The translations under genes were made by a program, and so were the position numbers. Positions 1-64,000 of a stretch of DNA of 64,000 nt are shown here, piece by piece. Numbering within the stretch: the first letter of the stretch is position 1; every line of letters starts with the position of its first letter. The notes below the pieces were generated by a model. The model did no database searches, had not been told where the DNA came from, and saw nothing but the letters and a program-made list of their open reading frames with translations. The stretch comes from Rhodobium orientis (lineage in GTDB: Bacteria > Pseudomonadota > Alphaproteobacteria > Rhizobiales > Rhodobiaceae): NCBI RefSeq assembly GCF_003258835.1, contig NZ_NPEV01000001.1, forward strand, positions 1 to 64,000, given 5' to 3'.

Positions 1-27
1 CGGCCGCGCGGCCGGCGCCGGGAGATG

Positions 28-795
28 TCAGTCCGCGACGCGGAATTCGACGTCGCCGAGGTTCTGGAACTCGCAGGAGACGTGGACGCCGGGGGCAAGG
101 TGCGCGGCTGCCGTGGCGCCGCCGGCAAGCACGATATAGCCCGGCTCCAGCCGTTCGCCGGAGCGCGCGACCATGCGGGCGGCGGCAACGAGCGAGCGGA
201 TCGGATTGCCGAGGATCGCGGCCGTGGAGCCGATCTCCACCGGCCGGCCGTCGAACTTCATGATGATGCCGAGATTGGCGACGTCGGTGTCCGGGGCGTG
301 CCAGCCGCCGACGACGAAGCCGGAGGAGGAGGAGTTGTCGGCGACGACGTCGCCGAGGGCGAATTTGAAGTTCTCGTAGCGGCTGTCGATGATCTCCAGC
401 GCCGGGGCGACGGCCTCGACGGCGGCCAGCGCCTCCATCGGGCTGACGTCGCCGGCGAGCGGCTTCTTCATCAGGTAGGCGATCTCCGGCTCGACGCGCG
501 GATGGACATAGCCGGCCATATCGAGGACGCCTCCTTCCTCAACGCGCATGGCGTCGGTCAGCCGGCCCCAGATCACCTCCGAGACGCCGACCTGCTCCAT
601 CTTGACGCGGCTCGTCAGCCCCATCTTGAAGCCGACCCGGCGCTCGCCGCGCTGGATGCGGCGCGAGACCGACATCGCCTGGACGGCGTAGGCCTCTTCC
701 AGGGTCATCTCGTCGTCGCCGACGAATTGCGGGATCTCGGTGGCGGTGCGGGCCGCCTCGTCGACGATCTCGGCGAACTTGGCAAGGTTCTTCAT
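28..795 (-). CDS. xylI: 4-oxalocrotonate decarboxylase
   Basis: This 255-residue protein belongs to the hydratase/decarboxylase family (DmpH/XylI/NahK). The enzyme decarboxylates 4-oxalocrotonate to 2-oxopent-4-enoate, which its paralogue at 2811-3620 then hydrates. Visible family motifs are the GFKMGLTS stretch near residue 55, the VEPEIAYLMKKPL metal-site segment (residues 101-113) and EIIDSRYENFKF. The decarboxylase rather than hydratase call rests on gene order (last gene of the cluster, after the aldolase) and the overall DmpH-like sequence; the two families are close, so a swap of the two names is possible. It starts 28 bp after the aldolase stop and is the last meta-pathway gene before the left edge. 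Confidence 0.85.
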   Translation of the reverse strand: MKNLAKFAEIVDEAARTATEIPQFVGDDEMTLEEAYAVQAMSVSRRIQRGERRVGFKMGLTSRVKMEQVGVSEVIWGRLTDAMRVEEGGVLDMAGYVHPRVEPEIAYLMKKPLAGDVSPMEALAAVEAVAPALEIIDSRYENFKFALGDVVADNSSSSGFVVGGWHAPDTDVANLGIIMKFDGRPVEIGSTAAILGNPIRSLVAAARMVARSGERLEPGYIVLAGGATAAAHLAPGVHVSCEFQNLGDVEFRVAD

Positions 796-823
796 TGCAG
801 TCCTTCGTTTCGTTCTTGTGTGC

Positions 824-1849
824 CTATTCGGCGGCGTGCTGGCGTGCCTTTACGAGGTCGAGGGCGACATCGACGATCATGTCCTCCTGGCCGCCGACCA
901 TCTTGCGCCGGCCGAGCTCCACGAGGATGTCGCGGGTGTCGATGTTGTAGAGTTCCGACGCGTTCTCCGCGTGGCGCAGGAAGCTGGAATAGACGCCGGC
1001 ATAGCCGAGGCTGAGGCTTTCGCGGTCGACGCGGACCGGGCGTTCCTGCAGCGGGCGGACGAGGTCGTCGGCGGCGTCCATCAGGCCGAAGAGGTCGCAG
1101 CCGTGCTCTAAGCCGGCCCGGTCCATGACCGCGATCAGCACTTCCAGGGGCGCGTTGCCGGCGCCGGCGCCAAGGCCGGTGAGCGAGGCATCGACGCGGT
1201 TGGCGCCCTCCTCGATGGCGGCGATGGAGTTGGCGACGCCAAGCGAGAGGTTGTGGTGGCAGTGGATGCCGAGTTCGGTCTCGGGCTTGATGGCATCGCG
1301 CACGGCGCGGATACGAGTGCGCACATCGTCGGGCAGCATGTAGCCGGCGCTGTCGGTGACGTAGATGGTGGTGGCGCCGTAGCCCTCCATGAGCTTTGCC
1401 TGTTCGGCAAGGCCTTCCGGCGAGTTCATATGCGCCATCATCAGAAAGCCGATGGTGTCGTAGCCGAGCTCGCGGGCGATCGGGATGTGCTGCTGGGAGA
1501 CGTCGGCCTCGGTGCAGTGGGTGGCGATGCGGACGGAGCGGGCGCCGGCGTCGTAGGCATCCTTCAGGTGCTCGCGGGTGCCGATGCCGGGCAGGGAGAG
1601 AACGGTGACGACGGCAGTGTCTACGGCGTCGGCAACGGCGGCGATCCACTCGAAATCGGTGTGGGCGCCGAGGCCGTAATTGAAGCTCTCGCCGGCAAGG
1701 CCGTCGCCATGGGTGATCTCGATGGCAGCGACGTTGGCCGCGTCGAGCGCCTTGGCGATGCGCACGACGTCATGGAGATGGAACTGGTGACGGATGGAGT
1801 GCATGCCGTCGCGGAGCGTCACGTCCTGGATGTAGATTTTCTCGGTCAT
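824..1849 (-). CDS. xylK: 4-hydroxy-2-oxovalerate aldolase
   Basis: This 341-residue protein has the usual length of DmpG/MhpE/XylK aldolases. The enzyme cleaves 4-hydroxy-2-oxovalerate to pyruvate and acetaldehyde, and channels the aldehyde to the acylating dehydrogenase encoded just upstream. Visible HMG-CoA-lyase-like TIM barrel motifs are [17 protein letters not shown] at the N terminus, the HGDGLAG stretch, the metal-binding HCHHNLSLG and the [12 protein letters not shown] stretch. The start at 1849 gives [10 protein letters not shown]; upstream in-frame sequence overlaps the dehydrogenase gene and is not coding. The gap to the dehydrogenase stop is 11 bp, which suits the known aldolase-dehydrogenase complex. 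Confidence 0.95.
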
Positions 1850-1860
1850 GTCTTTCTCCC

Positions 1861-2808
1861 TCAGGCCGCTTCGGCGTCGCGCTTCTTGTCCATCCAGCGC
1901 TCGGCGGTGGCCAGCGCGGCGGACGTCATGATGTCGAGATTGCCGGCATAGGCGGGCAGGTAGTGGGCCGCGCCCTCGACCTCCAGGAAGATGGTCGACT
2001 TGATGCCGGTGAACTCGCCATAGCCGGGGAAGCGGATCGGGTTGTTGTCGCCGAAGCGCTCGAACTGGACGTCCTGCTTGAGGCGATAGCCGGGCACGTA
2101 TTCCTGCACCTTTGCGGCCATTTCCTCGACGCTTTTCTGGATCTCTTCCGGCTCGGCGCCCTGGCTCAGCACATAGACGGTGTCGCGCATCAGCAGCGGC
2201 GGCTCGGCCGGGTTGAGGATGATGATCGCCTTGCCGCGATGGGCGCCGCCGACGGTCTCGATGGCGCGGGCCGTGTTCTGGGTGAACTCGTCGATATTGG
2301 CGCGGGTGCCGGGGCCGGCGGACTTGGAGGCCACCGAGGCGACGATCTCCGCATAGGGTACGGACTTGGAGACCCGGGCGACGGCGTGGACCATCGGGAT
2401 GGTCGCCTGGCCGCCGCAGGTCACCATGTTGACGTTCTGCTCGGTGAGGTGCTCGTCCATGTTGACGACGGGGATGCAGTGCGGACCGATCGCCGCCGGC
2501 GTCAGGTCGATCATCTGCTTGCCGTACTCTTTGCAGATGTCGTTGTGCTTCTTGTGGGCGTAGGCGGAGGTGGCATCGAAGACGACGCCGATCTCGTCCC
2601 AGACCGGCATCTTGACGAGGCCGTCGATGCCTTCGGCGGTCGTTGCCACCTTCAGGCGCTCGGCGCGGGCAAGGCCGTCGGAGGCCGGGTCGACGCCGAC
2701 CATGGCGCCCATCTCGATGTTCTTGCCGGTGCGCATCACCTTGATCATCAGGTCGGTGCCGATATTGCCCGAGCCGATGATCGCGCATTTGGTCTTGGCA
2801 TTGCTCAT
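1861..2808 (-). CDS. xylQ: Acetaldehyde dehydrogenase (acylating)
   Basis: This 315-residue protein is of the DmpF/MhpF/XylQ family. It converts acetaldehyde, NAD+ and CoA to acetyl-CoA in a complex with the aldolase. The Rossmann motif is [13 protein letters not shown] near residue 9, and the catalytic cysteine lies in [13 protein letters not shown]. The chosen ATG at 2808 starts [12 protein letters not shown] and sits 2 bp after the stop of the upstream hydratase. A longer frame exists upstream but runs through the hydratase gene. Together with the aldolase it closes the lower meta pathway to central metabolism. Confidence 0.95.
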
Positions 2809-2810
2809 CG

Positions 2811-3620
2811 TTACTCTCCCTTGGCGAACTGGGCGCGGACGGAGCCGAGGCCCTCGATGCGGGCCTCGAAGACATTGCCGGGCTTGGCGACGACCATCGG
2901 GCCGAGGGCGCCGGACATGATCTGGTCGCCGGCGCCCAAGGGCCGGCCGACGCGGGCCATGGTCTTTGCCAGCCACAGGGCGGCGTTCAGCGGATGGCCG
3001 AGGCAGGCGGCGCCCGCGCCGGTCGCCATCGGCTCGCCCTTCAGGGTCATCACCATGCCGCAGCTCCGGAGATTGAGGCCGTCGAGTTTCCGCGGCGTGG
3101 TGCCGAGGACGTAGAGGCCGCTGGAGGCGTTGTCGGCGACGGTGTCGAGGATGCGGATATCCCAGTTGGAAATGCGGCTGTCGACGATCTCGACGGCCGG
3201 CAGGACGTATTCGATCGCGCTCATCAGATCGGACATGGTGAGGTCCGGCTCGGCAAGATCCCTGCCGACGACGAAGGCGACCTCCGCCTCGACCTTGGGC
3301 TGGATCAGCGTGCCGACCGGCACCTCCTCGCCCTCCGGCACCGACATGTCGGCGAACAGCATGCCGTAGTCGGGCTGGTCGACGCCGAGCTGCTTCTGCA
3401 CGGAAACGGAGGTCAGGCCGATCTTGCGGCCGACGATCGTGCGGCCGGCATCGAGCCAGCGCTTCGTATTGATCTCCTGGACGGCATAGGCGCCGTCGAC
3501 GTCGCCGTCCTCGAGCATGTCGCGGATCGGCGCGACGGGTTTCTTGGTGGCATGGGCATCGAAGATCGCGTCGGCGGCCTTCTGGATGTTTTCCTCAGTA
3601 GAACTCACGGCGCCTCTCAC
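2811..3620 (-). CDS. xylJ: 2-oxopent-4-enoate hydratase
   Basis: This 269-residue protein (DmpE/XylJ/MhpD family) hydrates 2-oxopent-4-enoate (2-hydroxypenta-2,4-dienoate) to 4-hydroxy-2-oxovalerate. Family motifs are [23 protein letters not shown] (metal-binding acidic residues) and [10 protein letters not shown]. The first possible start is a GTG at 3620 that overlaps the preceding TGA (GTGA overlap). A second GTG at 3608 (265 residues) has a GAGAGG ribosome-binding sequence just upstream and is nearer the usual family length of about 260, so it is a real alternative. It is similar to the decarboxylase at 28-795 and physically associates with it in known systems. Confidence 0.9.
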
Positions 3621-5110
3621 AGCTTCACGCAGACATTGGACAGTTCGGTGTAGAATTCGAGGGAATGGACGCCGCCCTCGCGGCCGATGCCGGACATCTT
3701 GGAGCCGCCGAAGGCGGTCCTGAGATCGCGCAGGAACCAGGAATTCACCCAGATGATGCCGGCCTCAAGGTGCCGCGAGACGCGGTGGGCGCGCGAGACG
3801 TCGCCGGTCCAGACCGCCGCGGCAAGGCCGTAGGGCGTGTCGTTGGCGAGGTGCAGAACCTCGTCCTCGCTATCGAACGGGCGGATGTGGCAGCAGGGGC
3901 CGAAGATCTCCTCCGTCACGATGGCGCTGTCGTCGGGAAGGCCGGTCCAGATGGTCGGCTCGACCCACCAGCCGCCATTGAGGTCGCCCATTTCCGGGAT
4001 GCCGCCGCCGGTAACGACCGTGGCGCCTTCGGCGGCGGCCTTGTCGTAGTAGGACTTTACCTTGGCGCGGTGTTCCTCGGAAATCAGCGGGCCGAGATTG
4101 GTTTCCGGGTCGTCGGAATGGCCGAGCTTCAGGTTCGATGCCTTCTCGGCAAGGGTGGCGACGAATTTCTCGAAGATCGGCCGCTCCACATAGACGCGTT
4201 CGGTGCCGAGGCAGACCTGGCCGCAATTGGCGAAGACCGAGCGCATGGTGCCCTCGATGGCGGCGTCGAAATCGCAGTCGGCAAAGACGATGGCGGGGTT
4301 CTTGCCGCCGAGCTCGAAGGAGACGTCGCGCACGCCCCTGGCGGCGGCTTTCATGATGGCCTCGCCGGTGCGGGTCTCGCCGGTGAAGGTGATGGCGTCG
4401 ACGCCGGGATGCTCGGTGAGGAAGGCGCCGGCGGCATCGGGGCCGTGGCCATGGATGACGTTGTAGACGCCCTTGGGGATGCCGACCGCGTTCATCACCT
4501 CGCCGAGGAGCGTGGTCGTCATCGGGGTCTCTTCCGACGGTTTGACGACGACCGTGTTGCCGCAGGCAAGTGCCGGGCCGACCTTCCAGGTCATCAGCAA
4601 GAGCGGCAGGTTCCAGGGCGAGATGACCCCGATGACGCCCTTCGGCTTCCGCACCGCATAGTTCATGGCACCGGCGCCGTCTGGGGTCTCCAGGAAGAAG
4701 CTCTCGGTGGGGACGTTCTTCACCACGTCCGCAAAAACCTTGAAGTTGGCGGCGCCGCGGGGAATGTCGATATGGGCGGCGAGCGACTTCGGCTTGCCGG
4801 TGTCGGCGATTTCGGCGGCAAGGAAGTCGTCGAAGCGCCGGTCGATCTCGTCGGCGACCGCATAGAGCAGCTTGACGCGCTCGGCCGTCGACATGCGGCC
4901 CCAGTCGCCGTCAAGGGCGGCGCGGGCGGCGGAGACCGCGGCGTCGACGTCTTCCTTCGTTGCCTTGTGGATGACGCCGAGCTTCTCGCCGTTCAGCGGG
5001 CAGATGTTGTCGAAGGTCTCGCCGCCGGAGCCGGCGACGAATTCGCCGTTGATGAAATGCTTGATCTCGACCGTTTCGGTCTCCGCTTTCAGCGCTGTCT
5101 GTGTGCTCAT
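3617..5110 (-). CDS. xylG: 2-hydroxymuconic semialdehyde dehydrogenase
   Basis: This 497-residue NAD+-dependent aldehyde dehydrogenase is of the DmpC/XylG type. It oxidises the ring-cleavage product 2-hydroxymuconate semialdehyde to 2-hydroxymuconate (4-oxalocrotonate branch). The catalytic glutamate is in FELGGKNPAIVF and the nucleophile cysteine in NCGQVCLGTERV; SPWNLPLLL and the KPSEETP cofactor loop are also seen. The ATG at 5110 (MSTQTALKAE) is preferred over an in-frame TTG at 5152. The substrate is inferred from the position between the ring-cleavage dioxygenase and the lower pathway genes; the family alone would allow other aldehydes. Confidence 0.9.
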   Translation of the reverse strand: MSTQTALKAETETVEIKHFINGEFVAGSGGETFDNICPLNGEKLGVIHKATKEDVDAAVSAARAALDGDWGRMSTAERVKLLYAVADEIDRRFDDFLAAEIADTGKPKSLAAHIDIPRGAANFKVFADVVKNVPTESFFLETPDGAGAMNYAVRKPKGVIGVISPWNLPLLLMTWKVGPALACGNTVVVKPSEETPMTTTLLGEVMNAVGIPKGVYNVIHGHGPDAAGAFLTEHPGVDAITFTGETRTGEAIMKAAARGVRDVSFELGGKNPAIVFADCDFDAAIEGTMRSVFANCGQVCLGTERVYVERPIFEKFVATLAEKASNLKLGHSDDPETNLGPLISEEHRAKVKSYYDKAAAEGATVVTGGGIPEMGDLNGGWWVEPTIWTGLPDDSAIVTEEIFGPCCHIRPFDSEDEVLHLANDTPYGLAAAVWTGDVSRAHRVSRHLEAGIIWVNSWFLRDLRTAFGGSKMSGIGREGGVHSLEFYTELSNVCVKL

Positions 5111-5135
5111 CGTCGTCTTTCCGGGCTGGTTGATC

Positions 5136-5570
5136 TTATTTTTCGGGGGCAAGGCCGATGGCTTTCAGCCCGGCCGTTGCGCAGATTTCGTCTTCCTCGG
5201 CCGAGGCACCCGAGACGCCGATGCCGCCGACGATTTTCCCGTCGACCGATATCGGCAGGCCGCCGGCGAACATCACCAGGCGGTCGCGGACCATCAGGCC
5301 GTCGCGCAGCATGTCGTCGCCGGCAACGACCGCGCCCCACTTCGAGGTGGCAAGGCCGAAGCTTGCCGAGGTGAAGGCCTTGTCCTCGGCGATGGAAATG
5401 GAATGGAGCGGCGCGCCGGGCGCCCTCAGGAAGGCCAGCAGGTGGCCGCCGGTATCGACGACCGCGGCGTTGATCGGCCGTTCCATCTCAAGGCCCGTCC
5501 TGACCGCGGCTTGAACCGCGGCCAGGCCGGCCTCGAACGTCAGACAGGTGCTGGGTTCGACAACCTTCAT
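5136..5570 (-). CDS. GlcG/HbpS-family (DUF336) protein
   Basis: This 144-residue protein of the GlcG/HbpS (DUF336) family has the typical glycine-rich end GGLPISVDGKIVGGIGVSGAS and the KAFTSASFGLAT segment. Family members form small octamers; some bind heme and some are found in glycolate, diol or aromatic pathways with no proven catalytic role. It lies between the catechol dioxygenase (12 bp upstream) and the semialdehyde dehydrogenase (25 bp downstream), so it is part of the meta operon. A helper role for dioxygenase iron or for handling a pathway intermediate is inference only. Confidence 0.85.
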   Translation of the reverse strand: MKVVEPSTCLTFEAGLAAVQAAVRTGLEMERPINAAVVDTGGHLLAFLRAPGAPLHSISIAEDKAFTSASFGLATSKWGAVVAGDDMLRDGLMVRDRLVMFAGGLPISVDGKIVGGIGVSGASAEEDEICATAGLKAIGLAPEK

Positions 5571-5582
5571 CGGACTATCCGG

Positions 5583-6503
5583 TCAGGTGACCACCGACAG
5601 GAAGGCTTCGTTGAGTTCGCCTTCGTAGTAGAAGATGCCGCGACCGACCTGGTCGGCGCTCCAGCGGCGGGTCGGGTTGTCGGGGTAGTAGGTGTAGCCG
5701 CCGGCATAGACCTCGTTGCGATTGCCGCTCGGGTCGAAGAAATAGATCGTCTGGCCGCGGGTGATGCCGTGGCGGGTCGGGCCGACGTCCCGGGAGATGT
5801 TGTAGTGGGTCATGATGTCGGCGGCGTGGCCGACGTCGTTCCAGCTCTCCAGGAAGAAGGCGGCGTGGTGGAACTTGCCGGGCTCGGCATGGTTCACGAA
5901 GGCGATGTCGTGGGCCTTGTTGGAGACCGTCAGCCAGATCGCCAGCTTGCCGTCCGGGGTGTCGACATATTCGGCGAGCGAGAAGTCGAGCACGTTGGTG
6001 AACAGGTCGAGGACCTCATTGAGGTTCGGGCCGTAGAGCAAGGCGTGGTCGAAGCGGGTCGCCTTCATGCCGCGCGGCTCGACCGGCCAGATCATCGGGT
6101 TCTCGATCGCCGGGTGGGTCTCCGACATCTCGATGTCGGCATAGAGCTCGATGCGGTGGCCGCTCGGGATGGTGAAGCCGATGCGGCGGCCGACGCCCGG
6201 CTGCTCGCCGGCGGGCACCTCGTCGGTGGCGACGCCGTAGGCGTTGAGGCGCCTGGTGAAGTCATTGAGCGAGGCGTCGCTGTCGACCTTGAAGGCCATC
6301 AGGTCGATGCCGGCCTGGTCGGCCTCACGCAAGATGAAGCTGTGGCGGTCGAACTCGTCCCAGCCCTTCAGAAACACGCGGCCGTCGTCGCTGCGGCTGA
6401 CCTCGTTGAGGCCGACGCGGTCGATGTAGTGGGTCAGCGCCTCATCCATGTCCAGGACGCGGAGCTGGATGAAGCCCGGACGCAAGATCCCTTTGAGTGC
6501 CAT
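5583..6503 (-). CDS. xylE: Catechol 2,3-dioxygenase
   Basis: This 306-residue extradiol dioxygenase (XylE/DmpB, type I, two-domain vicinal oxygen chelate fold) cleaves catechol next to the hydroxyls to give yellow 2-hydroxymuconate semialdehyde. The Fe(II) ligands are visible as His153 (RFDHALLYG), His213 (KFHHAAFFLE) and Glu264 (NRNEVYAGGY), all in the active C-terminal domain. His245 (PTRHGIT) and Tyr254 (QTIYFFD) match the conserved second-shell acid/base residues. The length is the same as XylE within a residue. It follows the ferredoxin gene by 45 bp, as in the TOL and dmp operons where the ferredoxin re-reduces inactivated dioxygenase iron. Confidence 0.95.
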   Translation of the reverse strand: MALKGILRPGFIQLRVLDMDEALTHYIDRVGLNEVSRSDDGRVFLKGWDEFDRHSFILREADQAGIDLMAFKVDSDASLNDFTRRLNAYGVATDEVPAGEQPGVGRRIGFTIPSGHRIELYADIEMSETHPAIENPMIWPVEPRGMKATRFDHALLYGPNLNEVLDLFTNVLDFSLAEYVDTPDGKLAIWLTVSNKAHDIAFVNHAEPGKFHHAAFFLESWNDVGHAADIMTHYNISRDVGPTRHGITRGQTIYFFDPSGNRNEVYAGGYTYYPDNPTRRWSADQVGRGIFYYEGELNEAFLSVVT

Positions 6504-6548
6504 TTGTCGTCTCCCTTGACGTTTCCCGTGATGCCGTTGCGGCTGCCT

Positions 6549-6971
6549 TTAAGCACATTTTTGCCGCGGCACCGGTGTCTTGACCGCGTTGCGCAGCACC
6601 ATGTCGCTGGTCGGCGTGATGCGGCAGGACAGGGCAAAGCCCGCTGCCGCCTCCGCGTCGTCGACATGGTTCTTCCCCATCCGCAAACGGTCGCAGTCGC
6701 CTTGAAGGATCTGGACCCGGCATGCCCCACAGCCGCCGCCCCGGCAGCCGACCTGGATCTTGCGCAGACGCGCCCGCTCCATGGCGGCCAATACCTTTTC
6801 GCCTTCGCGGCAGTCGAAGCTGTCGCCGCTTTCGAAGGTGATGCGGTAGGTCTTCGGGGCCGTTCCGGCGGCATCAGCCATGAAGGCCGGATCCTTCTTC
6901 AACGTTTCCATCGGCGCGAGTTTTGTCCGGTCCGTTATTGCGGGCCGCCGCTCGCTTACGGGATGCATCAT
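6549..6971 (-). CDS. xylT: XylT-type [2Fe-2S] ferredoxin
   Basis: This 140-residue plant-type ferredoxin carries the cluster motif CRGGGCGAC (CX4CX2C) and a fourth cysteine in FALSCRITP. In known meta operons XylT/DmpQ reduces the oxidised, inactive Fe(III) of catechol 2,3-dioxygenase. It is the first gene of the operon. The start is uncertain: an ATG at 6971 gives 140 residues, whereas ATG at 6881 (MADAAGTAPK, with AAGGA upstream) gives 110, which is nearer to the family length. The first 30 residues have no ferredoxin character. Confidence 0.85.
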   Translation of the reverse strand: MMHPVSERRPAITDRTKLAPMETLKKDPAFMADAAGTAPKTYRITFESGDSFDCREGEKVLAAMERARLRKIQVGCRGGGCGACRVQILQGDCDRLRMGKNHVDDAEAAAGFALSCRITPTSDMVLRNAVKTPVPRQKCA

Positions 6972-7329
6972 GAAGGCCTAAAATATCGTCTGTCAACAAA
7001 AATATCGTTATTTAAAGACTCTCTCGTTTATTTGTTTCGGGCAGACGAGCGCTATTGTCCGCCCGGCGACAGGGCGCTTGCGAGACGGGAAAACAGCGGA
7101 TTTTCAGGAATGGTGGAAGCAGCCTGCGGAGGCAGTGCGAGCCCTTTTTATGCGGGCTGCTGAACTCGATATCTGCCCGCGAAGACACATTGACGCCGAG
7201 GAGTTCCGGGAGTGCGCAAGCTACGAACCGGACAGCGGTGGGCTGAGGCGCAGGAGCCCGATGAACGGCATGCCGTGAAGCGGCGGGATCGGATCAGGAT
7301 CCGACGGCGGGCCTTGAGTCGGTTTCGCC
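6972..7329. promoter_or_regulatory. Meta-operon upstream region with direct repeat
   Basis: This 358-bp stretch separates the minus-strand meta operon from the minus-strand gene at 7330. Next to the operon it is AT-rich and holds a 10-bp direct repeat AAAATATCGT at 6980-6989 and 6999-7008 (19-bp step). On the minus strand a TTGACA hexamer (6996-6991) lies between the repeats, but I see no good -10 at the right distance. The repeat looks like a regulator binding site. A 66-codon open frame on the plus strand (7078-7278, TTG start) has unusually low third-position GC and no recognisable product; I do not call it a gene. Confidence 0.4.
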
Positions 7330-7500
7330 TCAGACCGCGGCGGAGCGCCGGGGCTCCTCGCGGCAGGGCTCGTCGTCGGTTGCCGGCTCCTCCACATGGA
7401 GGCGGATGACGTTGGACGGGCCCTTGCCCCGGCGATGGCCGGCCTCGGCAGTCAGGAGTTCGGCGAGGGTCCGGGCGGGCAGCATTCTGAGGGCGATCAT
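7330..7500 (-). CDS. Small protein, 56 residues, unknown
   Basis: This is a short open frame starting MIALRMLPAR and ending RRSAAV, too short for usual gene finders. Codon use looks genuine: third positions are almost all G or C. GGGGAAA lies 5 bp ahead of the ATG. It begins 38 bp after the stop of the Cys-rich gene at 7538-8044 on the same strand, so the two probably form one transcript. The sequence is basic in the middle and acidic toward the end with a single cysteine. I do not recognise the family; its position suggests a role in the iron island, by inference only. Confidence 0.5.
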   Translation of the reverse strand: MIALRMLPARTLAELLTAEAGHRRGKGPSNVIRLHVEEPATDDEPCREEPRRSAAV

Positions 7501-7537
7501 CTGGTTTCCCCGGTTCTGGTTTTTTGGCGCCGGAGCC

Positions 7538-8044
7538 TTAAGGGGCCGGGCGCAGCGCTTGTTGGTCCTGGCGCGGCTCCAGCGTCATGCCGGCCGCGCC
7601 GAGCACGGCGGCGAAATCGCAGGCGGTCTTGACGACCTCGTCGGCGTCGGGCGTGCCGAGGAGGGTGGCGGCAACGCCGCGCACGGCCTCCTCCGTCTCG
7701 TGCTGGCCGGCGGCGATCATGGCGATGCCGAGCCGCTCGTCGCGGCAGAAGGCGACGCCGTCGAAGGGATCGTAGAACGGGTAGAACTCGATCTGCCGGC
7801 TGGCGGCGGCGCTCAGCGCCCGCACCCAGCACGACAGTTCCGTGATCGCGCCCTTGGCCGCGTCGGCGCCGAGCCTGTCGCGATAGATGCGCCAGCCGGC
7901 CTCCCAGCAATTGATGTCGCAGGTGGCGAACCCCGCCATCCAGCAGCGAAAGCCGATGCCGACGAGCCGTTCGGGTATCCTCAGGGTGCCGCCGGCCTCG
8001 CGGAGCGGGCAGATGTCGCCCTTCGGGCATGGAATGCAGTTCAT
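7538..8044 (-). CDS. Cys-rich protein of unknown function
   Basis: This 168-residue protein has nine cysteines: C3, C6 and C12 in CIPCPKGDICPL at the very N terminus, C34, C42 and C46 in a tryptophan-rich stretch (FRCWMAGFATCDINCW), then C72, C100 and C142. No signal peptide or membrane segment is evident. The N-terminal cysteines resemble a metal or Fe-S binding site, but I know no family to assign. The start at 8044 is chosen because it gives the Cys-rich N terminus; an in-frame ATG at 8095 would add 17 arginine-rich residues. It diverges from the iron-regulated imelysin gene across a 284-bp AT-rich region with Fur-like sites, so iron control is plausible. Confidence 0.7.
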   Translation of the reverse strand: MNCIPCPKGDICPLREAGGTLRIPERLVGIGFRCWMAGFATCDINCWEAGWRIYRDRLGADAAKGAITELSCWVRALSAAASRQIEFYPFYDPFDGVAFCRDERLGIAMIAAGQHETEEAVRGVAATLLGTPDADEVVKTACDFAAVLGAAGMTLEPRQDQQALRPAP

Positions 8045-8328
8045 CGCGGCGGCTCCCCTCCACCGTGCGTGCCGTCGTCGCAGCAGGGTGCGCATCTCAT
8101 CCGCATGACGCTAATGAGAATGAGTTGCAATAGCAATAAGTAAAACAGCGGATGTGATTAAATTATAATCGATCTAAGATTATGCCGTGGGATTGTGCAG
8201 AACTGGCGTGTTTCCGGAATTTTTAAATGTCTATGCGCAATATCCCTTAATTGCCATTGAAAATCATTCGCATTAAGAGTAGGGATGCGTCACTCGCCAA
8301 GGCGAGAAAACAAGGGGAAGGACAATTT
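8045..8328. promoter_or_regulatory. Divergent promoter region with Fur-like boxes
   Basis: This AT-rich 284-bp gap lies between the divergent Cys-rich gene and the imelysin operon. TGAAAATCATTCGCA at 8258-8272 is a fair match to the 7-1-7 Fur consensus (TGATAATnATTATCA) and lies about 60 bp before the imelysin start. A second AT-rich stretch at 8112-8136 (starting TAATGAGAATGAG) is a candidate site for the minus-strand gene. Iron repression would fit the imelysin family, many members of which are Fur-controlled. Site calls are by eye. Confidence 0.45.
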
Positions 8329-9618
8329 ATGTTGCCAATCGTACGTGCCCAGTTCGTCCGGGCTTGTGGAGTTGCCGGGCTTGTAGCGGGGCTGACGATG
8401 ATCTCACCCGCCGCCGCCGAGGTTGACGAAAAGGCGGTCCTCGACACCTACGCGGATATCGCGGAGGCAGGCTACGGGGACTCTCTGGCCGCTGCCAGGA
8501 CGCTCGATGCGGCCATCGACAAGTTGATCGCCGATCCTTCCGAGGAAACGCTTGCCGCCGCGAAAGACGCCTGGCGTGCCGCCCGCATTCCCTATCAGCA
8601 GACCGAGGCGTTCCGCTTCGGCAACCCGATCGTCGACGACTGGGAGGGCAAGGTGAATGCCTGGCCGCTCGACGAGGGCCTGATCGACTATGTGAAGACC
8701 GACACTTACGGCATGGAGTCCGACGAGAACGAACTCTTCACCGCCAACGTCATCGCCAATGAGACGATCACCATCGGCGGCAAGGAGATCGACACCTCCA
8801 AGATCACGCCGGAGCTTCTCGGCGAGACCCTGCACGAGGCCGGCGAGGTCGAGGCGAACGTGGCCACCGGTTACCACGCCATCGAGTTCCTGCTCTGGGG
8901 CCAGGACGTCAACGGCACCGACGCCGGCGCCGGGACCCGTCCGGCGACCGATTTCGACACCGCCAACTGCACTGGCGGCCATTGCGACCGTCGCGCGGCC
9001 TACCTCAAGGCGGCTTCCACGCTGATGATCAGCGACCTGGAAGAGATCGCCGCGGCCTGGTCGGACGGCGGGGCGGCCCGCAAGGACGTGATGGAGGGCA
9101 AGGCCGGCCTCGTTCGCATCCTGACCGGCATGGGTTCGCTCTCCTATGGCGAGCTTGCCGGCGAGCGCATGAAGCTTGGCCTGCTGCTGCACGATCCGGA
9201 GGAAGAGCACGACTGCTTCTCCGACAACACGCACATGTCGCACTTCTTGGACGCAAAGGGCATCAGCAACGTCTACCACGGCAAATACACCCGCATTGAC
9301 GGGACCGTCGTGGAGGGGCCGAGCCTGTCCGACCTGGTCGCCGGAAAGAACGCCGACCTCGATAAGGAACTGAGCGGCAAGCTCGAGGCGACCATGGCGG
9401 CGATGACGACCATGAAGGAGCGCGCCGAGGGCGGCGAGGCCTACGACCAGATGATCGGCGAGGGCAATGACGAGGGCAACGCCGTCGTCCAGGCCGCGAT
9501 CGACGCCCTTGTCGACCAGACCCGGTCGATCGAGCGGGTGGTCGCCGAACTCGACCTCGATGCCATCGATTTCGAGGGCTCCGACAGCCTCGACAATCCG
9601 AACGCGGTGTTCCAATGA
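8329..9618 (+). CDS. Imelysin-family (IrpA/EfeO-M75) protein
   Basis: This 429-residue secreted protein of the imelysin / iron-regulated protein A family (peptidase M75-like fold) is exported to the periplasm or outer surface and linked to iron uptake in known members; the peptidase activity once proposed is doubtful. A signal peptide is seen at 1-30 (hydrophobic AGLVAGLTMISPAAA before the cut). The family signature GxHxxE is intact as GYHAIE at residues 181-186, followed by FLLWGQD. The ATG at 8329 has a strong GGGAAGGA ribosome-binding site. Its stop overlaps the Bfd-like gene by 4 bp (ATGA), which couples iron binding outside with Fe-S and ferritin functions inside. Confidence 0.9.
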   Translation: MLPIVRAQFVRACGVAGLVAGLTMISPAAAEVDEKAVLDTYADIAEAGYGDSLAAARTLDAAIDKLIADPSEETLAAAKDAWRAARIPYQQTEAFRFGNPIVDDWEGKVNAWPLDEGLIDYVKTDTYGMESDENELFTANVIANETITIGGKEIDTSKITPELLGETLHEAGEVEANVATGYHAIEFLLWGQDVNGTDAGAGTRPATDFDTANCTGGHCDRRAAYLKAASTLMISDLEEIAAAWSDGGAARKDVMEGKAGLVRILTGMGSLSYGELAGERMKLGLLLHDPEEEHDCFSDNTHMSHFLDAKGISNVYHGKYTRIDGTVVEGPSLSDLVAGKNADLDKELSGKLEATMAAMTTMKERAEGGEAYDQMIGEGNDEGNAVVQAAIDALVDQTRSIERVVAELDLDAIDFEGSDSLDNPNAVFQ

Positions 9619-9947
9619 TCGTCTGCAGTTGCAACGTCATCAGCGATTTTGAAATCGAGGAGGCCGTTCTCGGCCTCCTCGAGGACGATCCCTGGCGGCT
9701 TATCGTCCCCGGCCACGTCTACAAGGAGATGCGGAAACGGGGGAAGTGCTGCAACTGCTTTCCGAACGTCGTCCAGATCATCGAACGCGTCACCGAACGC
9801 TTCCATCGCACCCTGGGAACCGCCGATGCCGACCGCACGGCGGCTTTCCTGTCGAACCTGAAGGCCGAGCACCGCAGGATCGTGGAGATGCGCCGGGCCC
9901 GGCGCGAGGCCGCCGCAAAGCAGTGGAAAAAGACGATCGCCGCGTGA
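9615..9947 (+). CDS. bfd: Bfd-like bacterioferritin-associated ferredoxin
   Basis: This 110-residue protein starts MIVCSCNVIS, like bacterioferritin-associated ferredoxins, which reduce ferritin-stored iron and release Fe(II). The four expected [2Fe-2S] ligands are C4, C6, C45 and C48 (CxC then CCNC). The spacing between pairs is about seven residues longer than in E. coli Bfd, and a charged tail of about 60 residues (RRARREAAAKQWKK) follows. It is translationally coupled to the imelysin gene and lies 105 bp before bacterioferritin, which supports the Bfd role. Confidence 0.8.
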   Translation: MIVCSCNVISDFEIEEAVLGLLEDDPWRLIVPGHVYKEMRKRGKCCNCFPNVVQIIERVTERFHRTLGTADADRTAAFLSNLKAEHRRIVEMRRARREAAAKQWKKTIAA

Positions 9948-10004
9948 TCGCCGGCCGCCCGCCACGACTACGCCCCTTTGAATGTGGCGCCATTCGTTCT
10001 ATTT

Positions 10005-10029
10005 GCATTGGGAGACGACATCCCAATGC
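10005..10029. promoter_or_regulatory. Perfect inverted repeat before bacterioferritin
   Basis: GCATTGGGA (10005-10013) and TCCCAATGC (10021-10029) form a perfect 9-bp inverted repeat with a 7-base spacer, 24 bp before the bfr start codon. It could be an operator for an iron regulator or a hairpin in the bfr leader. It does not match the Irr, RirA or Fur consensus that I know. Confidence 0.5.
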
Positions 10030-10052
10030 GAGACGGAAAGGACGAATAGCCG

Positions 10053-10538
10053 ATGAAGGGCGACCCAAAAGTCATTGAATGTTTGAACGAAGCGCTCTTT
10101 ATGGAACTGGCGGCGATCAACCAGTACTGGCTGCATTACCGGCTGCTGGACGACTGGGGCTACACGCTGCTGGCCAAGAAGGAACGGGAAGAATCCATCG
10201 AGGAGATGGGCCACGCCGACAAGCTGATCGAGCGCATCATCTTCCTGGAGGGGCTTCCAAACCTGCAGACCGTTGCGCCGCTGCGCATCGGGCAGTCCGT
10301 CAAGGAAGTGCTCGACAGCGACCTGGCCGCGGAATACGAGGCGCGCGAGGCCTATGCCAAGTCGCGCGAGGTGTGCCGCGAGGCGCGCGACTACGTCTCC
10401 ATGGAACTCTTCGAGGAACTGCTGACGGACGAGGAAGGTCATATCGACTTCCTGGAAACCCAGCTCGAGCTTTTCAAGGAAATCGGCCCGCAGAACTACG
10501 GCCAGCTCAACGCCGGTCCGGCGAGCGAAGCCGACTAG
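10053..10538 (+). CDS. bfr: Bacterioferritin
   Basis: This 161-residue bacterioferritin forms 24-subunit cytoplasmic iron-storage shells. The ferroxidase ligands are seen as E18 ([12 protein letters not shown]), E51 and H54 in [12 protein letters not shown]94 in EYEAREAY, and E127/H130 in [11 protein letters not shown]. Met52 in the EEMGH motif is the usual heme b ligand, so this is a heme-binding Bfr rather than a plain ferritin. It lies after the Bfd-like gene, separated by a leader with a perfect inverted repeat. Length and motifs are fully typical. Confidence 0.95.
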
Positions 10539-10623
10539 GCCGCCGGCCGATCCCGAATTCGACGGGCCGGCGCATGCCTCGATATGTGCCGGTCCGGCTT
10601 TTGCGTAGTCATTTCCTGATCAA

Positions 10624-12198
10624 ATGCGCGATACGATGCTTGCGGGTGCCCGATGGCGCCGAGGCGCGCGCGTGACGGGGCGGCGTTTCCTTTCGGCGGC
10701 CGGCGTCGGCGCGCTGGCATTCGTTGCCGGCCTTGCCACGACGATCGCTGCCGACAAGGGCGGCCGCGACGACCTTTCCGCCGACGACGCGGCGCGCGTT
10801 GCCGCCGTCATCCGGCCGACCACCGACTTTTCCACGGCCGAGCGCTTCGAGGCTCGATCCGCCGGCGCGGGCACCCATATGAAGCGGGTGACGCGGATGG
10901 CGTTTTCCCAGCCGCTCGCCAATCTGTCCCGCAAAGACGAGACCGAATTCCGCTTCGGCAACGGGCTGTTCGAAAAGCTCTGGGTCTCTTCGCCCTCATC
11001 GACCCGGGCCTCCGACGGCCTCGGGCCGCTCTTCAACGCCCGTTCATGCCAGAGTTGCCATGTGCGCGACGGCCGCGGCCGGCCGCCGGAAGCACCCGGC
11101 GCCAGCGCCGTCTCCATGTTCCTCAGGCTTTCCGTTCCGCCCGAGACCGATGCGGACCGCAAGGCGCTGGCGACGAAGGCGGTGCTCAGCGTTCCGGAGC
11201 CGACCTATGGCGGCCAGCTTCAGGAGTCCGCCGTCACCGGGCTTGCCGCGGAGGGGCAGCTCCATGTGGACTACACCGAAGAGACGGTCGTGCTTGCCGG
11301 CGGCGACACGGTCCGCCTGCGCCGGCCGCACTACCGGGTGACGAATCTCGGCTACGGGCCGATGCACCCGAAGGTGCAGCTCTCTCCGCGCGTGGCGCCG
11401 CAGATGGTCGGCCTCGGGCTGATCGAGCAGATCCACGAGGCCGATATACTTCGCCTTGCCGACCCGATGGATGCCGACGGCGACGGCATTTCCGGCAAGG
11501 CCAGCATGGTGCGCGACCATGATGGAACCCTCGTCCTCGGCCGGTTCGGCTGGAAGGCGTCGATGCCCTCGGTGCTGGAGCAGTCCGCCCACGCCTTTTC
11601 CGGCGATATCGGCATTTCCAATCCCCTGATGCCCGATGCCTTCGGCGACTGCACGGCGCGCCAGCCGGACTGCCGGGGGATGCCGACGGGCGAGCAGGCC
11701 AATCTCGGCGCCACCGAGGCGCCGGATCCGGTGCTGGCGATGGTCGTCCATTATTCTGAGAACGTTGCCGTGCCGGCCCGGCGCGATGTCGGCGATGCCG
11801 CGGTGCTGCGCGGCAAGAAGGCGTTCTACGGTGCCGGTTGCGCCTCCTGCCATACGCCGAAATTCGTCACCCGCCGCGATGCGCCGAACCCGGCCCACCG
11901 CTTCCAGCTCATCTGGCCCTATTCCGATTTCCTCTTGCATGACATGGGCGAGGGGCTTGCCGACCGCCGGCCCGTCGGCGATGCTTCGGGTCGCGACTGG
12001 CGCACGCCGCCACTCTGGGGCATCGGGCTGACAAAGACCGTCAGCGGCCATACCTACTTCCTGCATGACGGGCGCGCCCGCACCCTGCTGGAAGCCATCC
12101 TCTGGCATGGCGGCGAGGCCGAGGCGTCGCGCGATGCCGTCGTCGACCTTCCGCCTTCCGCCCGCGCCGATCTTCTGAAATTCCTGGGGTCCCTGTGA
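10624..12198 (+). CDS. DUF1111 di-heme oxidoreductase (MauG-like)
   Basis: This 524-residue exported c-type cytochrome is of the DUF1111 (di-heme oxidoreductase, 'thiol oxidoreductase') family. An RR-containing leader (GRRFLSAAGVGALAF) is probably a Tat or Sec signal. Two heme c attachment sites are visible: CQSCH near residue 142 and CASCH near residue 409. It begins 85 bp after bfr and its stop overlaps the second imelysin gene (TGATG). The order DUF1111, imelysin, DUF1513 is conserved in other proteobacteria such as Pseudomonas, where it is iron-repressed. Function unproven; periplasmic redox of iron or heme is inferred. The start is uncertain among nearby ATGs (10624, 10636). Confidence 0.85.
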   Translation: MRDTMLAGARWRRGARVTGRRFLSAAGVGALAFVAGLATTIAADKGGRDDLSADDAARVAAVIRPTTDFSTAERFEARSAGAGTHMKRVTRMAFSQPLANLSRKDETEFRFGNGLFEKLWVSSPSSTRASDGLGPLFNARSCQSCHVRDGRGRPPEAPGASAVSMFLRLSVPPETDADRKALATKAVLSVPEPTYGGQLQESAVTGLAAEGQLHVDYTEETVVLAGGDTVRLRRPHYRVTNLGYGPMHPKVQLSPRVAPQMVGLGLIEQIHEADILRLADPMDADGDGISGKASMVRDHDGTLVLGRFGWKASMPSVLEQSAHAFSGDIGISNPLMPDAFGDCTARQPDCRGMPTGEQANLGATEAPDPVLAMVVHYSENVAVPARRDVGDAAVLRGKKAFYGAGCASCHTPKFVTRRDAPNPAHRFQLIWPYSDFLLHDMGEGLADRRPVGDASGRDWRTPPLWGIGLTKTVSGHTYFLHDGRARTLLEAILWHGGEAEASRDAVVDLPPSARADLLKFLGSL

Positions 12199-13286
12199 TG
12201 CCGTTTGTTCACGCCGTTCTCGCCCTTCTCGTTCTCGTCGCGGCCTTTCCCGGTACGGCGGTGGCCGAACCGGTCGACGCCTATCCGCGGATCGTGGAAC
12301 GGACCATCACCGAGTTCATCCGCCCCGGCTACGACCGGCTGGCGGCGGAGGCCGGCGCCATGGACAAGGTCGCCGCTGCGCTCTGCGCGTCGCCGTCCGA
12401 GGAGACGCTCAGTGCTGCCCGCGGGCAGTTCGCCGATCTGGTCGATGCCTGGTCGCGGGTGGAACTCCTCCGCTTCGGCCCGGTGCGCGAGGACAACCGC
12501 TATGAGCGCCTCAATTTCTGGCCGGACCGGCGCAGCCTCGGGCTTCGCCAGGTGCAGCGGATCATTGCAGGCAAGGACGAAAGCGCCATCGGCGCCAAGG
12601 CGCTATGGGACAAGAGCGTCGCCGTCCAGGGCCTCGGGGCGCTGGAATTCGCCCTCTTCGGCACGGGCGCCGACAAGCTCGCCGAAGCCGGCGCTGCCGA
12701 TTTCCGCTGCCGCTACGCCGAATCCATCGCCGCGCGCATGGCCGCGACGGCCGGCGATGTCGCCTCGGACTGGAACAAGGCAGACGGTTTTTCCGCCGTG
12801 CTCCTTGAGCCCGGCGACGACAACCCGGTCTATCGGACCCATGGCGAGGTCGTGCAGGATTTGCTCAGGGCGATGACCGAGGAAATGCAGTTCGTCCGCG
12901 ACCTCAAGATCGTCGCCATCATGGGCGAGGACGCCAAGGACGCGAACCCGCGGGTGGCGCCGTTCCGCCGTGCCGGGCTCACCGTTGCCGCCATCAAGGC
13001 GAATGTGGAATCGGTGCTGGCGATGTTCGAAAAGGGCGACTTCATCTCCGCCCTCGGCGAGGAGGATGCCTGGCTGTCGCAGTCGCTGCGCTTCGAGATC
13101 GGCCAGGTGTTCCAGTCGCTGGGCCAGGTGGAGGACGATTTCGGCAAAGCCTTGCGCGACGAGGACAAGCGCAAGTTCCTCGATCTCGTGCTCCTCAGCC
13201 TGCATGGCGCCAAGGAGTCCATCGGCGACTACTATGCCGGCCGGACCGGGCTCGCCATCGGCTTCAATTCCTTTGACGGAGACTGA
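12198..13286 (+). CDS. Second imelysin-family protein, variant motif
   Basis: This 362-residue secreted protein has a signal peptide at about 1-22 (hydrophobic LALLVLVAAFPGTAVA) and the imelysin fold in shorter form. It is the PA4372-like member of the conserved DUF1111/imelysin/DUF1513 block. The signature site reads GLGALE (before FALFG) instead of GxHxxE, so the histidine is missing, as in other members of this subgroup. The ATG at 12198 overlaps the DUF1111 stop (TGATG), and the DUF1513 gene follows after 2 bp, so the three are one translation unit. Probably periplasmic; exact ligand unknown. Confidence 0.85.
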   Translation: MPFVHAVLALLVLVAAFPGTAVAEPVDAYPRIVERTITEFIRPGYDRLAAEAGAMDKVAAALCASPSEETLSAARGQFADLVDAWSRVELLRFGPVREDNRYERLNFWPDRRSLGLRQVQRIIAGKDESAIGAKALWDKSVAVQGLGALEFALFGTGADKLAEAGAADFRCRYAESIAARMAATAGDVASDWNKADGFSAVLLEPGDDNPVYRTHGEVVQDLLRAMTEEMQFVRDLKIVAIMGEDAKDANPRVAPFRRAGLTVAAIKANVESVLAMFEKGDFISALGEEDAWLSQSLRFEIGQVFQSLGQVEDDFGKALRDEDKRKFLDLVLLSLHGAKESIGDYYAGRTGLAIGFNSFDGD

Positions 13287-13288
13287 CC

Positions 13289-14377
13289 GTGATCGAGATC
13301 GACCGGCGCCGGTTCCTTGCCGGCGCGCTTGCCAGCGGGCTGGCGACGGCCGTTGCCGTGCCGGCAGAGGCGTCCGGGGGCGAAGCGACCTATGTCACCG
13401 CGATCCGCAACGCCGACGGCAGCTTCGGCGTCGCCGTTCTCAACGCGGAGGGAACCCTCCTTTTCACCGACACCATGGAGGGGCGGGGCCACGGTGCCAC
13501 CGTCTCGCCGGACAATTCGACCGCTGTCGTCTTCGGCCGGCGGCCGGGCAAGTTCGCGGCCGTGGTCGACATTGCGGCCGGAAGGATCGTGCGCACCATT
13601 CCGGCGGCGAAGGGCCGCCATTTCTGCGGCCACGGGCTCTATACGCCGGACGGGCGCCTGCTCTATGCGACCGAGAACGCCTATGAGCTGGAAAAAGGGA
13701 TGCTCGGCGTCTATGACGTTGCGGCAGACTACCGGCGCATCGGCGAGATCTGGACCGGCGGCATCGGCCCGCACGAGACGCTGCTGATGCCGGACGGCAA
13801 GATGGCGGTCGTCGCCAATGGCGGCATCCTGATCGATCCGATGTATGGCCGCCAGAAGCTCAACATCGCCACCATGGAGCCCTCGCTCGCCTATCTCGAC
13901 CTTGAGAGCGGCGACGTCGTCGACAAGATGGAGCTTGGGCCTGAGCGCCACCAGCTGTCGATCCGCCATATCAGCATCGACGGCGAGGGTGCGGTCTGGT
14001 TCGGCTGCCAGTATGAGGGGCCGAAGACCGACCGGGTGCCGCTGATCGGCAAGCACAAGCGGGAGGGCGAGCCCCAGATGATGTCGGCGCCGCCGCAGGT
14101 CATGCGCGGCTACCGGCAGTATGTGGGCTCGGTCGCCACCAGCCGCGACGGCACGCACGTCGCCACCTCCAGCCCGCGCGGCGGCGTCATGACGATCTGG
14201 AACTGCGCCACCGGGACCATCGTCTCGGAAGCGAAGGTAGAAGACGTCTGCGGTCTTGCGCCCGATGCCGGCAACGCCTTCTTCGGCACCTCCGGCACCG
14301 GCCTCGTCTTCGACGGCGACAGGAACCTCGCCCGCTATCCGGGCATCGCCTTCGACAACCACATGCGGATGGTTTGA
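13289..14377 (+). CDS. DUF1513 beta-propeller-like exported protein
   Basis: This 362-residue DUF1513 protein has a clear Tat signal (DRRRFLAGALASGLATAV). Mature sequence has repeated blade-like segments (VLNAEGTLLFTDTM, VVDIAAGRIVRT, GHGLYTPDGRLLYATEN) and a histidine-rich GPHETLLMPDGK, as expected for a seven-bladed propeller. It starts with GTG, 2 bp after the imelysin stop. Members always travel with imelysin and DUF1111; no enzymatic role is established. It is the last gene of this unit, followed by a convergent gene and a palindromic repeat. Confidence 0.85.
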   Translation: MIEIDRRRFLAGALASGLATAVAVPAEASGGEATYVTAIRNADGSFGVAVLNAEGTLLFTDTMEGRGHGATVSPDNSTAVVFGRRPGKFAAVVDIAAGRIVRTIPAAKGRHFCGHGLYTPDGRLLYATENAYELEKGMLGVYDVAADYRRIGEIWTGGIGPHETLLMPDGKMAVVANGGILIDPMYGRQKLNIATMEPSLAYLDLESGDVVDKMELGPERHQLSIRHISIDGEGAVWFGCQYEGPKTDRVPLIGKHKREGEPQMMSAPPQVMRGYRQYVGSVATSRDGTHVATSSPRGGVMTIWNCATGTIVSEAKVEDVCGLAPDAGNAFFGTSGTGLVFDGDRNLARYPGIAFDNHMRMV

Positions 14378-14432
14378 GGGCCGGTGGGCGGAGTTTCAGC
14401 AAGTGGTGCATTGCGCTCGGGAGCGCGCTGCG

Positions 14433-14531
14433 CTGGATTGCTTCGCTGCGCTCGCAATGACGGTAATTTATTGATTTATTGGGGGTTTTTCGTCATTGCG
14501 AGGAGGCCGTAAGGCCGACGCGGCAATCCAG
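14433..14531. repeat. Palindromic repeat A, copy 1
   Basis: The arms CTGGATTGCTTCGCTGCGCT...GCAATGACG and CGTCATTGCGAGGAGGC...CGGCAATCCAG face each other around a T-rich centre. It fills the gap between the convergent DUF1513 and phosphatase genes (14378-14575). Three more copies lie in this window. As RNA it would fold into a long stem and could end transcription from both sides. Confidence 0.85.
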
Positions 14532-14575
14532 CCGACCTTTCAGGGGCACTCCTTCGCCGGCAACGGACCTCTTGC

Positions 14576-15403
14576 CTACCCGACCTCGAAATGCTCCCTG
14601 AGCGCGAGCCATGTCGCCTCGTCCGGCGCCAGCAGCAGCATGCCGTCCTCGCGGGCCGGGGTGTAGGGGCGGCCGTCGACGAGGGCGGCGTGGCCGCCGG
14701 CTTCGCGGAAGATCAGTTCGCCGGCCGCGTGGTCCCAGGGCCGGATATGCGGCGTCAACAGGAAGGAGGCGCTGCCGAGGGCGAGCATGCGGTATTCGTA
14801 GGCGGAGCAGCGCAGCGTCAACACCCTGTGGAAGGCGGCGAGTTTTTGCGCCATCCGGGCCTTCGCCTTATCCTCGAACAGGAAAATCGAGAAGAAGCCG
14901 ACGGCGTGCCTGAAGTCCTCGACGGGGGCGACGGTGAGGCGCTGGCGGGCGCCCTTTGCGTTGCCGTACCAGGCCCCAAAACCCTCGATCGCGCAAACCC
15001 AGTCGTCGCCGAGGGGATCGTAGACGATGCCGAGTTTCGTCTGTCCGCCTTCGGCGACGGCAAGCATGACGCCGAAGATCGGCAGGCCGTCGACGAAATT
15101 CCAGGTGCCGTCGATGGGGTCGATGATGACGGCCCGTTCCGCATCGGCGATCTTGGCCAACAGGCCGGGGTCGTCGGCGACGGCCTCCTCGCCGATCACG
15201 GTGGCGATGGGAAAAGCTTCGCGGACGCGGGCGGTGATCACCTCTTCCGCGCGCCGGTCGGCCTTCGTCACGAAATCGGTGGCGTGGGCCTTGGTGTCGA
15301 TGGCCTCGCGCGGGAGATTGCGGAATAGAGGTACAATCTCGTCGCTTGCGGCCTGGCGGACGATGTCGATGAGGGTGGCGAGGGTCGCCTCGGAGAAATC
15401 CAT
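14576..15403 (-). CDS. Inositol-monophosphatase-family phosphatase
   Basis: This 275-residue Mg2+-dependent phosphatase of the IMPase/HisN/CysQ superfamily shows metal-site motifs GEEAV near residue 70, IDPIDGTWNFVDG, and WDHAAGELIFREAGG near the C terminus. Substrate cannot be fixed from sequence: inositol phosphate, histidinol phosphate or a nucleotide bisphosphate are all possible. The ATG at 15403 (MDFSEATLAT) gives family length; the longer frame upstream is not supported. It stands alone, convergent with the iron island and 118 bp from the end of the dehydrogenase gene at 15522, which is on the same strand. Confidence 0.85.
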   Translation of the reverse strand: MDFSEATLATLIDIVRQAASDEIVPLFRNLPREAIDTKAHATDFVTKADRRAEEVITARVREAFPIATVIGEEAVADDPGLLAKIADAERAVIIDPIDGTWNFVDGLPIFGVMLAVAEGGQTKLGIVYDPLGDDWVCAIEGFGAWYGNAKGARQRLTVAPVEDFRHAVGFFSIFLFEDKAKARMAQKLAAFHRVLTLRCSAYEYRMLALGSASFLLTPHIRPWDHAAGELIFREAGGHAALVDGRPYTPAREDGMLLLAPDEATWLALREHFEVG

Positions 15404-15521
15404 GTCACGCGGTCCGATGGCAGGCGGGAGGGCGATTCGGCGCGCCCATTGTTGCCGGCCATCATAAGGATTCCGTGACGGCCTGCCAGACGCCTGCGGC
15501 CGCACCCCGCGTCCGTTGCGT

Positions 15522-17129
15522 TCAGACCTTCCCGTCTTCCAGGATCATGGCGCTCGCCTTTTCGCCGATCATGATCGTCGGGGCGTTGGTGTTGCCGGAG
15601 ACGATGGTCGGCATGATCGAGGCATCGGCGACCCTGAGCCCTTTGATGCCGTGGACGCGCAGGCGGTCGTCGACGACGGCATTGGCGTCATGGCCCATCT
15701 TGCAGGTGCTGGTCGGGTGGTAGATCGTCTGGGAGATGTTGCGGGCCGCTTCCAGCAGATTGTCGTCGCCGTCGACCTCCGTGCCCGGCACCTTTTCCGA
15801 CACGATGAAAGGTGACAGGGCCGCGGTTCCGACCAGGCGGCGGGAAAAGCGCATGGCGTCGACCACGGTCTCCTGGTCGCGCAGGGCCGACAGGTAGTTC
15901 GGAAAGATCTTCGGGTAGGTGCGCGGGTCGGGCGAAGCGATGGCGATGCGTCCGCGGCTTTCCGGCCGCAACTGGCAGACCGAGGAGGTAATGCCGGAAA
16001 AGCGGTGCATCTCGATGCCGGGCTTGTCGGCGGAGAGCGGCTGGACGTGGAACTGGATGTCGGGCGTCTCCAGCTCCGGCCTTGTCTTGGCGAAGATGCA
16101 GACCTGGCTGGCGCCCATCGCCATCGGGCCGGCGCGTTTTAAGACGAATTGCAGGCCGATGAGGCCACGGCGGACGAGGTTGTTGATCTCGTCGTTGAGG
16201 GTCGGGACGTTGACCTCGTAGATCATGCGCACCTGCAGGTGGTCCTGCAGGTTCTCGCCGACGCCGCTAAGGTCGCGCACGACCGGGATGTCCATCTCCT
16301 GCAACAGGGCGCCGGGGCCGATGCCGCTCAGTTGCAGGATCTGCGGCGAGCCGATGGCGCCGGCGGACAGGATCACCTCGCCGCCGGGTTTGAGGGTCGC
16401 CAGCCGCGGCTCGTTGCCGGCGGCGTAGCGGATGCCGTCGACCCGGTCCGGCGCCTCGCTGGCGAACAGCAGCCGTTCCACATGGGCGTGGGTGACGATC
16501 TCCAGGTTCGCGCGGTTCTTAGCCGGCTTCAGAAAGGCCGTGGCCGACGAGCAGCGCAGGCCGTTTTTTGCCGTGAGCTGGAAGTAGCCGGCACCCTCCT
16601 GGCTGGCGCCGTTGAAGTCGTCGGTGCGCGGCACGCCGAGTTCTTCGGCGGCCGCGATATAGGCGTCGCAGATGTCGCGCTGAGCGCGCATGTTGGTGAC
16701 GGAAAGCTCGCCGTCGGCGCCGTGGAAGTCGTCGGTGCCGCGCTCCTGGCGCTCGGACCTGCGAAAGAACGGCAGCACGTCGTCATAGGACCAGCCGACA
16801 TTGCCGAGCTGGCGCCAGTGGTCGTAGTCCTCGCGCTGGCCGCGGATATAGAGAAGGCCGTTGATGGAGCTGGAGCCGCCGAGCACCTTGCCGCGCGGCC
16901 ATTGCAGGCTGCGCCCGTTGAGGCCCGGATCGGCCTCGGTCCTGTAGCACCAGTCGGTCTTGGGATTGTGCAGGGTCTTGAAATAGCCGACCGGCACATG
17001 GATCCACGGATTGGTGTCGCGGCCGCCGGCTTCCAGAAGAAGAACGCGCTTGTCCGGATCGGCCGACAGGCGGTTGGCGAGGACGCAACCGGCAGACCCG
17101 GCGCCGACGACGATATAATCGTACTCCAT
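15522..17129 (-). CDS. iseJ: GMC flavin dehydrogenase, probable isethionate dehydrogenase
   Basis: This 535-residue GMC oxidoreductase has an N-terminal FAD motif (VVGAGSAGCVLANRLS), the GGSSSINGLLYIRG signature, and C-terminal catalytic residues in YHPTSTCKMG and SGNTNAPTIMIGEKAS. Generic GMC enzymes oxidise choline or alcohols. Here the neighbours are a TRAP transporter, an IclR regulator and xsc, which is the known layout of isethionate genes; IseJ oxidises isethionate to sulfoacetaldehyde at the membrane. The ATG at 17129 (MEYDYIVVG) has GGGAG six bases upstream, and is preferred over ATG 17168. It diverges from the TRAP genes and shares their promoter region. The substrate is inferred from context. 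Confidence 0.75.
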   Translation of the reverse strand: MEYDYIVVGAGSAGCVLANRLSADPDKRVLLLEAGGRDTNPWIHVPVGYFKTLHNPKTDWCYRTEADPGLNGRSLQWPRGKVLGGSSSINGLLYIRGQREDYDHWRQLGNVGWSYDDVLPFFRRSERQERGTDDFHGADGELSVTNMRAQRDICDAYIAAAEELGVPRTDDFNGASQEGAGYFQLTAKNGLRCSSATAFLKPAKNRANLEIVTHAHVERLLFASEAPDRVDGIRYAAGNEPRLATLKPGGEVILSAGAIGSPQILQLSGIGPGALLQEMDIPVVRDLSGVGENLQDHLQVRMIYEVNVPTLNDEINNLVRRGLIGLQFVLKRAGPMAMGASQVCIFAKTRPELETPDIQFHVQPLSADKPGIEMHRFSGITSSVCQLRPESRGRIAIASPDPRTYPKIFPNYLSALRDQETVVDAMRFSRRLVGTAALSPFIVSEKVPGTEVDGDDNLLEAARNISQTIYHPTSTCKMGHDANAVVDDRLRVHGIKGLRVADASIMPTIVSGNTNAPTIMIGEKASAMILEDGKV

Positions 17130-17207
17130 GGACGGCTCCCAGTTTTTTTTATCGGCCACGTGGGCCACTTTTGGCGTTTACTTTACAATGCATATAGCAT
17201 TAATATT

Positions 17208-17222
17208 GAGACTGTCAGTCTC
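17208..17222. promoter_or_regulatory. Candidate IseR operator, site 1
   Basis: GAGACTGTCAGTCTC is a perfect 15-bp palindrome that extends to 19 bp with flanking TT and AA (17206-17224). It begins one base after a TAATAT -10-like hexamer (17201-17206) and lies between the divergent iseJ and TRAP genes. A nearly identical site (21607-21621) precedes xsc. The IclR protein at 20689-21504 is the natural candidate to bind both. Confidence 0.65.
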
Positions 17223-17294
17223 AAAAAAACATAATTTTTGCTCAATGCATATGCAAACGACACGCATATGCTAGCGATAACAGGGAGGAAGCCG

Positions 17295-18530
17295 ATGCTG
17301 ACAGCATCCGAGAAGCTCAAGGGAATTTCACGCCGCGACCTGCTGCGCCTGACCAAGCAGTTCGGGATCACCTCGACGCTGGTCGCGGCCGGCGGCCTGA
17401 CGGGCACGGTGACGCTGACGCGCCTCGCCGAGGCGGCGAACTCCACCTACGAGAAGCGCTTCAAGACGCCGGCCAAGCACACCTGGAAGTTCGGCGCGGC
17501 CGGCTTTAACGAGCGCAACCTCCTGATCGAGCGCGCCGGCTGCCTGGAGTTCGTGCGCGACATCGAAGAGCGCTCCGACGGCGCCATCCGCATCGAGTTC
17601 ATCGGCTCCAACCAGATGTGCGGTCAGCTCGACTGCGTGAAGAAGACCCAGCAGGGCATCACCGACGTGTTCTCCGCCTCGACCCAGAACTCGGCCGGCG
17701 GCGCGCCCTATCTGAACGTCCTCGACTACGCCTACATGTTCCCGAGCCGGGCTTCGCAGTACTACTTCTTCTACCATCCGGGCAGCGAGAAGGTGCTGCG
17801 CGAGCCGCTGCGCAAGCGCCACGGCCTGCAGTTCCTGTTCACCCACTGCGAGCTGCGCGGCATCCAGCTTGGCCTGAAGTGGAAGGACAAGCCGCTGGTC
17901 AAGAGCGTCAAGGACCTCGCCGGCACCAAGAACCGGGTCACCGGCACACAGCTCGGCCGTATCGCCATGGAGCTGATGGAGCTGAACCCGACGCCGATCG
18001 CCTGGGAAGAGACGCTCGACGGCCTCAAGCAGGGCCTCATCGACGGCGCGGAGACCTGGGCCGCGGCGGTCGCCTACGCCAACATGTCGCCGGTGGTCTC
18101 GCAGTGCGTCAATCTCGGCTTCTTCTGCGGCACCGAGCACACGGCGATGAACGCTTCGAAGTTCGACGAGCTCTCCGGCGACCTGCAGGACGACGTCATG
18201 GAATCGGCGTACCTGACCCAAGTGCAGATCCAGGCCGCGAACGAGGCGGCGCTGGTCAAGACGGTCGGCTTCTCCGACCCGCAGCTTCCCGACACCCTGT
18301 TCGCCAAGAACGGCGTGCGCGTCGCCATGCTCGACGATGCGGCCCGCCACGAGGCCGAACAGATGTGCTCGCCGGAGTTCAAGCCGGAGCCGTGGACGAA
18401 GTGGCGCGAGCGCCTCAACGACTGGTCCGGCGGCATGGACACGTACAAGTACATCTACGACATCGCCCGGGAAATCCCGCAGGACACCAAGCCGGAGAAC
18501 GTCGAGCCGCGGCGCTGGTGGAAGGGCTAA
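17295..18530 (+). CDS. iseK: TRAP transporter substrate-binding protein (isethionate)
   Basis: This 411-residue DctP-family periplasmic binding protein has an SRRDLLRL twin-arginine leader and a hydrophobic stretch up to RLAEAANS, so export is by Tat. The mature part begins HTWKFGAAGFNERNLL and has the usual TRAP helix-turn pattern with the KSVKDLAGTKNRVTGT dimer and ligand segment. The ATG at 17295 follows a strong AGGGAGGAA ribosome-binding site. It is first in the TRAP unit; a hairpin follows it. The isethionate specificity is inferred from xsc, iseJ and the IclR regulator; other sulfonates are possible. Confidence 0.8.
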   Translation: MLTASEKLKGISRRDLLRLTKQFGITSTLVAAGGLTGTVTLTRLAEAANSTYEKRFKTPAKHTWKFGAAGFNERNLLIERAGCLEFVRDIEERSDGAIRIEFIGSNQMCGQLDCVKKTQQGITDVFSASTQNSAGGAPYLNVLDYAYMFPSRASQYYFFYHPGSEKVLREPLRKRHGLQFLFTHCELRGIQLGLKWKDKPLVKSVKDLAGTKNRVTGTQLGRIAMELMELNPTPIAWEETLDGLKQGLIDGAETWAAAVAYANMSPVVSQCVNLGFFCGTEHTAMNASKFDELSGDLQDDVMESAYLTQVQIQAANEAALVKTVGFSDPQLPDTLFAKNGVRVAMLDDAARHEAEQMCSPEFKPEPWTKWRERLNDWSGGMDTYKYIYDIAREIPQDTKPENVEPRRWWKG

Positions 18531-18556
18531 CCCGGTCCGCCGTCCAAGACATCGGC

Positions 18557-18584
18557 GAGGGTGTGGTCGGCCCGCCGCACCCTC
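18557..18584 (+). terminator. Intercistronic hairpin after the binding-protein gene
   Basis: GAGGGTGTGG (18557-18566) pairs with CCGCACCCTC (18575-18584) with one G-U pair and an 8-base loop. It lies in the 192-bp gap between the TRAP binding-protein and small-permease genes. There is no T run, so it is more likely an mRNA-stabilising or attenuating hairpin that keeps binding-protein mRNA in excess than a full terminator. Confidence 0.55.
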
Positions 18585-18722
18585 ATCCGTCGATGGCCGC
18601 CTTGAGGAACGCCCCCGGTATCGCCCTGGCGTGCCGTCGGTGTTGCCTCAAGGCGTGCCGTTGACCGGTCCGGCCGGCGCCGGCCAACATCAATCTCACA
18701 TCGCAGACAAGGGAGGGAGTGC

Positions 18723-19241
18723 ATGCCCATCATCCGGTGGCTCGACCGCAACGTCGAGCGCGTCGTCATCCTCGTGAGCTACACGGTGATGGCGCTGATC
18801 GTCTTCGTGGAGGTGATCCGTCGCTTCACGATCAGCGAGCAGGCGCCCTGGAGCAGCACCATCCCGGTCTATCTGTTCCTGTGGATCGTCTGGGCCGGCT
18901 GCGCCTACAACGTGCGCATCCGCACCCATCTGCGCTTCGATGAATTGAGGGTCCGGTTTTCCTACACCGCGCAGTTCGCCTGCCTGATGCTCGACGCGCT
19001 GCTGTGGATCGTCTTTTCCGCGATCATCATCTACTTCACCGTCCACCAGGTGCAGCTCGCCAGGGACAATTTCGCCATCGTCCAGGGCACCGACGACGTC
19101 ATGCAGTGGTGGTTCTACCTGGCGACCCCGCTCGCCTTCTCGCTGCTGATCATCCGCGTCTTGCAGAACGTCTATGAGGACGTCGCCAAGTACCGGCGCG
19201 GCCAGCCCTTCGAAATCCAGACCAGCATTCTCGGCGATTAG
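18723..19241 (+). CDS. iseL: TRAP transporter small permease
   Basis: This 172-residue DctQ-family membrane protein has four predicted hydrophobic helices (around residues 12-35, 45-62, 84-108 and 128-150) and the conserved SSTIPVYLFLWIVWAGCAY stretch. It couples the periplasmic binding protein to the large permease. The ATG follows AAGGGAGGG. The large permease gene starts 11 bp downstream. Confidence 0.85.
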   Translation: MPIIRWLDRNVERVVILVSYTVMALIVFVEVIRRFTISEQAPWSSTIPVYLFLWIVWAGCAYNVRIRTHLRFDELRVRFSYTAQFACLMLDALLWIVFSAIIIYFTVHQVQLARDNFAIVQGTDDVMQWWFYLATPLAFSLLIIRVLQNVYEDVAKYRRGQPFEIQTSILGD

Positions 19242-19252
19242 AGGGCCACCCC

Positions 19253-20689
19253 ATGGATCAACAAACCCTCATTCTCCTGATCTCGATCGGCGTCACGCTG
19301 TTGTTCCTCATCGGCGTGCCGATCTTCCTGGTCATCGGCTTCTGGGTCATCGGCGTCAGCATCGCCATCGACTTCACCCTCGCCAATCTCGGCGTCACCC
19401 TCTATGAGGGCCTCAACTTCTTCGGCCTCCTGGCGCTGCCGCTGTTCATCCTCACCGGCGACCTCATCAACGGCGCCGGCATCGCCAAGCGGCTGTCCGA
19501 TTTCGCCTATTCGATCCTCGGCTGGCTGCGCGGCGGCCTGGCCATGGCGGCGCTCGGCGCCTGCGGCCTGTTCGCGGCCATCTCCGGCTCCAATTCGGCG
19601 ACGACGGCGGCGATCGGCTCGATCATGCATCCGGAAATGGTCAAGGGCGGCTACGACGAGAACTTCGCGGCGGCGACGGCCGCTTCGGGCGGCACCGTCG
19701 GCATCATCATCCCGCCGTCGATCATCTTCATCGTCTACGGCTTCCTGATGAACCTTTCCATCAGCGACCTGTTCATCGGCGGCCTGTTGCCGGGCATCAT
19801 GATGGTCGCCGCGATGCAGGCCGCCTGCTGGTGGATCTGCCACAAGAACGGCTGGGGCCACCTGATCCGGCTGAAGCTGAGCCGGATCGTCGGCACGGCC
19901 TTCGGCGCCTGGCTCGGCTTCTTCGCCATCGGCCTCGTCCTGTGGGGCATCTATACCGGCGCCTTCTCGCCGACCGAGGCGGCGGGCGTCACCGCGGGCT
20001 TCTGCGCCATCGCCGGCCTCGTCTGCTATCCGATTCACAAGGTCCTGATGCGCATCCAGGAGCGCCGCGGGCGGCCGGAGATCGGCGATGACGTCGCTCC
20101 GGATGCGGAGGGTGGCGCCCATGTCGCGGAAATCGACAGCCGCGGCATCCTCGGCAACCTCGTGGTGCCGGGCTTCAGCCCGCTGGAGCTGCCGACGCTG
20201 ATCATGCGCTCGGGCCAGATCACCGGCCTGCTGGCGCCGCTGATCGCGATTTCCGTCGTCATGCAGCAGATCCTGACGCTGCTCGGCGCCAAGGCGTTCG
20301 TCACCGGCATGCTCGGCGAACTGGGCAGCTACTACGCCATCCTGTTCGCCTGCATGGGCATCGTGCTGGTCGCCGGAACGATCCTGGAAAGTCTGCCCAA
20401 CACCATCATCCTGGCACCGATCCTGGCGCCGATCGCGGCCACCATCGGCGTCGACCCGATCCATTTCGCCGTCATCTTCCTGATCGGCGATGCCATCGGC
20501 TTCATCACCCCGCCCTACGGCCTCAACCTCTATGTGGCCAGCGGCATCACGGGCATTCCCTATTTCCGGCTGCTGCGATACACCATGCCCTACCTATTCG
20601 CGCTGCTCGCCGTGTGGGCGATCGTGGCGCTGGTGCCGCAGCTATCGACGATCCTGCTCTTCAACAGCGGAGCGGGCGTCTACCAGTGA
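19253..20689 (+). CDS. iseM: TRAP transporter large permease
   Basis: This 478-residue DctM-family protein is the Na+-driven transport subunit. It has 12 or more hydrophobic segments, including the family motif LFAAISGSNSATTAAIGSIM and GGTVGIIIPPSIIFI. A central hydrophilic insertion (HKVLMRIQERRGRPEIGDDV...) near residues 260-300 is longer than in the shortest members. Its stop overlaps the IclR start (TGATG), so the regulator is translated from the same mRNA. Substrate inferred as isethionate. Confidence 0.85.
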   Translation: MDQQTLILLISIGVTLLFLIGVPIFLVIGFWVIGVSIAIDFTLANLGVTLYEGLNFFGLLALPLFILTGDLINGAGIAKRLSDFAYSILGWLRGGLAMAALGACGLFAAISGSNSATTAAIGSIMHPEMVKGGYDENFAAATAASGGTVGIIIPPSIIFIVYGFLMNLSISDLFIGGLLPGIMMVAAMQAACWWICHKNGWGHLIRLKLSRIVGTAFGAWLGFFAIGLVLWGIYTGAFSPTEAAGVTAGFCAIAGLVCYPIHKVLMRIQERRGRPEIGDDVAPDAEGGAHVAEIDSRGILGNLVVPGFSPLELPTLIMRSGQITGLLAPLIAISVVMQQILTLLGAKAFVTGMLGELGSYYAILFACMGIVLVAGTILESLPNTIILAPILAPIAATIGVDPIHFAVIFLIGDAIGFITPPYGLNLYVASGITGIPYFRLLRYTMPYLFALLAVWAIVALVPQLSTILLFNSGAGVYQ

Positions 20690-21504
20690 TGACGGGGGTT
20701 TCCTTGCCGGGACATTCGGAACGCGACGACGAGACCGGCGAGGGTCGCGTTCCGACCGGCATCCGCAGCCTCATCATCCTGGAGGAACTGGCCCGAACCG
20801 GCACGCCGATGACGGCAACGGAGATCACCGCCGCCCTCGGCCTGCCGAAGCCGACGATCCACCGGCTCTGCCAGCAGCTCGAGGCGGAAGGCTTCCTGGA
20901 GCGCGACCTCGACGGACGGCGCTACCTGCCGGGCCGGCGCATGCGCGAGATGGCGGCCGGCGTCACCCAATTCTCAAGCGTCTTCCAGGAGCGCCACGCC
21001 ATCCTGGAGCGGGTGTCGACCCGGCTCGGCGAGACCTGCAACATCGTCAGCCACGACAAGGACGGCATGTTCTATCTCGACCGGGTGGAATCGCGCTGGC
21101 CGCTGAAGGTCGACCTGCCGGTCAGCGGGCGGGTGCCGTTCCACTGTACGGCCAGCGGCAAGCTCTATCTGTCGAGCCTCAGGAAAACGCAGCGGCGCAC
21201 GCTCATCCATGCGCTGACCTTGCGCAAATACGGCCCCAACACGCTGACGGCGCCGGAGAAACTGATGGCCGAGGTGGAGGCGACGGCGAAGCGGCGCTAC
21301 GGCATCGACAACGAGGAATTCATCGAGGGGATGGTGGCGCTGGCCGTGCCGGTGCGCGATGCCGGCGGGCGGCTTGCGGCCATCCTTGCCGTGCACGGCC
21401 CGGTGCAGCGCATGAGCCTTGAGGACGTCATCGGCCACCTGCCGGTGCTGCGCGAGGGCGCCGAGCAGCTTGCGGCTGTCATCGACGCGGAAGCGGCGGG
21501 TTAG
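20689..21504 (+). CDS. iseR: IclR-family regulator, probable IseR
   Basis: This 271-residue protein has an N-terminal winged helix-turn-helix (residues about 24-85: SLIILEELARTGTPMTATEI, then LGLPKPTIHRLCQQLEAEG) and a C-terminal IclR effector domain (GETCNIVSHDKDGMFYL, FHCTASGKLYL, ALAVPVRDAGG). Its ATG overlaps the TRAP permease stop. IclR regulators are known in isethionate clusters (IseR). The two matching palindromes at 17208 and 21607 are likely its binding sites, so it would respond to isethionate or a product of it. Longer upstream frame lies inside the permease gene. Confidence 0.8.
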   Translation: MTGVSLPGHSERDDETGEGRVPTGIRSLIILEELARTGTPMTATEITAALGLPKPTIHRLCQQLEAEGFLERDLDGRRYLPGRRMREMAAGVTQFSSVFQERHAILERVSTRLGETCNIVSHDKDGMFYLDRVESRWPLKVDLPVSGRVPFHCTASGKLYLSSLRKTQRRTLIHALTLRKYGPNTLTAPEKLMAEVEATAKRRYGIDNEEFIEGMVALAVPVRDAGGRLAAILAVHGPVQRMSLEDVIGHLPVLREGAEQLAAVIDAEAAG

Positions 21505-21577
21505 GCCATGCGTGGGACGCTATCCGCCGCAGGTTTCCGCGGCGCCGGGCTCGCCAAAGGGAATACGGGAAAAACCG

Positions 21578-21621
21578 TTGACAACTGCGGCATATCGTCT
21601 AATTACGAGACTGCAAGTCTC
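21578..21621 (+). promoter_or_regulatory. xsc promoter and candidate IseR operator, site 2
   Basis: TTGACA (21578-21583) and a TAATTA -10-like hexamer (21600-21605) with a 16-bp spacer are followed one base later by the palindrome GAGACTGCAAGTCTC (21607-21621). The register of -10 and palindrome is the same as at site 1, and both palindromes run on into AAAAA and an AATTT-rich tail. The remaining 306 bp to the xsc start hold no gene that I can see and would form a long leader. Confidence 0.6.
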
Positions 21622-21927
21622 AAAAACAGAGCAATTTGCGACTAATGCGGAGGCGGAAATCCCGCCGGTGTGGTGACCAGGTGGAGCCGGCGAAACGGTT
21701 TCCTTCCTCCGCGGCAAAAACAAGCCGACCGACTTGCATCAATGGGCCTCAACGTGTGTGTAACGCTAGAGTGAGCTGAGAAACCGCCAGACCGTCGGAC
21801 ACGACCGTTCCATCGGCCCTATGATCTTCGCGACAAGCCGTCCCGCGCCTGCCGTCTGATACCGCTTCGGACCAATGCCCGACCTTTTGTCGCGATACCT
21901 TCGATCGCACCAAGGAGTGTATCCCCC

Positions 21928-23703
21928 ATGAAAATGTCCACCGAAGAAGCCTTCATCAAAGTCCTCCAGATGCACGGCATCGATCAGGCCTTCGGCATTA
22001 TCGGCTCGGCGATGATGCCCGTGTCCGACCTGTTCCCCCAGGCCGGCATCAGGTTCTGGGACTGCGCGCACGAGACCAATGCCGGCTATATGTGTGACGG
22101 CTACACACGGACGACCGGCAAGATGGCCATGGCCATCGCCCAGAACGGCCCCGGCGTCACCGGCTTCGTCACCTCCATCAAGACCGCCTACTGGAACCAC
22201 ACGCCGATGCTGCTGGTGACCCCGCAGGCCGCCAACAAGACCATCGGCCAGGGCGGCTTCCAGGAGGTCGATCAGATGGCGATGTTCCGCGACATGGTCG
22301 CCTACCAGGAAGAGCTGCGCGACGCCTCGCGCGTCGGCGAGGTGCTCAACCGTGTCATCGAGAAGGCCTGGCGCGCCTCTGCGCCGGCGCAGATGAACGT
22401 GCCGCGCGATTTCTGGACCCAGGTCGTCGACATCGAGCTGCCGCAGATCGTGGCGCTGGAGCGCACCTCGGGCGGCCGCGGCTCCATCAAGCAGGCGGCC
22501 GAACTGCTGTCGGACGCAAAATTCCCGGTGATCCTGTCGGGCGGCGGCGTCGTCATCGGCAACGCCATTGGCGACTGCGCGGCGCTCGCCGAGCGGCTCG
22601 ACGCCCCGGTCTGCTCCGGCTACCAGCACAATGACAGCTTCCCCGGCTCGCACCCGCTCGCCGTCGGCCCCCTCGGCTACAACGGCTCGAAGGCGGCGAT
22701 GGAGCTGATCTCCAAGGCCGACGTGGTGCTGGCGCTCGGCACCCGCCTCAATCCGTTCTCGACGCTTCCCGGCTACGGCATCGACTACTGGCCGAAGGAC
22801 GCCAAGATCATCCAGGTCGACATCAATCCGGACCGCATCGGCCTGACCAAGAAGGTCTCCGTCGGCATCTGCGGCGACGCCAAGCTGGTCGCCCAGGACA
22901 TCCTTGCCGCGCTGTCGGCGAGTGCCGGCGATGCCGGCCGCGAGGAGCGCAAGGCGCTGATCCACCAGACCAAGTCGGCCTGGCTGCAGACGCTGTCCTC
23001 AATGGACCACGAGGACGACGATCCGGGCACGACCTGGAACGAGCGCGCCCGCGACCGCGATTCCGAGCTGATGTCGCCGCGCCAGGCATGGCGGGCGATC
23101 CAGGCGGCGCTGCCGAAGGACGCCATCATGTCCACCGACATTGGCAACAACTGCGCCATCGGCAACGCCTATCCGACCTTCGAGACCGGCCGCAAATACC
23201 TGGCGCCGGGCATGTTCGGGCCCTGCGGCTACGCTTTCCCGGCGATCCTCGGCGCCAAGATCGGCCGTCCGGACGCCACCGTGGTCGGCTTTGCCGGCGA
23301 CGGCGCCTTCGGCATTTCCATGAACGAGATGTCGGCCTGCGGCCGCGACGACTGGCCGCCGATCACCATGGTCATCTTCCGCAACTACCAGTGGGGCGCG
23401 GAAAAGCGCAACACGACGCTCTGGTACTCCGACAACTTCGTCGGCACGGAACTCGACCGCGACGTCTCCTACGCGAAGATCGCGCAAGGCTGCGGCGCCA
23501 AGGGCGTCCAGGCGCGCAGCATGGAAGAGCTGACCGCGGTGCTCAACACGGCGGTTGAGGACCAGAAGAAGGGCATCACCACCTTCGTGGAGGTGCTGCT
23601 CAACCAGGAACTCGGCGAGCCGTTCCGGCGCGATGCCATGAAGAAGCCGGAGAAGATCGCCGGCGTCGATCCGGCCGACATGCGCCAGCAGCCCGGCGTG
23701 TAA
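21928..23703 (+). CDS. xsc: Sulfoacetaldehyde acetyltransferase
   Basis: This 591-residue thiamine-diphosphate enzyme closely resembles Xsc proteins, from MKMSTEEAFIKVLQMHGI onward. It converts sulfoacetaldehyde and phosphate to acetyl phosphate and sulfite. The TPP glutamate lies in CAHETNAGYMCDGYTR, the middle domain in ELLSDAKFPVILSGGG, and the diphosphate-binding motif GDGAFGISMNEM near residue 460. The start follows CAAGGAG. A rho-independent terminator follows the gene. No pta for acetyl phosphate and no sulfite oxidase or exporter lies nearby in the window. Confidence 0.93.
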   Translation: MKMSTEEAFIKVLQMHGIDQAFGIIGSAMMPVSDLFPQAGIRFWDCAHETNAGYMCDGYTRTTGKMAMAIAQNGPGVTGFVTSIKTAYWNHTPMLLVTPQAANKTIGQGGFQEVDQMAMFRDMVAYQEELRDASRVGEVLNRVIEKAWRASAPAQMNVPRDFWTQVVDIELPQIVALERTSGGRGSIKQAAELLSDAKFPVILSGGGVVIGNAIGDCAALAERLDAPVCSGYQHNDSFPGSHPLAVGPLGYNGSKAAMELISKADVVLALGTRLNPFSTLPGYGIDYWPKDAKIIQVDINPDRIGLTKKVSVGICGDAKLVAQDILAALSASAGDAGREERKALIHQTKSAWLQTLSSMDHEDDDPGTTWNERARDRDSELMSPRQAWRAIQAALPKDAIMSTDIGNNCAIGNAYPTFETGRKYLAPGMFGPCGYAFPAILGAKIGRPDATVVGFAGDGAFGISMNEMSACGRDDWPPITMVIFRNYQWGAEKRNTTLWYSDNFVGTELDRDVSYAKIAQGCGAKGVQARSMEELTAVLNTAVEDQKKGITTFVEVLLNQELGEPFRRDAMKKPEKIAGVDPADMRQQPGV

Positions 23704-23784
23704 GCCTTTACCATCGGCGGGCGGTGCCAACGCCGCCCGTCCAAAAGCCGGCATCGCCGCCAATGGATGCCGCTCATCGCCTTG

Positions 23785-23818
23785 ACGCCGGTCGGCCTCG
23801 CGCCCGCCGGCGTTTTTT
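23785..23818 (+). terminator. Rho-independent terminator of xsc
   Basis: ACGCCGG (23785-23791) pairs with CCGGCGT (23807-23813), followed by a run of T to 23818. It lies 82 bp after the xsc stop. Confidence 0.75.
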
Positions 23819-23873
23819 CTTTGGCGCTATGGTTTGGAGGGGTCGGGTCGGTCGCGTTCACGCGTGCCGGTCG

Positions 23874-23899
23874 AATTCCCGCGGGAATTTTGGTATAGT
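23874..23899 (+). promoter_or_regulatory. Palindrome and -10 upstream of HPPD gene
   Basis: AATTCCCGCGGGAATT (23874-23889) is a perfect 16-bp palindrome. It is followed by a TATAGT -10-like hexamer at 23894-23899, so it would sit between -35 and -10 of the HPPD promoter, 150 bp before the gene. That is the place for an operator. Which regulator binds is unknown; none is encoded next to it. Confidence 0.5.
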
Positions 23900-24049
23900 G
23901 CTTCTCAACTGCAACTAACCGGGCGGACAGCTTGAACCTCGTCATTGCCAGGGTCCTTTCCAGAAGCGTTCGCGGCGTTCCTTGCGCGCCGCCGGTATCG
24001 GCCGTGCCCGCCGCCTGACCGCACCGCTTTTTTCACAAGGACCCCGACA

Positions 24050-25126
24050 ATGACCGACCTTTTCGACAATCCGATGGGGCTCGACGGCTTCGAATTCGTC
24101 GAGTTCGCCGCGCCGGAAGCGAACATGCTGGAGCCGGTGTTCGCGATGCTCGGCTTTACCCATGTCGCCAACCACCGCTCCAAGGATGTCGCCCTTTACC
24201 GCCAGGGCAATATCAACTTCATCCTCAACCGCGAGCCGCGGAGCCTGGCGGCCTATTTCGCCGAGGAGCACGGGGCTTCGGCCTGCGGGCTCGCCTTCCG
24301 GGTCCGGGACGCGCACAAGGCCTATGCGCGGGCGCTTTCCCTCGGCGCCCAGCCGGTCGACATCCCGACCGGGCCGATGGAGCTGCGCCTGCCGGCGATC
24401 AAGGGCATCGGCGGCGCGCCGATCTACCTCATCGACCGCTACGAGGACGGCTCGTCGATCTACGACATCGACTTCGAGTTCTTGGATGGCGTCGACCCGC
24501 ATCCCGTCGGCTGCGGCTTCACCACCATCGACCACCTGACCCACAACGTCTATCGCGGCCGCATGGCGCACTGGGCGGAGTACTATTCGAAGCTCTTCAA
24601 TTTCCGCGAACTGCGCTTCTTCGACATCAAGGGCGAATATACGGGCCTGACCTCGCGGGCGATGACGGCGCCGGACGGCAAGATCCGCATCCCCCTCAAC
24701 GAGGAGGCCTCGGGAGGTTCCGGCCAGATCGAGGAATTCCTGATGGATTTCAACGGCGAGGGCATCCAGCACATCGCGCTCCTGTGCGACGACCTCATCG
24801 CCGCCTGGGATCGCCTGAAGCGCAAGGGCCTGCCCTTCATGACGGCGCCGCCGGACACCTATTACGAGATGCTGGAAGGCCGGCTGCCGGGCCATGGCGA
24901 GCCGGTCGACGAGCTAAAGGCGCGCGGCATCCTGCTGGACGGCTCGACCGAGGACGGCGATCCGCGGCTCCTCCTCCAGATCTTCTCCGCGCCGCTGCTC
25001 GGCTCCGTCTTCTTCGAGTTCATCGAGCGCAAGCGCGACGAGGGCTTCGGCGAGGGCAATTTTAAAGCGCTGTTCGAATCCATCGAGCGCGATCAGGTGC
25101 GCCGCGGGGTGATTGCCGCGGATTGA
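24050..25126 (+). CDS. hppD: 4-hydroxyphenylpyruvate dioxygenase
   Basis: This 358-residue two-domain vicinal oxygen chelate enzyme converts 4-hydroxyphenylpyruvate to homogentisate in tyrosine breakdown. Fe(II) ligands are in the C-terminal half: His in [11 protein letters not shown], His in [11 protein letters not shown], Glu in [10 protein letters not shown] near the end, with the typical QIFSAPLLG. The ATG at 24050 has AAGGA eight bases upstream; the longer frame from 23945 is unlikely. It stands alone: no homogentisate dioxygenase gene is near. A convergent repeat separates it from the cobalt transporter. Confidence 0.92.
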
Positions 25127-25205
25127 GGGGGCGGGTCTTCGCTGCGCCGCGGCCGGGATGACGGGAGAGGGGTGAGCTACTCAGAGGCATTTCGCCAGCG
25201 CTGTT

Positions 25206-25292
25206 CTGGATCGCCGCGTCGGCCTTACGGCCTCCTCGCGATGACGCCACGGAAGAAATGGTCGTCATCGCGAGCGCAGCGAAGCGATCCAG
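25206..25292. repeat. Palindromic repeat A, copy 2
   Basis: The same element as at 14433 but reversed: CTGGATCGCCGCGTCGGCCT... and ...GCGCAGCGAAGCGATCCAG. The arms carry matching changes (GATTGC to GATCGC on both sides). It fills the 182-bp gap between the convergent HPPD and cbiO genes. Confidence 0.85.
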
Positions 25293-25308
25293 AAGGCGGC
25301 AGCCTCCG

Positions 25309-25965
25309 TCAGTGCGGCACTGCCTCAAGACGCCCGCCCCGCAGCGCCAGCGTCCGCGTCGCAACCGCCTCCCGGAACGGGCGGTCGTGGGAGACGAGGA
25401 CCATTGCCTGGGGGAGGCCGGTGAGGATCTCGATGAGCCGGGCGCAGGTTTCCTCGTCGAGGGCGTTGGACGGCTCGTCGAGCAAGAGCACCTCCGGCTC
25501 CATGGCGAGCACGGCGGCGATGGTGATCAGCCGCTTCTCGCCGCCGGACAGCTTGTGGGTGATGCGGTTACGGAAATCGCTGAGCCGCAGGCGGTCCAGC
25601 ACGTCGTCGACGATGGCCATTGCCTCCTTGCGGCTCTTGCCGAGATTGAGCGGGCCGAAGGCGACGTCCTCGGCGACGGTCGGGCAGAAGAGCTGGTCGT
25701 CCGGGTCCTGGAAGACGAGGCCGGCGAGGCGCCTAACCTCGTGGAAATCGGCCTCGGCCCGGCGCTCCTCACCGAAGGCGTGGACGCTGCCGCGCACGGG
25801 CTTCAGGAGCCCGACCATGATGTGGAGCAGGGTCGACTTGCCGGCGCCGTTGGGCCCGGCAATCGCCAGCCGCTCGCCCGGCTCAAGGTCGAGCGAGACC
25901 TCGGAGAGGACCGGCGGGCCGCTGCGATAGGCGAAGTGGATGTCGCGGAGCTCAAAGAGGGGCAC
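25309..25965 (-). CDS. cbiO: ECF transporter ATPase for Co/Ni
   Basis: This 218-residue ABC ATPase shows Walker A GPNGAGKST, the signature LSGGEKRL, Walker B VLLLDEP and the H-loop VLVSHDRPF. The Q-loop FQDPDDQLF is typical of energy-coupling-factor ATPases such as CbiO/NikO. The chosen GTG at 25965 (PLFELRDIHFAY) overlaps the end of cbiQ by 14 bp; an upstream in-frame start at 25986 would add seven residues. It is the last gene of the transporter operon and powers metal import. Confidence 0.9.
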   Translation of the reverse strand: MPLFELRDIHFAYRSGPPVLSEVSLDLEPGERLAIAGPNGAGKSTLLHIMVGLLKPVRGSVHAFGEERRAEADFHEVRRLAGLVFQDPDDQLFCPTVAEDVAFGPLNLGKSRKEAMAIVDDVLDRLRLSDFRNRITHKLSGGEKRLITIAAVLAMEPEVLLLDEPSNALDEETCARLIEILTGLPQAMVLVSHDRPFREAVATRTLALRGGRLEAVPH

Positions 25966-26767
25966 GCAGCACCTCGATGACGGCAAGACCGCTGAGCAGG
26001 GAGAGGGTCGCGAGCCCGAGGCCGAAATCGCGGCGGCGCCAGGCGAGGTCGTCGATGAGCGGGATCGTGCCGGTGAAGCCGCGGCATTTCATGGCCGCCA
26101 GAATGCGCTCGGACCGCTCCAGCGAGCGCACCAGCATCATGCCGACGAGGTATCCGAAGCTCTTCCAGGTGTGGCGCGAGTTCGACGGCCGGAAGCCGCG
26201 CGCCTTCATCGCCGTGCGGAGCGTGCGGTATTCGCGGACGAGCACGTCGATGTAGCGGACCGTGAACATCATCAGATGGACGAGGGGTTCCGGCGCCTTC
26301 AGGCGATAGAGCGCGCGGCCGATGGTGATGGCGTCCATGGTGCCGACGAGCGACAGCAGCATGAGGACGATGGCGTTGGCCTTCAGCGCGATCTCGACGG
26401 CGCGGATCAGCCCCTGCCAGCTTGCCGGATAGCCGAAGATCGTGACGATCGGATCGCCCGGCACGGTGAAGGGCAGCAGCATCAGCATGAAGATGATGAA
26501 GCTGTCCATCATCGCCATGCGCCGCAGCGTCGGCGCTGGCGGCAGATTGGCGAGCACCATCGCGAGGAGGCTGGCACAAAGGGCGACGACGAGCGCGGCA
26601 AGGTCGCTCAGCACCACGACGGCGAGGGCGAAGGTGACGACGGCAAGGATGCGCGCCCGCGGATCGAACCCGCCGATCGGCGTTTCCGTCTCCTCCTCAG
26701 CACGCGGCAGTGCCAAGGTTTCGGTCTGGATGGCCGACTGCGCGCGGGTCTTGAGGACGTGGCCCAT
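25952..26767 (-). CDS. cbiQ: ECF transporter T component
   Basis: This 271-residue membrane protein is of the CbiQ/NikQ family. Hydrophobic helices occupy about residues 40-70 and 85-170, and two Ala-Arg-Gly-type coupling helices (AMKARGF and AMKCRGFTG) contact the ATPases. It has an unusually long hydrophilic N terminus of about 35 residues. It overlaps the gene upstream by one base (TGATG) and the ATPase gene downstream. It links ATP hydrolysis to movement of the CbiM-type metal binder. Confidence 0.9.
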   Translation of the reverse strand: MGHVLKTRAQSAIQTETLALPRAEEETETPIGGFDPRARILAVVTFALAVVVLSDLAALVVALCASLLAMVLANLPPAPTLRRMAMMDSFIIFMLMLLPFTVPGDPIVTIFGYPASWQGLIRAVEIALKANAIVLMLLSLVGTMDAITIGRALYRLKAPEPLVHLMMFTVRYIDVLVREYRTLRTAMKARGFRPSNSRHTWKSFGYLVGMMLVRSLERSERILAAMKCRGFTGTIPLIDDLAWRRRDFGLGLATLSLLSGLAVIEVLRAPL

Positions 26768-27369
26768 CAGGCGTCTTTCAGCCGGCGGCGCGCGGCGACA
26801 TAGAACGCGACGCCGAAGAGGCCGATGATGTAGCCGATGCCGCCGAGGACGTTCTGCAGGTCGTTCTTTTCCTTATAGGCGGCGATCTCGCGGCGCAGGG
26901 GCCGCAGCTCGCGGCGGATTTCCTCGGCGATGACGGCGCGCTGATCCGCCGACATGCCGGGGACCATCGCAGCGCTCACCGTTCCGGCCGGTACGATAGC
27001 GGGTTTGGCAGGATCCGTCGCTGCGGTTGCCGGCGCGGCGGCTTGCGGCAGGTCTGCGATTTCCACCCGCGCCGTTGCGACATGGCCGGCGCCGAGGTCG
27101 GCGCGGAAAATATGGACCGTTTTCTGCGTCGGCTTGTAGGTGAAGTAGCCGTCGCCGTCGGTCATCGTCTCGCCGATTTTCTTGTCGGCATCGTCATAGA
27201 CATCGATGCGGGCGTTTTCGGCCATGTCGCCGTTGGAAAAGCCGACTTCGCCCTCCAGCGCTTCGCCGACCGCATAGACGGAGAGCACGACCTTGTGGGC
27301 GAGGGCCGGCGGCGCGGCGAGCAGTGCGGCGGCAATGACGGCGGCAAAGAGGGGCGCGAAGGGCTTCAT
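26767..27369 (-). CDS. NikL-like accessory protein of Co/Ni transporter
   Basis: This 200-residue protein has an N-terminal signal (VIAAALLAAPPALA, then HKVVLSVYAVGE), a periplasmic beta-domain with DGDGYFTYKP, a proline/alanine linker, and a C-terminal membrane helix (GGIGYIIGLFGVAFYVAARR). This is the layout of NikL/CbiL-type proteins that replace the small N component in some nickel or cobalt ECF systems. Histidine right after the signal cleavage site could bind metal. It overlaps the cbiM-like gene by 4 bp. Confidence 0.75.
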   Translation of the reverse strand: MKPFAPLFAAVIAAALLAAPPALAHKVVLSVYAVGEALEGEVGFSNGDMAENARIDVYDDADKKIGETMTDGDGYFTYKPTQKTVHIFRADLGAGHVATARVEIADLPQAAAPATAATDPAKPAIVPAGTVSAAMVPGMSADQRAVIAEEIRRELRPLRREIAAYKEKNDLQNVLGGIGYIIGLFGVAFYVAARRRLKDA

Positions 27370-27995
27370 GACGTTGCCTCCTTCTCGGCTTCGGAAAGGG
27401 CATCAAAGAGTTCCGGTTTGACCCGGTGGGCGAGGAGGACGGCGGCGCCGGTGAGTGCTGCTTCCACGGCCATCACCGGGACATGGGCGAAGAACACCAG
27501 CTTTGCCGCGGGAATGTATTCGTCGCCGGAAAGGGCAAGGGCGAAGGCGACCAGGAGGGTCGTCAGCGCGATCGCCAGTCCGCCGCCGAGCGCGCCCCAG
27601 CCAGCGGCAACGGCCGGGGAGCGGGCGGCGATGCCGCGCCGGCAGAGATAGTAGACGATGACCGCGGGCAGGGCGATGTTGAGCGTGTTGACGCCGAGCA
27701 CCGTCAGCCCGCCGAAGCCGAAGAACACGGCCTGCAACAGGAGCCCGATGAAGAGGGCGGGAAAGGCGGCCCAGCCGAGCACCAGTCCGGCAAGGCCGTT
27801 CATAATCAGGTGGACGCTGGACGGCCCGATCGGCACGTGGATGAGCGAGGCGACGAAGAAGGTCGCCGACAGCACGCCGGCCGCCGGGATCTTCTCCATG
27901 GTCAGCGACCTCAGCCCCAGGGCGACGCCGCCGGCGGCAACGACCGCGCCGCCTGCGACGACCGGGAGCGACAGGGCACCGTCGACGATATGCAT
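27366..27995 (-). CDS. cbiM: CbiM/NikM metal-binding S component
   Basis: This 209-residue integral membrane protein starts MHIVDGALS, in which the N-terminal Met-His segment is part of the metal site of CbiM and NikM proteins. Further conserved elements are HVPIGPSSVHLIMNGL and the FFAHVPVMAVEAALTG segment. It has six to seven hydrophobic helices. Cobalt or nickel cannot be told from sequence by eye; the cobalamin riboswitch upstream favours cobalt. Confidence 0.88.
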   Translation of the reverse strand: MHIVDGALSLPVVAGGAVVAAGGVALGLRSLTMEKIPAAGVLSATFFVASLIHVPIGPSSVHLIMNGLAGLVLGWAAFPALFIGLLLQAVFFGFGGLTVLGVNTLNIALPAVIVYYLCRRGIAARSPAVAAGWGALGGGLAIALTTLLVAFALALSGDEYIPAAKLVFFAHVPVMAVEAALTGAAVLLAHRVKPELFDALSEAEKEATS

Positions 27996-28035
27996 GGCCT
28001 TTCCTCCTCCTTCTGCCGTTCGGGCCGCCGGGCCG

Positions 28036-28830
28036 CTACTTGATGTCGTAGGCGCGGACCCAGATCACGGCGTCCTGGGAGAGCTCCTTGCCCTCATGCT
28101 CCTTGGCCGGCCCGGAACCGAGGGCGGCAAAGCCCCAGAAACCGGCCTTCGGAATGCCGAAGGTGAATTCGCCGTCGGCGTCGGTGACGGCGACGACGGC
28201 GCCGCCCGGCATCGGCGCGGCGGTCGGCTCTTTCGGCCTGTTGGCGTCCATGTCCGGCTCGGCGGCCATGAACTCCACCTCGATCTCGGCGCCGGCAACG
28301 GGCGCGCCGTCCGACAGCAGCTTACCGGAAAAGGTCGAGCCGGCGATCACGTTGGTCGGCTTGTTGAGCGGCACGATCTCCGTGGCGAGGCCGAGCGGCT
28401 CGTGCCAGCCGGTCGGCATGCCGCCCTTGTTGACGTAGCTCTTGGTGATCTGCTGGATGAAGAGGTCCTCGCTGCCCTCGTAGTAGGGCGCGGGCTCCAG
28501 GACGAAGACGTAGTCGCCGTTGCGGCGCACCGGCACGGCGGCCTCGAACGCGGCGGCAGCATTGCCCGATCCGGTGAAGGTGATTGGATTGAGGGTGTCC
28601 ATCAGGTCGGTCTTCTTGCCCTTGTGGACGACGTAGAAGGCCTCAGGCTTTGCCATGTCCATGACATGGCCGTTCTCGAAGGGATGCCAGAAGATCAGCT
28701 TGAAGGGCAGATCGCCTGCCGCCTCGACGTTCACTTCGGGCGTGTAGACGAGCTGGAAATGGGCCGCGGCGGGCGCGGCGAGGAGCGTGGCTGCGGCAAG
28801 GCCGGCCACGGCGGACATCAGTTTTTTCAT
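28036..28830 (-). CDS. NikK-like periplasmic metal transport protein (DUF4198)
   Basis: This 264-residue secreted protein has a signal peptide (AVAGLAAATLLAAPAAA) and the mature N terminus HFQLVYTPE, with His first as in NikK/DUF4198 proteins. A further His-rich site appears in FWHPFENGHVMDMA, and the C-terminal half is beta-rich with GEFTFGIPKAGFWGF. It is the first gene after the riboswitch. Likely periplasmic metal capture for the ECF transporter; direct evidence is lacking. Confidence 0.75.
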   Translation of the reverse strand: MKKLMSAVAGLAAATLLAAPAAAHFQLVYTPEVNVEAAGDLPFKLIFWHPFENGHVMDMAKPEAFYVVHKGKKTDLMDTLNPITFTGSGNAAAAFEAAVPVRRNGDYVFVLEPAPYYEGSEDLFIQQITKSYVNKGGMPTGWHEPLGLATEIVPLNKPTNVIAGSTFSGKLLSDGAPVAGAEIEVEFMAAEPDMDANRPKEPTAAPMPGGAVVAVTDADGEFTFGIPKAGFWGFAALGSGPAKEHEGKELSQDAVIWVRAYDIK

Positions 28831-28994
28831 GTCGAGTCTCCCGTATGGTCTTGGCGACCGGCTCAATTGCCGGGGCCACAGGAGACGCGCGGGAGAAGAG
28901 GCGACGGCGGGAGAGGGGACCTCACCCGGCCGACTGCACTCGACGCTCACCCCGGCGTCCGGTCAGTCAAATCGCCGGGCGGACCCGGCGGCGG

Positions 28995-29186
28995 GCGATG
29001 GCAGGTCTCCTGGCTCGCGGGTCGTCGCGCTACCCCGCCTTCCCGGCCGACAAGGCCAGTGGCGGTTTGGGGCAGCGCTCGCCGCATACAGTTGCGGGGG
29101 CAGCCACGGATTTGGCCGAAGCAAAGAGCAGGGGCCGTACCGTGTTCCCTTTTCATCCCCGAAAAGCGATTCCGGGGAACCATCGC
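28995..29186 (-). promoter_or_regulatory. Cobalamin (B12) riboswitch
   Basis: Read on the minus strand, it has the B12 box GCTGCCCCCGCAACTG (29104-29089), an upstream AAAAGGGAACACGGT segment, CCACTGG followed by GGGAAGG, and the conserved 3' end GAGCCAGGAGACCTGCC (29017-29001). The closing helix GCGATGG (29186-29180) pairs with CCATCGC (29001-28995). It lies 165 bp before the NikK-like gene and in the same direction, so B12 should shut off the transporter operon. The aptamer type fits RF00174. Confidence 0.93.
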
Positions 29187-29405
29187 GGCCACTATCGGAG
29201 GCGGGTTCCGGCTTGTCAATCGGCCATCGCAACCGGTATGCGAAAGGCCAATGCCGGTGGGGGCTGCCGGGTCGACCGTGCGGAGGGGCGCGACAATCTG
29301 TTGCCTTGCCGTCGCCGCCTCCTGCTCCACGTCCGGGCTTTGGCGGTTGCAGGGCGTCGCAAATGCCCGGACCATCCTTCCAGCACGCCAACAAGGGGAC
29401 CTGTC

Positions 29406-30128
29406 ATGTCTGTCGAAATACCCTCCCTCACCGGCCTTCCGACCGTGGCCGAACCGACGTCCGCCATGGAGGTCATCGAGCTTGGCTTCGGCCAGCTCGA
29501 CGGCCAGTCGATCCTCGACATCGGCTGCGGCAAGGGCGCGCTGGCCGCTGCCCTGATCGAGCGCGGCGCGACGATCACCGGGCTCGACCCGAACGAGATC
29601 GCCCTTGAGGAAGCAAAGAAGGCAGCACCGGAGGCCGAGTTCCATCTGCTTTCCGGGGCCGAACTGCCCTATGAGGACGGTGCCTTTGACGGCGCGATCT
29701 TCCTCAACAGCCTGCACCACATTCCCGAAGCCGACATGACGACGGCGCTGGCCGAGGCCGCGCGGGTCTGCGGTGCCGGGACGACGGTGGTGGTCGTCGA
29801 ACCGGTCGCCGACGGCTCTTACTTCTCCGCCGTCCGCCTGATCGACGACGAGACGGAGGTGCGGGCCAAGGCACAGGAGGCGATCGCCGCTGCCGTGGAC
29901 GCGGGGCTCTTCGCCCTCGACCTCGACACCTCCTACGAGCGGGTCTCGACCTTCGCCGACAAGGAAGCATTCCTGGAGCGCGTCGTCTCGATCGATCCGG
30001 CGCGCCGCGAGCGCGGCGAAGCCAAACGCGCCGAGGTGTTCGCGGCGCTGGATGCCAATGGGGACGAGGGACCGGACGGCATCACGCTGATCCAGCCGAT
30101 GCGGGCGCAGATTCTGACTGTGCTTTGA
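29406..30128 (+). CDS. Class I SAM-dependent methyltransferase
   Basis: This 240-residue methyltransferase has SAM motif I ILDIGCGKGALAAALIERGA, an acidic GLDPNEIALEEA and motif IV DGAIFLNSLHHIPE. The substrate is unknown; the motif pattern is the UbiE/Methyltransf_11 type for small molecules. The ATG at 29406 gives MSVEIPSLTG; the long frame upstream is antisense to the riboswitch. It diverges from the cobalt operon, so its 5' leader starts near the riboswitch. Confidence 0.8.
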   Translation: MSVEIPSLTGLPTVAEPTSAMEVIELGFGQLDGQSILDIGCGKGALAAALIERGATITGLDPNEIALEEAKKAAPEAEFHLLSGAELPYEDGAFDGAIFLNSLHHIPEADMTTALAEAARVCGAGTTVVVVEPVADGSYFSAVRLIDDETEVRAKAQEAIAAAVDAGLFALDLDTSYERVSTFADKEAFLERVVSIDPARRERGEAKRAEVFAALDANGDEGPDGITLIQPMRAQILTVL

Positions 30129-30177
30129 GAGCTGCGGGGGGCGGTTTTCTCCGTCCGTTACGACCCCGCTCGGCGTC

Positions 30178-30279
30178 ACCACCGTGCTTGACACGGTGGT
30201 CCATGATGACGTGCGGCACATTTCAGCTTAACGGATTGAAATCAAAGGCCTCATGGATTGCCGGGTCAAGCCCGGCAAT
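30178..30279. repeat. Two facing hairpins (repeat C)
   Basis: Hairpin 1 is ACCACCGTG-CTTGA-CACGGTGGT (30178-30200) and hairpin 2 is ATTGCCGGG-TCAAG-CCCGGCAAT (30257-30279). Each has a perfect 9-bp stem and a 5-base loop, and the second is the reverse orientation of the same element (flanks CGTCA and TCCATGA in both). Stems differ by paired changes. They fill the gap (30129-30384) between convergent genes. Confidence 0.75.
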
Positions 30280-30384
30280 GACGCCAAGTGTGTGGGCGCG
30301 GGAGTGCGCAAGCTTCCACTCTCAGAGCTGCGAATTGGCCAGATATTGCGTATTACGTATTATCCGTAGAACGGTCTTTATACG

Positions 30385-31227
30385 TCAGTCGAACCGCGCC
30401 GTCGCGACCATGGCAATACGGCCGTCGTCGGCGCGGGCTTCCAGCTCGACCGTGTCGTTCGCCTCGTCCTTGATGCCCACGAGGTCAAAAGGCTCGGTGT
30501 CGAAGAGCGGCGACATGGCACGAAATTCGTAATGTGCGCAAGTCGCGCTTCGGCGCCGTTCGGCCGCTTCCAGGAGCAGCATGGCGATCATCGGGCCATG
30601 CACGACGAGGCCGGGATAGCCCTCCGTTTCCGTCGCGTGATTGCGGTCGTAGTGGATGCGGTGGCCGTTGAAGGTGACGGCGGAAAACCGGAACAGCATC
30701 ACCGGATCGGGCGTCACGGTCTCGCGCCAGGCGGCGGGCCGGGTTCCCGTCTTCGCCGCCGGTGCGGCGCCAGACGGGATCATCTCGCGATAGACGATGT
30801 CCTGCTCTTCGCGCACGCACAGTTTTCCGTCCTGGTGCACTTCGTGGCCGACCGTGACGAAGACGAGGGGGCCGCTGCGCCCCTCCTTCTCAACGACGTT
30901 GTCGATGCGGCTGATCATGGCCGCCCGCGCGCCGAAGCGGAGCGGGGCCTTTTGCGTGATCCGTCCGCCGGCATACATGCGCCGCGGCAGCGGCACCGGC
31001 GGAATGAAGGTTCCCGTCGCCGGATGGCCGTCATGTCCGAGGTCGCGTTGGCGCGCCACGGGCATGAAATAGAGCCAGTGCCAGAGCGGCGGCACGGCAT
31101 CGCCGGCTTGAAGCGGATGGCCGGCGCCGTGGGCATCGAGGGTCGCGGCGAGCCGTTCGGCGGGCGCGGTCGAAAGATACTCTTCGACGGTCGTCTCGCG
31201 GCCGATCCAGTCCGAATAGTCGGTCAT
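30385..31227 (-). CDS. MaoC/HotDog-family acyl-CoA hydratase
   Basis: This 280-residue protein is of the mesaconyl-CoA/itaconyl-CoA hydratase type (FAS1-like dehydratase N-terminal part plus MaoC-like C-terminal part). The N-terminal half has PPLWHWLYFMP and MYAGGRI; the catalytic Asp/His pair is in FNGHRIHYDRNHA, followed by YPGLVVHGP. It overlaps the CoA-transferase gene by 4 bp (ATGA). Known homologues act on mesaconyl-C4-CoA or itaconyl-CoA, so the pair could serve C5-dicarboxylate breakdown. Which substrate applies is not decided. Confidence 0.8.
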   Translation of the reverse strand: MTDYSDWIGRETTVEEYLSTAPAERLAATLDAHGAGHPLQAGDAVPPLWHWLYFMPVARQRDLGHDGHPATGTFIPPVPLPRRMYAGGRITQKAPLRFGARAAMISRIDNVVEKEGRSGPLVFVTVGHEVHQDGKLCVREEQDIVYREMIPSGAAPAAKTGTRPAAWRETVTPDPVMLFRFSAVTFNGHRIHYDRNHATETEGYPGLVVHGPMIAMLLLEAAERRRSATCAHYEFRAMSPLFDTEPFDLVGIKDEANDTVELEARADDGRIAMVATARFD

Positions 31228-32363
31228 CTTTCCTCGCCTTCTTTCTCGGCAAATTCCGCCCGGAGCGCCGCGTCGTGGGCGCCGAGGTCCGGCACCGGGC
31301 CGAAGTCGGGCGTCACGCCGTCGATCTCCGCCGCCGGGGCCAGCAGTTCCGCCGTGCCGCCGTCGACTTTCACCGAGACGAGCCGGTTCTGGGGATGGGT
31401 GAGGAGGTCCTCCATGGTCGAGATGTTGCCGCCCGCGATCCGCTCCTTATCGAGCCGCGCGGCGACTTCCGTGCGCGGCAGGTCGCCGAGGACCGCCTGG
31501 ATCGCGCCGTCGACGGCCGCGCGGTTCTCCACGCGCCTGGCGTTGGACGAAAAGCGCGGGTCGGACGCAAGCTCCGGTCGGCCGAGGACCTTGTCGCAGA
31601 GCACCCGCCACTCGCGCTCGTTCTGGATCGAGATGACGATCTCCTCGCCGCCCTTGCACCGGAACGCGCCATAGGGGGCGATGGTCGGGTGGGCGAGACC
31701 GACGCGCTTCGGCGTCACCCCGCCATAGCGGTGCTGCAGATAGGGCACGTTCATCCAGTCGCCGAGGCTGTGGAACAGCGAGACCTCGATGGCGGCGCCC
31801 CGTCCGGTGCGGCCGCGGGAAATCAATGCTTCCAGGATCGCCTGGTAGGCGTACATGCCGGTGGCGATATCGCAGACCGAAACGCCGACCCGGCCCGGCG
31901 CCTCGGGCGTGCCGGTCAGGGAAACGAGGCCGCTTTCGGCCTGGACCAGCAGGTCGTAGGCCTTCTTGTCGCGATAGGGACCGCGCGATCCGTAGCCGGA
32001 GATGTCGCAGGTGATCAGCCGCGCGTCGCGCTTTCGCATCGCGGCGGTGGACAGCCCCAGCCGGTCGGCAGCGCCGGGGGCGAGGTTCTGGATATAGATG
32101 TCGGCGCGGGCGATCATGCGGGCAACGAGCGCGCGGTCCTCCGGCGTCTTCAGGTCGACGCGGCAGGATTCCTTGCCGCGGTTCAGCCAGACGAAATAGG
32201 CGGACTCGCCGTGGACGTGGTGGTCGTAATAGCGGGCGAAATCGCCCTCCGGCCGCTCCAGCTTAATGACGCGGGCGCCGGCATCGGCGAGCTTGCAGGA
32301 GGCGTAGGGCGCAGCGACGGCCTGTTCGAGGGCGACGCATAAAAGTCCGTCTAGGGCTTTCAC
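31224..32363 (-). CDS. Family III (CaiB/BaiF) CoA-transferase
   Basis: This 379-residue CaiB/BaiF CoA-transferase starts with LDGLLCVALEQAVAAPYASCKLADAGARVIKLE and carries the catalytic aspartate in KAYDLLVQAESGL. The family moves CoA between carboxylic acids, here perhaps mesaconate, itaconate or citramalate. It is coupled by 4 bp to the hydratase. No CoA-lyase of the same pathway is nearby in the window. Confident on family, weak on substrate. Confidence 0.85.
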   Translation of the reverse strand: MKALDGLLCVALEQAVAAPYASCKLADAGARVIKLERPEGDFARYYDHHVHGESAYFVWLNRGKESCRVDLKTPEDRALVARMIARADIYIQNLAPGAADRLGLSTAAMRKRDARLITCDISGYGSRGPYRDKKAYDLLVQAESGLVSLTGTPEAPGRVGVSVCDIATGMYAYQAILEALISRGRTGRGAAIEVSLFHSLGDWMNVPYLQHRYGGVTPKRVGLAHPTIAPYGAFRCKGGEEIVISIQNEREWRVLCDKVLGRPELASDPRFSSNARRVENRAAVDGAIQAVLGDLPRTEVAARLDKERIAGGNISTMEDLLTHPQNRLVSVKVDGGTAELLAPAAEIDGVTPDFGPVPDLGAHDAALRAEFAEKEGEER

Positions 32364-32449
32364 CGGGGCGTTTCCGTCTTATTGGTTTTCTGCCGCCAGA
32401 CAAGGCGTTTCGGGCGGCAAAGGCAAGGGGTGTTGGCGCCCCCGGCCGG

Positions 32450-32872
32450 TCACTCGTCTCCACCAACCTTGCCGCGCAGGCGCTTCACGTTGCCGCGCTT
32501 TGTCTTGGCGTCCGTGCGCCGGCGCTTGGCGCCGCGGCTCGGCCGGGTCGGGATGCGCGGCTTGTCGCGCTCCGCGGCCTTTTCGATCATTTCCACGAGC
32601 CGCTCGATGGCGTCGCGCCGGTTCGCCTCCTGGGTGCGGTGGCGGTTGGCGGTGATGACGATGACGCCGTCCTTGGTCAGCCGGCTGCCGGCAATGCGCT
32701 CAAGGCGGCGGCGCACATAGTCCGGCAGCGACGGCGAGGTGCGCGCGTCGAAGCGGAGCTGGACGGCGGTCGAGACCTTGTTGACATTCTGCCCGCCGGG
32801 GCCGCCGGCGCGGATGAAGCTCAGCTCGATTTCGTCGTCGGAAAGGGAGAGCCGGTCGGATATCGTGATCAT
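32450..32872 (-). CDS. arfB: Ribosome-rescue peptidyl-tRNA hydrolase ArfB
   Basis: This 140-residue ArfB/YaeJ homologue frees ribosomes stalled at the end of broken mRNAs. The GGQ motif is in RAGGPGGQNVNKVSTAV, which positions the hydrolytic water in the peptidyl-transferase centre, and the basic C-terminal tail (RRTDAKTKRGNVKRLRG) fits into the empty mRNA channel. The ATG at 32872 (MITISDRLSL) matches the family start; ATG 32884 adds four residues. Confidence 0.92.
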   Translation of the reverse strand: MITISDRLSLSDDEIELSFIRAGGPGGQNVNKVSTAVQLRFDARTSPSLPDYVRRRLERIAGSRLTKDGVIVITANRHRTQEANRRDAIERLVEMIEKAAERDKPRIPTRPSRGAKRRRTDAKTKRGNVKRLRGKVGGDE

Positions 32873-33007
32873 GGCACCCGTCATAGCCGAAACGGGGCGG
32901 CAATGGCACCCGGCGGCTGGTCATGCGCTTTGCCGGGGGCTTGCCTCCTGCGCCGTCCTATTGTCTATGGCTTTCGTGCAAAAAAACGGATTTCGGGAGA
33001 CGCGTCG

Positions 33008-34225
33008 ATGAGTGGGGTGGTGATTATCGGAGCCGGGCAGGGCGGGTACCAGACGGCAGAATCCCTCAGGCAGGAGGGCTATGAGGGGACGATCACGCTG
33101 ATCGGCGCCGAGCCGCATCTGCCCTATCAGCGTCCGCCGCTGTCCAAGGCCTATCTGCTCGGCGACAGCGACGCGGAGCGGGTCAAGTTCCGCACCGAGG
33201 CCTATTACGAGGAACGGCGGATCGACCTCAGGACGTCGACGACGGCGACCTCCGTCGACCGCGACGCCAAGACCGTGACGCTCGCCGACGGCAGCGCGCT
33301 CGCCTACGATCATCTGGTGATCGCCACCGGAGCGCGGATCCGCGAGTTGCCGGTCGAGGGCGCCGATCTTGCGGGCGTCTGCTACATGAAGACGCTGAAC
33401 GATGCCGACCATATCGGCGCGCTGATGGAGACGACCGAGCGGGTCGTCGTCGTCGGTGCCGGCTTCATCGGCCTGGAATTTGCCGCCGTCGCCCGCAAGC
33501 TCGGCAAGGACGTGACGGTGCTTGAGGCGATGGACCGGGTGCTCGGCCGCGTCGCCCCGCCGATCCTTTCGGACTATTTCTCGCGCCTGCACGAGGGCAA
33601 CGGCGTCCACATCCGCTGCGGCGAGGTGGTCGCCGGCATCATCGGCGACGACCACGGACGGGTCTGCGGCGTGCGCTGCGCCGACGGCCACGAGGTGACG
33701 TGCGAACTCGTCGTCGTCGGCATCGGCGTCATCCCGAATGTGGAACTCGCCGAGGCCGCCGGGATCGATTGCGACAACGGCATCATGGTCGACGCGCATG
33801 GCCGCACTTCCGATCCGTCCGTCTATGCGCTTGGCGACGTCGCCAACTACGAGCACCCCTTCGCCGGCAAGCGCGGGCGGCTGGAATCGGTGCAGAACGC
33901 CATCGACCAGGCCAAGGCCGTCGCCTCGGCGATCGCCGGTTCCGGCGTTCCCTACACCACGGTGCCGTGGTTCTGGTCCGACCAATACGCCACCAAGCTG
34001 CAGATGGTCGGGTTTTCCGAAGGTTGCGATGCCTTTGAGATCCGCGGCGAGATCGCGGAAGGAAAGTTCTCCATCTTCCACTATCGCGGTTTGGTGCTGC
34101 GCGGCATCGACACGGTCAACCGGCCGGCCGACCACATGATGGGCCGCAAGCTGCTCGCCGCCGGCATTTCGCCGACGCCGGAACAGGCCGCCGATGCGGA
34201 ATTCGCGCTGAAGTCGCTGCTCTAG
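33008..34225 (+). CDS. FAD-dependent ferredoxin/rubredoxin reductase
   Basis: This 405-residue pyridine nucleotide-disulfide-type reductase is like PuxA, ThcD and BphA4. FAD site IIGAGQGGYQTAESLR, NAD(P)H site VVGAGFIGLEFAAVARKLG, second FAD motif VYALGDVANYEHP, then WFWSDQYATKLQMVG near the C terminus. It would reduce a [2Fe-2S] ferredoxin serving an oxygenase or cytochrome P450. No partner lies next to it; the ferredoxin at 6549 is in this window but far away. The GGGAGA ribosome site precedes ATG 33008. Its TAG overlaps the convergent ATPase stop in a shared CTAG. Confidence 0.88.
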   Translation: MSGVVIIGAGQGGYQTAESLRQEGYEGTITLIGAEPHLPYQRPPLSKAYLLGDSDAERVKFRTEAYYEERRIDLRTSTTATSVDRDAKTVTLADGSALAYDHLVIATGARIRELPVEGADLAGVCYMKTLNDADHIGALMETTERVVVVGAGFIGLEFAAVARKLGKDVTVLEAMDRVLGRVAPPILSDYFSRLHEGNGVHIRCGEVVAGIIGDDHGRVCGVRCADGHEVTCELVVVGIGVIPNVELAEAAGIDCDNGIMVDAHGRTSDPSVYALGDVANYEHPFAGKRGRLESVQNAIDQAKAVASAIAGSGVPYTTVPWFWSDQYATKLQMVGFSEGCDAFEIRGEIAEGKFSIFHYRGLVLRGIDTVNRPADHMMGRKLLAAGISPTPEQAADAEFALKSLL

Positions 34226-34761
34226 CCGAGCTCGGCGAGCGTGGAGAGCACGAAATCGGCGCGCGCGGGCGTCGGGGCCTTCGGCAGGATGATCGTCTCG
34301 TAGCCGAGCCGCGGAAAGGCCTGCGCCAGCCGGCGATATTCGGCCTCGGCTTCGGCAAGGCCGTGCCGGCGGTCCGCGTCGGTGCCGTAGATCTCCGGCC
34401 AGGGCGGGGTCAGAAACACGCAGGAATGATAGCGATGCTCCGAGCCGAGCGCGGCGAGGACCGGCTCGCCGGTGAGCGCTTCCAGGGCCGCGGCGGCATC
34501 GATAAGGCCGCGGTCGAAGAACACCCAGCCCGAGCGATCTTTCGCCGCCGTCCTGTCCGCCAGCGCCATGTCGATTGCCCGGCGCAGGAAGGCGTCCATG
34601 TCTACCCAGGGCAGGGCGGTGCCGCCGGTGGCGCGTTCCTCCTCAACGATGCGGCGGCCGGGCTCTTCGACGATGCCATGGCCGCGCGCGCCGAGTTCGG
34701 CGACCAGCGTCGACTTGCCGCCGCCCGAACAGCCGGAAATAACGACGAAGCGCTTGCTCAA
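34222..34761 (-). CDS. AAA-type P-loop ATPase/kinase, unknown substrate
   Basis: This 179-residue protein of the AAA_28 (NadR kinase-like) group has Walker A SGCSGGGKST and an acidic FFDRGLIDAA near residue 84. The TPPWPEIYGTDADRRHG segment, with two arginines, may be a lid. Small-molecule kinase or chaperone-type NTPase roles are both open. It has no operon partner; the stop codon overlaps that of the convergent reductase. Confidence 0.75.
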   Translation of the reverse strand: MSKRFVVISGCSGGGKSTLVAELGARGHGIVEEPGRRIVEEERATGGTALPWVDMDAFLRRAIDMALADRTAAKDRSGWVFFDRGLIDAAAALEALTGEPVLAALGSEHRYHSCVFLTPPWPEIYGTDADRRHGLAEAEAEYRRLAQAFPRLGYETIILPKAPTPARADFVLSTLAELG

Positions 34762-34887
34762 GGTGCGGGCTGTCCTTCGGGATTTGTGTGGTGCTGAGTT
34801 GGAGTGCTGCCGTCTATTGCAGCGGCAGGGCGAACAGGATGTCGATGTGGAAACGGCAATGAAGTCGCCGATGCCGAGAAGGACGGA

Positions 34888-35328
34888 TCAGGCCGCTTCC
34901 ACCGAGACCACCAAGCGCTTGCCGAGGACGGCCAGCGCTGCTTCCAGCTTCGGCAGTTTTGTCGGGTGATCGGGATCGAGGATGCGCTGGACCTCGCTTT
35001 TGACGACGCCCAGCCGGTCTGCGAATTCCGTCTTAGAAATACCGGACTCTTTCCACGCCTGCCAGACGGCGAGTTTGGCGGCGACGGGTGCGGGGATGGC
35101 GACGTGATCGGTCGGTGCCGGTCCGCCTTCCGGGCCGGCATTTGGGGAGGGAATGTCCCGACCAAGCTCGACATAGGTCAATAATGCGTCGGTTAGCACC
35201 TCGATGCCGACTTCCAACGTCTCGGCGCGGTCGTCACCCGCACCGATCGCTTCCGGCACAGCCGGAAAGGTGATGGTGAAGCCGTCATCGTCGGGCACGA
35301 CCACGGCGGGATAGGAAAAGGTCTGCAT
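34888..35328 (-). CDS. hicB: HicB-type antitoxin with C-terminal HTH
   Basis: This 146-residue protein has a degraded RNase-H-like HicB domain at the N terminus (FSYPAVVVPDDDGFTITFPAVPEA) and a helix-turn-helix at residues about 95-125 (SGISKTEFADRLGVVKSEVQ). It neutralises HicA and should repress the pair through its C-terminal DNA-binding part. It follows hicA after 43 bp. The region 34762-34887 after it holds nothing recognisable. Confidence 0.85.
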   Translation of the reverse strand: MQTFSYPAVVVPDDDGFTITFPAVPEAIGAGDDRAETLEVGIEVLTDALLTYVELGRDIPSPNAGPEGGPAPTDHVAIPAPVAAKLAVWQAWKESGISKTEFADRLGVVKSEVQRILDPDHPTKLPKLEAALAVLGKRLVVSVEAA

Positions 35329-35371
35329 TTACGGCTCCCGACAACGACGACGGAAATGAGGTCAGGTGACA

Positions 35372-35563
35372 TCACGCAAGGCCAAGCTGCTTGAGGATGG
35401 CGCGCCGGGTGCCGGTCTTCACCTTTGCCGGGATCGTCGTCACTCGCCCGTCGAGATAGACCCTGATATGGCTTCCCTTGCCTCTCCCTGGCTCGACTCT
35501 TAGCTCCCGCTCGCCCGCAAGGCGGCGGAGCTCCCGGATCAGCTCCTTCTGATCCTTGGTCAT
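35372..35563 (-). CDS. hicA: HicA-type mRNA interferase toxin
   Basis: This 63-residue protein has the dsRBD-like HicA fold; the catalytic histidine is in GKGSHIRVYLDG, and TTIPAKVKTGTRRAILKQLGL is the usual end. HicA cleaves mRNA without ribosomes. The ATG at 35563 fits the family length; the longer upstream frame would pass through the operator. It starts a two-gene unit with hicB. Confidence 0.85.
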   Translation of the reverse strand: MTKDQKELIRELRRLAGERELRVEPGRGKGSHIRVYLDGRVTTIPAKVKTGTRRAILKQLGLA

Positions 35564-35601
35564 GCCCCTCTCTTTGGCTTCCCCCCGGGCCGATCTAGAA
35601 T

Positions 35602-35646
35602 TCGCATTTTTGCGAATTTCGTCAAGGAAAATTCGCAAAAATGCGA
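35602..35646. promoter_or_regulatory. Nested inverted repeat upstream of hicAB
   Basis: TCGCATTTTTGCGAATTT (35602-35619) and its exact reverse complement (35629-35646) are separated by 9 bases. Each arm is also itself a palindrome (TCGCA, four T or A, TGCGA). It lies 39 bp before hicA and 17 bp after the DUF4424 gene stop (minus strand). An operator for HicB dimers is most likely; it could also fold as a terminator for the gene upstream. Confidence 0.7.
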
Positions 35647-35662
35647 CCGCTAATGCCGTCCC

Positions 35663-36682
35663 TCACTCCATCGGCACGGCGAAGAGGACGTCGATGTCCT
35701 TTTCGGGCGAAAAATTCTCGGCGCGGTGGACGAAAGTGGTCGGGCCGGTCTTCTCGATGCCGTCGATGCAGAGCGAGAGGAGGGCGTCGGGCGTTCCCTT
35801 GTCGATGGTCAGCGAGAAGCGGCCGATGGGGCCGAGCCAGTTATTGCCGGTGGTCAGCACGTAGCGCAGGTCGTTGCCGTGGATCATGTTATGGCGGGAG
35901 CGCTTCACGAGGCGGGAAACGCCGCGGCGGAAGCCGGCATCGGCGCAGTATTTTCTGGCGAATTCCGAGCCCGGCTCCAGCATCGAGGCATCGAGGAAGA
36001 ACACGCCGGGCACGGGGCGGTAGGAGTGGGTGACCTCGATGGTCTCGTTCGCCGGGAAGGTCTGCTGCCAGTAGAAGATGACCTCGGCCTGCCAGTGGAA
36101 CGAGGCGATCGGCTTGTTGTCGCCGATCCAGGCGCTCGACCAGTCCATGACGCCGTAGGATTCCAGCTCCTGACGGTCGGGCTCGGGCAGGGTGTTGAGG
36201 CGCTGGTAGAGGAGATCGGCCTCGTCTGGATCGGTGGTGATCCCGGTCAGCGGCACGTCGTAGGCCCTGAGGACGTCGGTGACGTCGACGCCGAAGCGGG
36301 TGGCACGGACCTGGGTCTCAAACGGAACCGGCTCGCCGTCGACGGCGGCCTTGAAGTCGACGAAGTTCTCCGGGTCGCTGGCATTGACGCTGTAGTTGAC
36401 GTCGTCGCCGATGGTGAGCTTCGGCAGCGGAAAGGCGACGAGGGTGGTGACGTCCTTGTCGGAGGTGTTGCGGAAGAGGTAGCGGACGCGGACCTCGTCG
36501 CGCGCGAGATAGAGGTCCTCCTCGGCCATCTGGATGGCGCCCGACTGGGTGAAGACGAGGCCGCCGGCATCGATCCGGGCGGCGCTGTCATTGGCGCGCG
36601 CAGGGGCTGACATGGCAACGGCGAGGAGCGTTGCGGCGATGACGGCGGCAAGCGGCCGCGGCGCGGCGTGGGCGGACTGCAT
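35663..36682 (-). CDS. DUF4424 exported protein
   Basis: This 339-residue protein has a signal peptide (LAAVIAATLLAVAMSAPARA) and DUF4424 sequence, with blocks NDSAARIDAGGLVFTQS, MAEEDLYL and VRVRYLFRNTS. The family is found in proteobacteria without a known role. The ATG at 36682 gives MQSAHAAPR; the open frame goes further up but is noncoding by content. It lies 79 bp after the gene at 36762 on the same strand, so they may be co-transcribed. Confidence 0.8.
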   Translation of the reverse strand: MQSAHAAPRPLAAVIAATLLAVAMSAPARANDSAARIDAGGLVFTQSGAIQMAEEDLYLARDEVRVRYLFRNTSDKDVTTLVAFPLPKLTIGDDVNYSVNASDPENFVDFKAAVDGEPVPFETQVRATRFGVDVTDVLRAYDVPLTGITTDPDEADLLYQRLNTLPEPDRQELESYGVMDWSSAWIGDNKPIASFHWQAEVIFYWQQTFPANETIEVTHSYRPVPGVFFLDASMLEPGSEFARKYCADAGFRRGVSRLVKRSRHNMIHGNDLRYVLTTGNNWLGPIGRFSLTIDKGTPDALLSLCIDGIEKTGPTTFVHRAENFSPEKDIDVLFAVPME

Positions 36683-36761
36683 CAGACCCTCCGGTAAATG
36701 TCGGCGGCGGCATAGCTGCGCGCCGGCCGGGAACGATTCCCGGCGAAAATAGCAAAATGCC

Positions 36762-39299
36762 CTATTCGGTGCGCAGGCCGATTGCCTCGGCCGAGGCGAG
36801 CGGCGCGACGAGCCCGTCGGTCGAAAAGGCCCGGCCGAGGGCGTCCCGGTTTGCGGCCGGGGCGAAGGCGGAAAAGACGAGGAGCCGGCCGTCGCGTTTG
36901 GCGATGGCGACGCGCACGACCGCATCGACCCTGGTGCCGCCATTGGCGTCGAGCCGGCCGGCAATATCGGCATAGCGCATCTCGCCGGCCCCGAAGGGGA
37001 ACGTTCCCTCGCCGAAGGTCTCGCCGCCCTCCAGCACCTTGGTCGCAAAATGCTTTGTGGTCTCGGCAAAGAGGTCGTCGAGCGACCGTTTGCCATTGGA
37101 GACGGTGACGGCGGCGGAAAACAGGCCTTCGGGCACCGTTCCGGCCCGCCAGGCCTTGTCGCGCAGGCGCCAGGAATCGACGCTCTCGCCGCGGTCCTCG
37201 CGGATCGTCCAGCCGTCCGGCACGCGCAGCGAAAAGCCATGGGCCTCGACCTTGCGGACATAGACGGCAGAGACGTCGGCGGGCGCCGCCTCGGTTTTTT
37301 TCGTTTCGACCGTGCCGGTGTGGGGAACCGATGCCAGCTTGGGAGACGTCGGGGCGACGGCGGGCTCCCCGGGAGATGCCTCCTGGTCAGGTTCCGGCGC
37401 AGCGGCTTGGGTTTCTTCCTCGGGTTCGGAGGTCGCGGGCCCGGGGGTTGCCGGTGCGGCCGATGCGGTTGCCTGTTCGGCGTCCTCTTCCGCGGCCGGA
37501 GCCTCGCTGCGTTCCTCTGCCGGCGGTTCCTCGGCGGCGGGTTCGTCGGCCTCGCCCTCCGGCTCTGCTTCGGACGGCGCTGCCTCGCCGGGCTCGGTCG
37601 CCACGGGCGTGCCGGTCAGCGCGACGCTGTCGGCGAGGGCCTGCACCGCGTCGGCGGTGGCGTCGTCGAGGTCGACGGGCGCAAGGGTCGCCATGGCGAT
37701 GGCCGGCACGGTGCGGTCGGCGAGCAGCACCTCAAGGCTCACATCCGCGCCGCCCGGGCCGGTGCCCTCATAGGCTTCCAGGAAATGCCAGGTGTCGCTG
37801 TCCTCGACCTCGGAATTGGCGGTCAGTACGTCGTCGGACATCAGGCCGAGCATGGCTTCGACAAAGCGGTAGTAGGGTTCGTCGACGCCGCCGCCATAGG
37901 CGCCGGGTTTCAGGACCGCGAAGCGGACGAGGACTTTTCCATCGGCGCTCCGCGCCTCATAGGGCGCGACGGATCCGGGCTCGCCCTTCCGCCAGGTCCA
38001 GCCGGCGGGGAGGGTTGCGGAAAAGCCCTCGCCGGAAACGGCGACGGGTTCGGCAGAGGCCGGCGTAGCCCCGCTTGCGGCGTCTGCTGCCTCTTCCGGT
38101 GACGGCGTCTCGGCATCTTCCCCTGTTGCCGCCGTCTTCGGCTGTGCGGCAGCTTCGGCTGCCGTCTCCTCTGCCGCGGGCTGTTCCGGGGCTTCTGCCG
38201 TTTCTTCCTCGGCCTTGTCCGCGCCGTCGATGGTAACCGTGCCGGCGATCCGTTTCAGGAGCGCCGACATCTCGGCATCCGCCTCGGCCGGGGCGAGCGT
38301 TGCCATGGCGATCGCCGGGCGCTGGCGGTCGGCGAGCAGAATGTCGAGGGTGACGTCGCTGCCGTCCGCGGCGCGGCCCTCATAGGCCTCGCGGAAATGC
38401 CAGACGCCGCCGTCCTCGATCTCGCTGTTGGCGGTCAGGACGTCCTCGCTCAAGAGGTCGCGGATGCCGTCGACGAACTGGTAGTAGGGCTCATCGATGC
38501 TGCCATAGCCGCCCTCCTTCAGGACGCCGAAGCGGATCCGGGCCGCGCCTTCCGGCGCGATGGCGTCGTGGTAGGCGGTCAGTCCGCGTCCGCCCGCGCG
38601 CCATTGCCAGGTGTCCGGGATCTTTGCCGAAAAGCCCTCGCCGGAGACGGTCACGAGTTTCGCGGCGGCGGGCGCCGCGGGTGCCGCGGTTTTCGTTTCC
38701 TCGTCGGCCGGCGTGGCCTCTTCGGCTTCGGCCGCCCGGTCCGGTTCTTCGTCTGTCGCCGCTGGTGCCGCGGCCGTTTGCGGCGCCGATGCTTTCAGCT
38801 TGATGCTCCTCAGCACCAGCCGGAAGGTCTTGCGGGCAAGGTTCCAGCGCTTTTGCGGGGCCGAGAGGACGAGCGCGATCTGGCCGCCTTCATGGGCCGG
38901 ATCGGAGAGGACGATGGTGGCGCCGCGCTCGCTGCCGGCGCGCCAGTCGACCCGGCGGGCGATCTGGCCGGCGACGACGGCCGACGAGGTGCCGATCTGG
39001 GTCTCGCCCTCGTTGACGTGGGTGACGTCCACAAGGACGACGACGGCGATGCTGGCGCCGCTGCCGTCTTCGGCTTCCAAAAGCACGAGTTCGTTGGCCG
39101 AGCTTTCCGCCTCGGTCCAGGTCGACGGCACGTCGAGCGACACCGACTGCACGGTCTTCGTCGTCCAGCCTTCCCGCGCGGCGGCTTCGGCCGGAGCAGC
39201 GGCAAAAGTCGCGGCGATCGGCATGGCCAGTAGTCCGAGGGCGAGAATGGCGATCCCGGCGCGGGACGGCGTTCTGCGACATTTCTTTCGGCAGGTCAT
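36762..39299 (-). CDS. Secreted four-domain repeat protein with acidic linkers
   Basis: This 845-residue protein has a signal peptide (residues 1-40, GIAILALGLLAMPIAA). Four globular domains follow at about 43-170, 214-358, 418-563 and 680-838, each opening with a 'F/V-S-x-x-V/I-P-x-x-W' pattern (for example GFSAKIPDTWQWR, GFSATLPAGWTWR, GFSLRVPDGWTIR). Domains 2 and 3 are near copies and share DEPYY.FV, DVLTANSE, HF.EAYEG and PAIAMATLAP. They are joined by Ala/Glu/Pro-rich linkers of 50-115 residues. The domain looks like a DcrB/PsbP-type fold, which is inference. The ATG at 39299 is chosen for the signal peptide. Function unknown. Confidence 0.75.
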   Translation of the reverse strand: MTCRKKCRRTPSRAGIAILALGLLAMPIAATFAAAPAEAAAREGWTTKTVQSVSLDVPSTWTEAESSANELVLLEAEDGSGASIAVVVLVDVTHVNEGETQIGTSSAVVAGQIARRVDWRAGSERGATIVLSDPAHEGGQIALVLSAPQKRWNLARKTFRLVLRSIKLKASAPQTAAAPAATDEEPDRAAEAEEATPADEETKTAAPAAPAAAKLVTVSGEGFSAKIPDTWQWRAGGRGLTAYHDAIAPEGAARIRFGVLKEGGYGSIDEPYYQFVDGIRDLLSEDVLTANSEIEDGGVWHFREAYEGRAADGSDVTLDILLADRQRPAIAMATLAPAEADAEMSALLKRIAGTVTIDGADKAEEETAEAPEQPAAEETAAEAAAQPKTAATGEDAETPSPEEAADAASGATPASAEPVAVSGEGFSATLPAGWTWRKGEPGSVAPYEARSADGKVLVRFAVLKPGAYGGGVDEPYYRFVEAMLGLMSDDVLTANSEVEDSDTWHFLEAYEGTGPGGADVSLEVLLADRTVPAIAMATLAPVDLDDATADAVQALADSVALTGTPVATEPGEAAPSEAEPEGEADEPAAEEPPAEERSEAPAAEEDAEQATASAAPATPGPATSEPEEETQAAAPEPDQEASPGEPAVAPTSPKLASVPHTGTVETKKTEAAPADVSAVYVRKVEAHGFSLRVPDGWTIREDRGESVDSWRLRDKAWRAGTVPEGLFSAAVTVSNGKRSLDDLFAETTKHFATKVLEGGETFGEGTFPFGAGEMRYADIAGRLDANGGTRVDAVVRVAIAKRDGRLLVFSAFAPAANRDALGRAFSTDGLVAPLASAEAIGLRTE

Positions 39300-39619
39300 G
39301 CTTCGGCGTCCTTCCCTTCGCTCGCGCCCCCAACGTGCGGTCCTTTCGCGGCATTCAGAAGGCCGCTTTTGCCGGATCGCCGCTCCCCTCAGGTTCCGGA
39401 TCCTATCATAGCATGGGGTCCGGCGATGTGGTGCGGCTGTCGTAAAACCTGTCGGGCCAGGCCGGTTTTCCACGATTCCGGTTGCGTCCGGTCAATGTGT
39501 ATACGGATTGCCAGAGGCGGATTTCGGCGGGTTTTCCGCAACCATGCGTACTCTTCCGCATGGGCAGACACATCATAAAATACTAAAGTATGCATACATA
39601 ATTTCGGGGGCCCGTCGCA
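39300..39619. promoter_or_regulatory. Intergenic region before the hydrogenase operon
   Basis: This 320-bp gap separates the divergent secreted-protein gene and hydrogenase operon. An inverted repeat CCATGCG (39542-39548) / CGCATGG (39557-39563) and the palindrome GTATGCATAC (39588-39597) lie close to the operon start, in an AT-rich stretch. I found no convincing -24/-12 (RpoN) or FNR/FixK box. No gene is seen in it. Confidence 0.4.
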
Positions 39620-40147
39620 ATGACCGGAACAGCCGCCAGAAGGTCCGAAGAAGGCCTGGACATATCGGGGGAAGCGCACCGCACGCTCGTCCTCGGACTG
39701 GGAAACGCCGTTCTTACCGACGATGGTGTCGGCATTCATGTTGTCCGTCGGCTCGATGCCGATGCCGATGCCGGACTGCCGCAGGGGGTGACCCTGCGCG
39801 ACGGCGGCACGATCGGCCTCGGCCTGTTGCCGGAGATCGCCGATGCCGATGCGCTGATCGTCGTCGATGCCGCCGAACTGCACGCCGCGCCCGGCTCCGT
39901 CCGGGTGTTCGAGGGGGCGGAGATGGACGCGCGGGTCGGCCGCAGCAAGGGCAGCGCCCACGAGATCGCGCTTTCCGATGTGATGACGGCAGCCGCCATT
40001 TCCGGCAGCCGGCCGGAGCGCCGCGCCCTCATCGCCATTCAACCCGAAAACCTTTCCTGGGGAACCGAGCCGACCGACGCGGTCGCCGCGGCGATCCCCC
40101 AAGCCTGCGCCGCCATTGCCGGACTGGTCGACAAATGGACCCGCTAG
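39620..40147 (+). CDS. hyaD: [NiFe]-hydrogenase maturation protease
   Basis: This 175-residue endopeptidase of the HyaD/HupD family removes the C-terminal tail of the large subunit after nickel is inserted. Motifs are TLVLGLGNAVLTDDGVGIHVV at the N terminus (the usual nickel-sensing acidic residue is an Asp here), LIVVDAAEL and a His in GSAHEIALSDV. It is the first gene of the hydrogenase operon and overlaps the HupH_C gene by 13 bp. The substrate is the HynL precursor encoded at 44117. Confidence 0.88.
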   Translation: MTGTAARRSEEGLDISGEAHRTLVLGLGNAVLTDDGVGIHVVRRLDADADAGLPQGVTLRDGGTIGLGLLPEIADADALIVVDAAELHAAPGSVRVFEGAEMDARVGRSKGSAHEIALSDVMTAAAISGSRPERRALIAIQPENLSWGTEPTDAVAAAIPQACAAIAGLVDKWTR

Positions 40148-40605
40148 AACACGCCGCCCTTTCCGGCACCGACGAGGCGGCGATGGCCGCGAAGGCCGAG
40201 GACTCGCCGCTCGCGATGGCGCTGCTGCGCGAGATTTCCGCCGCGCTCGCCGACTATCTGGAAACCGGAGAGACTGCGGTCATCGACCTCAAGAGCCTGC
40301 CGATGCTGGACGCCGACCGGGACGCGCTCGCCGACCTTCTGGGCGAGGGCGAGGTGACGGCAACGCTCAACGTTGCCGGCGAGAGCGAAGTCCGCGAGAC
40401 CGGATATGCCGGGGTCTGGTGGGTCCGCCATTTTGGCGCCGACCGCAAGCTCGCGGCCGAGCAGATCGAGATCACCGCGGTCCCGGAGATCCTCCTTGCC
40501 CATCGCGACGACATCGCAGCGGCGGCGGACCGGCTCGCCGCAAGCCTCAAGACCGACCCACCCGAACCCATGACGACGCTGGATAGGGACACGCACCATG
40601 TCTGA
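40135..40605 (+). CDS. hupH: HupH_C-domain hydrogenase expression protein, short form
   Basis: This 156-residue protein contains one HupH/HyaF C-terminal domain (MALLREISAALADYLETG, GEVTATLNVAGESEVRETG, VWWVRHFGADRKLAAEQIE). Usual HupH/HyaF proteins are about 280 residues, so this is roughly half length with no sign of a frameshift. The family helps small-subunit maturation in oxygen-exposed cells. It starts inside the protease gene and overlaps hynS by 8 bp. Confidence 0.8.
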   Translation: MDPLEHAALSGTDEAAMAAKAEDSPLAMALLREISAALADYLETGETAVIDLKSLPMLDADRDALADLLGEGEVTATLNVAGESEVRETGYAGVWWVRHFGADRKLAAEQIEITAVPEILLAHRDDIAAAADRLAASLKTDPPEPMTTLDRDTHHV

Positions 40606-41692
40606 CGGCAGAACCCTCGGCCAGTTGCTGGCCCAGCGGGGCGTCTCGCGCCGCGCCTTCCTCAAATATTCGTCCTATCTGGCCTCGCTGATGGCGCTGC
40701 CGCCGGCCGCGTCCCGGGCGATGGCGGAGGGGCTCGCCAAGGCGCCGCGGCAGTCGGTGATCTGGCTGAGCTTCCAGGAATGCACGGGCTGTACCGAATC
40801 GATCACCCGCGCCCATTCGCCGACCCTGGAAGATTTGATCTTCGACTTCATTTCGCTCGACTATCACCACACCCTGCAGGCGGCGTCCGGCGAGGCGGCG
40901 GAGGCGGCGCGCCACGAGGCGATGGCGGCCAACAAGGGCAAGTACATCGTCGTCGTCGACGGCTCGGTGCCGGTCGGCGCCGGGGCGATCTACTCCACCA
41001 TTGCCGGCATCACCAACCAGCAGATGCTGGAAGAGACGGTGAAGGACGCCTTTGCCGTCGTTGCCGTCGGCACCTGCGCGGCCTTCGGCGGCATCCCGCA
41101 CGCGCGGCCGAACCCGACCAACGCCATGCCGATCCGCCGGCTGGTCAAGGACAAGCCGGTGATCAACATCTCCGGCTGCCCGCCGATCCCCGAGGCGATG
41201 GCCGGCACGCTCGCCCATGTGCTCGCCTTCGGCAACGTGCCGGAACTCGACAGCCACGGCCGGCCGCTCGCATTCTTCGGCGACAGCATCCACGATCGCT
41301 GCTACCGGCGGCCGTTCTACGACAAGGGCCAGTTCGCCGAGAGCTTCGACGACGACGGCGCCCGCAAGGGCTGGTGCCTCTACAAGCTCGGCTGCAAGGG
41401 ACCGGTCACCTACAACGCCTGCGCCACGCTGAAATGGAATGGCGGCGTCTCGTTCCCGATCCAGTCCGGCCACGGGTGCCTCGGCTGTTCCGAGCCGCAT
41501 TTCTGGGACATGGGTGGCTTCTACAAGCCGGTCTCGGCGCCGAGCGACGAGGTCGGTCCGCTCGCGGCCATTGCCGTTGCCGGCGGGGCGGCTGCCGGTG
41601 TCGCCGCCGGGCTCGTCCACCGCGCCGCTAAAGTGAAGGCGAAGGCCGCCCACACCACCGTCACCGTCGATGATCTGGAGAAGACGTCATGA
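40598..41692 (+). CDS. hynS: [NiFe]-hydrogenase small subunit
   Basis: This 364-residue electron-transfer subunit has a Tat signal (SRRAFLKYSSYLASLMAL) and a C-terminal hydrophobic anchor (about residues 325-345) with a short basic tail. Fe-S ligands are proximal C in ECTGCTES, GTCAAFGG and SGCPPIPE, distal H/C in IHDRCYRR, GWCLYKLGCKG, and medial C in CATLKWNGG with HGCLGCSEP. The proximal motif is the ordinary CTGC, not the CTCC of oxygen-tolerant enzymes. Followed by isp1 with a 4-bp overlap. Confidence 0.95.
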   Translation: MSDGRTLGQLLAQRGVSRRAFLKYSSYLASLMALPPAASRAMAEGLAKAPRQSVIWLSFQECTGCTESITRAHSPTLEDLIFDFISLDYHHTLQAASGEAAEAARHEAMAANKGKYIVVVDGSVPVGAGAIYSTIAGITNQQMLEETVKDAFAVVAVGTCAAFGGIPHARPNPTNAMPIRRLVKDKPVINISGCPPIPEAMAGTLAHVLAFGNVPELDSHGRPLAFFGDSIHDRCYRRPFYDKGQFAESFDDDGARKGWCLYKLGCKGPVTYNACATLKWNGGVSFPIQSGHGCLGCSEPHFWDMGGFYKPVSAPSDEVGPLAAIAVAGGAAAGVAAGLVHRAAKVKAKAAHTTVTVDDLEKTS

Positions 41693-42348
41693 CCGCCGTC
41701 GATTTGCTGGCGCTTGCGCGCGGACCGCTGTTTCAGATCGCGTTGGTAATCTTTGCCGCCGGCGTGACGCTCCGCATCGTCGAAATCCTGGTGATCGGCC
41801 GCCGGCCCGACTACGCCGAGGCGCGCCAGGGGGCGGTCCTCTCCGGCGTCAGCACCATGTTCACCCGCTCGATCCCGCGCGAGGGCATGTTCCGGCGCAA
41901 TCCCTTCGTGATCGTTTCCGGCTACATCTTCCATATCGGCCTTTTCGTCGTGATCTTCCTGTCCGCGCCGCATATCGAGGTGTGGCGGGCGATCACCGGC
42001 TTTGCCTGGCCGAGCCTGCCGACGCCGCTGGTCGACTTCCTCACGGTCGCCTCGATCGCCGCCATGTTGGTGGTGCTGGTCAACCGGATGCGCGATCCGG
42101 TGCTGCGGTTCCTCAGCACCTTCCAGGACTACCTCGTCTGGGCGGCCACGTTCCTCGCATTCCTGACCGGCTATCTCGCTGTCCACCACATGCTGCTGCG
42201 CTACGAGGCGATGCTGGCCGTGCACATCATCAGCGTCGAGGTGCTGCTCGTCCTGTTCCCGTTCACCAAGCTGATGCACACATTCACGCTGTTCATGGCC
42301 CGCTACTACACCGGCGCCACGTTCGGCCGGAAAGGGGTGGAATCATGA
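41689..42348 (+). CDS. isp1: Isp1-type cytochrome b membrane subunit
   Basis: This 219-residue integral membrane protein resembles NarI/DsrM-type cytochrome b and the Isp1 protein of HynSL hydrogenases. Five hydrophobic helices and His residues in GYIFHIGLF, LAVHHMLL and MLAVHIISVE may bind heme b. It would pass electrons from hydrogenase to quinone or through Isp2. Coupled by ATGA overlaps on both sides. Confidence 0.85.
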   Translation: MTAVDLLALARGPLFQIALVIFAAGVTLRIVEILVIGRRPDYAEARQGAVLSGVSTMFTRSIPREGMFRRNPFVIVSGYIFHIGLFVVIFLSAPHIEVWRAITGFAWPSLPTPLVDFLTVASIAAMLVVLVNRMRDPVLRFLSTFQDYLVWAATFLAFLTGYLAVHHMLLRYEAMLAVHIISVEVLLVLFPFTKLMHTFTLFMARYYTGATFGRKGVES

Positions 42349-43613
42349 GCGAGCGATCCGCCCGCGCCGTTACCGCCTTCAAGGAGCAGATCGATTCCTC
42401 CACGGCGGCGTTCTTTTCAAGCTGCGTCCATTGCGGGATGTGCGCCCATGCGTGCCTGTTCCACAACGAGAGCGGCGATCCGAAATACACGCCCATCCAC
42501 AAGCTGGAGCCGATGCGCAGGGTGTGGTGGAGCGAATTCACCTTTTTCGGCAAGCTGCTGTCGGCCGTCGGGCTCGGCCCGAAGGTGACGGACGAGCTGC
42601 TCCAGGAGTGGCAGGAGCTGGTCTACAACGGCTGTAGCCTCTGCGGTCGCTGCTCCATGGTCTGCCCGGTCGGCAACGACATCACCGGCATGATCCGCAA
42701 GGAGCGCGAGGGCATGGTCGCCGCCGGCTATGCGCCGGAGGGGCTGATCGGCGCTTCGGCGCGGGCGGTCCGGATCGGCAGCCCGATGGGCGTGACGCTG
42801 AAGGCCGTGCAGGCCCAGGTCCGCCACGTGGAGAACGACACCGGCCTGAAGGTTCCGTTCGACCAGGAGGGGGCGGAATACCTCGTCCTGATGTCGTCCA
42901 TGGAGATCATGAACTATCCGGAATATCTGGAAGCCATCGCCCAGATCTTCGACCATGCCGGGCTCTCCTGGACGCTTTCCAGCGAGGCCTTCGAGGCGAC
43001 CAATTCCGGCATCCAGATCGGCTCGTCCGACATTGCCCGAGAGCTCGTCTCGCGGGTCGTCGAGGCGGCCGAGAAGCTCAAGGTCAAGACGGTGATCAGC
43101 CCGGAATGCGGCCATGCCTATACGGCGCTGCGCTGGGAAGGCCCGAACCTTATCGGCCGGCCCTACACCTTCAAGGCCCGGCACATCGTCGAAGTGCTCG
43201 ACGATCTGAGGGAGCGCGGGCTCCTGAAAACCGAGGGCATGGAGGACGAACTGGTCACCTTCCACGACCCGTGCCAGCTCGTGCGCCGCGGCGGCGTGGA
43301 AAAGGAGCCGCGCCGGCTCGTCGACATGATCTGCAGCAACTTCGTGGAGATGCACGACCACGGCAAGCTGAACTGGTGCTGCGGGGCGGGCGGCGGCGTC
43401 GGCGCCATCGAGGAGGCGTTCGATCTGAAGATGACGGCGTTCAACGCCAAGAAGCGCCAGCTCGAGGAGGTCAAGCCCGACAAGCTGATCACCGCCTGCG
43501 CCAACTGCCGGATCCAGCTCGAAGAAGGGCTGGAGGAAAACAATATGGATATCCCCGTCGTCGGCCTTACCGAAATGCTCGCCGAGCATCTGGCCGACAA
43601 GACCGACGCCTGA
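42345..43613 (+). CDS. isp2: Isp2/HdrD-like Fe-S oxidoreductase
   Basis: This 422-residue HdrD/DsrK-like protein has two [4Fe-4S] motifs near the N terminus (CVHCGMCAHACLF and CSLCGRCSMVCPVG) and two CCG-type domains with HDPCQLVRRGG, NWCCGAGGG and ACANCRIQLEEG. In Isp-linked hydrogenases this subunit joins the periplasmic enzyme and a cytoplasmic or membrane redox pool, possibly thiol/disulfide or quinone. It starts in the ATGA overlap with isp1 and is followed by an unknown gene after 25 bp. Confidence 0.88.
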   Translation: MSERSARAVTAFKEQIDSSTAAFFSSCVHCGMCAHACLFHNESGDPKYTPIHKLEPMRRVWWSEFTFFGKLLSAVGLGPKVTDELLQEWQELVYNGCSLCGRCSMVCPVGNDITGMIRKEREGMVAAGYAPEGLIGASARAVRIGSPMGVTLKAVQAQVRHVENDTGLKVPFDQEGAEYLVLMSSMEIMNYPEYLEAIAQIFDHAGLSWTLSSEAFEATNSGIQIGSSDIARELVSRVVEAAEKLKVKTVISPECGHAYTALRWEGPNLIGRPYTFKARHIVEVLDDLRERGLLKTEGMEDELVTFHDPCQLVRRGGVEKEPRRLVDMICSNFVEMHDHGKLNWCCGAGGGVGAIEEAFDLKMTAFNAKKRQLEEVKPDKLITACANCRIQLEEGLEENNMDIPVVGLTEMLAEHLADKTDA

Positions 43614-43638
43614 GGCGCTGCCAGGAGAGGCGACAGCC

Positions 43639-44103
43639 ATGTCCGAGATCACCAACGATGCAGATTTCCGCAAGGCGCTCGACGATCTCAGCATCGACGA
43701 CCAGCGCCGCATCGGCGCGGAGTTCGTGGAGAGCGTCATCGATTTTTCCAGCGACGACCGGGTCCGCGAGGCCGTGAAGGCGGCCCGCGAGGGCATGTCG
43801 GCGGAAATGCAGAGCGCCGTCTTCAAGAGCGCCAAGAAGGCCTCGCTCGACAGTCATGCGCGCTGCGGCGCGGAGGCCGACTGGTCGTGCCAGGCCGACT
43901 ATTTCGTCGCCAGGGCGGCGAGCGCCGTCGTCGCCCCGCCGGGTCAGATGAAGAGCGACAACGTCGCCTGGCTTGCCGCCGTCCATGCCCGCATGGCCAA
44001 GACCTGCGCCTCCGTCGAAGCGCCGGAAGACCTGGCGGATGAGGAGCGCCAGCGGCAGTACCGGCTGCTTTCCGACTTCCTGCAATCCGCCGAGAGCGCC
44101 TGA
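43639..44103 (+). CDS. Unknown protein within hydrogenase operon
   Basis: This 154-residue soluble protein has no signal or membrane segment. It is largely helical by composition and has three cysteines: HARCGAEADWSCQAD near residue 76-87 and AKTCASVE near 121. It lies 25 bp after isp2 and 13 bp before hynL, with AGGAGAGG before its ATG, so it is clearly co-expressed. I do not recognise the family. A chaperone, linker or assembly role for the HynL/Isp2 complex is a guess from position. Confidence 0.7.
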   Translation: MSEITNDADFRKALDDLSIDDQRRIGAEFVESVIDFSSDDRVREAVKAAREGMSAEMQSAVFKSAKKASLDSHARCGAEADWSCQADYFVARAASAVVAPPGQMKSDNVAWLAAVHARMAKTCASVEAPEDLADEERQRQYRLLSDFLQSAESA

Positions 44104-44116
44104 GGGGGACCCGTTC

Positions 44117-45859
44117 ATGGCCAACCGCATCGTCGTCGACCCGATCACCCGCATCGAGGGCCATTTGCGCATCGAGGCGGAAACCGACGCGGACGGCGCC
44201 ATCACCGGCGCCTATTCCTCCGGCACCATGGTGCGCGGCATCGAGATCATCCTGAAGGGCCGCGACCCGCGCGACGCCTGGGCCTTCGCCCAGCGCATCT
44301 GCGGCGTCTGCACGCTGGTGCACGGCATGGCCTCGGTGCGTTCCGTGGAGGATGCGCTCAATTACGAGATCCCGGCGAACGCCCAGCTCATCCGCAACCT
44401 GATGATCGCTGCGCAATATGTGCATGACCACGTCATGCATTTCTATCACCTGCACGCGCTCGACTGGGTCGACGTGGTCTCCGCGCTCTCCGCCGACCCC
44501 AAGGCAACCTCGGACCTTGCCCAGTCGATCTCAAGCTACTCCAAATCGAGCCCCGGCTACTTCTCGGACGTGCAGACCAAGCTGAAGACCTTCGTCGAAG
44601 GCGGCCAGCTCGGCATTTTCGCCAACGGCTATTGGGGCCACCCGGAATACAAGCTGCCGCCGGAAGCCAATTTGATGGCGGTGGCGCACTACCTGGAGGC
44701 GCTTGCCTGGCAGCGCGACGTGGTGCGCCTGCATGCCATCTTCGGCGGCAAGAATCCGCATCCGAATTTTCTGGTCGGCGGGGCGCCGGCGCCGATTTCC
44801 TCCAACAGCGCTTCGGGTGGGGCGGCGATGACCGCGCTCAACATCGTCGGCCTGGAAGATATCCGCAACGTCATCAAGTCGATGCAGGCCTTCGTCGACC
44901 AGGTCTATGTGCCGGACACGGTCGCCATCGCCTCGTTCTACAAGGACTGGTTCGAGCGCGGCGAGGGCGTCGGCAATTTCCTGTGCTACGGCGACTTCCC
45001 CGAACAGGGCAACGACGACCCGTCGACCTGGCTGATCCCGCGCGGGGCGATCCTCAATCGCGACCTGTCCACCGTCCATCCGGTCGATCTCGACAGCCCG
45101 GAGGAGGTCAAAGAGTTCATCGCCCATTCCTGGTACGACTATTCCGGCGGCAAGGAGGCCGGCCTCCATCCCTATGAGGGCGAGACGGAATTCGCCTATG
45201 ACGGGCCGGAGCCGCCCTACGACCAGCTCGATGTCGACAAGGGCTATTCCTGGCTGAAGGCGCCGCGCTGGAAGGGCAACGTCATGGAGGTCGGCCCGCT
45301 CGCGCGGGTGCTGATGCTTTACGCCAAGGGCCACGAGCCGACCAAGGCGCTGGCCGATGCGACGCTCTCCAAGCTCGACCTGCCGCTCACCGCCATGTTC
45401 TCGACCATGGGCCGGACCGCGGCGCGCACCCTTGAGTCCAAGATCGTCGCCGACCAGATGATGGTCTGGCTCGACAACCTCATCGCCAACATCAAGGGCG
45501 GCAACCTTTCCGTCCACAACGAGGCGAAGTGGGATCCGTCCTCCTGGCCCTCGGAGGCAAAGGGCGTCGGCTTCATGGAGGCGCCGCGCGGCGGCCTCGC
45601 CCACTGGATCGTCATCAAGAACGGGCGCATCGACAACTACCAGGCCGTGGTGCCGTCGACCTGGAACGCCGGCCCGCGCGACCCGGCAGGCAAGCCGGGT
45701 CCCTACGAGGCGGCGCTGATGGACCGGCACTCGCTCGCCAACCCGCAACAGCCGCTGGAGATCCAGCGTACCATCCATTCCTTCGACCCGTGCATCGCCT
45801 GCGCCGTTCATGTCGTCGACCCCGACGGCGAGGAGTTGACGAGGATCGAGGTGAAATAG
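44117..45859 (+). CDS. hynL: [NiFe]-hydrogenase large subunit
   Basis: This 580-residue catalytic subunit binds Ni-Fe through L1 QRICGVCTLVHG (near residue 60) and L2 SFDPCIACAVH. After L2 a 15-residue tail (VVDPDGEELTRIEVK) follows, which the maturation protease should cut off after the histidine. Other conserved parts are DPITRIEGHLRI at the start and NPHPNFLVGG. No twin-arginine signal, so it is exported with HynS. A terminator follows. No hyp genes are in the window. Confidence 0.96.
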   Translation: MANRIVVDPITRIEGHLRIEAETDADGAITGAYSSGTMVRGIEIILKGRDPRDAWAFAQRICGVCTLVHGMASVRSVEDALNYEIPANAQLIRNLMIAAQYVHDHVMHFYHLHALDWVDVVSALSADPKATSDLAQSISSYSKSSPGYFSDVQTKLKTFVEGGQLGIFANGYWGHPEYKLPPEANLMAVAHYLEALAWQRDVVRLHAIFGGKNPHPNFLVGGAPAPISSNSASGGAAMTALNIVGLEDIRNVIKSMQAFVDQVYVPDTVAIASFYKDWFERGEGVGNFLCYGDFPEQGNDDPSTWLIPRGAILNRDLSTVHPVDLDSPEEVKEFIAHSWYDYSGGKEAGLHPYEGETEFAYDGPEPPYDQLDVDKGYSWLKAPRWKGNVMEVGPLARVLMLYAKGHEPTKALADATLSKLDLPLTAMFSTMGRTAARTLESKIVADQMMVWLDNLIANIKGGNLSVHNEAKWDPSSWPSEAKGVGFMEAPRGGLAHWIVIKNGRIDNYQAVVPSTWNAGPRDPAGKPGPYEAALMDRHSLANPQQPLEIQRTIHSFDPCIACAVHVVDPDGEELTRIEVK

Positions 45860-45931
45860 GCCGCGGCGACCGGAACCGACCTCCAAACGCGGCCTGGAGC
45901 GCTTCGCCCGCACTGTCGAAGCACTCCCGGG

Positions 45932-45967
45932 AAGCGGCCTCGCGACGCGGGGCCGCTTTTTCCTTTT
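45932..45967 (+). terminator. Rho-independent terminator of hydrogenase operon
   Basis: AAGCGGCC (45932-45939) pairs with GGCCGCTT (45951-45958), followed by TTTTCCTTTTT. It lies 72 bp after the hynL stop. Confidence 0.75.
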
Positions 45968-46020
45968 TCGCTCCCCCCAAGCGGGTCTATGACGGGCCGG
46001 TCCAAGATTCAGGGAGTGAT

Positions 46021-46674
46021 ATGATGGAAGCGGCGGAGCGCCGGTTGCGGCAGGAGATCATCGACGTCTGCCTCAGGATGTCCGAGGTCGGCATCAACCA
46101 GGGCACGTCCGGCAACGTCTCGGTGCGCCATGGTGACGGGATCCTGATCACGCCGAGCGGCATCGCCTATGAGCAACTGGTGCCGGAGGACATCGTCGCC
46201 ATGGATTTTGACGGCACGGCGACGGGCAAATACGCGGCCTCGTCGGAATGGCGCTTCCACCTCGATATCCTGAAGGCGCGGCCGGACCTCAATGCCGTCG
46301 TCCACGCCCATCCGATCTATTCGACGGCGATCGCCATCTGCCGGGAGGAGATCCCGGCCGTCCACTACATGATCGCCGGGGCCGGCGGGCCAACGATCCG
46401 CTGCGCGCCCTACGCCACCTACGGCACCAGGGAACTCTCCGAGCACGCCCTTGCCGCCCTTGAGGGCCGCAACGCCTGCCTCCTCGCCAATCACGGCCTG
46501 ATCGCCGGCGGCCCCTCACTCGCCAAGGCGCTGTGGCTTGCCGTGGAGATCGAGACCCTCGCCCACCAGCTCACGGTGGCCCGCCAGTTCGGCAAGCCGG
46601 TGGTGCTCGGCGACGACGAAATCGCCGTCGTGGTGGAGAAGTTCAAGAGCTATGGGTTGAAGGAGAAGGACTGA
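46021..46674 (+). CDS. Class II aldolase (FucA/AraD family)
   Basis: This 217-residue zinc-dependent class II aldolase/epimerase shows the phosphate loop GTSGNVSVRH, catalytic/metal residues in SSEWRFHLDIL, HAHPIYSTA and LANHGLIAGG. Substrates in the family are fuculose-1-phosphate, ribulose-5-phosphate or the 5-deoxy/5-methylthio-ribulose phosphates of the DHAP shunt. No kinase, mtnA or mtnP is next to it, so the substrate is open. Start is ATG 46021 or 46024 after AGGGAG. Confidence 0.85.
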   Translation: MMEAAERRLRQEIIDVCLRMSEVGINQGTSGNVSVRHGDGILITPSGIAYEQLVPEDIVAMDFDGTATGKYAASSEWRFHLDILKARPDLNAVVHAHPIYSTAIAICREEIPAVHYMIAGAGGPTIRCAPYATYGTRELSEHALAALEGRNACLLANHGLIAGGPSLAKALWLAVEIETLAHQLTVARQFGKPVVLGDDEIAVVVEKFKSYGLKEKD

Positions 46675-46721
46675 GGGCGAGGGCCGCGGGAGGCATGACG
46701 GCGCACGCCGAACGAGCCGCT

Positions 46722-46842
46722 CTGGATTGCTTCGCTTCGCTCGCAATGACGGATTCTCTTTTGGTTTCAACGTCATTGCGAGGGTCCGAAGGACGGGGAG
46801 CGGCGCGTGACGCGAGCCTGGGTAGGCCGACGCGGTAATCCA
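46722..46842. repeat. Palindromic repeat A, copy 3 (with insertion)
   Basis: Left arm CTGGATTGCTTCGCTTCGCT and right arm CGTCATTGCGAGGGTCCGAA...CGCGGTAATCCA match copies at 14433 and 49817, but the right arm has about 30 extra bases. Lies in the 591-bp gap between the aldolase and exporter genes. Confidence 0.8.
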
Positions 46843-46913
46843 TCGGGCGTTGGCGGTATGACCGGCGGTTCACGTATGCAATCCCGCTCGCCAAACCCTC
46901 AGCCGTCACCCCG

Positions 46914-47076
46914 GCCCCCGAGCCGGGGTCTAGTGCCCCCGTCCACACGGTATGCCGAGTGTTGACGGAACGAGGCCTTTGCGTGGATGCCAGCCGCGGC
47001 AGGACTCTCGACGGGCTACGATGTTGCGACGGGCAATGGGTCCCGGGTCTCCGCTGCGCTCCGCGCGGGATGACGG
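46914..47076. repeat. Composite palindromic repeat B, copy 1
   Basis: Begins CGTCACCCCGGC and ends GCGGGATGACGG, with inner GTCCACACGGTATGCCG and GGGCAATGGGTCCCGGG. A diverged copy is at 49596-49767. Its left end is the same hairpin type as repeat C. No gene is seen in 46675-47265. Confidence 0.75.
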
Positions 47077-47265
47077 CAGAGAGCGTGGCGACGACGGTCA
47101 TCCAATCGAGACGGCACGAGAGAGCGCCACCCCGAAATCACATGTCCTCGACCTCCCCCGCAATTCCATGGGCCTCACCACCGCGGCCTTTCGTTTGCCC
47201 CGGTCCGGATGCTAGACGAAGAAGCCGGCGCGATCGCGACTCGGCCGAGGGGAGCGGGAGCGCCG

Positions 47266-49533
47266 ATGACGGCTGGCTTTGGCCTTGAACGACTGGGGTT
47301 GTGGTCGCTCGCCCACAAGGGGCTGGCCGCGGCCGGCGTCCTCCTTCTGACCGTCGGCCTCTTCGTCGCCTCGCTGCATCTCGGCTTTGAGAGCGACATT
47401 CGCGAGATCTTCCGCTCCGATGCGCGCGACTACTCCGTGCTGGAGGACGTCGCCGACGAATATCCGGCGAGCGAGCAGGACGTCCTTGTCGTGCTCTCCG
47501 GCCAGAACCTCCTTCAGCCCGACATCCTGGAAAAGCTGCGCACGCTGCATCTGGAGCTCCTGTTCGTCGACGGCGTCACCGAGGTGCTTTCGATCTTTTC
47601 CGCCCGCGAGCCGCCGGCGGTCGAGGGCGATCCGGCGCCGACCGTCCCGGCCGACCTTTCCGGCGTCGACATGGCCGACTTCAAGGCGCGGCTTCTCGCC
47701 AATCCGCTGGTGGAGGGAAAGCTCCTCTCCAAGGACGGTGACCTGGCGCTCCTCGTCGTCTCGCTCGATTCCTCGCTCAACGACATCAAGCCGCTGTCGG
47801 AGGCGTTCGGACGCATCGATGCGCTCGGCGACAAGGTGCTCGGCGGCACCGGCATCAAGATGGAGTTGACCGGCCTGCCGGTGATGCGGATCGAGATCAT
47901 CGATGCGCTCCGCCGCGACCAGCTCACCTTCAAGATCGCCGGCTTCGCCTTCGGGGCCCTGCTGACCTGGATGTTCTTCCGGCGCCTTCGCTACGTGCTC
48001 ATCGTCGGCGCGCCGGTGATCGCGGCAATCGTCTGGCAGCTCGGCGCGATGGCGCTGATTTCCGGCAGCCTCAATGTCCTGACAGCGGTGGTGCCGACGC
48101 TGGTCATGGTGCTCTCCTTTGCCGATGCGCTGCATTTGCTCTTTGCCGTCCGCCACAACATGGCCGATGGCGAGGAAACGCGGGCCGCGATCAAAAAGGC
48201 GCTCGTCGACGTGGGGCCGGCCTGCGTCCTCACCTCGCTGACGACGACGCTCGCGCTCCTGTCGCTGGTGCTGGTGCCGCATCCCTTCATCGCCGGCTTC
48301 GGCATGGCGGGTGCGATGGGGACGGTGATCGCCTTCCTTGCCACCATCTTCATCTTCCCGTTCGTCGCCTGGTTCATCCTCAAGGGGGAGGCGGCCGGAA
48401 CGAAGGCCCGCGCGGTCGATAGCTGGTTCGCGCGGGAGAGCGTTGCGGTCTCGGAGCGTTCGGCCCGGCTGGTCGACCGACGCTCGGGGCTGATCGCCGT
48501 GGTCTCCGTCGTCCTTGCGGTCGTCTGCGGGCTTGCCTACGCCCAGAACGGACCGCACCACATCTACAAGGAGAACCTGCCGAAGAACAACGACGCCTAC
48601 CGGGCAATCGAGGCCATCGACCAGAAGCTGGCCGGTAGCGGCACACTCTACCTGTTCCTGCGCTGGAAGGATGATATCGACCTGACGTCTGAGGCGGCCC
48701 GGACTGTCATCGCCAATGCGCACGAATTCCTCGCCGAGACGCCCGGCGTCGACTCGGTCTGGTCGCTGAAGAGCATTGCCGACTGGTACGCCGCGGGTAC
48801 GCGGCCACCGGGGAGTTTTGGCGCGTTCCTGAAGCAATATCAGGAGCTGTTCGCCAACCGGGTGATCTCGCCGGACAACCATTCGGCCCTTGTCACCGGC
48901 TATTTCGTCAATGTGGACGCCTCCAAGCTGAAGCCGAAGCTGGACGCCCTGGAAGCACGGCTCGATTCCCTTCGCGCCGCCCATCCGGAGGTGACCATCG
49001 ACGTCACCGGCATCGACGCGGTCGCCGCCCGCTCCAGCACGGAGATGATCAGCCAGCTCAACCGCAGCCTGGCGGCGGCGATCATCGTCATCATCATCGC
49101 CATCGGCCTGTCTATGCGCTCGGCGCGGGCCTCGCTCGTCAGCATCCTGCCGAACGTCATGCCGATCGCCGTCGGCGGCACGTTCCTCTGGCTGTCCGGA
49201 ATCGGCCTGCAGTTCACCTCCGTCGTCGCCTTCACCATCTCCTTCGGCATGGCGGTCGACAGCACCATCCACATGCTCAACCGCTACCGTCTGGAAACGG
49301 CGGCGCGCGGCGAGGGCGCGGCGGCGCTGCACCGGACCGTCGTCGCCGTCGGACCGGTGCTTCTCGTCTCCACCATCGTGCTGGTCGTCGGCCTCGGCGT
49401 CACCGTCACCAGCGTCATGCCGACCGTGCGGCTCTACGGCGAGGTCTCGGTCATCGTGCTGACCACGGCGCTGGTCGCCAACCTTCTCTTCCTGCCGGCG
49501 ATCCTGAAGCTGACGACGCGCAAGGGCGGGTAA
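47266..49533 (+). CDS. RND/MMPL-family exporter
   Basis: This 755-residue membrane protein of the predicted RND exporter group (COG1033/MMPL) has 12 expected helices in two halves, each with a large extracytoplasmic loop. The second half has the FGMAVDSTIHMLNRYR motif and the first has SFADALHLLFAVRH, both proton-relay segments. Cargo unknown; lipids such as hopanoids or fatty acids are common for the group. ATG 47266 has CGGGAG upstream; an in-frame ATG at 47209 would add 19 residues. Flanked on both sides by repeats A and B. Confidence 0.85.
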   Translation: MTAGFGLERLGLWSLAHKGLAAAGVLLLTVGLFVASLHLGFESDIREIFRSDARDYSVLEDVADEYPASEQDVLVVLSGQNLLQPDILEKLRTLHLELLFVDGVTEVLSIFSAREPPAVEGDPAPTVPADLSGVDMADFKARLLANPLVEGKLLSKDGDLALLVVSLDSSLNDIKPLSEAFGRIDALGDKVLGGTGIKMELTGLPVMRIEIIDALRRDQLTFKIAGFAFGALLTWMFFRRLRYVLIVGAPVIAAIVWQLGAMALISGSLNVLTAVVPTLVMVLSFADALHLLFAVRHNMADGEETRAAIKKALVDVGPACVLTSLTTTLALLSLVLVPHPFIAGFGMAGAMGTVIAFLATIFIFPFVAWFILKGEAAGTKARAVDSWFARESVAVSERSARLVDRRSGLIAVVSVVLAVVCGLAYAQNGPHHIYKENLPKNNDAYRAIEAIDQKLAGSGTLYLFLRWKDDIDLTSEAARTVIANAHEFLAETPGVDSVWSLKSIADWYAAGTRPPGSFGAFLKQYQELFANRVISPDNHSALVTGYFVNVDASKLKPKLDALEARLDSLRAAHPEVTIDVTGIDAVAARSSTEMISQLNRSLAAAIIVIIIAIGLSMRSARASLVSILPNVMPIAVGGTFLWLSGIGLQFTSVVAFTISFGMAVDSTIHMLNRYRLETAARGEGAAALHRTVVAVGPVLLVSTIVLVVGLGVTVTSVMPTVRLYGEVSVIVLTTALVANLLFLPAILKLTTRKGG

Positions 49534-49595
49534 GCCAATCACCTTAGCTTTTCCGGCGCTCGGCGTGTGTCGCTTTCGCGCGTCCCACACTCCGC

Positions 49596-49767
49596 CGTCA
49601 CCCCGGCCTTGAGCCGGAGCCCATTGCCCCTGTCCACACGGCATGCCGGGTGTTGTTTGAACCGGGCGATTGCGCGGATGTCGGCCGTGCCAATATCCGC
49701 GGCGGGCTACTTTGTGGAGGTGGGCAATGGGTCCCGGGGCCCCGCTTCGCTCCGCCCGGGATGACGG
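49596..49767. repeat. Composite palindromic repeat B, copy 2
   Basis: CGTCACCCCGGCCTTGAGCC at the left and CCCGGGATGACGG at the right, with the same inner GTCCACACGGCATGCCG and GGGCAATGGGTCCCGGG as copy 1. Same orientation as copy 1. Confidence 0.75.
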
Positions 49768-49816
49768 GAGAGGGTGGAGCGGCGAGCACACAATAGTACA
49801 CGCCGAGCGAGCTGCG

Positions 49817-49906
49817 CTGGATTGCTTCGCTGCGCTCGCAATGACGGATTTTCTTTTATTTTCAGCGTCATTGCGAGGAGGCCGCAAGGCCGACGCGGCA
49901 ATCCAG
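49817..49906. repeat. Palindromic repeat A, copy 4
   Basis: CTGGATTGCTTCGCTGCGCT...GCAATGACG and CGTCATTGCGAGGAGGCCGC...CGGCAATCCAG. Between the convergent exporter and dehydrogenase genes (49534-49934). Confidence 0.85.
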
Positions 49907-49934
49907 CGGGCGTTGGTCGAGCGGTGGGAGGTGG

Positions 49935-52361
49935 CTATCCCCGCATCCGCGCGCCGTCTGGATCGAACAGCGGCCGCTTCTGAAGCTGCGCGGCCAGCCG
50001 CGCGCCGAGGAGTTCGATCTCCCAGCCCGTCTCTTCGTTGGCGATCTCCTTCGGTACATAGCCCATGGCGACGGAGACATTCGATGCATGGGCGTAGCCG
50101 CCGGACGTCACCCAACCGTTCACCTCGCCATTGAACCAGATCGGCTCGTCGCCGATGACGTCGGCGTCCTTTGCCTCGACGACGAAGGTGCGAAGGCGCA
50201 GCGCCCCACCGTCTTCCTTCTCGCCGAGCGCTGCCGCCTTGCCGATGAAATCGGCTTCTTTCTTCAGCGCCACGAAGCGGTCGAGGCCGGCCTCCAAGGG
50301 TCCGTAGACGGGGCGGTATTCCCGGGCCCAGGAGCCGTAGCCCTTTTCCAGCCGGAGCGCGTTCAGCGCGCGCAACCCGAAGAGTTTCAGACCGTGCGGT
50401 TCGCCCGCTTCCAGAATTGCCTGGAACAGGTAGCGGAGATATTCCGGGGCGCACCAGATCTCGTAGCCGAGGTCGCCGGTGTAGCTGATGCGCGACAGGA
50501 TCACCGGCGCCATGCCGATTTCGGCCTCGGCAATGTCCATGAACTTGAAGGCGTCGGCCGACAGGTCGGTCCGGGTAAGTCCTTGCAGGATCTCTCGCGA
50601 TTTCGGGCCGGCGACGGAAAGGCCCGTGATGCCGACGCCGTGGGGGACGACGGTGACCGAGCCGTCGTCCGGCAGGTCCGCCTCGAACCAGCGCATGTGG
50701 TATTCCTCGGCGATGCCGGAGCCGGCGATGAAGTAGCGCTCGGCGCTGAGATTGGCGAGGGTGAAGTCTCCGATCAGCTTGCCGTCTTCCTTCAGCATCG
50801 GCGCGAGCGTCATGCGGCCTTCCGCCGGAATGCGCCCCGCGAGCATGGTGTCGAGCCAATCGCGGGCGCCGAAGCCTTCCACCGTGTATTTGGCAAAGCC
50901 GGAGATCTCCATCAGCCCGGCCGCCTCGCGCACGGCCCGGGCCTCCGCCCCGACATGCTCGAAGTCGGTGGAGCGGCGCCAGGAGAAGCTGTCGGAAACG
51001 CCTTCCGGCGCGAACCAGAGAGGCTGCTCCAGGCCCCAGGAGGCGCCCATCTGCGCGCCCTTTGAAAGCATCAGGTCGTAGATCGGGGTGGTTTTCAGGG
51101 GCCGTGCCGCCGGCAGTTCCTCGTTCGGGTAGCGGATGGAAAAGCGGCGGGAATAGTTCTCGCGCACCTTGGCGTTGGTGTAGGCGAGGGTCGCCCAGTT
51201 GCCGTAGCGGGCGACATCCATGGCAAAGACGTCGAAGCCCGGATCGCCCTCGATCATCCAGTTGGCGAGCGCCAGGCCGACGCCGCCGCCCTGGCTGAAG
51301 CCGGCCATGACCGCACAGGCGCACCAGTAGCCGGGCAGCCCCGCGACCGGGCCGACCAGCGGGTTGCCGTCGGGGGCGAAGGTGAAGGGGCCGTTGATGA
51401 TCTGCTTGATGCCGGCGTTCTGAAAGGCCGGGAAATGGCGGAACCCGACTTCCAGCGACGGGGCGATGCGGTCGAGGTCCGGGGCGAGCAGTTCGTGGCC
51501 GAAGTCCCAAGGAGTGTCGATCTCCGACCAGGGCACGCAGGCCTTCTCATAGGTGCCCATCAGCATGCCCTTGCGCTCCTGGCGCAGATAGAGCTCGCCG
51601 TCGAAATCGACCGCGTGGAGCATTTCCTTGGCCGTAGCCGCATTGTGGGCGGCGACCTCGGGCATATCGTCGGTCAGGAGATACATGTGCTCCATGGCGA
51701 GCAGCGGCAGTTCCAGCCCGACCATGCGGCCGACCTCGCGGGCCCAGAGCCCGCCCGCATTGACGACGTGTTCGGCGACGATCTCGCCCTTGTCGGTGAT
51801 CACCCGCCAGGTGCCGTCGGGCTTCTGGACGAGGTCTTCGACGCGGGTCTCGATATGGATCTCGGCGCCGTTCTTTCGCGCTGCCTTGGCGTAGGCGTGG
51901 GTGGTGCCGGAGGGGTCGAGATGGCCTTCGACGGGGTCGTAGAGCGCGCCGACGAATTGCGAGGGATCGATCAGCGGCATCAGTTCGGCGGCCTCGGCCG
52001 GCGTGACCAGCTCCGCCTCCAGCCCCAGATAGCGGCCCTTGGCGAGGATCCCCTTCAGCCAGTCGAAGCGCGCTTCGGTCGCCGCCAGCATGATGCCGCC
52101 GGTCATGTGCAGGCCGATGTCCTGGCCGGAAAGCTCCTCGATCTCCTTATAGAGCTGGATCGTGTATTGCTGCAGCTTGGCGACGTTCGGGTCGCCGTTG
52201 ATGGTGTGCATGCCGCCGGCGGCGTGCCAGGTCGAGCCGGAGGTGAGCTGCGAGCGCTCCAGGAGCACCACGTCGGTCCAGCCGAATTTGGTCAGGTGAT
52301 AGAGGACGGAACAGCCGACGACGCCGCCGCCGATCACGACTGCTTTGGCATGGGATTTCAT
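49935..52361 (-). CDS. Dimethylglycine/sarcosine dehydrogenase-like protein
   Basis: This 808-residue flavoprotein has an N-terminal DAO domain (VVIGGGVVGCSVLYHLTKFG) and a C-terminal aminomethyltransferase (GcvT-like) folate domain. The SGSTWHAAGGM stretch holds the histidine that carries covalent FAD in mitochondrial relatives. It demethylates dimethylglycine or sarcosine and passes the one-carbon unit to tetrahydrofolate, a step in betaine and choline breakdown. The GlxA-type regulator gene is upstream on the same strand. Confidence 0.85.
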   Translation of the reverse strand: MKSHAKAVVIGGGVVGCSVLYHLTKFGWTDVVLLERSQLTSGSTWHAAGGMHTINGDPNVAKLQQYTIQLYKEIEELSGQDIGLHMTGGIMLAATEARFDWLKGILAKGRYLGLEAELVTPAEAAELMPLIDPSQFVGALYDPVEGHLDPSGTTHAYAKAARKNGAEIHIETRVEDLVQKPDGTWRVITDKGEIVAEHVVNAGGLWAREVGRMVGLELPLLAMEHMYLLTDDMPEVAAHNAATAKEMLHAVDFDGELYLRQERKGMLMGTYEKACVPWSEIDTPWDFGHELLAPDLDRIAPSLEVGFRHFPAFQNAGIKQIINGPFTFAPDGNPLVGPVAGLPGYWCACAVMAGFSQGGGVGLALANWMIEGDPGFDVFAMDVARYGNWATLAYTNAKVRENYSRRFSIRYPNEELPAARPLKTTPIYDLMLSKGAQMGASWGLEQPLWFAPEGVSDSFSWRRSTDFEHVGAEARAVREAAGLMEISGFAKYTVEGFGARDWLDTMLAGRIPAEGRMTLAPMLKEDGKLIGDFTLANLSAERYFIAGSGIAEEYHMRWFEADLPDDGSVTVVPHGVGITGLSVAGPKSREILQGLTRTDLSADAFKFMDIAEAEIGMAPVILSRISYTGDLGYEIWCAPEYLRYLFQAILEAGEPHGLKLFGLRALNALRLEKGYGSWAREYRPVYGPLEAGLDRFVALKKEADFIGKAAALGEKEDGGALRLRTFVVEAKDADVIGDEPIWFNGEVNGWVTSGGYAHASNVSVAMGYVPKEIANEETGWEIELLGARLAAQLQKRPLFDPDGARMRG

Positions 52362-52486
52362 CGGACGTTCCTCGCTGGGTTTCTTTTTACCGGGGCCCTT
52401 GGCGAACTCTATCGGCAGGGCAACCGTTCGTTAGTGTGAATGCGACTCATCCTGCCGTCATTCCGCGGCGGATATCTTGCGATCGC

Positions 52487-53491
52487 TCAGCGCCTGAGCG
52501 CCTTCTGGTCGGCGTAGGGCGAGCGGCCGTACTGCATGCGGTAGCAGCGGGTGAAATGGGAGTGGGAGGAAAAGCCGGCGGCGAGCGAGATCTCCGAGAC
52601 CGGCATGTTGGTATAGAGCAACAGCTCGCGGGCGCGCTTCAGCCGCTCCTGGCGGAAATAGCGCGACGGCGAGATCTGCAGGTGGTCCTTGAAGAGGCGC
52701 TCCAGCTGGCGGACGGTGACGCCGACCTGGCGGGCGACCGCGACGATCTGCAGGGGCGTTTCCAGGTTCGCCTTGAAGACCTCGACGGCCCTCGTCACGA
52801 CGGCGGAATTGACGCTGAGCTCGCCCATGGCGCCGATGCTCTGCTCGTCATGGACGTCGCGGATGCGGTTGTGCAGGAACCAGCCGGAGATCTCGTTGGC
52901 GACCGAGCGGCCGAGGGCGTCCGACATCATCGTCAGCATCATGTCGAGGGAGGCGGTGCCGCCGGAGCAGGTGCAGCGGTTGCGGTCGATCTCGAACAGG
53001 CGGTTGGTGGCGACGACCTTGGGGAAGCTTTCGCGGAAGGACGAGGCGAAATACCAGTGGACGGCGCAGCGGTAGCCGTCGAGGAGACCGGCGCGGGCCA
53101 AGAGGAAGATGCCGCCGGTGATGGCGCCGAGCATGACGCCGCGGCTGGCCAGAAAGCGCAGGCGGGCGAGCACCTGGGCCTCGTTCTTCAACGGAAAGTC
53201 CGGGCTGCCGACGACGAAGACCATGTCGAAACCGGCCCGGTCCTGCAGGTCGGCGGGGTACTGGAAATCGGCGTCGGGACTGACCTCGATGCCGGAGGAG
53301 GAGCGGACGGGATTGCCGTCTTCCGTCATGATCCGCCAGCGGTAGCGCTCCGCACCCATCACCTCGTTGGCGGCGCGGTAAGGTTCCACGGCGGCGGAGA
53401 AGGTGACGAGCGGAAAGTCGTCGCTGAGGAGGAACCCGACGCGCATTGCCGCGTCTGCGTCTCCCGCTTCATGGCTCGCGTCTTGCCTCAT
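52487..53491 (-). CDS. GlxA/GbdR-like AraC-family regulator
   Basis: This 334-residue protein has an N-terminal DJ-1/PfpI-like (GATase1) domain (RVGFLLSDDFPLVTFSAAVEPYR, GAITGGIFLLARAGLL) and a C-terminal AraC helix-turn-helix pair (LQIVAVARQVGVTVRQLERLF and MPVSEISLAAGFSSHSHFTRC). GbdR and CdhR of this type activate betaine and carnitine genes, which suits the next gene. An ATG at 53446 (319 residues) is an equally possible start. Confidence 0.85.
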   Translation of the reverse strand: MRQDASHEAGDADAAMRVGFLLSDDFPLVTFSAAVEPYRAANEVMGAERYRWRIMTEDGNPVRSSSGIEVSPDADFQYPADLQDRAGFDMVFVVGSPDFPLKNEAQVLARLRFLASRGVMLGAITGGIFLLARAGLLDGYRCAVHWYFASSFRESFPKVVATNRLFEIDRNRCTCSGGTASLDMMLTMMSDALGRSVANEISGWFLHNRIRDVHDEQSIGAMGELSVNSAVVTRAVEVFKANLETPLQIVAVARQVGVTVRQLERLFKDHLQISPSRYFRQERLKRARELLLYTNMPVSEISLAAGFSSHSHFTRCYRMQYGRSPYADQKALRR

Positions 53492-53624
53492 TTCACCGCC
53501 GTGCCGGACCGATTCCCGAAAAGGGACTCTTGGCTATTCTGGCCGAAGAAACGGGCCCGTCCACCCGTCATTGTACCCACAAGGGCGCAATTCGGGCTTG
53601 GTCACGCGAGACGCGTACTTACAA

Positions 53625-54449
53625 TCAGTCGTAGAGGTCGAGGCCGAAGCGGTAGGAAATGCCGATGCCGACGCCGAACATGTTCTCGTCGCCGGCCTTG
53701 ACGATCGGCGAGTCGCCGGCGTCGGAGACCAGGCGGTCCCAGGAGGCGCGGCCGTAGAGCGTGGTCTCTTCGGTCAGCTTGTATTCGGCCGTGGCGGCGA
53801 GGCCGACGCTCTTGATGCCGCCGGAGGGGTCATAGGTCCGGTAGCCGGAGCGGATGGACTCGCGGCGCGAGACGCCGAAATAGGTGTCCATATAGTCTTC
53901 GCTGGCCAGCGACAGGCGCGGGCCGAGCTTGAACGTCCAGGCGTTGTCCGGACGGTAGATGCCGTCGACGCCGAGATCGGCGATCCAGCCCTCGTGGCCG
54001 TTGAAGCCGCGGCGCACGGCAACGAAGGCGTCGAAATATTCCGTCTCGTAGCCGACCGCAAAGCCGGCTTCCAGCGCCCAGTCGACCTTCTTCAGGCCGC
54101 GCAGGATCCGCTCGTCGGACGGATCGCGCTCACCGATATAGCGGAAGGACGGGCGGAAATAGATGGCGGAGCGGTCGCGGCTGGTCTCGTAGAGGCCGGG
54201 GATCCTGAGGTAGTGCAGCTGGATGATCGGATAGGGGGTGAAGGTGTATTCTTCCGAGCCTTCGAAGCGCGGCGAGACGAGGCCGCCGACGCCGAGTTCC
54301 AGCACCAGGTCGTCCTGGTTCGGCGTTTCCACCTGGTAGGCGTCCGGCGCCGGGGGCGCGGCATAGGTCGGCGCGTCGGCGGCCATGGCCGGGGCGGCGC
54401 CAATGAGCGCTGCGCTGAAAACAATACCGGTGAAAGAAATCCGTCGCAT
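53625..54449 (-). CDS. MipA/OmpV-family outer-membrane protein
   Basis: This 274-residue protein has a signal peptide (FTGIVFSAALIGAAPAMA) and a beta-barrel of the MipA/OmpV family: LELGVGGLVSPRFEGSEEY, YRPDNAWTFKLGP and a terminal GVGIGISYRFGLDLYD. MipA proteins act as scaffolds between murein synthases and hydrolases or as porin-like proteins. It lies between the regulator and mnmA on the minus strand, with no clear operon link (133 and 201 bp gaps; the 54450-54650 gap shows nothing special). Confidence 0.88.
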   Translation of the reverse strand: MRRISFTGIVFSAALIGAAPAMAADAPTYAAPPAPDAYQVETPNQDDLVLELGVGGLVSPRFEGSEEYTFTPYPIIQLHYLRIPGLYETSRDRSAIYFRPSFRYIGERDPSDERILRGLKKVDWALEAGFAVGYETEYFDAFVAVRRGFNGHEGWIADLGVDGIYRPDNAWTFKLGPRLSLASEDYMDTYFGVSRRESIRSGYRTYDPSGGIKSVGLAATAEYKLTEETTLYGRASWDRLVSDAGDSPIVKAGDENMFGVGIGISYRFGLDLYD

Positions 54450-54650
54450 GTGCCTGTCTGAGCCTCAATTCCAGATGTCGTCCGCTCCTAGCACGGAATG
54501 GGTTTCGATCAAATAAAGGGACAATGGGCGGCTAGCGGAATCCCGGGCTTTGGCGCGACGCAGAACGGTTTTTCGCCTGACTGTTGCCAAACGGCCATCG
54601 CGGCCGGGACGTTGCCAGGAAGCCGGTCCGCGCCGGATCAGCGCGGCCGT

Positions 54651-55856
54651 CTAGCGGGATTGGGCGAGGGAGCCTTGCGCGGTATCGACAAAGGTCATGC
54701 CGGCCTCCGCCATCTCGCTTTCGGTCGCCACCCGGTCGATCCAGCCGCCGCCGAGGATGCGGGCGGGGCCCTTCGGCGCGTCGTAGAAGACGCAGGCCTG
54801 GCCCGGCGCGACGCCGAGTTCGCTGTCCATCAGGTCGACGACGACGGTGCCGTCGCAATAGGACAGGATCGCCGGCTTCGGCGGGCGGGTGGAGCGCACG
54901 CGGGCGAAGATCTCGACGCCCTGGGGCGGCAGGTCGACGAGCGTTCCATCGCCGATCCAGTTGACGTCGCGCAGCGCCAGCCGGCGGGTGGCGAGGATAT
55001 CGCGCGGGCCGACGACGACGCGGCCGTGGTCGGCATCGAGCCGGACCACATAGAGCGGTTCGCCGGTGGCGACGCCGATGCCGCGGCGCTGGCCGATGGT
55101 GTAGTGGATGATGCCGTCGTGGCGGCCGAGCACGCGGCCGTCGACATGGACGATGTCGCCGGGCTCCGCCGCGCCCGGCTTCAGGCGCTCGATGACGTCG
55201 GAATATTTTCCCGACGGCACGAAGCAGATGTCCTGGCTGTCCGGCTTGTCGGAGATCGCGAGTCCGAGATCGCGGGCAATCTCCCTGGTCTCCGCCTTGG
55301 TCATGTCGCCGAGCGGGAAGCGCAGGAAGTCGAGCTGCTCGCGCGTGGTGGCGAACAGGAAATAGCTCTGGTCGCGGTCGTCGTCGACGGGCCGGTAGAG
55401 CGAGCGGCGGTCGCCGGTCTTGCGGCTCCTCACATAGTGGCCGGTGGCGAGCGCGGCGGCGCCGAGGTCGCGGGCGGTGTCGAGCAGGTCGTGGAACTTG
55501 ACGGTCTGGTTGCAGGCAACACACGGCACCGGCGTCTCGCCGGCGATGTAGCTTTCCGCAAAGGTGTCGATGACGGCCTCGCGGAAGCGGTCCTCGTAGT
55601 CGAGCACGTAGTGCGGGATGTCGAGGTGCTCGGCGACGCGGCGGGCGTCGTGGATGTCCTGGCCGGCGCAGCAGGCGCCCTTCCTGTGGGTCGCGGCGCC
55701 GTGGTCGTAGAGCTGCAGCGTGATGCCGACGACATCGTATCCGGCGCGCTTCAGGAGCCCGGCGGCAACGGAGGAATCGACGCCGCCCGACATGGCGACG
55801 ACGACCCGGTTGTCTCCCGGGCGTCCGGGAAGATCGAGAGATTCCAGCATATCCAA
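54651..55856 (-). CDS. mnmA: tRNA-specific 2-thiouridylase
   Basis: This 401-residue enzyme adds sulfur to U34 of tRNA-Lys, Glu and Gln. PP-loop [19 protein letters not shown], first catalytic cysteine in [14 protein letters not shown] and the second in [11 protein letters not shown] are all present, with the [13 protein letters not shown] region. The long start [16 protein letters not shown] precedes the conserved part. It diverges from the flagellar genes over a 326-bp gap (55857-56182). Confidence 0.95.
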
Positions 55857-56182
55857 ACCGTTCGTTCCAAGGCGCGTTTCGGCCGAAAAGCGCGCTGCGG
55901 CCCGGCAGGGTCGTGCCGGGCTGCCCTATAGTTAGGCGCTTTCGCCGAAAAAGCCATTGTCGGGACGCAACCGGGTGCGGCCCGGGCCTGCCGCTCCTTC
56001 ACGTGCTCTTTGCGGGGCAGCTTTTGCCGACCCGGCAGGGCTTGCCCCGTCGGCGCCGCCGCATCGCCGCCGGTCTAGAGAAAATCCGCTGGAATTTCAA
56101 CCTTTTGCCCGCCGCGCTTGGTTGGCCCCGAGATTGCAATACGGGTGACGGGTTTTCATGGCCTTCCTATGGAGTTGCCGTC
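55857..56182. promoter_or_regulatory. Divergent gap between mnmA and fliK
   Basis: No gene is seen in these 326 bp. An open frame runs through it into fliK but shows no protein character before about 56183. A flagellar promoter is expected here, but I do not identify one with confidence. Confidence 0.3.
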
Positions 56183-57790
56183 TTGTTCGACATTGGGTTC
56201 ACGTCCGATTCCGTCCGCACCAGCGATCCGACGCTTCTGGTGAAGAGAAACCGTGGCGGCGACGACAGGTTCGAGCGCATGCTCGACCGACCGGAGCCCC
56301 GCGAGGAACCGCGGCCGACGGAGCCGTCCAGGGACAGCGCCGCTTCGGAGCGCAGCAAGGCGCCGGCGCCGGACGATCGGGCGCGGACCGAGCGGCGGCA
56401 ATCGGCGAAGACGGTCGAGACCGCGGCCGAAAGCGAGTCGACCGCCGATGCGGCACCGGCCGTCGACGAGGCGCCTGAAACGGAAGACACCGCCGCGCTT
56501 GAGGACGTCGCCACCAACGAGGACGGCACCACGACCCCGCGCGAGGAACTGGTGACCCGGCTGACCGAGGCCAAGACCGAGGACGGCGAGCCGCTGCTCA
56601 CCGACCCGGAAGACATCGAGCACCTCGCCGACCTGCTCCTGGAGCTGCAGGCCGCGAACGGCTCCGGCGCGAGCCGTAGCGCGGAGGAGATCCTTCAGGA
56701 GATCAACGCGCTGCTCGGCGACAGGACGCTTGCCGACGGCACCGAGCTTGCCAACCTCATCGCCCAGTCGAGCGACGACCCGGTCGGTGCGGTGATCGCC
56801 GGCCTTGCCGAACAGGATGCGCTGTTGCAGAGGCTCCTGACCGGTGCCGGAGCCGGCGATCCGGCCGCGGCCAGGGGAGCGGCGGAAGCGGCATCTGCTG
56901 CCACGGCTGCGGCTGCGGCTTCGACGAAGGACACCGCCGGGGCGCAGCAGGCGAGCGCGCAGCCGAACGCGAAAGGCACGCAGACAGGCGCATCCGGCCC
57001 GGATGCGGCGGCCGATGATGCGACCAAGGCTGCGGACGCCAGGCCGGCCAGCCTGTTCGGCTCCGAGCCTCCCGCCGATGGCGACGGTGACGGCGATGCG
57101 AACCTTGCCAAGCTCTTCGGTCACCTGGCGGCAAAGGACACCGGCACCAAGGCGGCGGCATCGGCAACGGCCGGCACCACCGCCCAGACGTCCGCGGCCG
57201 CACTGTTGTCGCAGACCATCGGCCAGGCCGCCGCCGCGCCCGCCGACCCGGCGCTTGCCGCCATGGCGCCGGCCGACGCCACCAACAATTTCACCCTGAT
57301 GCCGATGGGAGCTACCGCGGCAACCGCCCAGCAGGCGGTGCAGACCCCTGCCGTCGCGGCCCAGGCGGCAACGGCTGCATCGAGCGCTGCGGTGGAGATC
57401 GCCAAGTTCGCCCGCCAGGGCGAGACGCGCTTCGAGATCCGCCTCGATCCGCCGGAGCTGGGCCGGGTGGACGTCCGGCTTCGGGTCGGCGACGACGGCA
57501 TCGTGCGTGCGCATCTCTTCGTGGAGCGCTCCGAGACCCTCGACATGTTCATGCGCGATCCGCGGGCGCTGGAACGCTCGCTGGAACAGCAGGGTATCAA
57601 GACCGCCGAGGGCGGCCTGGAATTCTCCCTGAGTTCCGACAATGGCAGCCAGACCGCGTCGCAGGACGGGGACGGCGAGCCGTCATTCTTCGACGGTGAG
57701 GGCGTTGACGACATGGACGTCGCAGATCGCCCGGTGGCGACCTACACCATGCGGGCCGCCCATGACGGGCGCCTCGACGTCCGCATCTAG
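56183..57790 (+). CDS. fliK: Flagellar hook-length control protein FliK
   Basis: This protein of about 535 residues has a long Ala/Asp/Glu-rich middle part and the conserved Flg_hook domain at the C terminus (EIAKFARQGETRFEIRLDPPELGRVDVRL, then HLFVERSETLDMF and LEQQGI). It measures hook length and switches export specificity. No ATG is in frame at the N terminus; TTG 56183 has GGAG eight bases upstream and gives LFDIGFTSDSVR, so I choose it. flgD follows after 15 bp, as usual. Confidence 0.85.
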   Translation: MFDIGFTSDSVRTSDPTLLVKRNRGGDDRFERMLDRPEPREEPRPTEPSRDSAASERSKAPAPDDRARTERRQSAKTVETAAESESTADAAPAVDEAPETEDTAALEDVATNEDGTTTPREELVTRLTEAKTEDGEPLLTDPEDIEHLADLLLELQAANGSGASRSAEEILQEINALLGDRTLADGTELANLIAQSSDDPVGAVIAGLAEQDALLQRLLTGAGAGDPAAARGAAEAASAATAAAAASTKDTAGAQQASAQPNAKGTQTGASGPDAAADDATKAADARPASLFGSEPPADGDGDGDANLAKLFGHLAAKDTGTKAAASATAGTTAQTSAAALLSQTIGQAAAAPADPALAAMAPADATNNFTLMPMGATAATAQQAVQTPAVAAQAATAASSAAVEIAKFARQGETRFEIRLDPPELGRVDVRLRVGDDGIVRAHLFVERSETLDMFMRDPRALERSLEQQGIKTAEGGLEFSLSSDNGSQTASQDGDGEPSFFDGEGVDDMDVADRPVATYTMRAAHDGRLDVRI

Positions 57791-57805
57791 AGACAGGAAA
57801 GAACC

Positions 57806-58495
57806 ATGAGCATCGATCCCACCGGCGCTTCCTCCGCCGTGGCCAGTCTGGCATCGAAGTCCTCTTCGTCGACGTCCCAGGCGACGAAAGATGCGACCTC
57901 CCTTGCCGACAACTACGAGATGTTCCTGCAGCTTCTGACGGTGCAGCTGCAGAACCAGAACCCGCTGGAGCCGATGGACGCCGACAAGTTCGCCGAGCAG
58001 CTCACCCAGTACTCGTCGGTCGAACAGCAGATCAAGACCAACGACCACCTGGAGAGCATCATCAACGGCATCTCCGCATCCAGCACCGGCGCGCTGGTCA
58101 GCTATATCGGCAAGGAGATCGAGGCGACCGGCGAGACGACGGTGCTGCGCAACGGCACGGCGGCGTGGACCTATGACGTCAAGTCGGCGGCGACGGCGAC
58201 CGTGACCATCACCAACTCTGCCGGTGCGGCGGTCTATACCGACCAGGTGACCCTGGAGCAGGGCGGCGGGGCGTTCGTCTGGAACGGCCAGACGACCAGC
58301 GGGCGCACCGTGGAGGATGGCGAGTACACCATCAACATCGAGGCGCAGGATGCGGCCGGCAACGCCGTCACCGTGTCGACCGCGCTGACCGGCATCGTCG
58401 ACGAGGTCGACATGAGCGGCGGCGAGGCGGTCCTCAAGATCGGCGACATCAAGGTTCCGGTCGGCAACGTGACCGCCATCCGCGACGCCTCCTAA
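57806..58495 (+). CDS. flgD: Flagellar hook capping protein FlgD
   Basis: This 229-residue FlgD has the conserved YEMFLQLLTVQLQNQNPLEPMD near residue 40 and an FlgD-Ig domain (QTTSGRTVEDGEYTINIEAQD). It caps the growing hook for FlgE assembly. The ATG follows AGGAAAG. A terminator is downstream at 58542. Confidence 0.94.
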   Translation: MSIDPTGASSAVASLASKSSSSTSQATKDATSLADNYEMFLQLLTVQLQNQNPLEPMDADKFAEQLTQYSSVEQQIKTNDHLESIINGISASSTGALVSYIGKEIEATGETTVLRNGTAAWTYDVKSAATATVTITNSAGAAVYTDQVTLEQGGGAFVWNGQTTSGRTVEDGEYTINIEAQDAAGNAVTVSTALTGIVDEVDMSGGEAVLKIGDIKVPVGNVTAIRDAS

Positions 58496-58541
58496 GGCGC
58501 CCGGACACCCGGCTTCGATCCGTTTTTGTAAAGAGTTTTCC

Positions 58542-58575
58542 GCACCCGGAGGGACCGCTTCCGGGTGCCCGTTTT
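58542..58575 (+). terminator. Rho-independent terminator after flgD
   Basis: GCACCCGGA (58542-58550) pairs with TCCGGGTGC (58560-58568), followed by CCGTTTT. It lies 47 bp after flgD. Confidence 0.7.
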
Positions 58576-58771
58576 CGCACGCGTTTTCCAGGCTGGGCCG
58601 ATCGCATTCCGGTCCGTCGGCGGCGGCAGGAGGGGGCGGGGATATAAAGTGAATAAAGAGATTGCCAAGTCCCGGCAATTCTTACCGATTTGTTGCTGCG
58701 CTCTTAGGCAAATTTTAAAAGCCAACGCCTATGCTCGGTCATTGAAGGTCAGGGTAAAGTGTGAGAGTACG

Positions 58772-59047
58772 ATGACCGATCGAGTGCGACCGCGAGTTAA
58801 ATACGTCATTGGTCCGGATGGAAGTCCTCTGACCATCGCCGATCTGCCGCCCGTCGATACCAAGCGATGGGTGATCCGTCGTAAGGCGGAGGTGGTCGCT
58901 GCGGTGCGTGGTGGTCTTTTATCCCTTGAGGAAGCGTGCCAGCGCTATACCTTGACGATCGAGGAGCTGCTGTCATGGCAGAATTCCATCGACCGCCACG
59001 GTCTCGCCGGCTTGCGGGCAACGCGGATACAGCAGTATCGCAACTGA
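58772..59047 (+). CDS. sciP: SciP-like CtrA inhibitor (DUF1153)
   Basis: This 91-residue protein is of the DUF1153/SciP family (VKYVIGPDGSPLTIADLPP, KRWVIRRKAEVVAAVRGGLL, LSWQNSIDRHGLAGLR), a helix-turn-helix protein that binds CtrA and blocks its transcription activity in Caulobacter. The ATG 58772 is chosen by homology; the longer frame upstream runs through the intergenic region. It lies between flgD and fliF and is followed by its own terminator. Confidence 0.92.
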   Translation: MTDRVRPRVKYVIGPDGSPLTIADLPPVDTKRWVIRRKAEVVAAVRGGLLSLEEACQRYTLTIEELLSWQNSIDRHGLAGLRATRIQQYRN

Positions 59048-59089
59048 CCCGCGGCGTTTTTTAGAAACGACCGACATGACCAGATTGAG

Positions 59090-59116
59090 TGGCCGGCCCT
59101 TGAGCCGGCCATTTTT
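59090..59116 (+). terminator. Rho-independent terminator after sciP
   Basis: GGCCGGC (59091-59097) and GCCGGCC (59104-59110) form a 7-bp stem followed by ATTTTT. Confidence 0.75.
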
Positions 59117-59316
59117 CGTTTCGCTGCACGTTTTTGCCGCACGGTTAACCGCTTGCCGCGCCCATATGCCCGCGCGCCTCGCGAAAACGCCCTGAAGCGC
59201 CGATTACCGCTCCTCGCAAGGGTTAACCGGCGGCGGCAGAAGTGGCACTCCGAATTCGCAATCCGCAACGGCGACCGTCGCAGCCTGCGAAGAAAACCCC
59301 GTCCGGGCCGGGGGTG

Positions 59317-59331
59317 TTAACGGCTTATTTA
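59317..59331 (+). promoter_or_regulatory. Candidate CtrA box before fliF
   Basis: TTAA-N7-TTTA (59317-59331) differs in one base from the CtrA consensus TTAA-N7-TTAA. It lies 103 bp before the first fliF start. Two GTTAACCG half-sites also lie in the 386-bp gap (59048-59433), which otherwise holds nothing coding. Confidence 0.45.
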
Positions 59332-59433
59332 CCGACAACCCGGAAATTCTTGCCTACCAGATCCGCCCGGTCGGACGTCCTCGTCCCAAACCCTCATCCG
59401 TCCGGGTGGACTGGCCCTTGAGCCTCGGTAGGG

Positions 59434-61077
59434 TTGATAATAGTCGTGAATGGGGTCGTTGATTTCCTGAAGGCGCTCGGACCGGCACGCCTCGGCGCAA
59501 TGGGCGCCGTAGCGGCGATCCTGGTCGGTTTCTTCGCCATCGTCATGACGCGGCTGTCGACCCCGCAGATGGTGCCGCTCTACACCGACCTTTCATTCGC
59601 CGACACCACCGCCATCGTCCGCCAGCTCGAGGCGACGGCCGTGGAATACGAGCTGCGCAACGACGGCGCCGTCGTGCTGGTTCCGGAAGGCACCCAGCTC
59701 CAGGTCCGCATGCGGCTCGCCGAGCAGGGCCTGCCGAGCGGCGGCAACATCGGCTACGAAATCTTCGACAAGACCGATACCCTCGGCACCACCAGCTTCG
59801 TGCAGTCGATCAACCATTTGCGGGCGCTGGAAGGCGAGCTGTCGCGCACCATCAAGTCGATCAACCGCATTTCGGCCGCAAGGGTCCATCTGGTGCTGCC
59901 GGAGCGCCAGCTGTTCCAGCGCGACAAGGAGGAGCCGTCCGCCTCGATCGTGGTGCGCGTGCGCGGCACCCTCGACCGCAGCCACATCGCCGCCATCCAG
60001 CACCTCGTCGCCACTGCGGTGGAGGGGCTGAAGCCGGCCAACGTGTCGATCGTCGACGAGACGGGCCGGCTGCTGGCCAGCGGCACGGAGGACGATGCCC
60101 AGGGGCTGCTCGCAAGCCACCTGCAGGAGCGCACCGTCGCCTATGAGCGCCGGCTGCGCGAGCGCATCGAGGGCATCGTCTCGGAAATCGTCGGCTCTGG
60201 CCGGGCGCGGGTGCAGGTCGCCGCCGAACTCGACTTCAACCGCATCACCCAGACCGAGCAGAAGTTCGATCCGGAAGGCCAGGTGGTCCGGTCCTCGCAG
60301 TCGCGCGAGGAGAACTCCACGGTGCGCAGGGAGCAGCGGGGCGTCACCGCCGGCAACCAGATCCCGAACGCCAACCAGAATGCCGACGGCGAGGACAATC
60401 TCCCGCGCGAGGCGTCCAGCACCACCGAGGAAACCACCAATTATGAGATTTCCAAGACCGAGCGCACCGAGGTGGTCGAGGCCGGCCGGATCAAGCGCGT
60501 CTCGGTCGCCGTCCTCGTCGACGGCATCTACACCCCGCAGCAGGGCGGGGAACTCGACTACGCGCCGCGCTCGGCCGACGACCTGGAGCGGATCGCGGCG
60601 CTGGTGCGCTCGTCGGTCGGCTTTGATGAGGAGCGCGGCGACCAGGTCGAGGTCGTCAACCTGCGCTTTGCCTCCGCGCCCTCGCAGCTTCCCCTCGACG
60701 GCGCCGAAGAGGGCCTGTTCGACTTCACCAAGCGCGACATCTTCTATTTCTCCGAACTCGGCGTGATCGTGCTCCTGTCGCTGCTGACGCTTCTTTTCAT
60801 CGTCCGTCCGCTGGTCCGCAAGATCGTCGAGCCGGAGAAGCAAGAGGTCGAAATGGTGACGGGGCCGAACGGCGAGATGCTGCAGCTCAACGCCGACGGC
60901 ACGCCCGCCCTGCCGGCGCCGCTGGAGGAAGAGAACTTCGCCGACTGGTTCAACGACGCCCAGGCGGAGGGCGAAAACCACGCCAATTCCATCGAGCGCG
61001 TCGGCGGCCTGATCGAGAACTATCCGAACGAGGCCATCTCGATCGTCCGCACCTGGCTCAACGAAGCCCCGGCATGA
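59434..61077 (+). CDS. fliF: Flagellar MS-ring protein FliF
   Basis: This protein of about 547 residues has an N-terminal membrane helix ([16 protein letters not shown]), YscJ/FliF ring-building motifs ([38 protein letters not shown]) and a second helix ([17 protein letters not shown]) near residue 450. The C-terminal tail binds FliG. Start is TTG 59434 or GTG 59446; no ATG is available upstream. It heads the operon fliF-fliG-fliH-fliN-flbD. Confidence 0.92.
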
Positions 61078-61087
61078 GTACGCTGAG

Positions 61088-62137
61088 ATGAATGCTGCCC
61101 AGCAGATCCAGGCGCTCCAGATCCACGAGGATCAGGAAGAGCGCGAACTGAAGGGACCGGAGCGCGCGGCCGTCCTGCTGCTGGCGCTCGGCCACGAGCA
61201 CGGCGCGCCGATCTGGAAGTCGCTCGACGAGATGGAGGTCAAGCAGATCTCCATCGCCATGGCCAAGCTCGGCCCGATCTCGCCGATCATGCTCGACAAG
61301 CTTTTCAAGGACTTCGTCACCAAGCTGTCGGCCAAGGGCGCGCTGCTCGGCAACTTCGATTCCACCGAACGGATCCTGCAGTCGGTGCTGCCGGCCGAAA
61401 AGGTGGCCACCATCATGGAGGAGATCCGCGGGCCGGCCGGACGCAACATGTGGGAGAAGCTCTCCAACGTGCAGGAGAACGTGCTCGCCAACTACCTGAA
61501 GAACGAATACCCGCAGACGGTGGCCGTGGTGCTGTCCAAGATCCGCTCCGAGCACGCCGCGCGGGTGCTGGCGATCCTGCCCGACGAGTTCGCGCTCGAG
61601 GTCGTCACCCGCATGCTGCGGATGGAGTCGGTGCAAAAGGAAATCCTCGACAAGGTCGAGCAGACGCTGCGGGTCGAGTTCATGTCGAACCTGTCGACCA
61701 CCAGCCGGCGCGACGCCCACGAGCTGATGGCCGACATCTTCAACAGCTTCGACCGGCAGACCGAGGCGCGCTTCATGACGGCGCTGGAGGAGAACAACCG
61801 CGAGGCGGCCGAGCACATCAAGAACCTGATGTTCACCTTCGACGATCTGTCGAAGCTCGACGCCGGCAGCGTCCAGACCCTGTTGCGCCAGGTCGACAAG
61901 GACCGGCTGGCGACGGCGCTGAAGGGCGCCAACGAGTCAGTGCGCGAATTCTTCTTCTCCAACATGTCGCAGCGCGCGGCCAAGATGATGAAGGACGACA
62001 TGGACGCGATGGGTCCGGTGCGGCTGCGCGACGTCGACGACGCCCAGGCCGGCATGGTCGCCGTCGCCAAGGATCTGGCCGCCAGCGGCGAGATCATGAT
62101 CACCAAGAACAAGGCAGAGGACGAGCTTGTCTATTAA
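61088..62137 (+). CDS. fliG: Flagellar motor switch protein FliG
   Basis: This 349-residue rotor protein has the middle domain [22 protein letters not shown] and the C-terminal torque helix in [30 protein letters not shown]. It joins the MS ring to the C ring and contacts the stator. It begins 10 bp after fliF. Confidence 0.95.
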
Positions 62138-62165
62138 GGCGACCTCGACAGGACGAAAGAAAAAG

Positions 62166-62864
62166 ATGGCAGCGCCGGCACGGTTCCTGTTCGACACGGA
62201 TTTCTCCGCACCGGCGGAGCCGGAACCCGTCGAGCCGGAGGTTTTCGAGGAGGCCTCGGACGCGCCGCTCTCCAACCACCTCAACGCCCTGGTGGCGGCG
62301 GAAAAGCGCGCCTATGCGCGCGGTCACGCCGACGGCATGGAGGAAATGACCGCCAAGGCCCGCAAGCGGATGGCCGATGAGGCCGGCCGGCTGGTCTCCG
62401 CGGCGCAGGGGATCCTCGGGGCCCTCGATGCCGACCGGGTCCGGATCGAGCGCGAGGCCGCCGAGCTTGCCCGCCAGATCGCCGGCAAGCTGGTCGACCA
62501 TCTGATCGCGCGCGAGCCGACCGGCGAGATCGCGGCGCTGATCGAGGATTGCCTCGGGCCGCTGCGCCAGGCGCCGCACATCGTCGTGCGCGTCGAGGAA
62601 AACGACGCCGACGCGATCAAGGCCGAGGTCGACCGCATCGCCCACGAGCGCGGATTCCTCGGGCGCCTCGTCGTCCTCGGCGAGCCGGACCTTGCCCGCG
62701 GCGACTGCCGCATCGAATGGGCCGACGGCGGCATCGTCCGCGACCGGGCCGCGATCGAGGCGGAAATCGACGCGGCGATCGAAACCTATTTCAGGGCCCG
62801 CGATGGTGGCGGGCCAGCCGATCCCGCGGCAAAGGCCGCGGCGGCGATGGAGAGTGAGCAATGA
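62166..62864 (+). CDS. fliH: FliH/FlbE-like export regulator
   Basis: This 232-residue protein is coiled-coil-like in the centre (EEMTAKARKRMADEAGRLVS) with the C-terminal FliH motif DPxLxxGDCRIEWADGGIVRD seen as PDLARGDCRIEW. FliH inhibits and localises the FliI ATPase. The ATG 62166 (MAAPARFLFD), preceded by an AGGA, is more likely than TTG 62127, which overlaps fliG. The position equals flbE of Caulobacter. Confidence 0.85.
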   Translation: MAAPARFLFDTDFSAPAEPEPVEPEVFEEASDAPLSNHLNALVAAEKRAYARGHADGMEEMTAKARKRMADEAGRLVSAAQGILGALDADRVRIEREAAELARQIAGKLVDHLIAREPTGEIAALIEDCLGPLRQAPHIVVRVEENDADAIKAEVDRIAHERGFLGRLVVLGEPDLARGDCRIEWADGGIVRDRAAIEAEIDAAIETYFRARDGGGPADPAAKAAAAMESEQ

Positions 62865-63250
62865 GCGACGACGACCTGCCGGGCGGCAAGACCGAAACCG
62901 CGGAACGTGACGGTCTGGAAGGCGCCGATCCGATGGCCCTGAAGGAAATGTCGGAGGCCGGCTACCGCGTGCTCAGCGAGGAAGAGGACGAGCCGCAGTC
63001 GAAGACCGCGTCGGACCTGGAAGCCGTGTTCGACGTACCGGTCCGGGTGTCGGCCGTGCTCGGCCATTCCCGCATGCCGGTGGCGGATCTTCTGAAGATG
63101 TCCTCGGGCACGGTTCTGGAACTCGACCGCAAGGTCGGCGAAGCCATCGACATCTATGTCAACGACCGGCTCGTCGCCCGCGGCGAAGTGGTGCTGGTGG
63201 ACGAAAAGCTCGGCGTGACGATGACCGAGATCATCAAGACCGACCGCTGA
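62861..63250 (+). CDS. fliN: Flagellar motor switch protein FliN
   Basis: This 129-residue protein has an acidic N-terminal extension of about 50 residues, then the SpoA domain ([51 protein letters not shown]). It forms the lower C ring. Its start is in the ATGA overlap with fliH. Confidence 0.93.
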
Positions 63251-63276
63251 GCGCGTTTGGTCCCTGGAGAAGAACG

Positions 63277-64000
<724 letters not shown>

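Follow-up and report, generated by a model that had tools for sequence, protein, structure and literature searches.

The question raised by this locus of Rhodobium orientis is whether two imelysins, a Bfd-like ferredoxin, a bacterioferritin, a di-heme oxidoreductase and a DUF1513 protein, encoded side by side, form one iron or heme path from the envelope to ferritin, as a first-pass annotation had proposed. Within the window, i.e., the whole stretch of 64 kb that was analysed, the locus comprises the following features.

7538 to 8044, minus strand: gene of an unnamed family ('divCys'), 168 aa, divergent from the imelysin cluster; start read by eye.
8110 to 8134, no strand given: Fur-like site made of two overlapping 13/19 matches offset by 6 bases; it lies 66 bp upstream of the divergent gene.
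8253 to 8277, no strand given: Fur-like site made of two overlapping 13/19 matches offset by 6 bases; it lies 51 bp upstream of imelysin 1.
8329 to 9618, plus strand: imelysin 1 (M75, ICMP/IrpA type); PF09375, E 6e-88; start read by eye.
9615 to 9947, plus strand: Bfd-like [2Fe-2S] protein, long variant, 110 aa; PF04324, E 0.0011, below the cut-off.
9992 to 10047, plus strand: stem-loop ahead of bfr, in its leader; folding of 9948-10055 gave z -3.05.
10053 to 10538, plus strand: bacterioferritin; TIGR00754 equivalog, 197.9 bits versus a cut-off of 125.55.
10563 to 10596, plus strand: terminator-like stem between bfr and DHOR, 14 pairs then GCTTTTGCGT; stem scan.
10624 to 12198, plus strand: di-heme oxidoreductase DHOR (formerly DUF1111); PF06537, E 5e-102.
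12198 to 13286, plus strand: imelysin 2 (GxxxxE type); PF09375, E 2e-45; start read by eye.
13289 to 14377, plus strand: DUF1513 protein; PF07433, E 3e-105.

The six named genes lie on one strand in the order first annotated, which is that of the R. sphaeroides-type irpA-bfd-bfr-DUF1111-imelysin-DUF1513 cluster. The ATGA overlap noted between imelysin 1 and the Bfd-like gene is present (ATG at 9615, TGA at 9616-9618), and the DHOR and imelysin 2 frames overlap as TGATG (12196-12200). The iron/heme island had been drawn from 7330 to 14377; the named genes account for 8329-14377, whereas the segment from 7330 to about 8300 lies outside the named set and, as far as examined, holds the divergent gene and an intergenic region. 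No Rfam family reached its gathering score in 7300-14500.

The two imelysins are of different types. Imelysin 1 carries the motif GYHAIE (GxHxxE type), its closest solved structure is an insulin-cleaving metalloproteinase (7xrx, E 1e-118), and a signal-peptide-like N terminus, read by eye, suggests that it is probably exported. Imelysin 2 carries GLGALE, in which the motif histidine is absent. DHOR combines its family score with two CxxCH motifs, CQSCH at 142 and CASCH at 406, and matched no solved structure at E<=0.001 in a sequence search. These motifs recur in relatives' loci, which overlap and are in some cases cut by their ends: GxHxxE was counted in 143 of 144 imelysin 1 proteins, a motif without the histidine in 92 of 103 imelysin 2 proteins (the other 11 fit neither pattern) and two CxxCH in 125 of 132 DHOR proteins. 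The DUF1513 protein begins with a Tat-like N terminus (RRRFL, read by eye). Its matches, partial and at best E 4e-11, include PkwA and hydrazine synthase beta; we take the matched proteins to be beta-propellers, and the DUF1513 protein is possibly one itself.

The bacterioferritin is identified by its equivalog score together with residues E18, E51, M52, H54, E94, E127 and H130, all present; we take M52 to be the heme ligand and the other six to be the full ferroxidase ligand set. The genome has one further PF00210 match. The outer arm of the stem-loop in its leader pairs over the AGGA that precedes the bfr start, and the inner stem sequence occurs, among the loci compared, only in R. orientis and the congener L004.

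The Bfd identity assigned to the preceding gene is weak by sequence. Cys 4, 6, 45 and 48 (and 46) give the CxC...CxxC pattern of Bfd, in a layout of CxC-x38-CCxC followed by a predicted long C-terminal helix; the first four are invariant in 15 aligned Bfd-like members, all 15 of which match PF04324 at E<=1. The R. orientis protein itself, however, scores 19.6 bits against the PF04324 cut-off of 26. The canonical spacing, as in E. coli Bfd, is CxC-x32-CxxC, and since the spacing here is 38 we file the protein as Bfd-like rather than as Bfd. The predicted fold lends modest support: among 602 chains aligned, the best match is P. aeruginosa Bfd (4e6k_G, Z 5.8, 54 residues aligned, rmsd 2.1) and Bfd entries hold ranks 1, 2 and 7 (Z 5.8, 5.7 and 5.0), with unrelated rows within 1 Z, while a profile search against the PDB by sequence returned designed proteins only. 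The two PF04324 matches elsewhere in the genome lie within larger open frames (445 and 516 codons), so they are probably not stand-alone Bfd proteins. At E<=0.001, Bfd-like proteins were found in at least 10 of 387 genomes of the class, mostly as weak matches, a lower bound with up to 12 candidates scored per genome. The imelysin 1/Bfd-like gap of -4 is shared by R. orientis and one congener; in a further 28 loci where the gap could be measured, it runs from +24 to +217 bases, counts in which L006 and L092 share an identical Bfd-like sequence and are not independent.

Published and annotated counterparts show how far this arrangement extends. In the available text of PMC4618611, the R. sphaeroides order is hemP-irpA-bfd-bfr followed by RSP_1545-1543, and dRNA-seq strongly suggests co-transcription. 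The matching cluster of strain 2.4.1, iron-responsive at irpA, bfd and bfr, consists of irpA (an imelysin), bfd, bfr, a 'thiol oxidoreductase' with two c-type heme sites, a signal-peptide protein and a hypothetical protein; the equation of RSP_1544 with imelysin 2 and of RSP_1543 with DUF1513 follows from order and description, not sequence. The R. sphaeroides operon is headed by HemP, which we treat as accessory rather than defining, and is linked to IscR and an Iron-Rhodo-box, whereas R. orientis has no HemP match, carries Fur-like sites with Fur as the proposed regulator, and adds the divergent unnamed gene and the terminator-like stem before DHOR. In Phaeobacter sp. G2, one strand of plasmid unnamed4 (CP104104.1) is annotated with HemP, a 'peptidase' (the imelysin), a porin, a (2Fe-2S) protein, bfr, a c-type cytochrome, an imelysin and DUF1513; unlike R. 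orientis it thus has HemP, and a porin gene separates its imelysin 1 from the (2Fe-2S) protein. HemP also immediately precedes imelysin 1 in Paracoccus. In Roseivivax sp. THAF197b, genes for TonB, ExbB and ExbD come immediately before the core.

The imelysin-DHOR-imelysin-DUF1513 core is present in 72 of 80 near loci and in 29 of 34 class loci. Of these, 22 near loci and none of the class loci have a Bfd-like gene after imelysin 1 (out of all 80 and 34); together with R. sphaeroides and Phaeobacter sp. G2, these near loci rule out that the adjacency of imelysin with bfd/bfr is unique to the R. orientis genome. The locus is therefore another copy of an already described gene cluster, not a new kind, and the first-pass view of it as an iron locus looks right. 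P. aeruginosa has an operon, PA4370-4373, Fur-regulated there, with two imelysins and a DUF1111 gene, in which an ICMP-type GxHxxE imelysin and the DUF1111 protein are followed by a GxxxxE imelysin, the same division of motifs as in R. orientis; as described in the available part of PMC3143127, however, this operon is without bfd-bfr. The R. orientis locus also resembles EfeUOB, where an M75 domain protein acts with a periplasmic heme enzyme, but neither an EfeU (FTR1) permease nor a DyP-type EfeB was found among the seven cluster proteins scanned. EfeB itself is a peroxidase of the DyP type, exported by Tat, rather than a di-heme protein with CxxCH motifs. In the accessible text of PMC3143127, EfeB is called DUF1111.

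Upstream of the cluster, the two Fur-like sites lie within 170 bp of each other and represent two of only four places in the window where 13/19 is reached. Both are readable in the congener L004, the one at 8253-8277 with one substitution. Taken singly, each site is weak, since 39 of 500 resampled versions of the upstream region also contain a place that reaches 13/19. The two internal gaps of the cluster contain no Fur-like site (best 8 and 9 of 19), and a simple scan returned no sigma-70-like promoter in 8044-8329. An Irr-type (ICE) site was also considered in the upstream region; its best candidate, with 11 matches, was equalled in 72 of 500 resampled regions and is not claimed. For hemP, PF10636 found no match at E<=0.001 in the R. 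orientis genome, a 244-contig assembly in which a small protein can be missed, and a HemP motif found in all three annotated HemP loci (L218-L220) is absent from the window.

The best explanation, to which we assign a probability of roughly 0.7, is that a known alphaproteobacterial cluster encodes a single response to iron starvation, one arm of which captures iron and acts on its redox state in the periplasm, while the other releases iron from bacterioferritin through the Bfd-like protein. When iron is scarce, Fur, which we infer to be the regulator, would leave the divergent promoters between 8044 and 8329. In the periplasmic arm, both imelysins would bind iron, and DHOR, with the DUF1513 protein as partner, would alter its redox state, after which the iron would be handed to an inner-membrane transporter encoded elsewhere. 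In the cytoplasmic arm, the Bfd-like ferredoxin would reduce the core of the bacterioferritin encoded by the next gene, so that stored iron is released. The two arms would have a common signal and no common substrate channel. In the available text of PMC7760384, Bfd functions in iron release from bacterioferritin, and deletion of bfd in P. aeruginosa leads to irreversible iron accumulation in BfrB. Under iron limitation, irpA, bfd and bfr of R. sphaeroides rise jointly, 4.05-, 2.71- and 1.99-fold in the wild type and 19.66-, 12.31- and 4.52-fold in an irr mutant (PMC3413700). Taken together, the release function and the joint induction suggest that the ferritin arm fits unloading of the store rather than its filling.

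This bears directly on the single path first proposed, in which iron would be channelled from the envelope to ferritin, or heme would be taken up and its iron stored in Bfr. The adjacency of the genes speaks for such a path, as does HemP, which adjoins the cluster in Phaeobacter, Paracoccus and R. sphaeroides. We nevertheless regard it as very improbable: the seven cluster proteins that were scanned include no inner-membrane transporter, Bfd serves release in the source cited above, iron scarcity is what induces the genes, hemP is unmatched in the genome, and a HemP-like motif is confined to one of the 80 near loci and one of the 34 class loci, with none in 29 relatives' loci. The envelope-to-ferritin path most likely has its ferritin step backwards. 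Another reading, which we hold to be unlikely, divides the cluster into two independent neighbouring iron units, imelysin 1-bfd-bfr ending at the stem and DHOR-imelysin 2-DUF1513 with a promoter and a job of their own. The terminator-like stem speaks against full read-through into DHOR; the segment 10563-10606 folds at -27.7 kcal/mol, and the congener L004 has a corresponding stem. In R. sphaeroides without IscR, the log2 changes reported in the available text of PMC4618611 are 2.53 for irpA, 2.30 for bfd and 1.50 for bfr, and weaker in the second block (0.59 for RSP_1545, which fails the authors' criteria, 0.92 for RSP_1544 and 0.72 for RSP_1543), and an additional IscR site is described within the operon. 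Moreover, linkage of the Bfd-like gene to imelysin 1 is patchy, since 58 of 80 near loci and all 34 class loci do without it; in S. meliloti Ak57, a single replicon carries both the imelysin gene and bfd-bfr, but with roughly 0.58 Mb between them. However, DHOR is found downstream of imelysin 1 in 79 of 80 near loci (the exception, L036, ends at a contig end) and in 34 of 34 class loci, so that the natural unit crosses the proposed boundary, across which the R. sphaeroides genes are likely co-transcribed; according to the available part of PMC4618611, no transcription start was detected immediately ahead of RSP_1545. Our simple scan also gave no promoter candidate between bfr and DHOR, though it gave none upstream of imelysin 1 either. 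Given the stem and the weaker IscR response, the two blocks may be partly separate.

It is also improbable, in our view, that the periplasmic block serves oxidative stress or protein oxidation instead of iron uptake, with DHOR as a peroxidase or protein-modifying enzyme and imelysin as a protease. DHOR does carry a putative-peroxidase annotation, the rise of irpA and bfd is larger in the presence of oxygen and depends on OxyR (PMC4176601), and imelysins were originally filed as peptidases (PMC3143127, available part). Such a role is at odds with Fur control of the P. aeruginosa operon (same part of PMC3143127), with the response of irpA to iron limitation (PMC3413700), with the TonB-ExbBD neighbours and with metal binding by an M75-only protein of P. 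syringae, which prefers copper, iron and zinc according to the available text of PMC9174327.

The divergent gene at 7538-8044 is the sole little-known piece of the locus and possibly a new one. Its protein matches no Pfam or NCBIfam family at E<=0.001, whereas a profile of its own family matches 103 of 297 genomes of the order at the same threshold, the order, Hyphomicrobiales, being assigned from named relatives; no relatives at E<=0.001 were found in plasmids. An AlphaFold model (pTM 0.80) is all-helical; Foldseek gave no match at E<=0.001, and in VIA-align none of 990 chains reached a Z of 5, which proves nothing on novelty. Relatives of the gene lie directly before imelysin 1, ahead of Bfd-like genes, and inside an FbpA-type transporter cluster, where the gene for the iron-binding protein is on one side and that for a permease on the other. 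Tentatively, and at somewhat less than even odds, we consider it a member of an undescribed Hyphomicrobiales family of iron handling, probably cytoplasmic. It may be a helical factor for iron, heme or Fe-S, working through its FPxxCxxxCRDE region and the frequent C-terminal histidine, and may link the entry of iron to the drawing down of the Bfr store. The gene could thus encode a new iron-homeostasis protein. The arrangement as a whole would represent a compact iron-starvation kit, in which capture at the envelope is combined with release from the store, and the conserved cluster offers a fair model for the roles of imelysins, DUF1111 and DUF1513.

The first-pass annotation of the gene set of this island was confirmed, and the ATGA overlap that it reported for imelysin 1 and the Bfd-like gene was verified in the R. 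orientis window sequence. The locus and its neighbours are as follows.

5583-6503, - strand: catechol 2,3-dioxygenase-like protein (Pfam)
6549-6971, - strand: Fer2 ferredoxin (Pfam)
7538-8044, - strand: unnamed gene, predicted all-helical product, associated in relatives with genes for imelysin, FbpA-type transporters and Bfd-like proteins
8329-14377, + strand: six genes, encoding imelysin 1, a Bfd-like protein, bacterioferritin (Bfr), a DUF1111 protein (now PF06537, DHOR), imelysin 2 and DUF1513

Starts were placed by eye at ATG 8329 for imelysin 1, ATG 12198 for imelysin 2, which overlaps DHOR (TGATG), and 8044 for the divergent gene. The bacterioferritin, one of two PF00210 matches in its genome, has the ferroxidase ligands and Met52, and DHOR contains two CxxCH motifs. 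A GxHxxE motif is present in imelysin 1 and a His-less form in imelysin 2, motif types described in PMC3143127. By eye, the DUF1513 N terminus (13289-13375, + strand) begins with DRRRFL and resembles a Tat signal, and its partners look Sec-exported. The region 3617-6971 (- strand) resembles a cluster for meta-cleavage of aromatic compounds; genes for an aldehyde dehydrogenase and for a GlcG-like protein were also recognized there by eye.

The gene-neighbourhood search for imelysin with bfd/bfr proposed at the first pass covered three sets of loci selected by similarity to imelysin 1, which overlap and are not independent (e.g., L006 and L092 have an identical Bfd-like sequence). Among the near set, the best 80 of at least 589 confirmed imelysin 1 matches in named genomes, 72 loci carry the core imelysin 1-DHOR-imelysin 2-DUF1513 and 22 have a Bfd-like gene following imelysin 1; in 18 all six genes are colinear, and in two a Bfd-Bfr pair precedes imelysin 1. 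The class set (34 loci from 40 matching genomes of 192, omitting R. orientis and five weaker-match genomes) has DHOR downstream in every locus and the whole core in 29, and a Bfd-like gene follows imelysin 1 in none. The relatives set comprises 29 loci, with flanks of only about 1.5 kb, in 28 of the 60 other genomes searched; 7/29 have the Bfd-like gene downstream and 2/29 a divergent Bfd-Bfr pair on the upstream side. These counts indicate that the core is general and that Bfd-Bfr is a patchy extra. The possibility that the adjacency is unique to R. orientis was not borne out, since the extra also occurs in Hyphomicrobiales (e.g., Mesorhizobium) and in Rhodobacterales (Phaeobacter and R. sphaeroides); the arrangement is not unusual. 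The ATGA coupling is not conserved: the imelysin 1/Bfd-like gap is -4 in R. orientis and one congener, and in the 28 further loci where it was measured it lies between +24 and +217.

The arrangement has already been described in R. sphaeroides (PMC4618611). That paper (2015) names hemP-irpA-bfd-bfr and takes its dRNA-seq data as a strong indication that RSP_1545-1543 are co-transcribed with these genes. The three products are given there as a probable thiol oxidoreductase carrying two cytochrome c heme sites, a signal peptide protein and a hypothetical protein. Its authors found no transcription start immediately before RSP_1545, and they place a proposed IscR site at the hemP promoter and a second one inside the operon. 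The log2 changes listed there for the iscR mutant are 2.53 for irpA, 2.30 for bfd and 1.50 for bfr, compared with 0.59 (in parentheses) for RSP_1545, 0.92 for RSP_1544 and 0.72 for RSP_1543; thus, the second block responds more weakly than the first. According to other papers, irpA, bfd and bfr are induced by iron limitation (PMC3413700), irpA and bfd show oxygen and OxyR dependence (PMC4176601), and RSP_1547 and RSP_1548 are predicted to be under RSP_0443 control (PMC4344238).

The protein encoded at 9615-9947 is named Bfd-like. Its cysteines are at positions 4, 6, 45, 46 and 48, and Cys 4, 6, 45 and 48 are invariant across 15 aligned members, window protein included. The resulting CxC-x38-CxxC pattern is six residues longer than the canonical Bfd spacing. 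The Fer2_BFD Pfam score is 19.6, under the cut-off of 26, and all 15 members match this family at E<=1. P. aeruginosa Bfd provided the top two rows for the AlphaFold model (mean pLDDT 84.6, pTM 0.65) among 602 aligned chains, at Z 5.8 and 5.7, with unrelated rows within 1 Z and values of such size able to reflect a common arrangement. No stand-alone canonical Bfd match was found in the R. orientis genome.

Candidate control elements were sought in the window, using a 19-base Fur consensus. Four places in the whole window reach 13 of 19 positions, and two of them, each doubled with a 6-base shift, fall in the intergenic region 8045-8328. A single site is weak, because 39 of 500 resampled versions of this region also reach 13; judged from sequence, the pair, both sites of which are readable in the congener (L004), would be more telling than one alone. 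A simple scan of 8045-8328 found no sigma-70-like promoter. Four FUR-family and two Rrf2-family matches above cut-off in the genome make both Fur and IscR/RirA-type regulators possible. A 14-pair stem between bfr and DHOR, followed by GCTTTTGCGT, looks like a terminator; it has the longest stem of the eight terminator-like sites found in 8040-14500, versus 4.2 expected from shuffles. The congener carries a matching stem, paired by eye, in which a one-base change replaces a G-U pair with A-U. The bfr leader contains a strong stem-loop at 9992-10047 (z -3.05), the outer arm of which pairs across the AGGA that precedes the bfr start, and its inner stem sequence was matched only in R. orientis and the congener among the loci compared. 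This stem-loop could tune Bfr translation.

The divergent gene (168 aa) matched no Pfam or NCBIfam family at E<=0.001, and searches with 16 aligned members at E<=10 gave only scattered single matches. The alignment has blocks around PERLV..G.R.WMAGY and FP..C...CRDEC, as well as a C-terminal His in 13 of 16 rows; the window member ends in Pro. The AlphaFold model is all-helical (pTM 0.80), with no convincing match to a known fold. At E<=0.001 the family profile finds members in 103 of 297 genomes from the order, which is probably Hyphomicrobiales judging by the nearest named relatives of the window, and it matches twice in R. orientis. Among 20 hand-picked, non-random loci, imelysin 1 lies directly downstream of the unnamed gene in eight; in five, the gene sits between the binding-protein and permease genes of a transporter cluster. 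In one locus (L205) a transporter binding-protein gene is upstream and DHOR downstream, and in two (L212 and L217) a Bfd-like gene adjoins the unnamed gene. The remaining four (L198, L208, L213 and L216) lack such neighbours, including the second R. orientis copy (G000:C199, L198:4947-5486), which has no imelysin, transporter or Bfd-like gene nearby. L207 was the one transporter locus checked; its binding protein matches the iron-binding protein FbpA (1q35, E 2e-103) and its permease has PF00528. L212 shows a split layout, in which the unnamed gene, Bfd-like, imelysin 2 and DUF1513 share a strand and imelysin 1 and DHOR are divergent from them.

Iron scarcity would probably lift Fur. In the periplasm the imelysins may then trap iron, and DHOR and DUF1513 may act together on its redox state, as suggested by the protein families, by TonB-ExbBD (Roseivivax) and HemP (Phaeobacter and Paracoccus) neighbours, and by metal binding of an M75 protein (PMC9174327). 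By analogy with P. aeruginosa (PMC7760384), the Bfd-like ferredoxin would empty bacterioferritin in the cytoplasm. The earlier reading of one iron or heme path is partly right: this appears to be an iron locus, and its two blocks are also joined in other genomes; the direction from the envelope into ferritin is less likely. In Phaeobacter sp. G2 (L218:8358-9374), a gene for a porin separates that of imelysin 1 from that of the (2Fe-2S) protein, a position that suggests an outer-membrane entry gate of the same system. With the arrangement itself already known, the unnamed iron-linked family is the part of greater interest.
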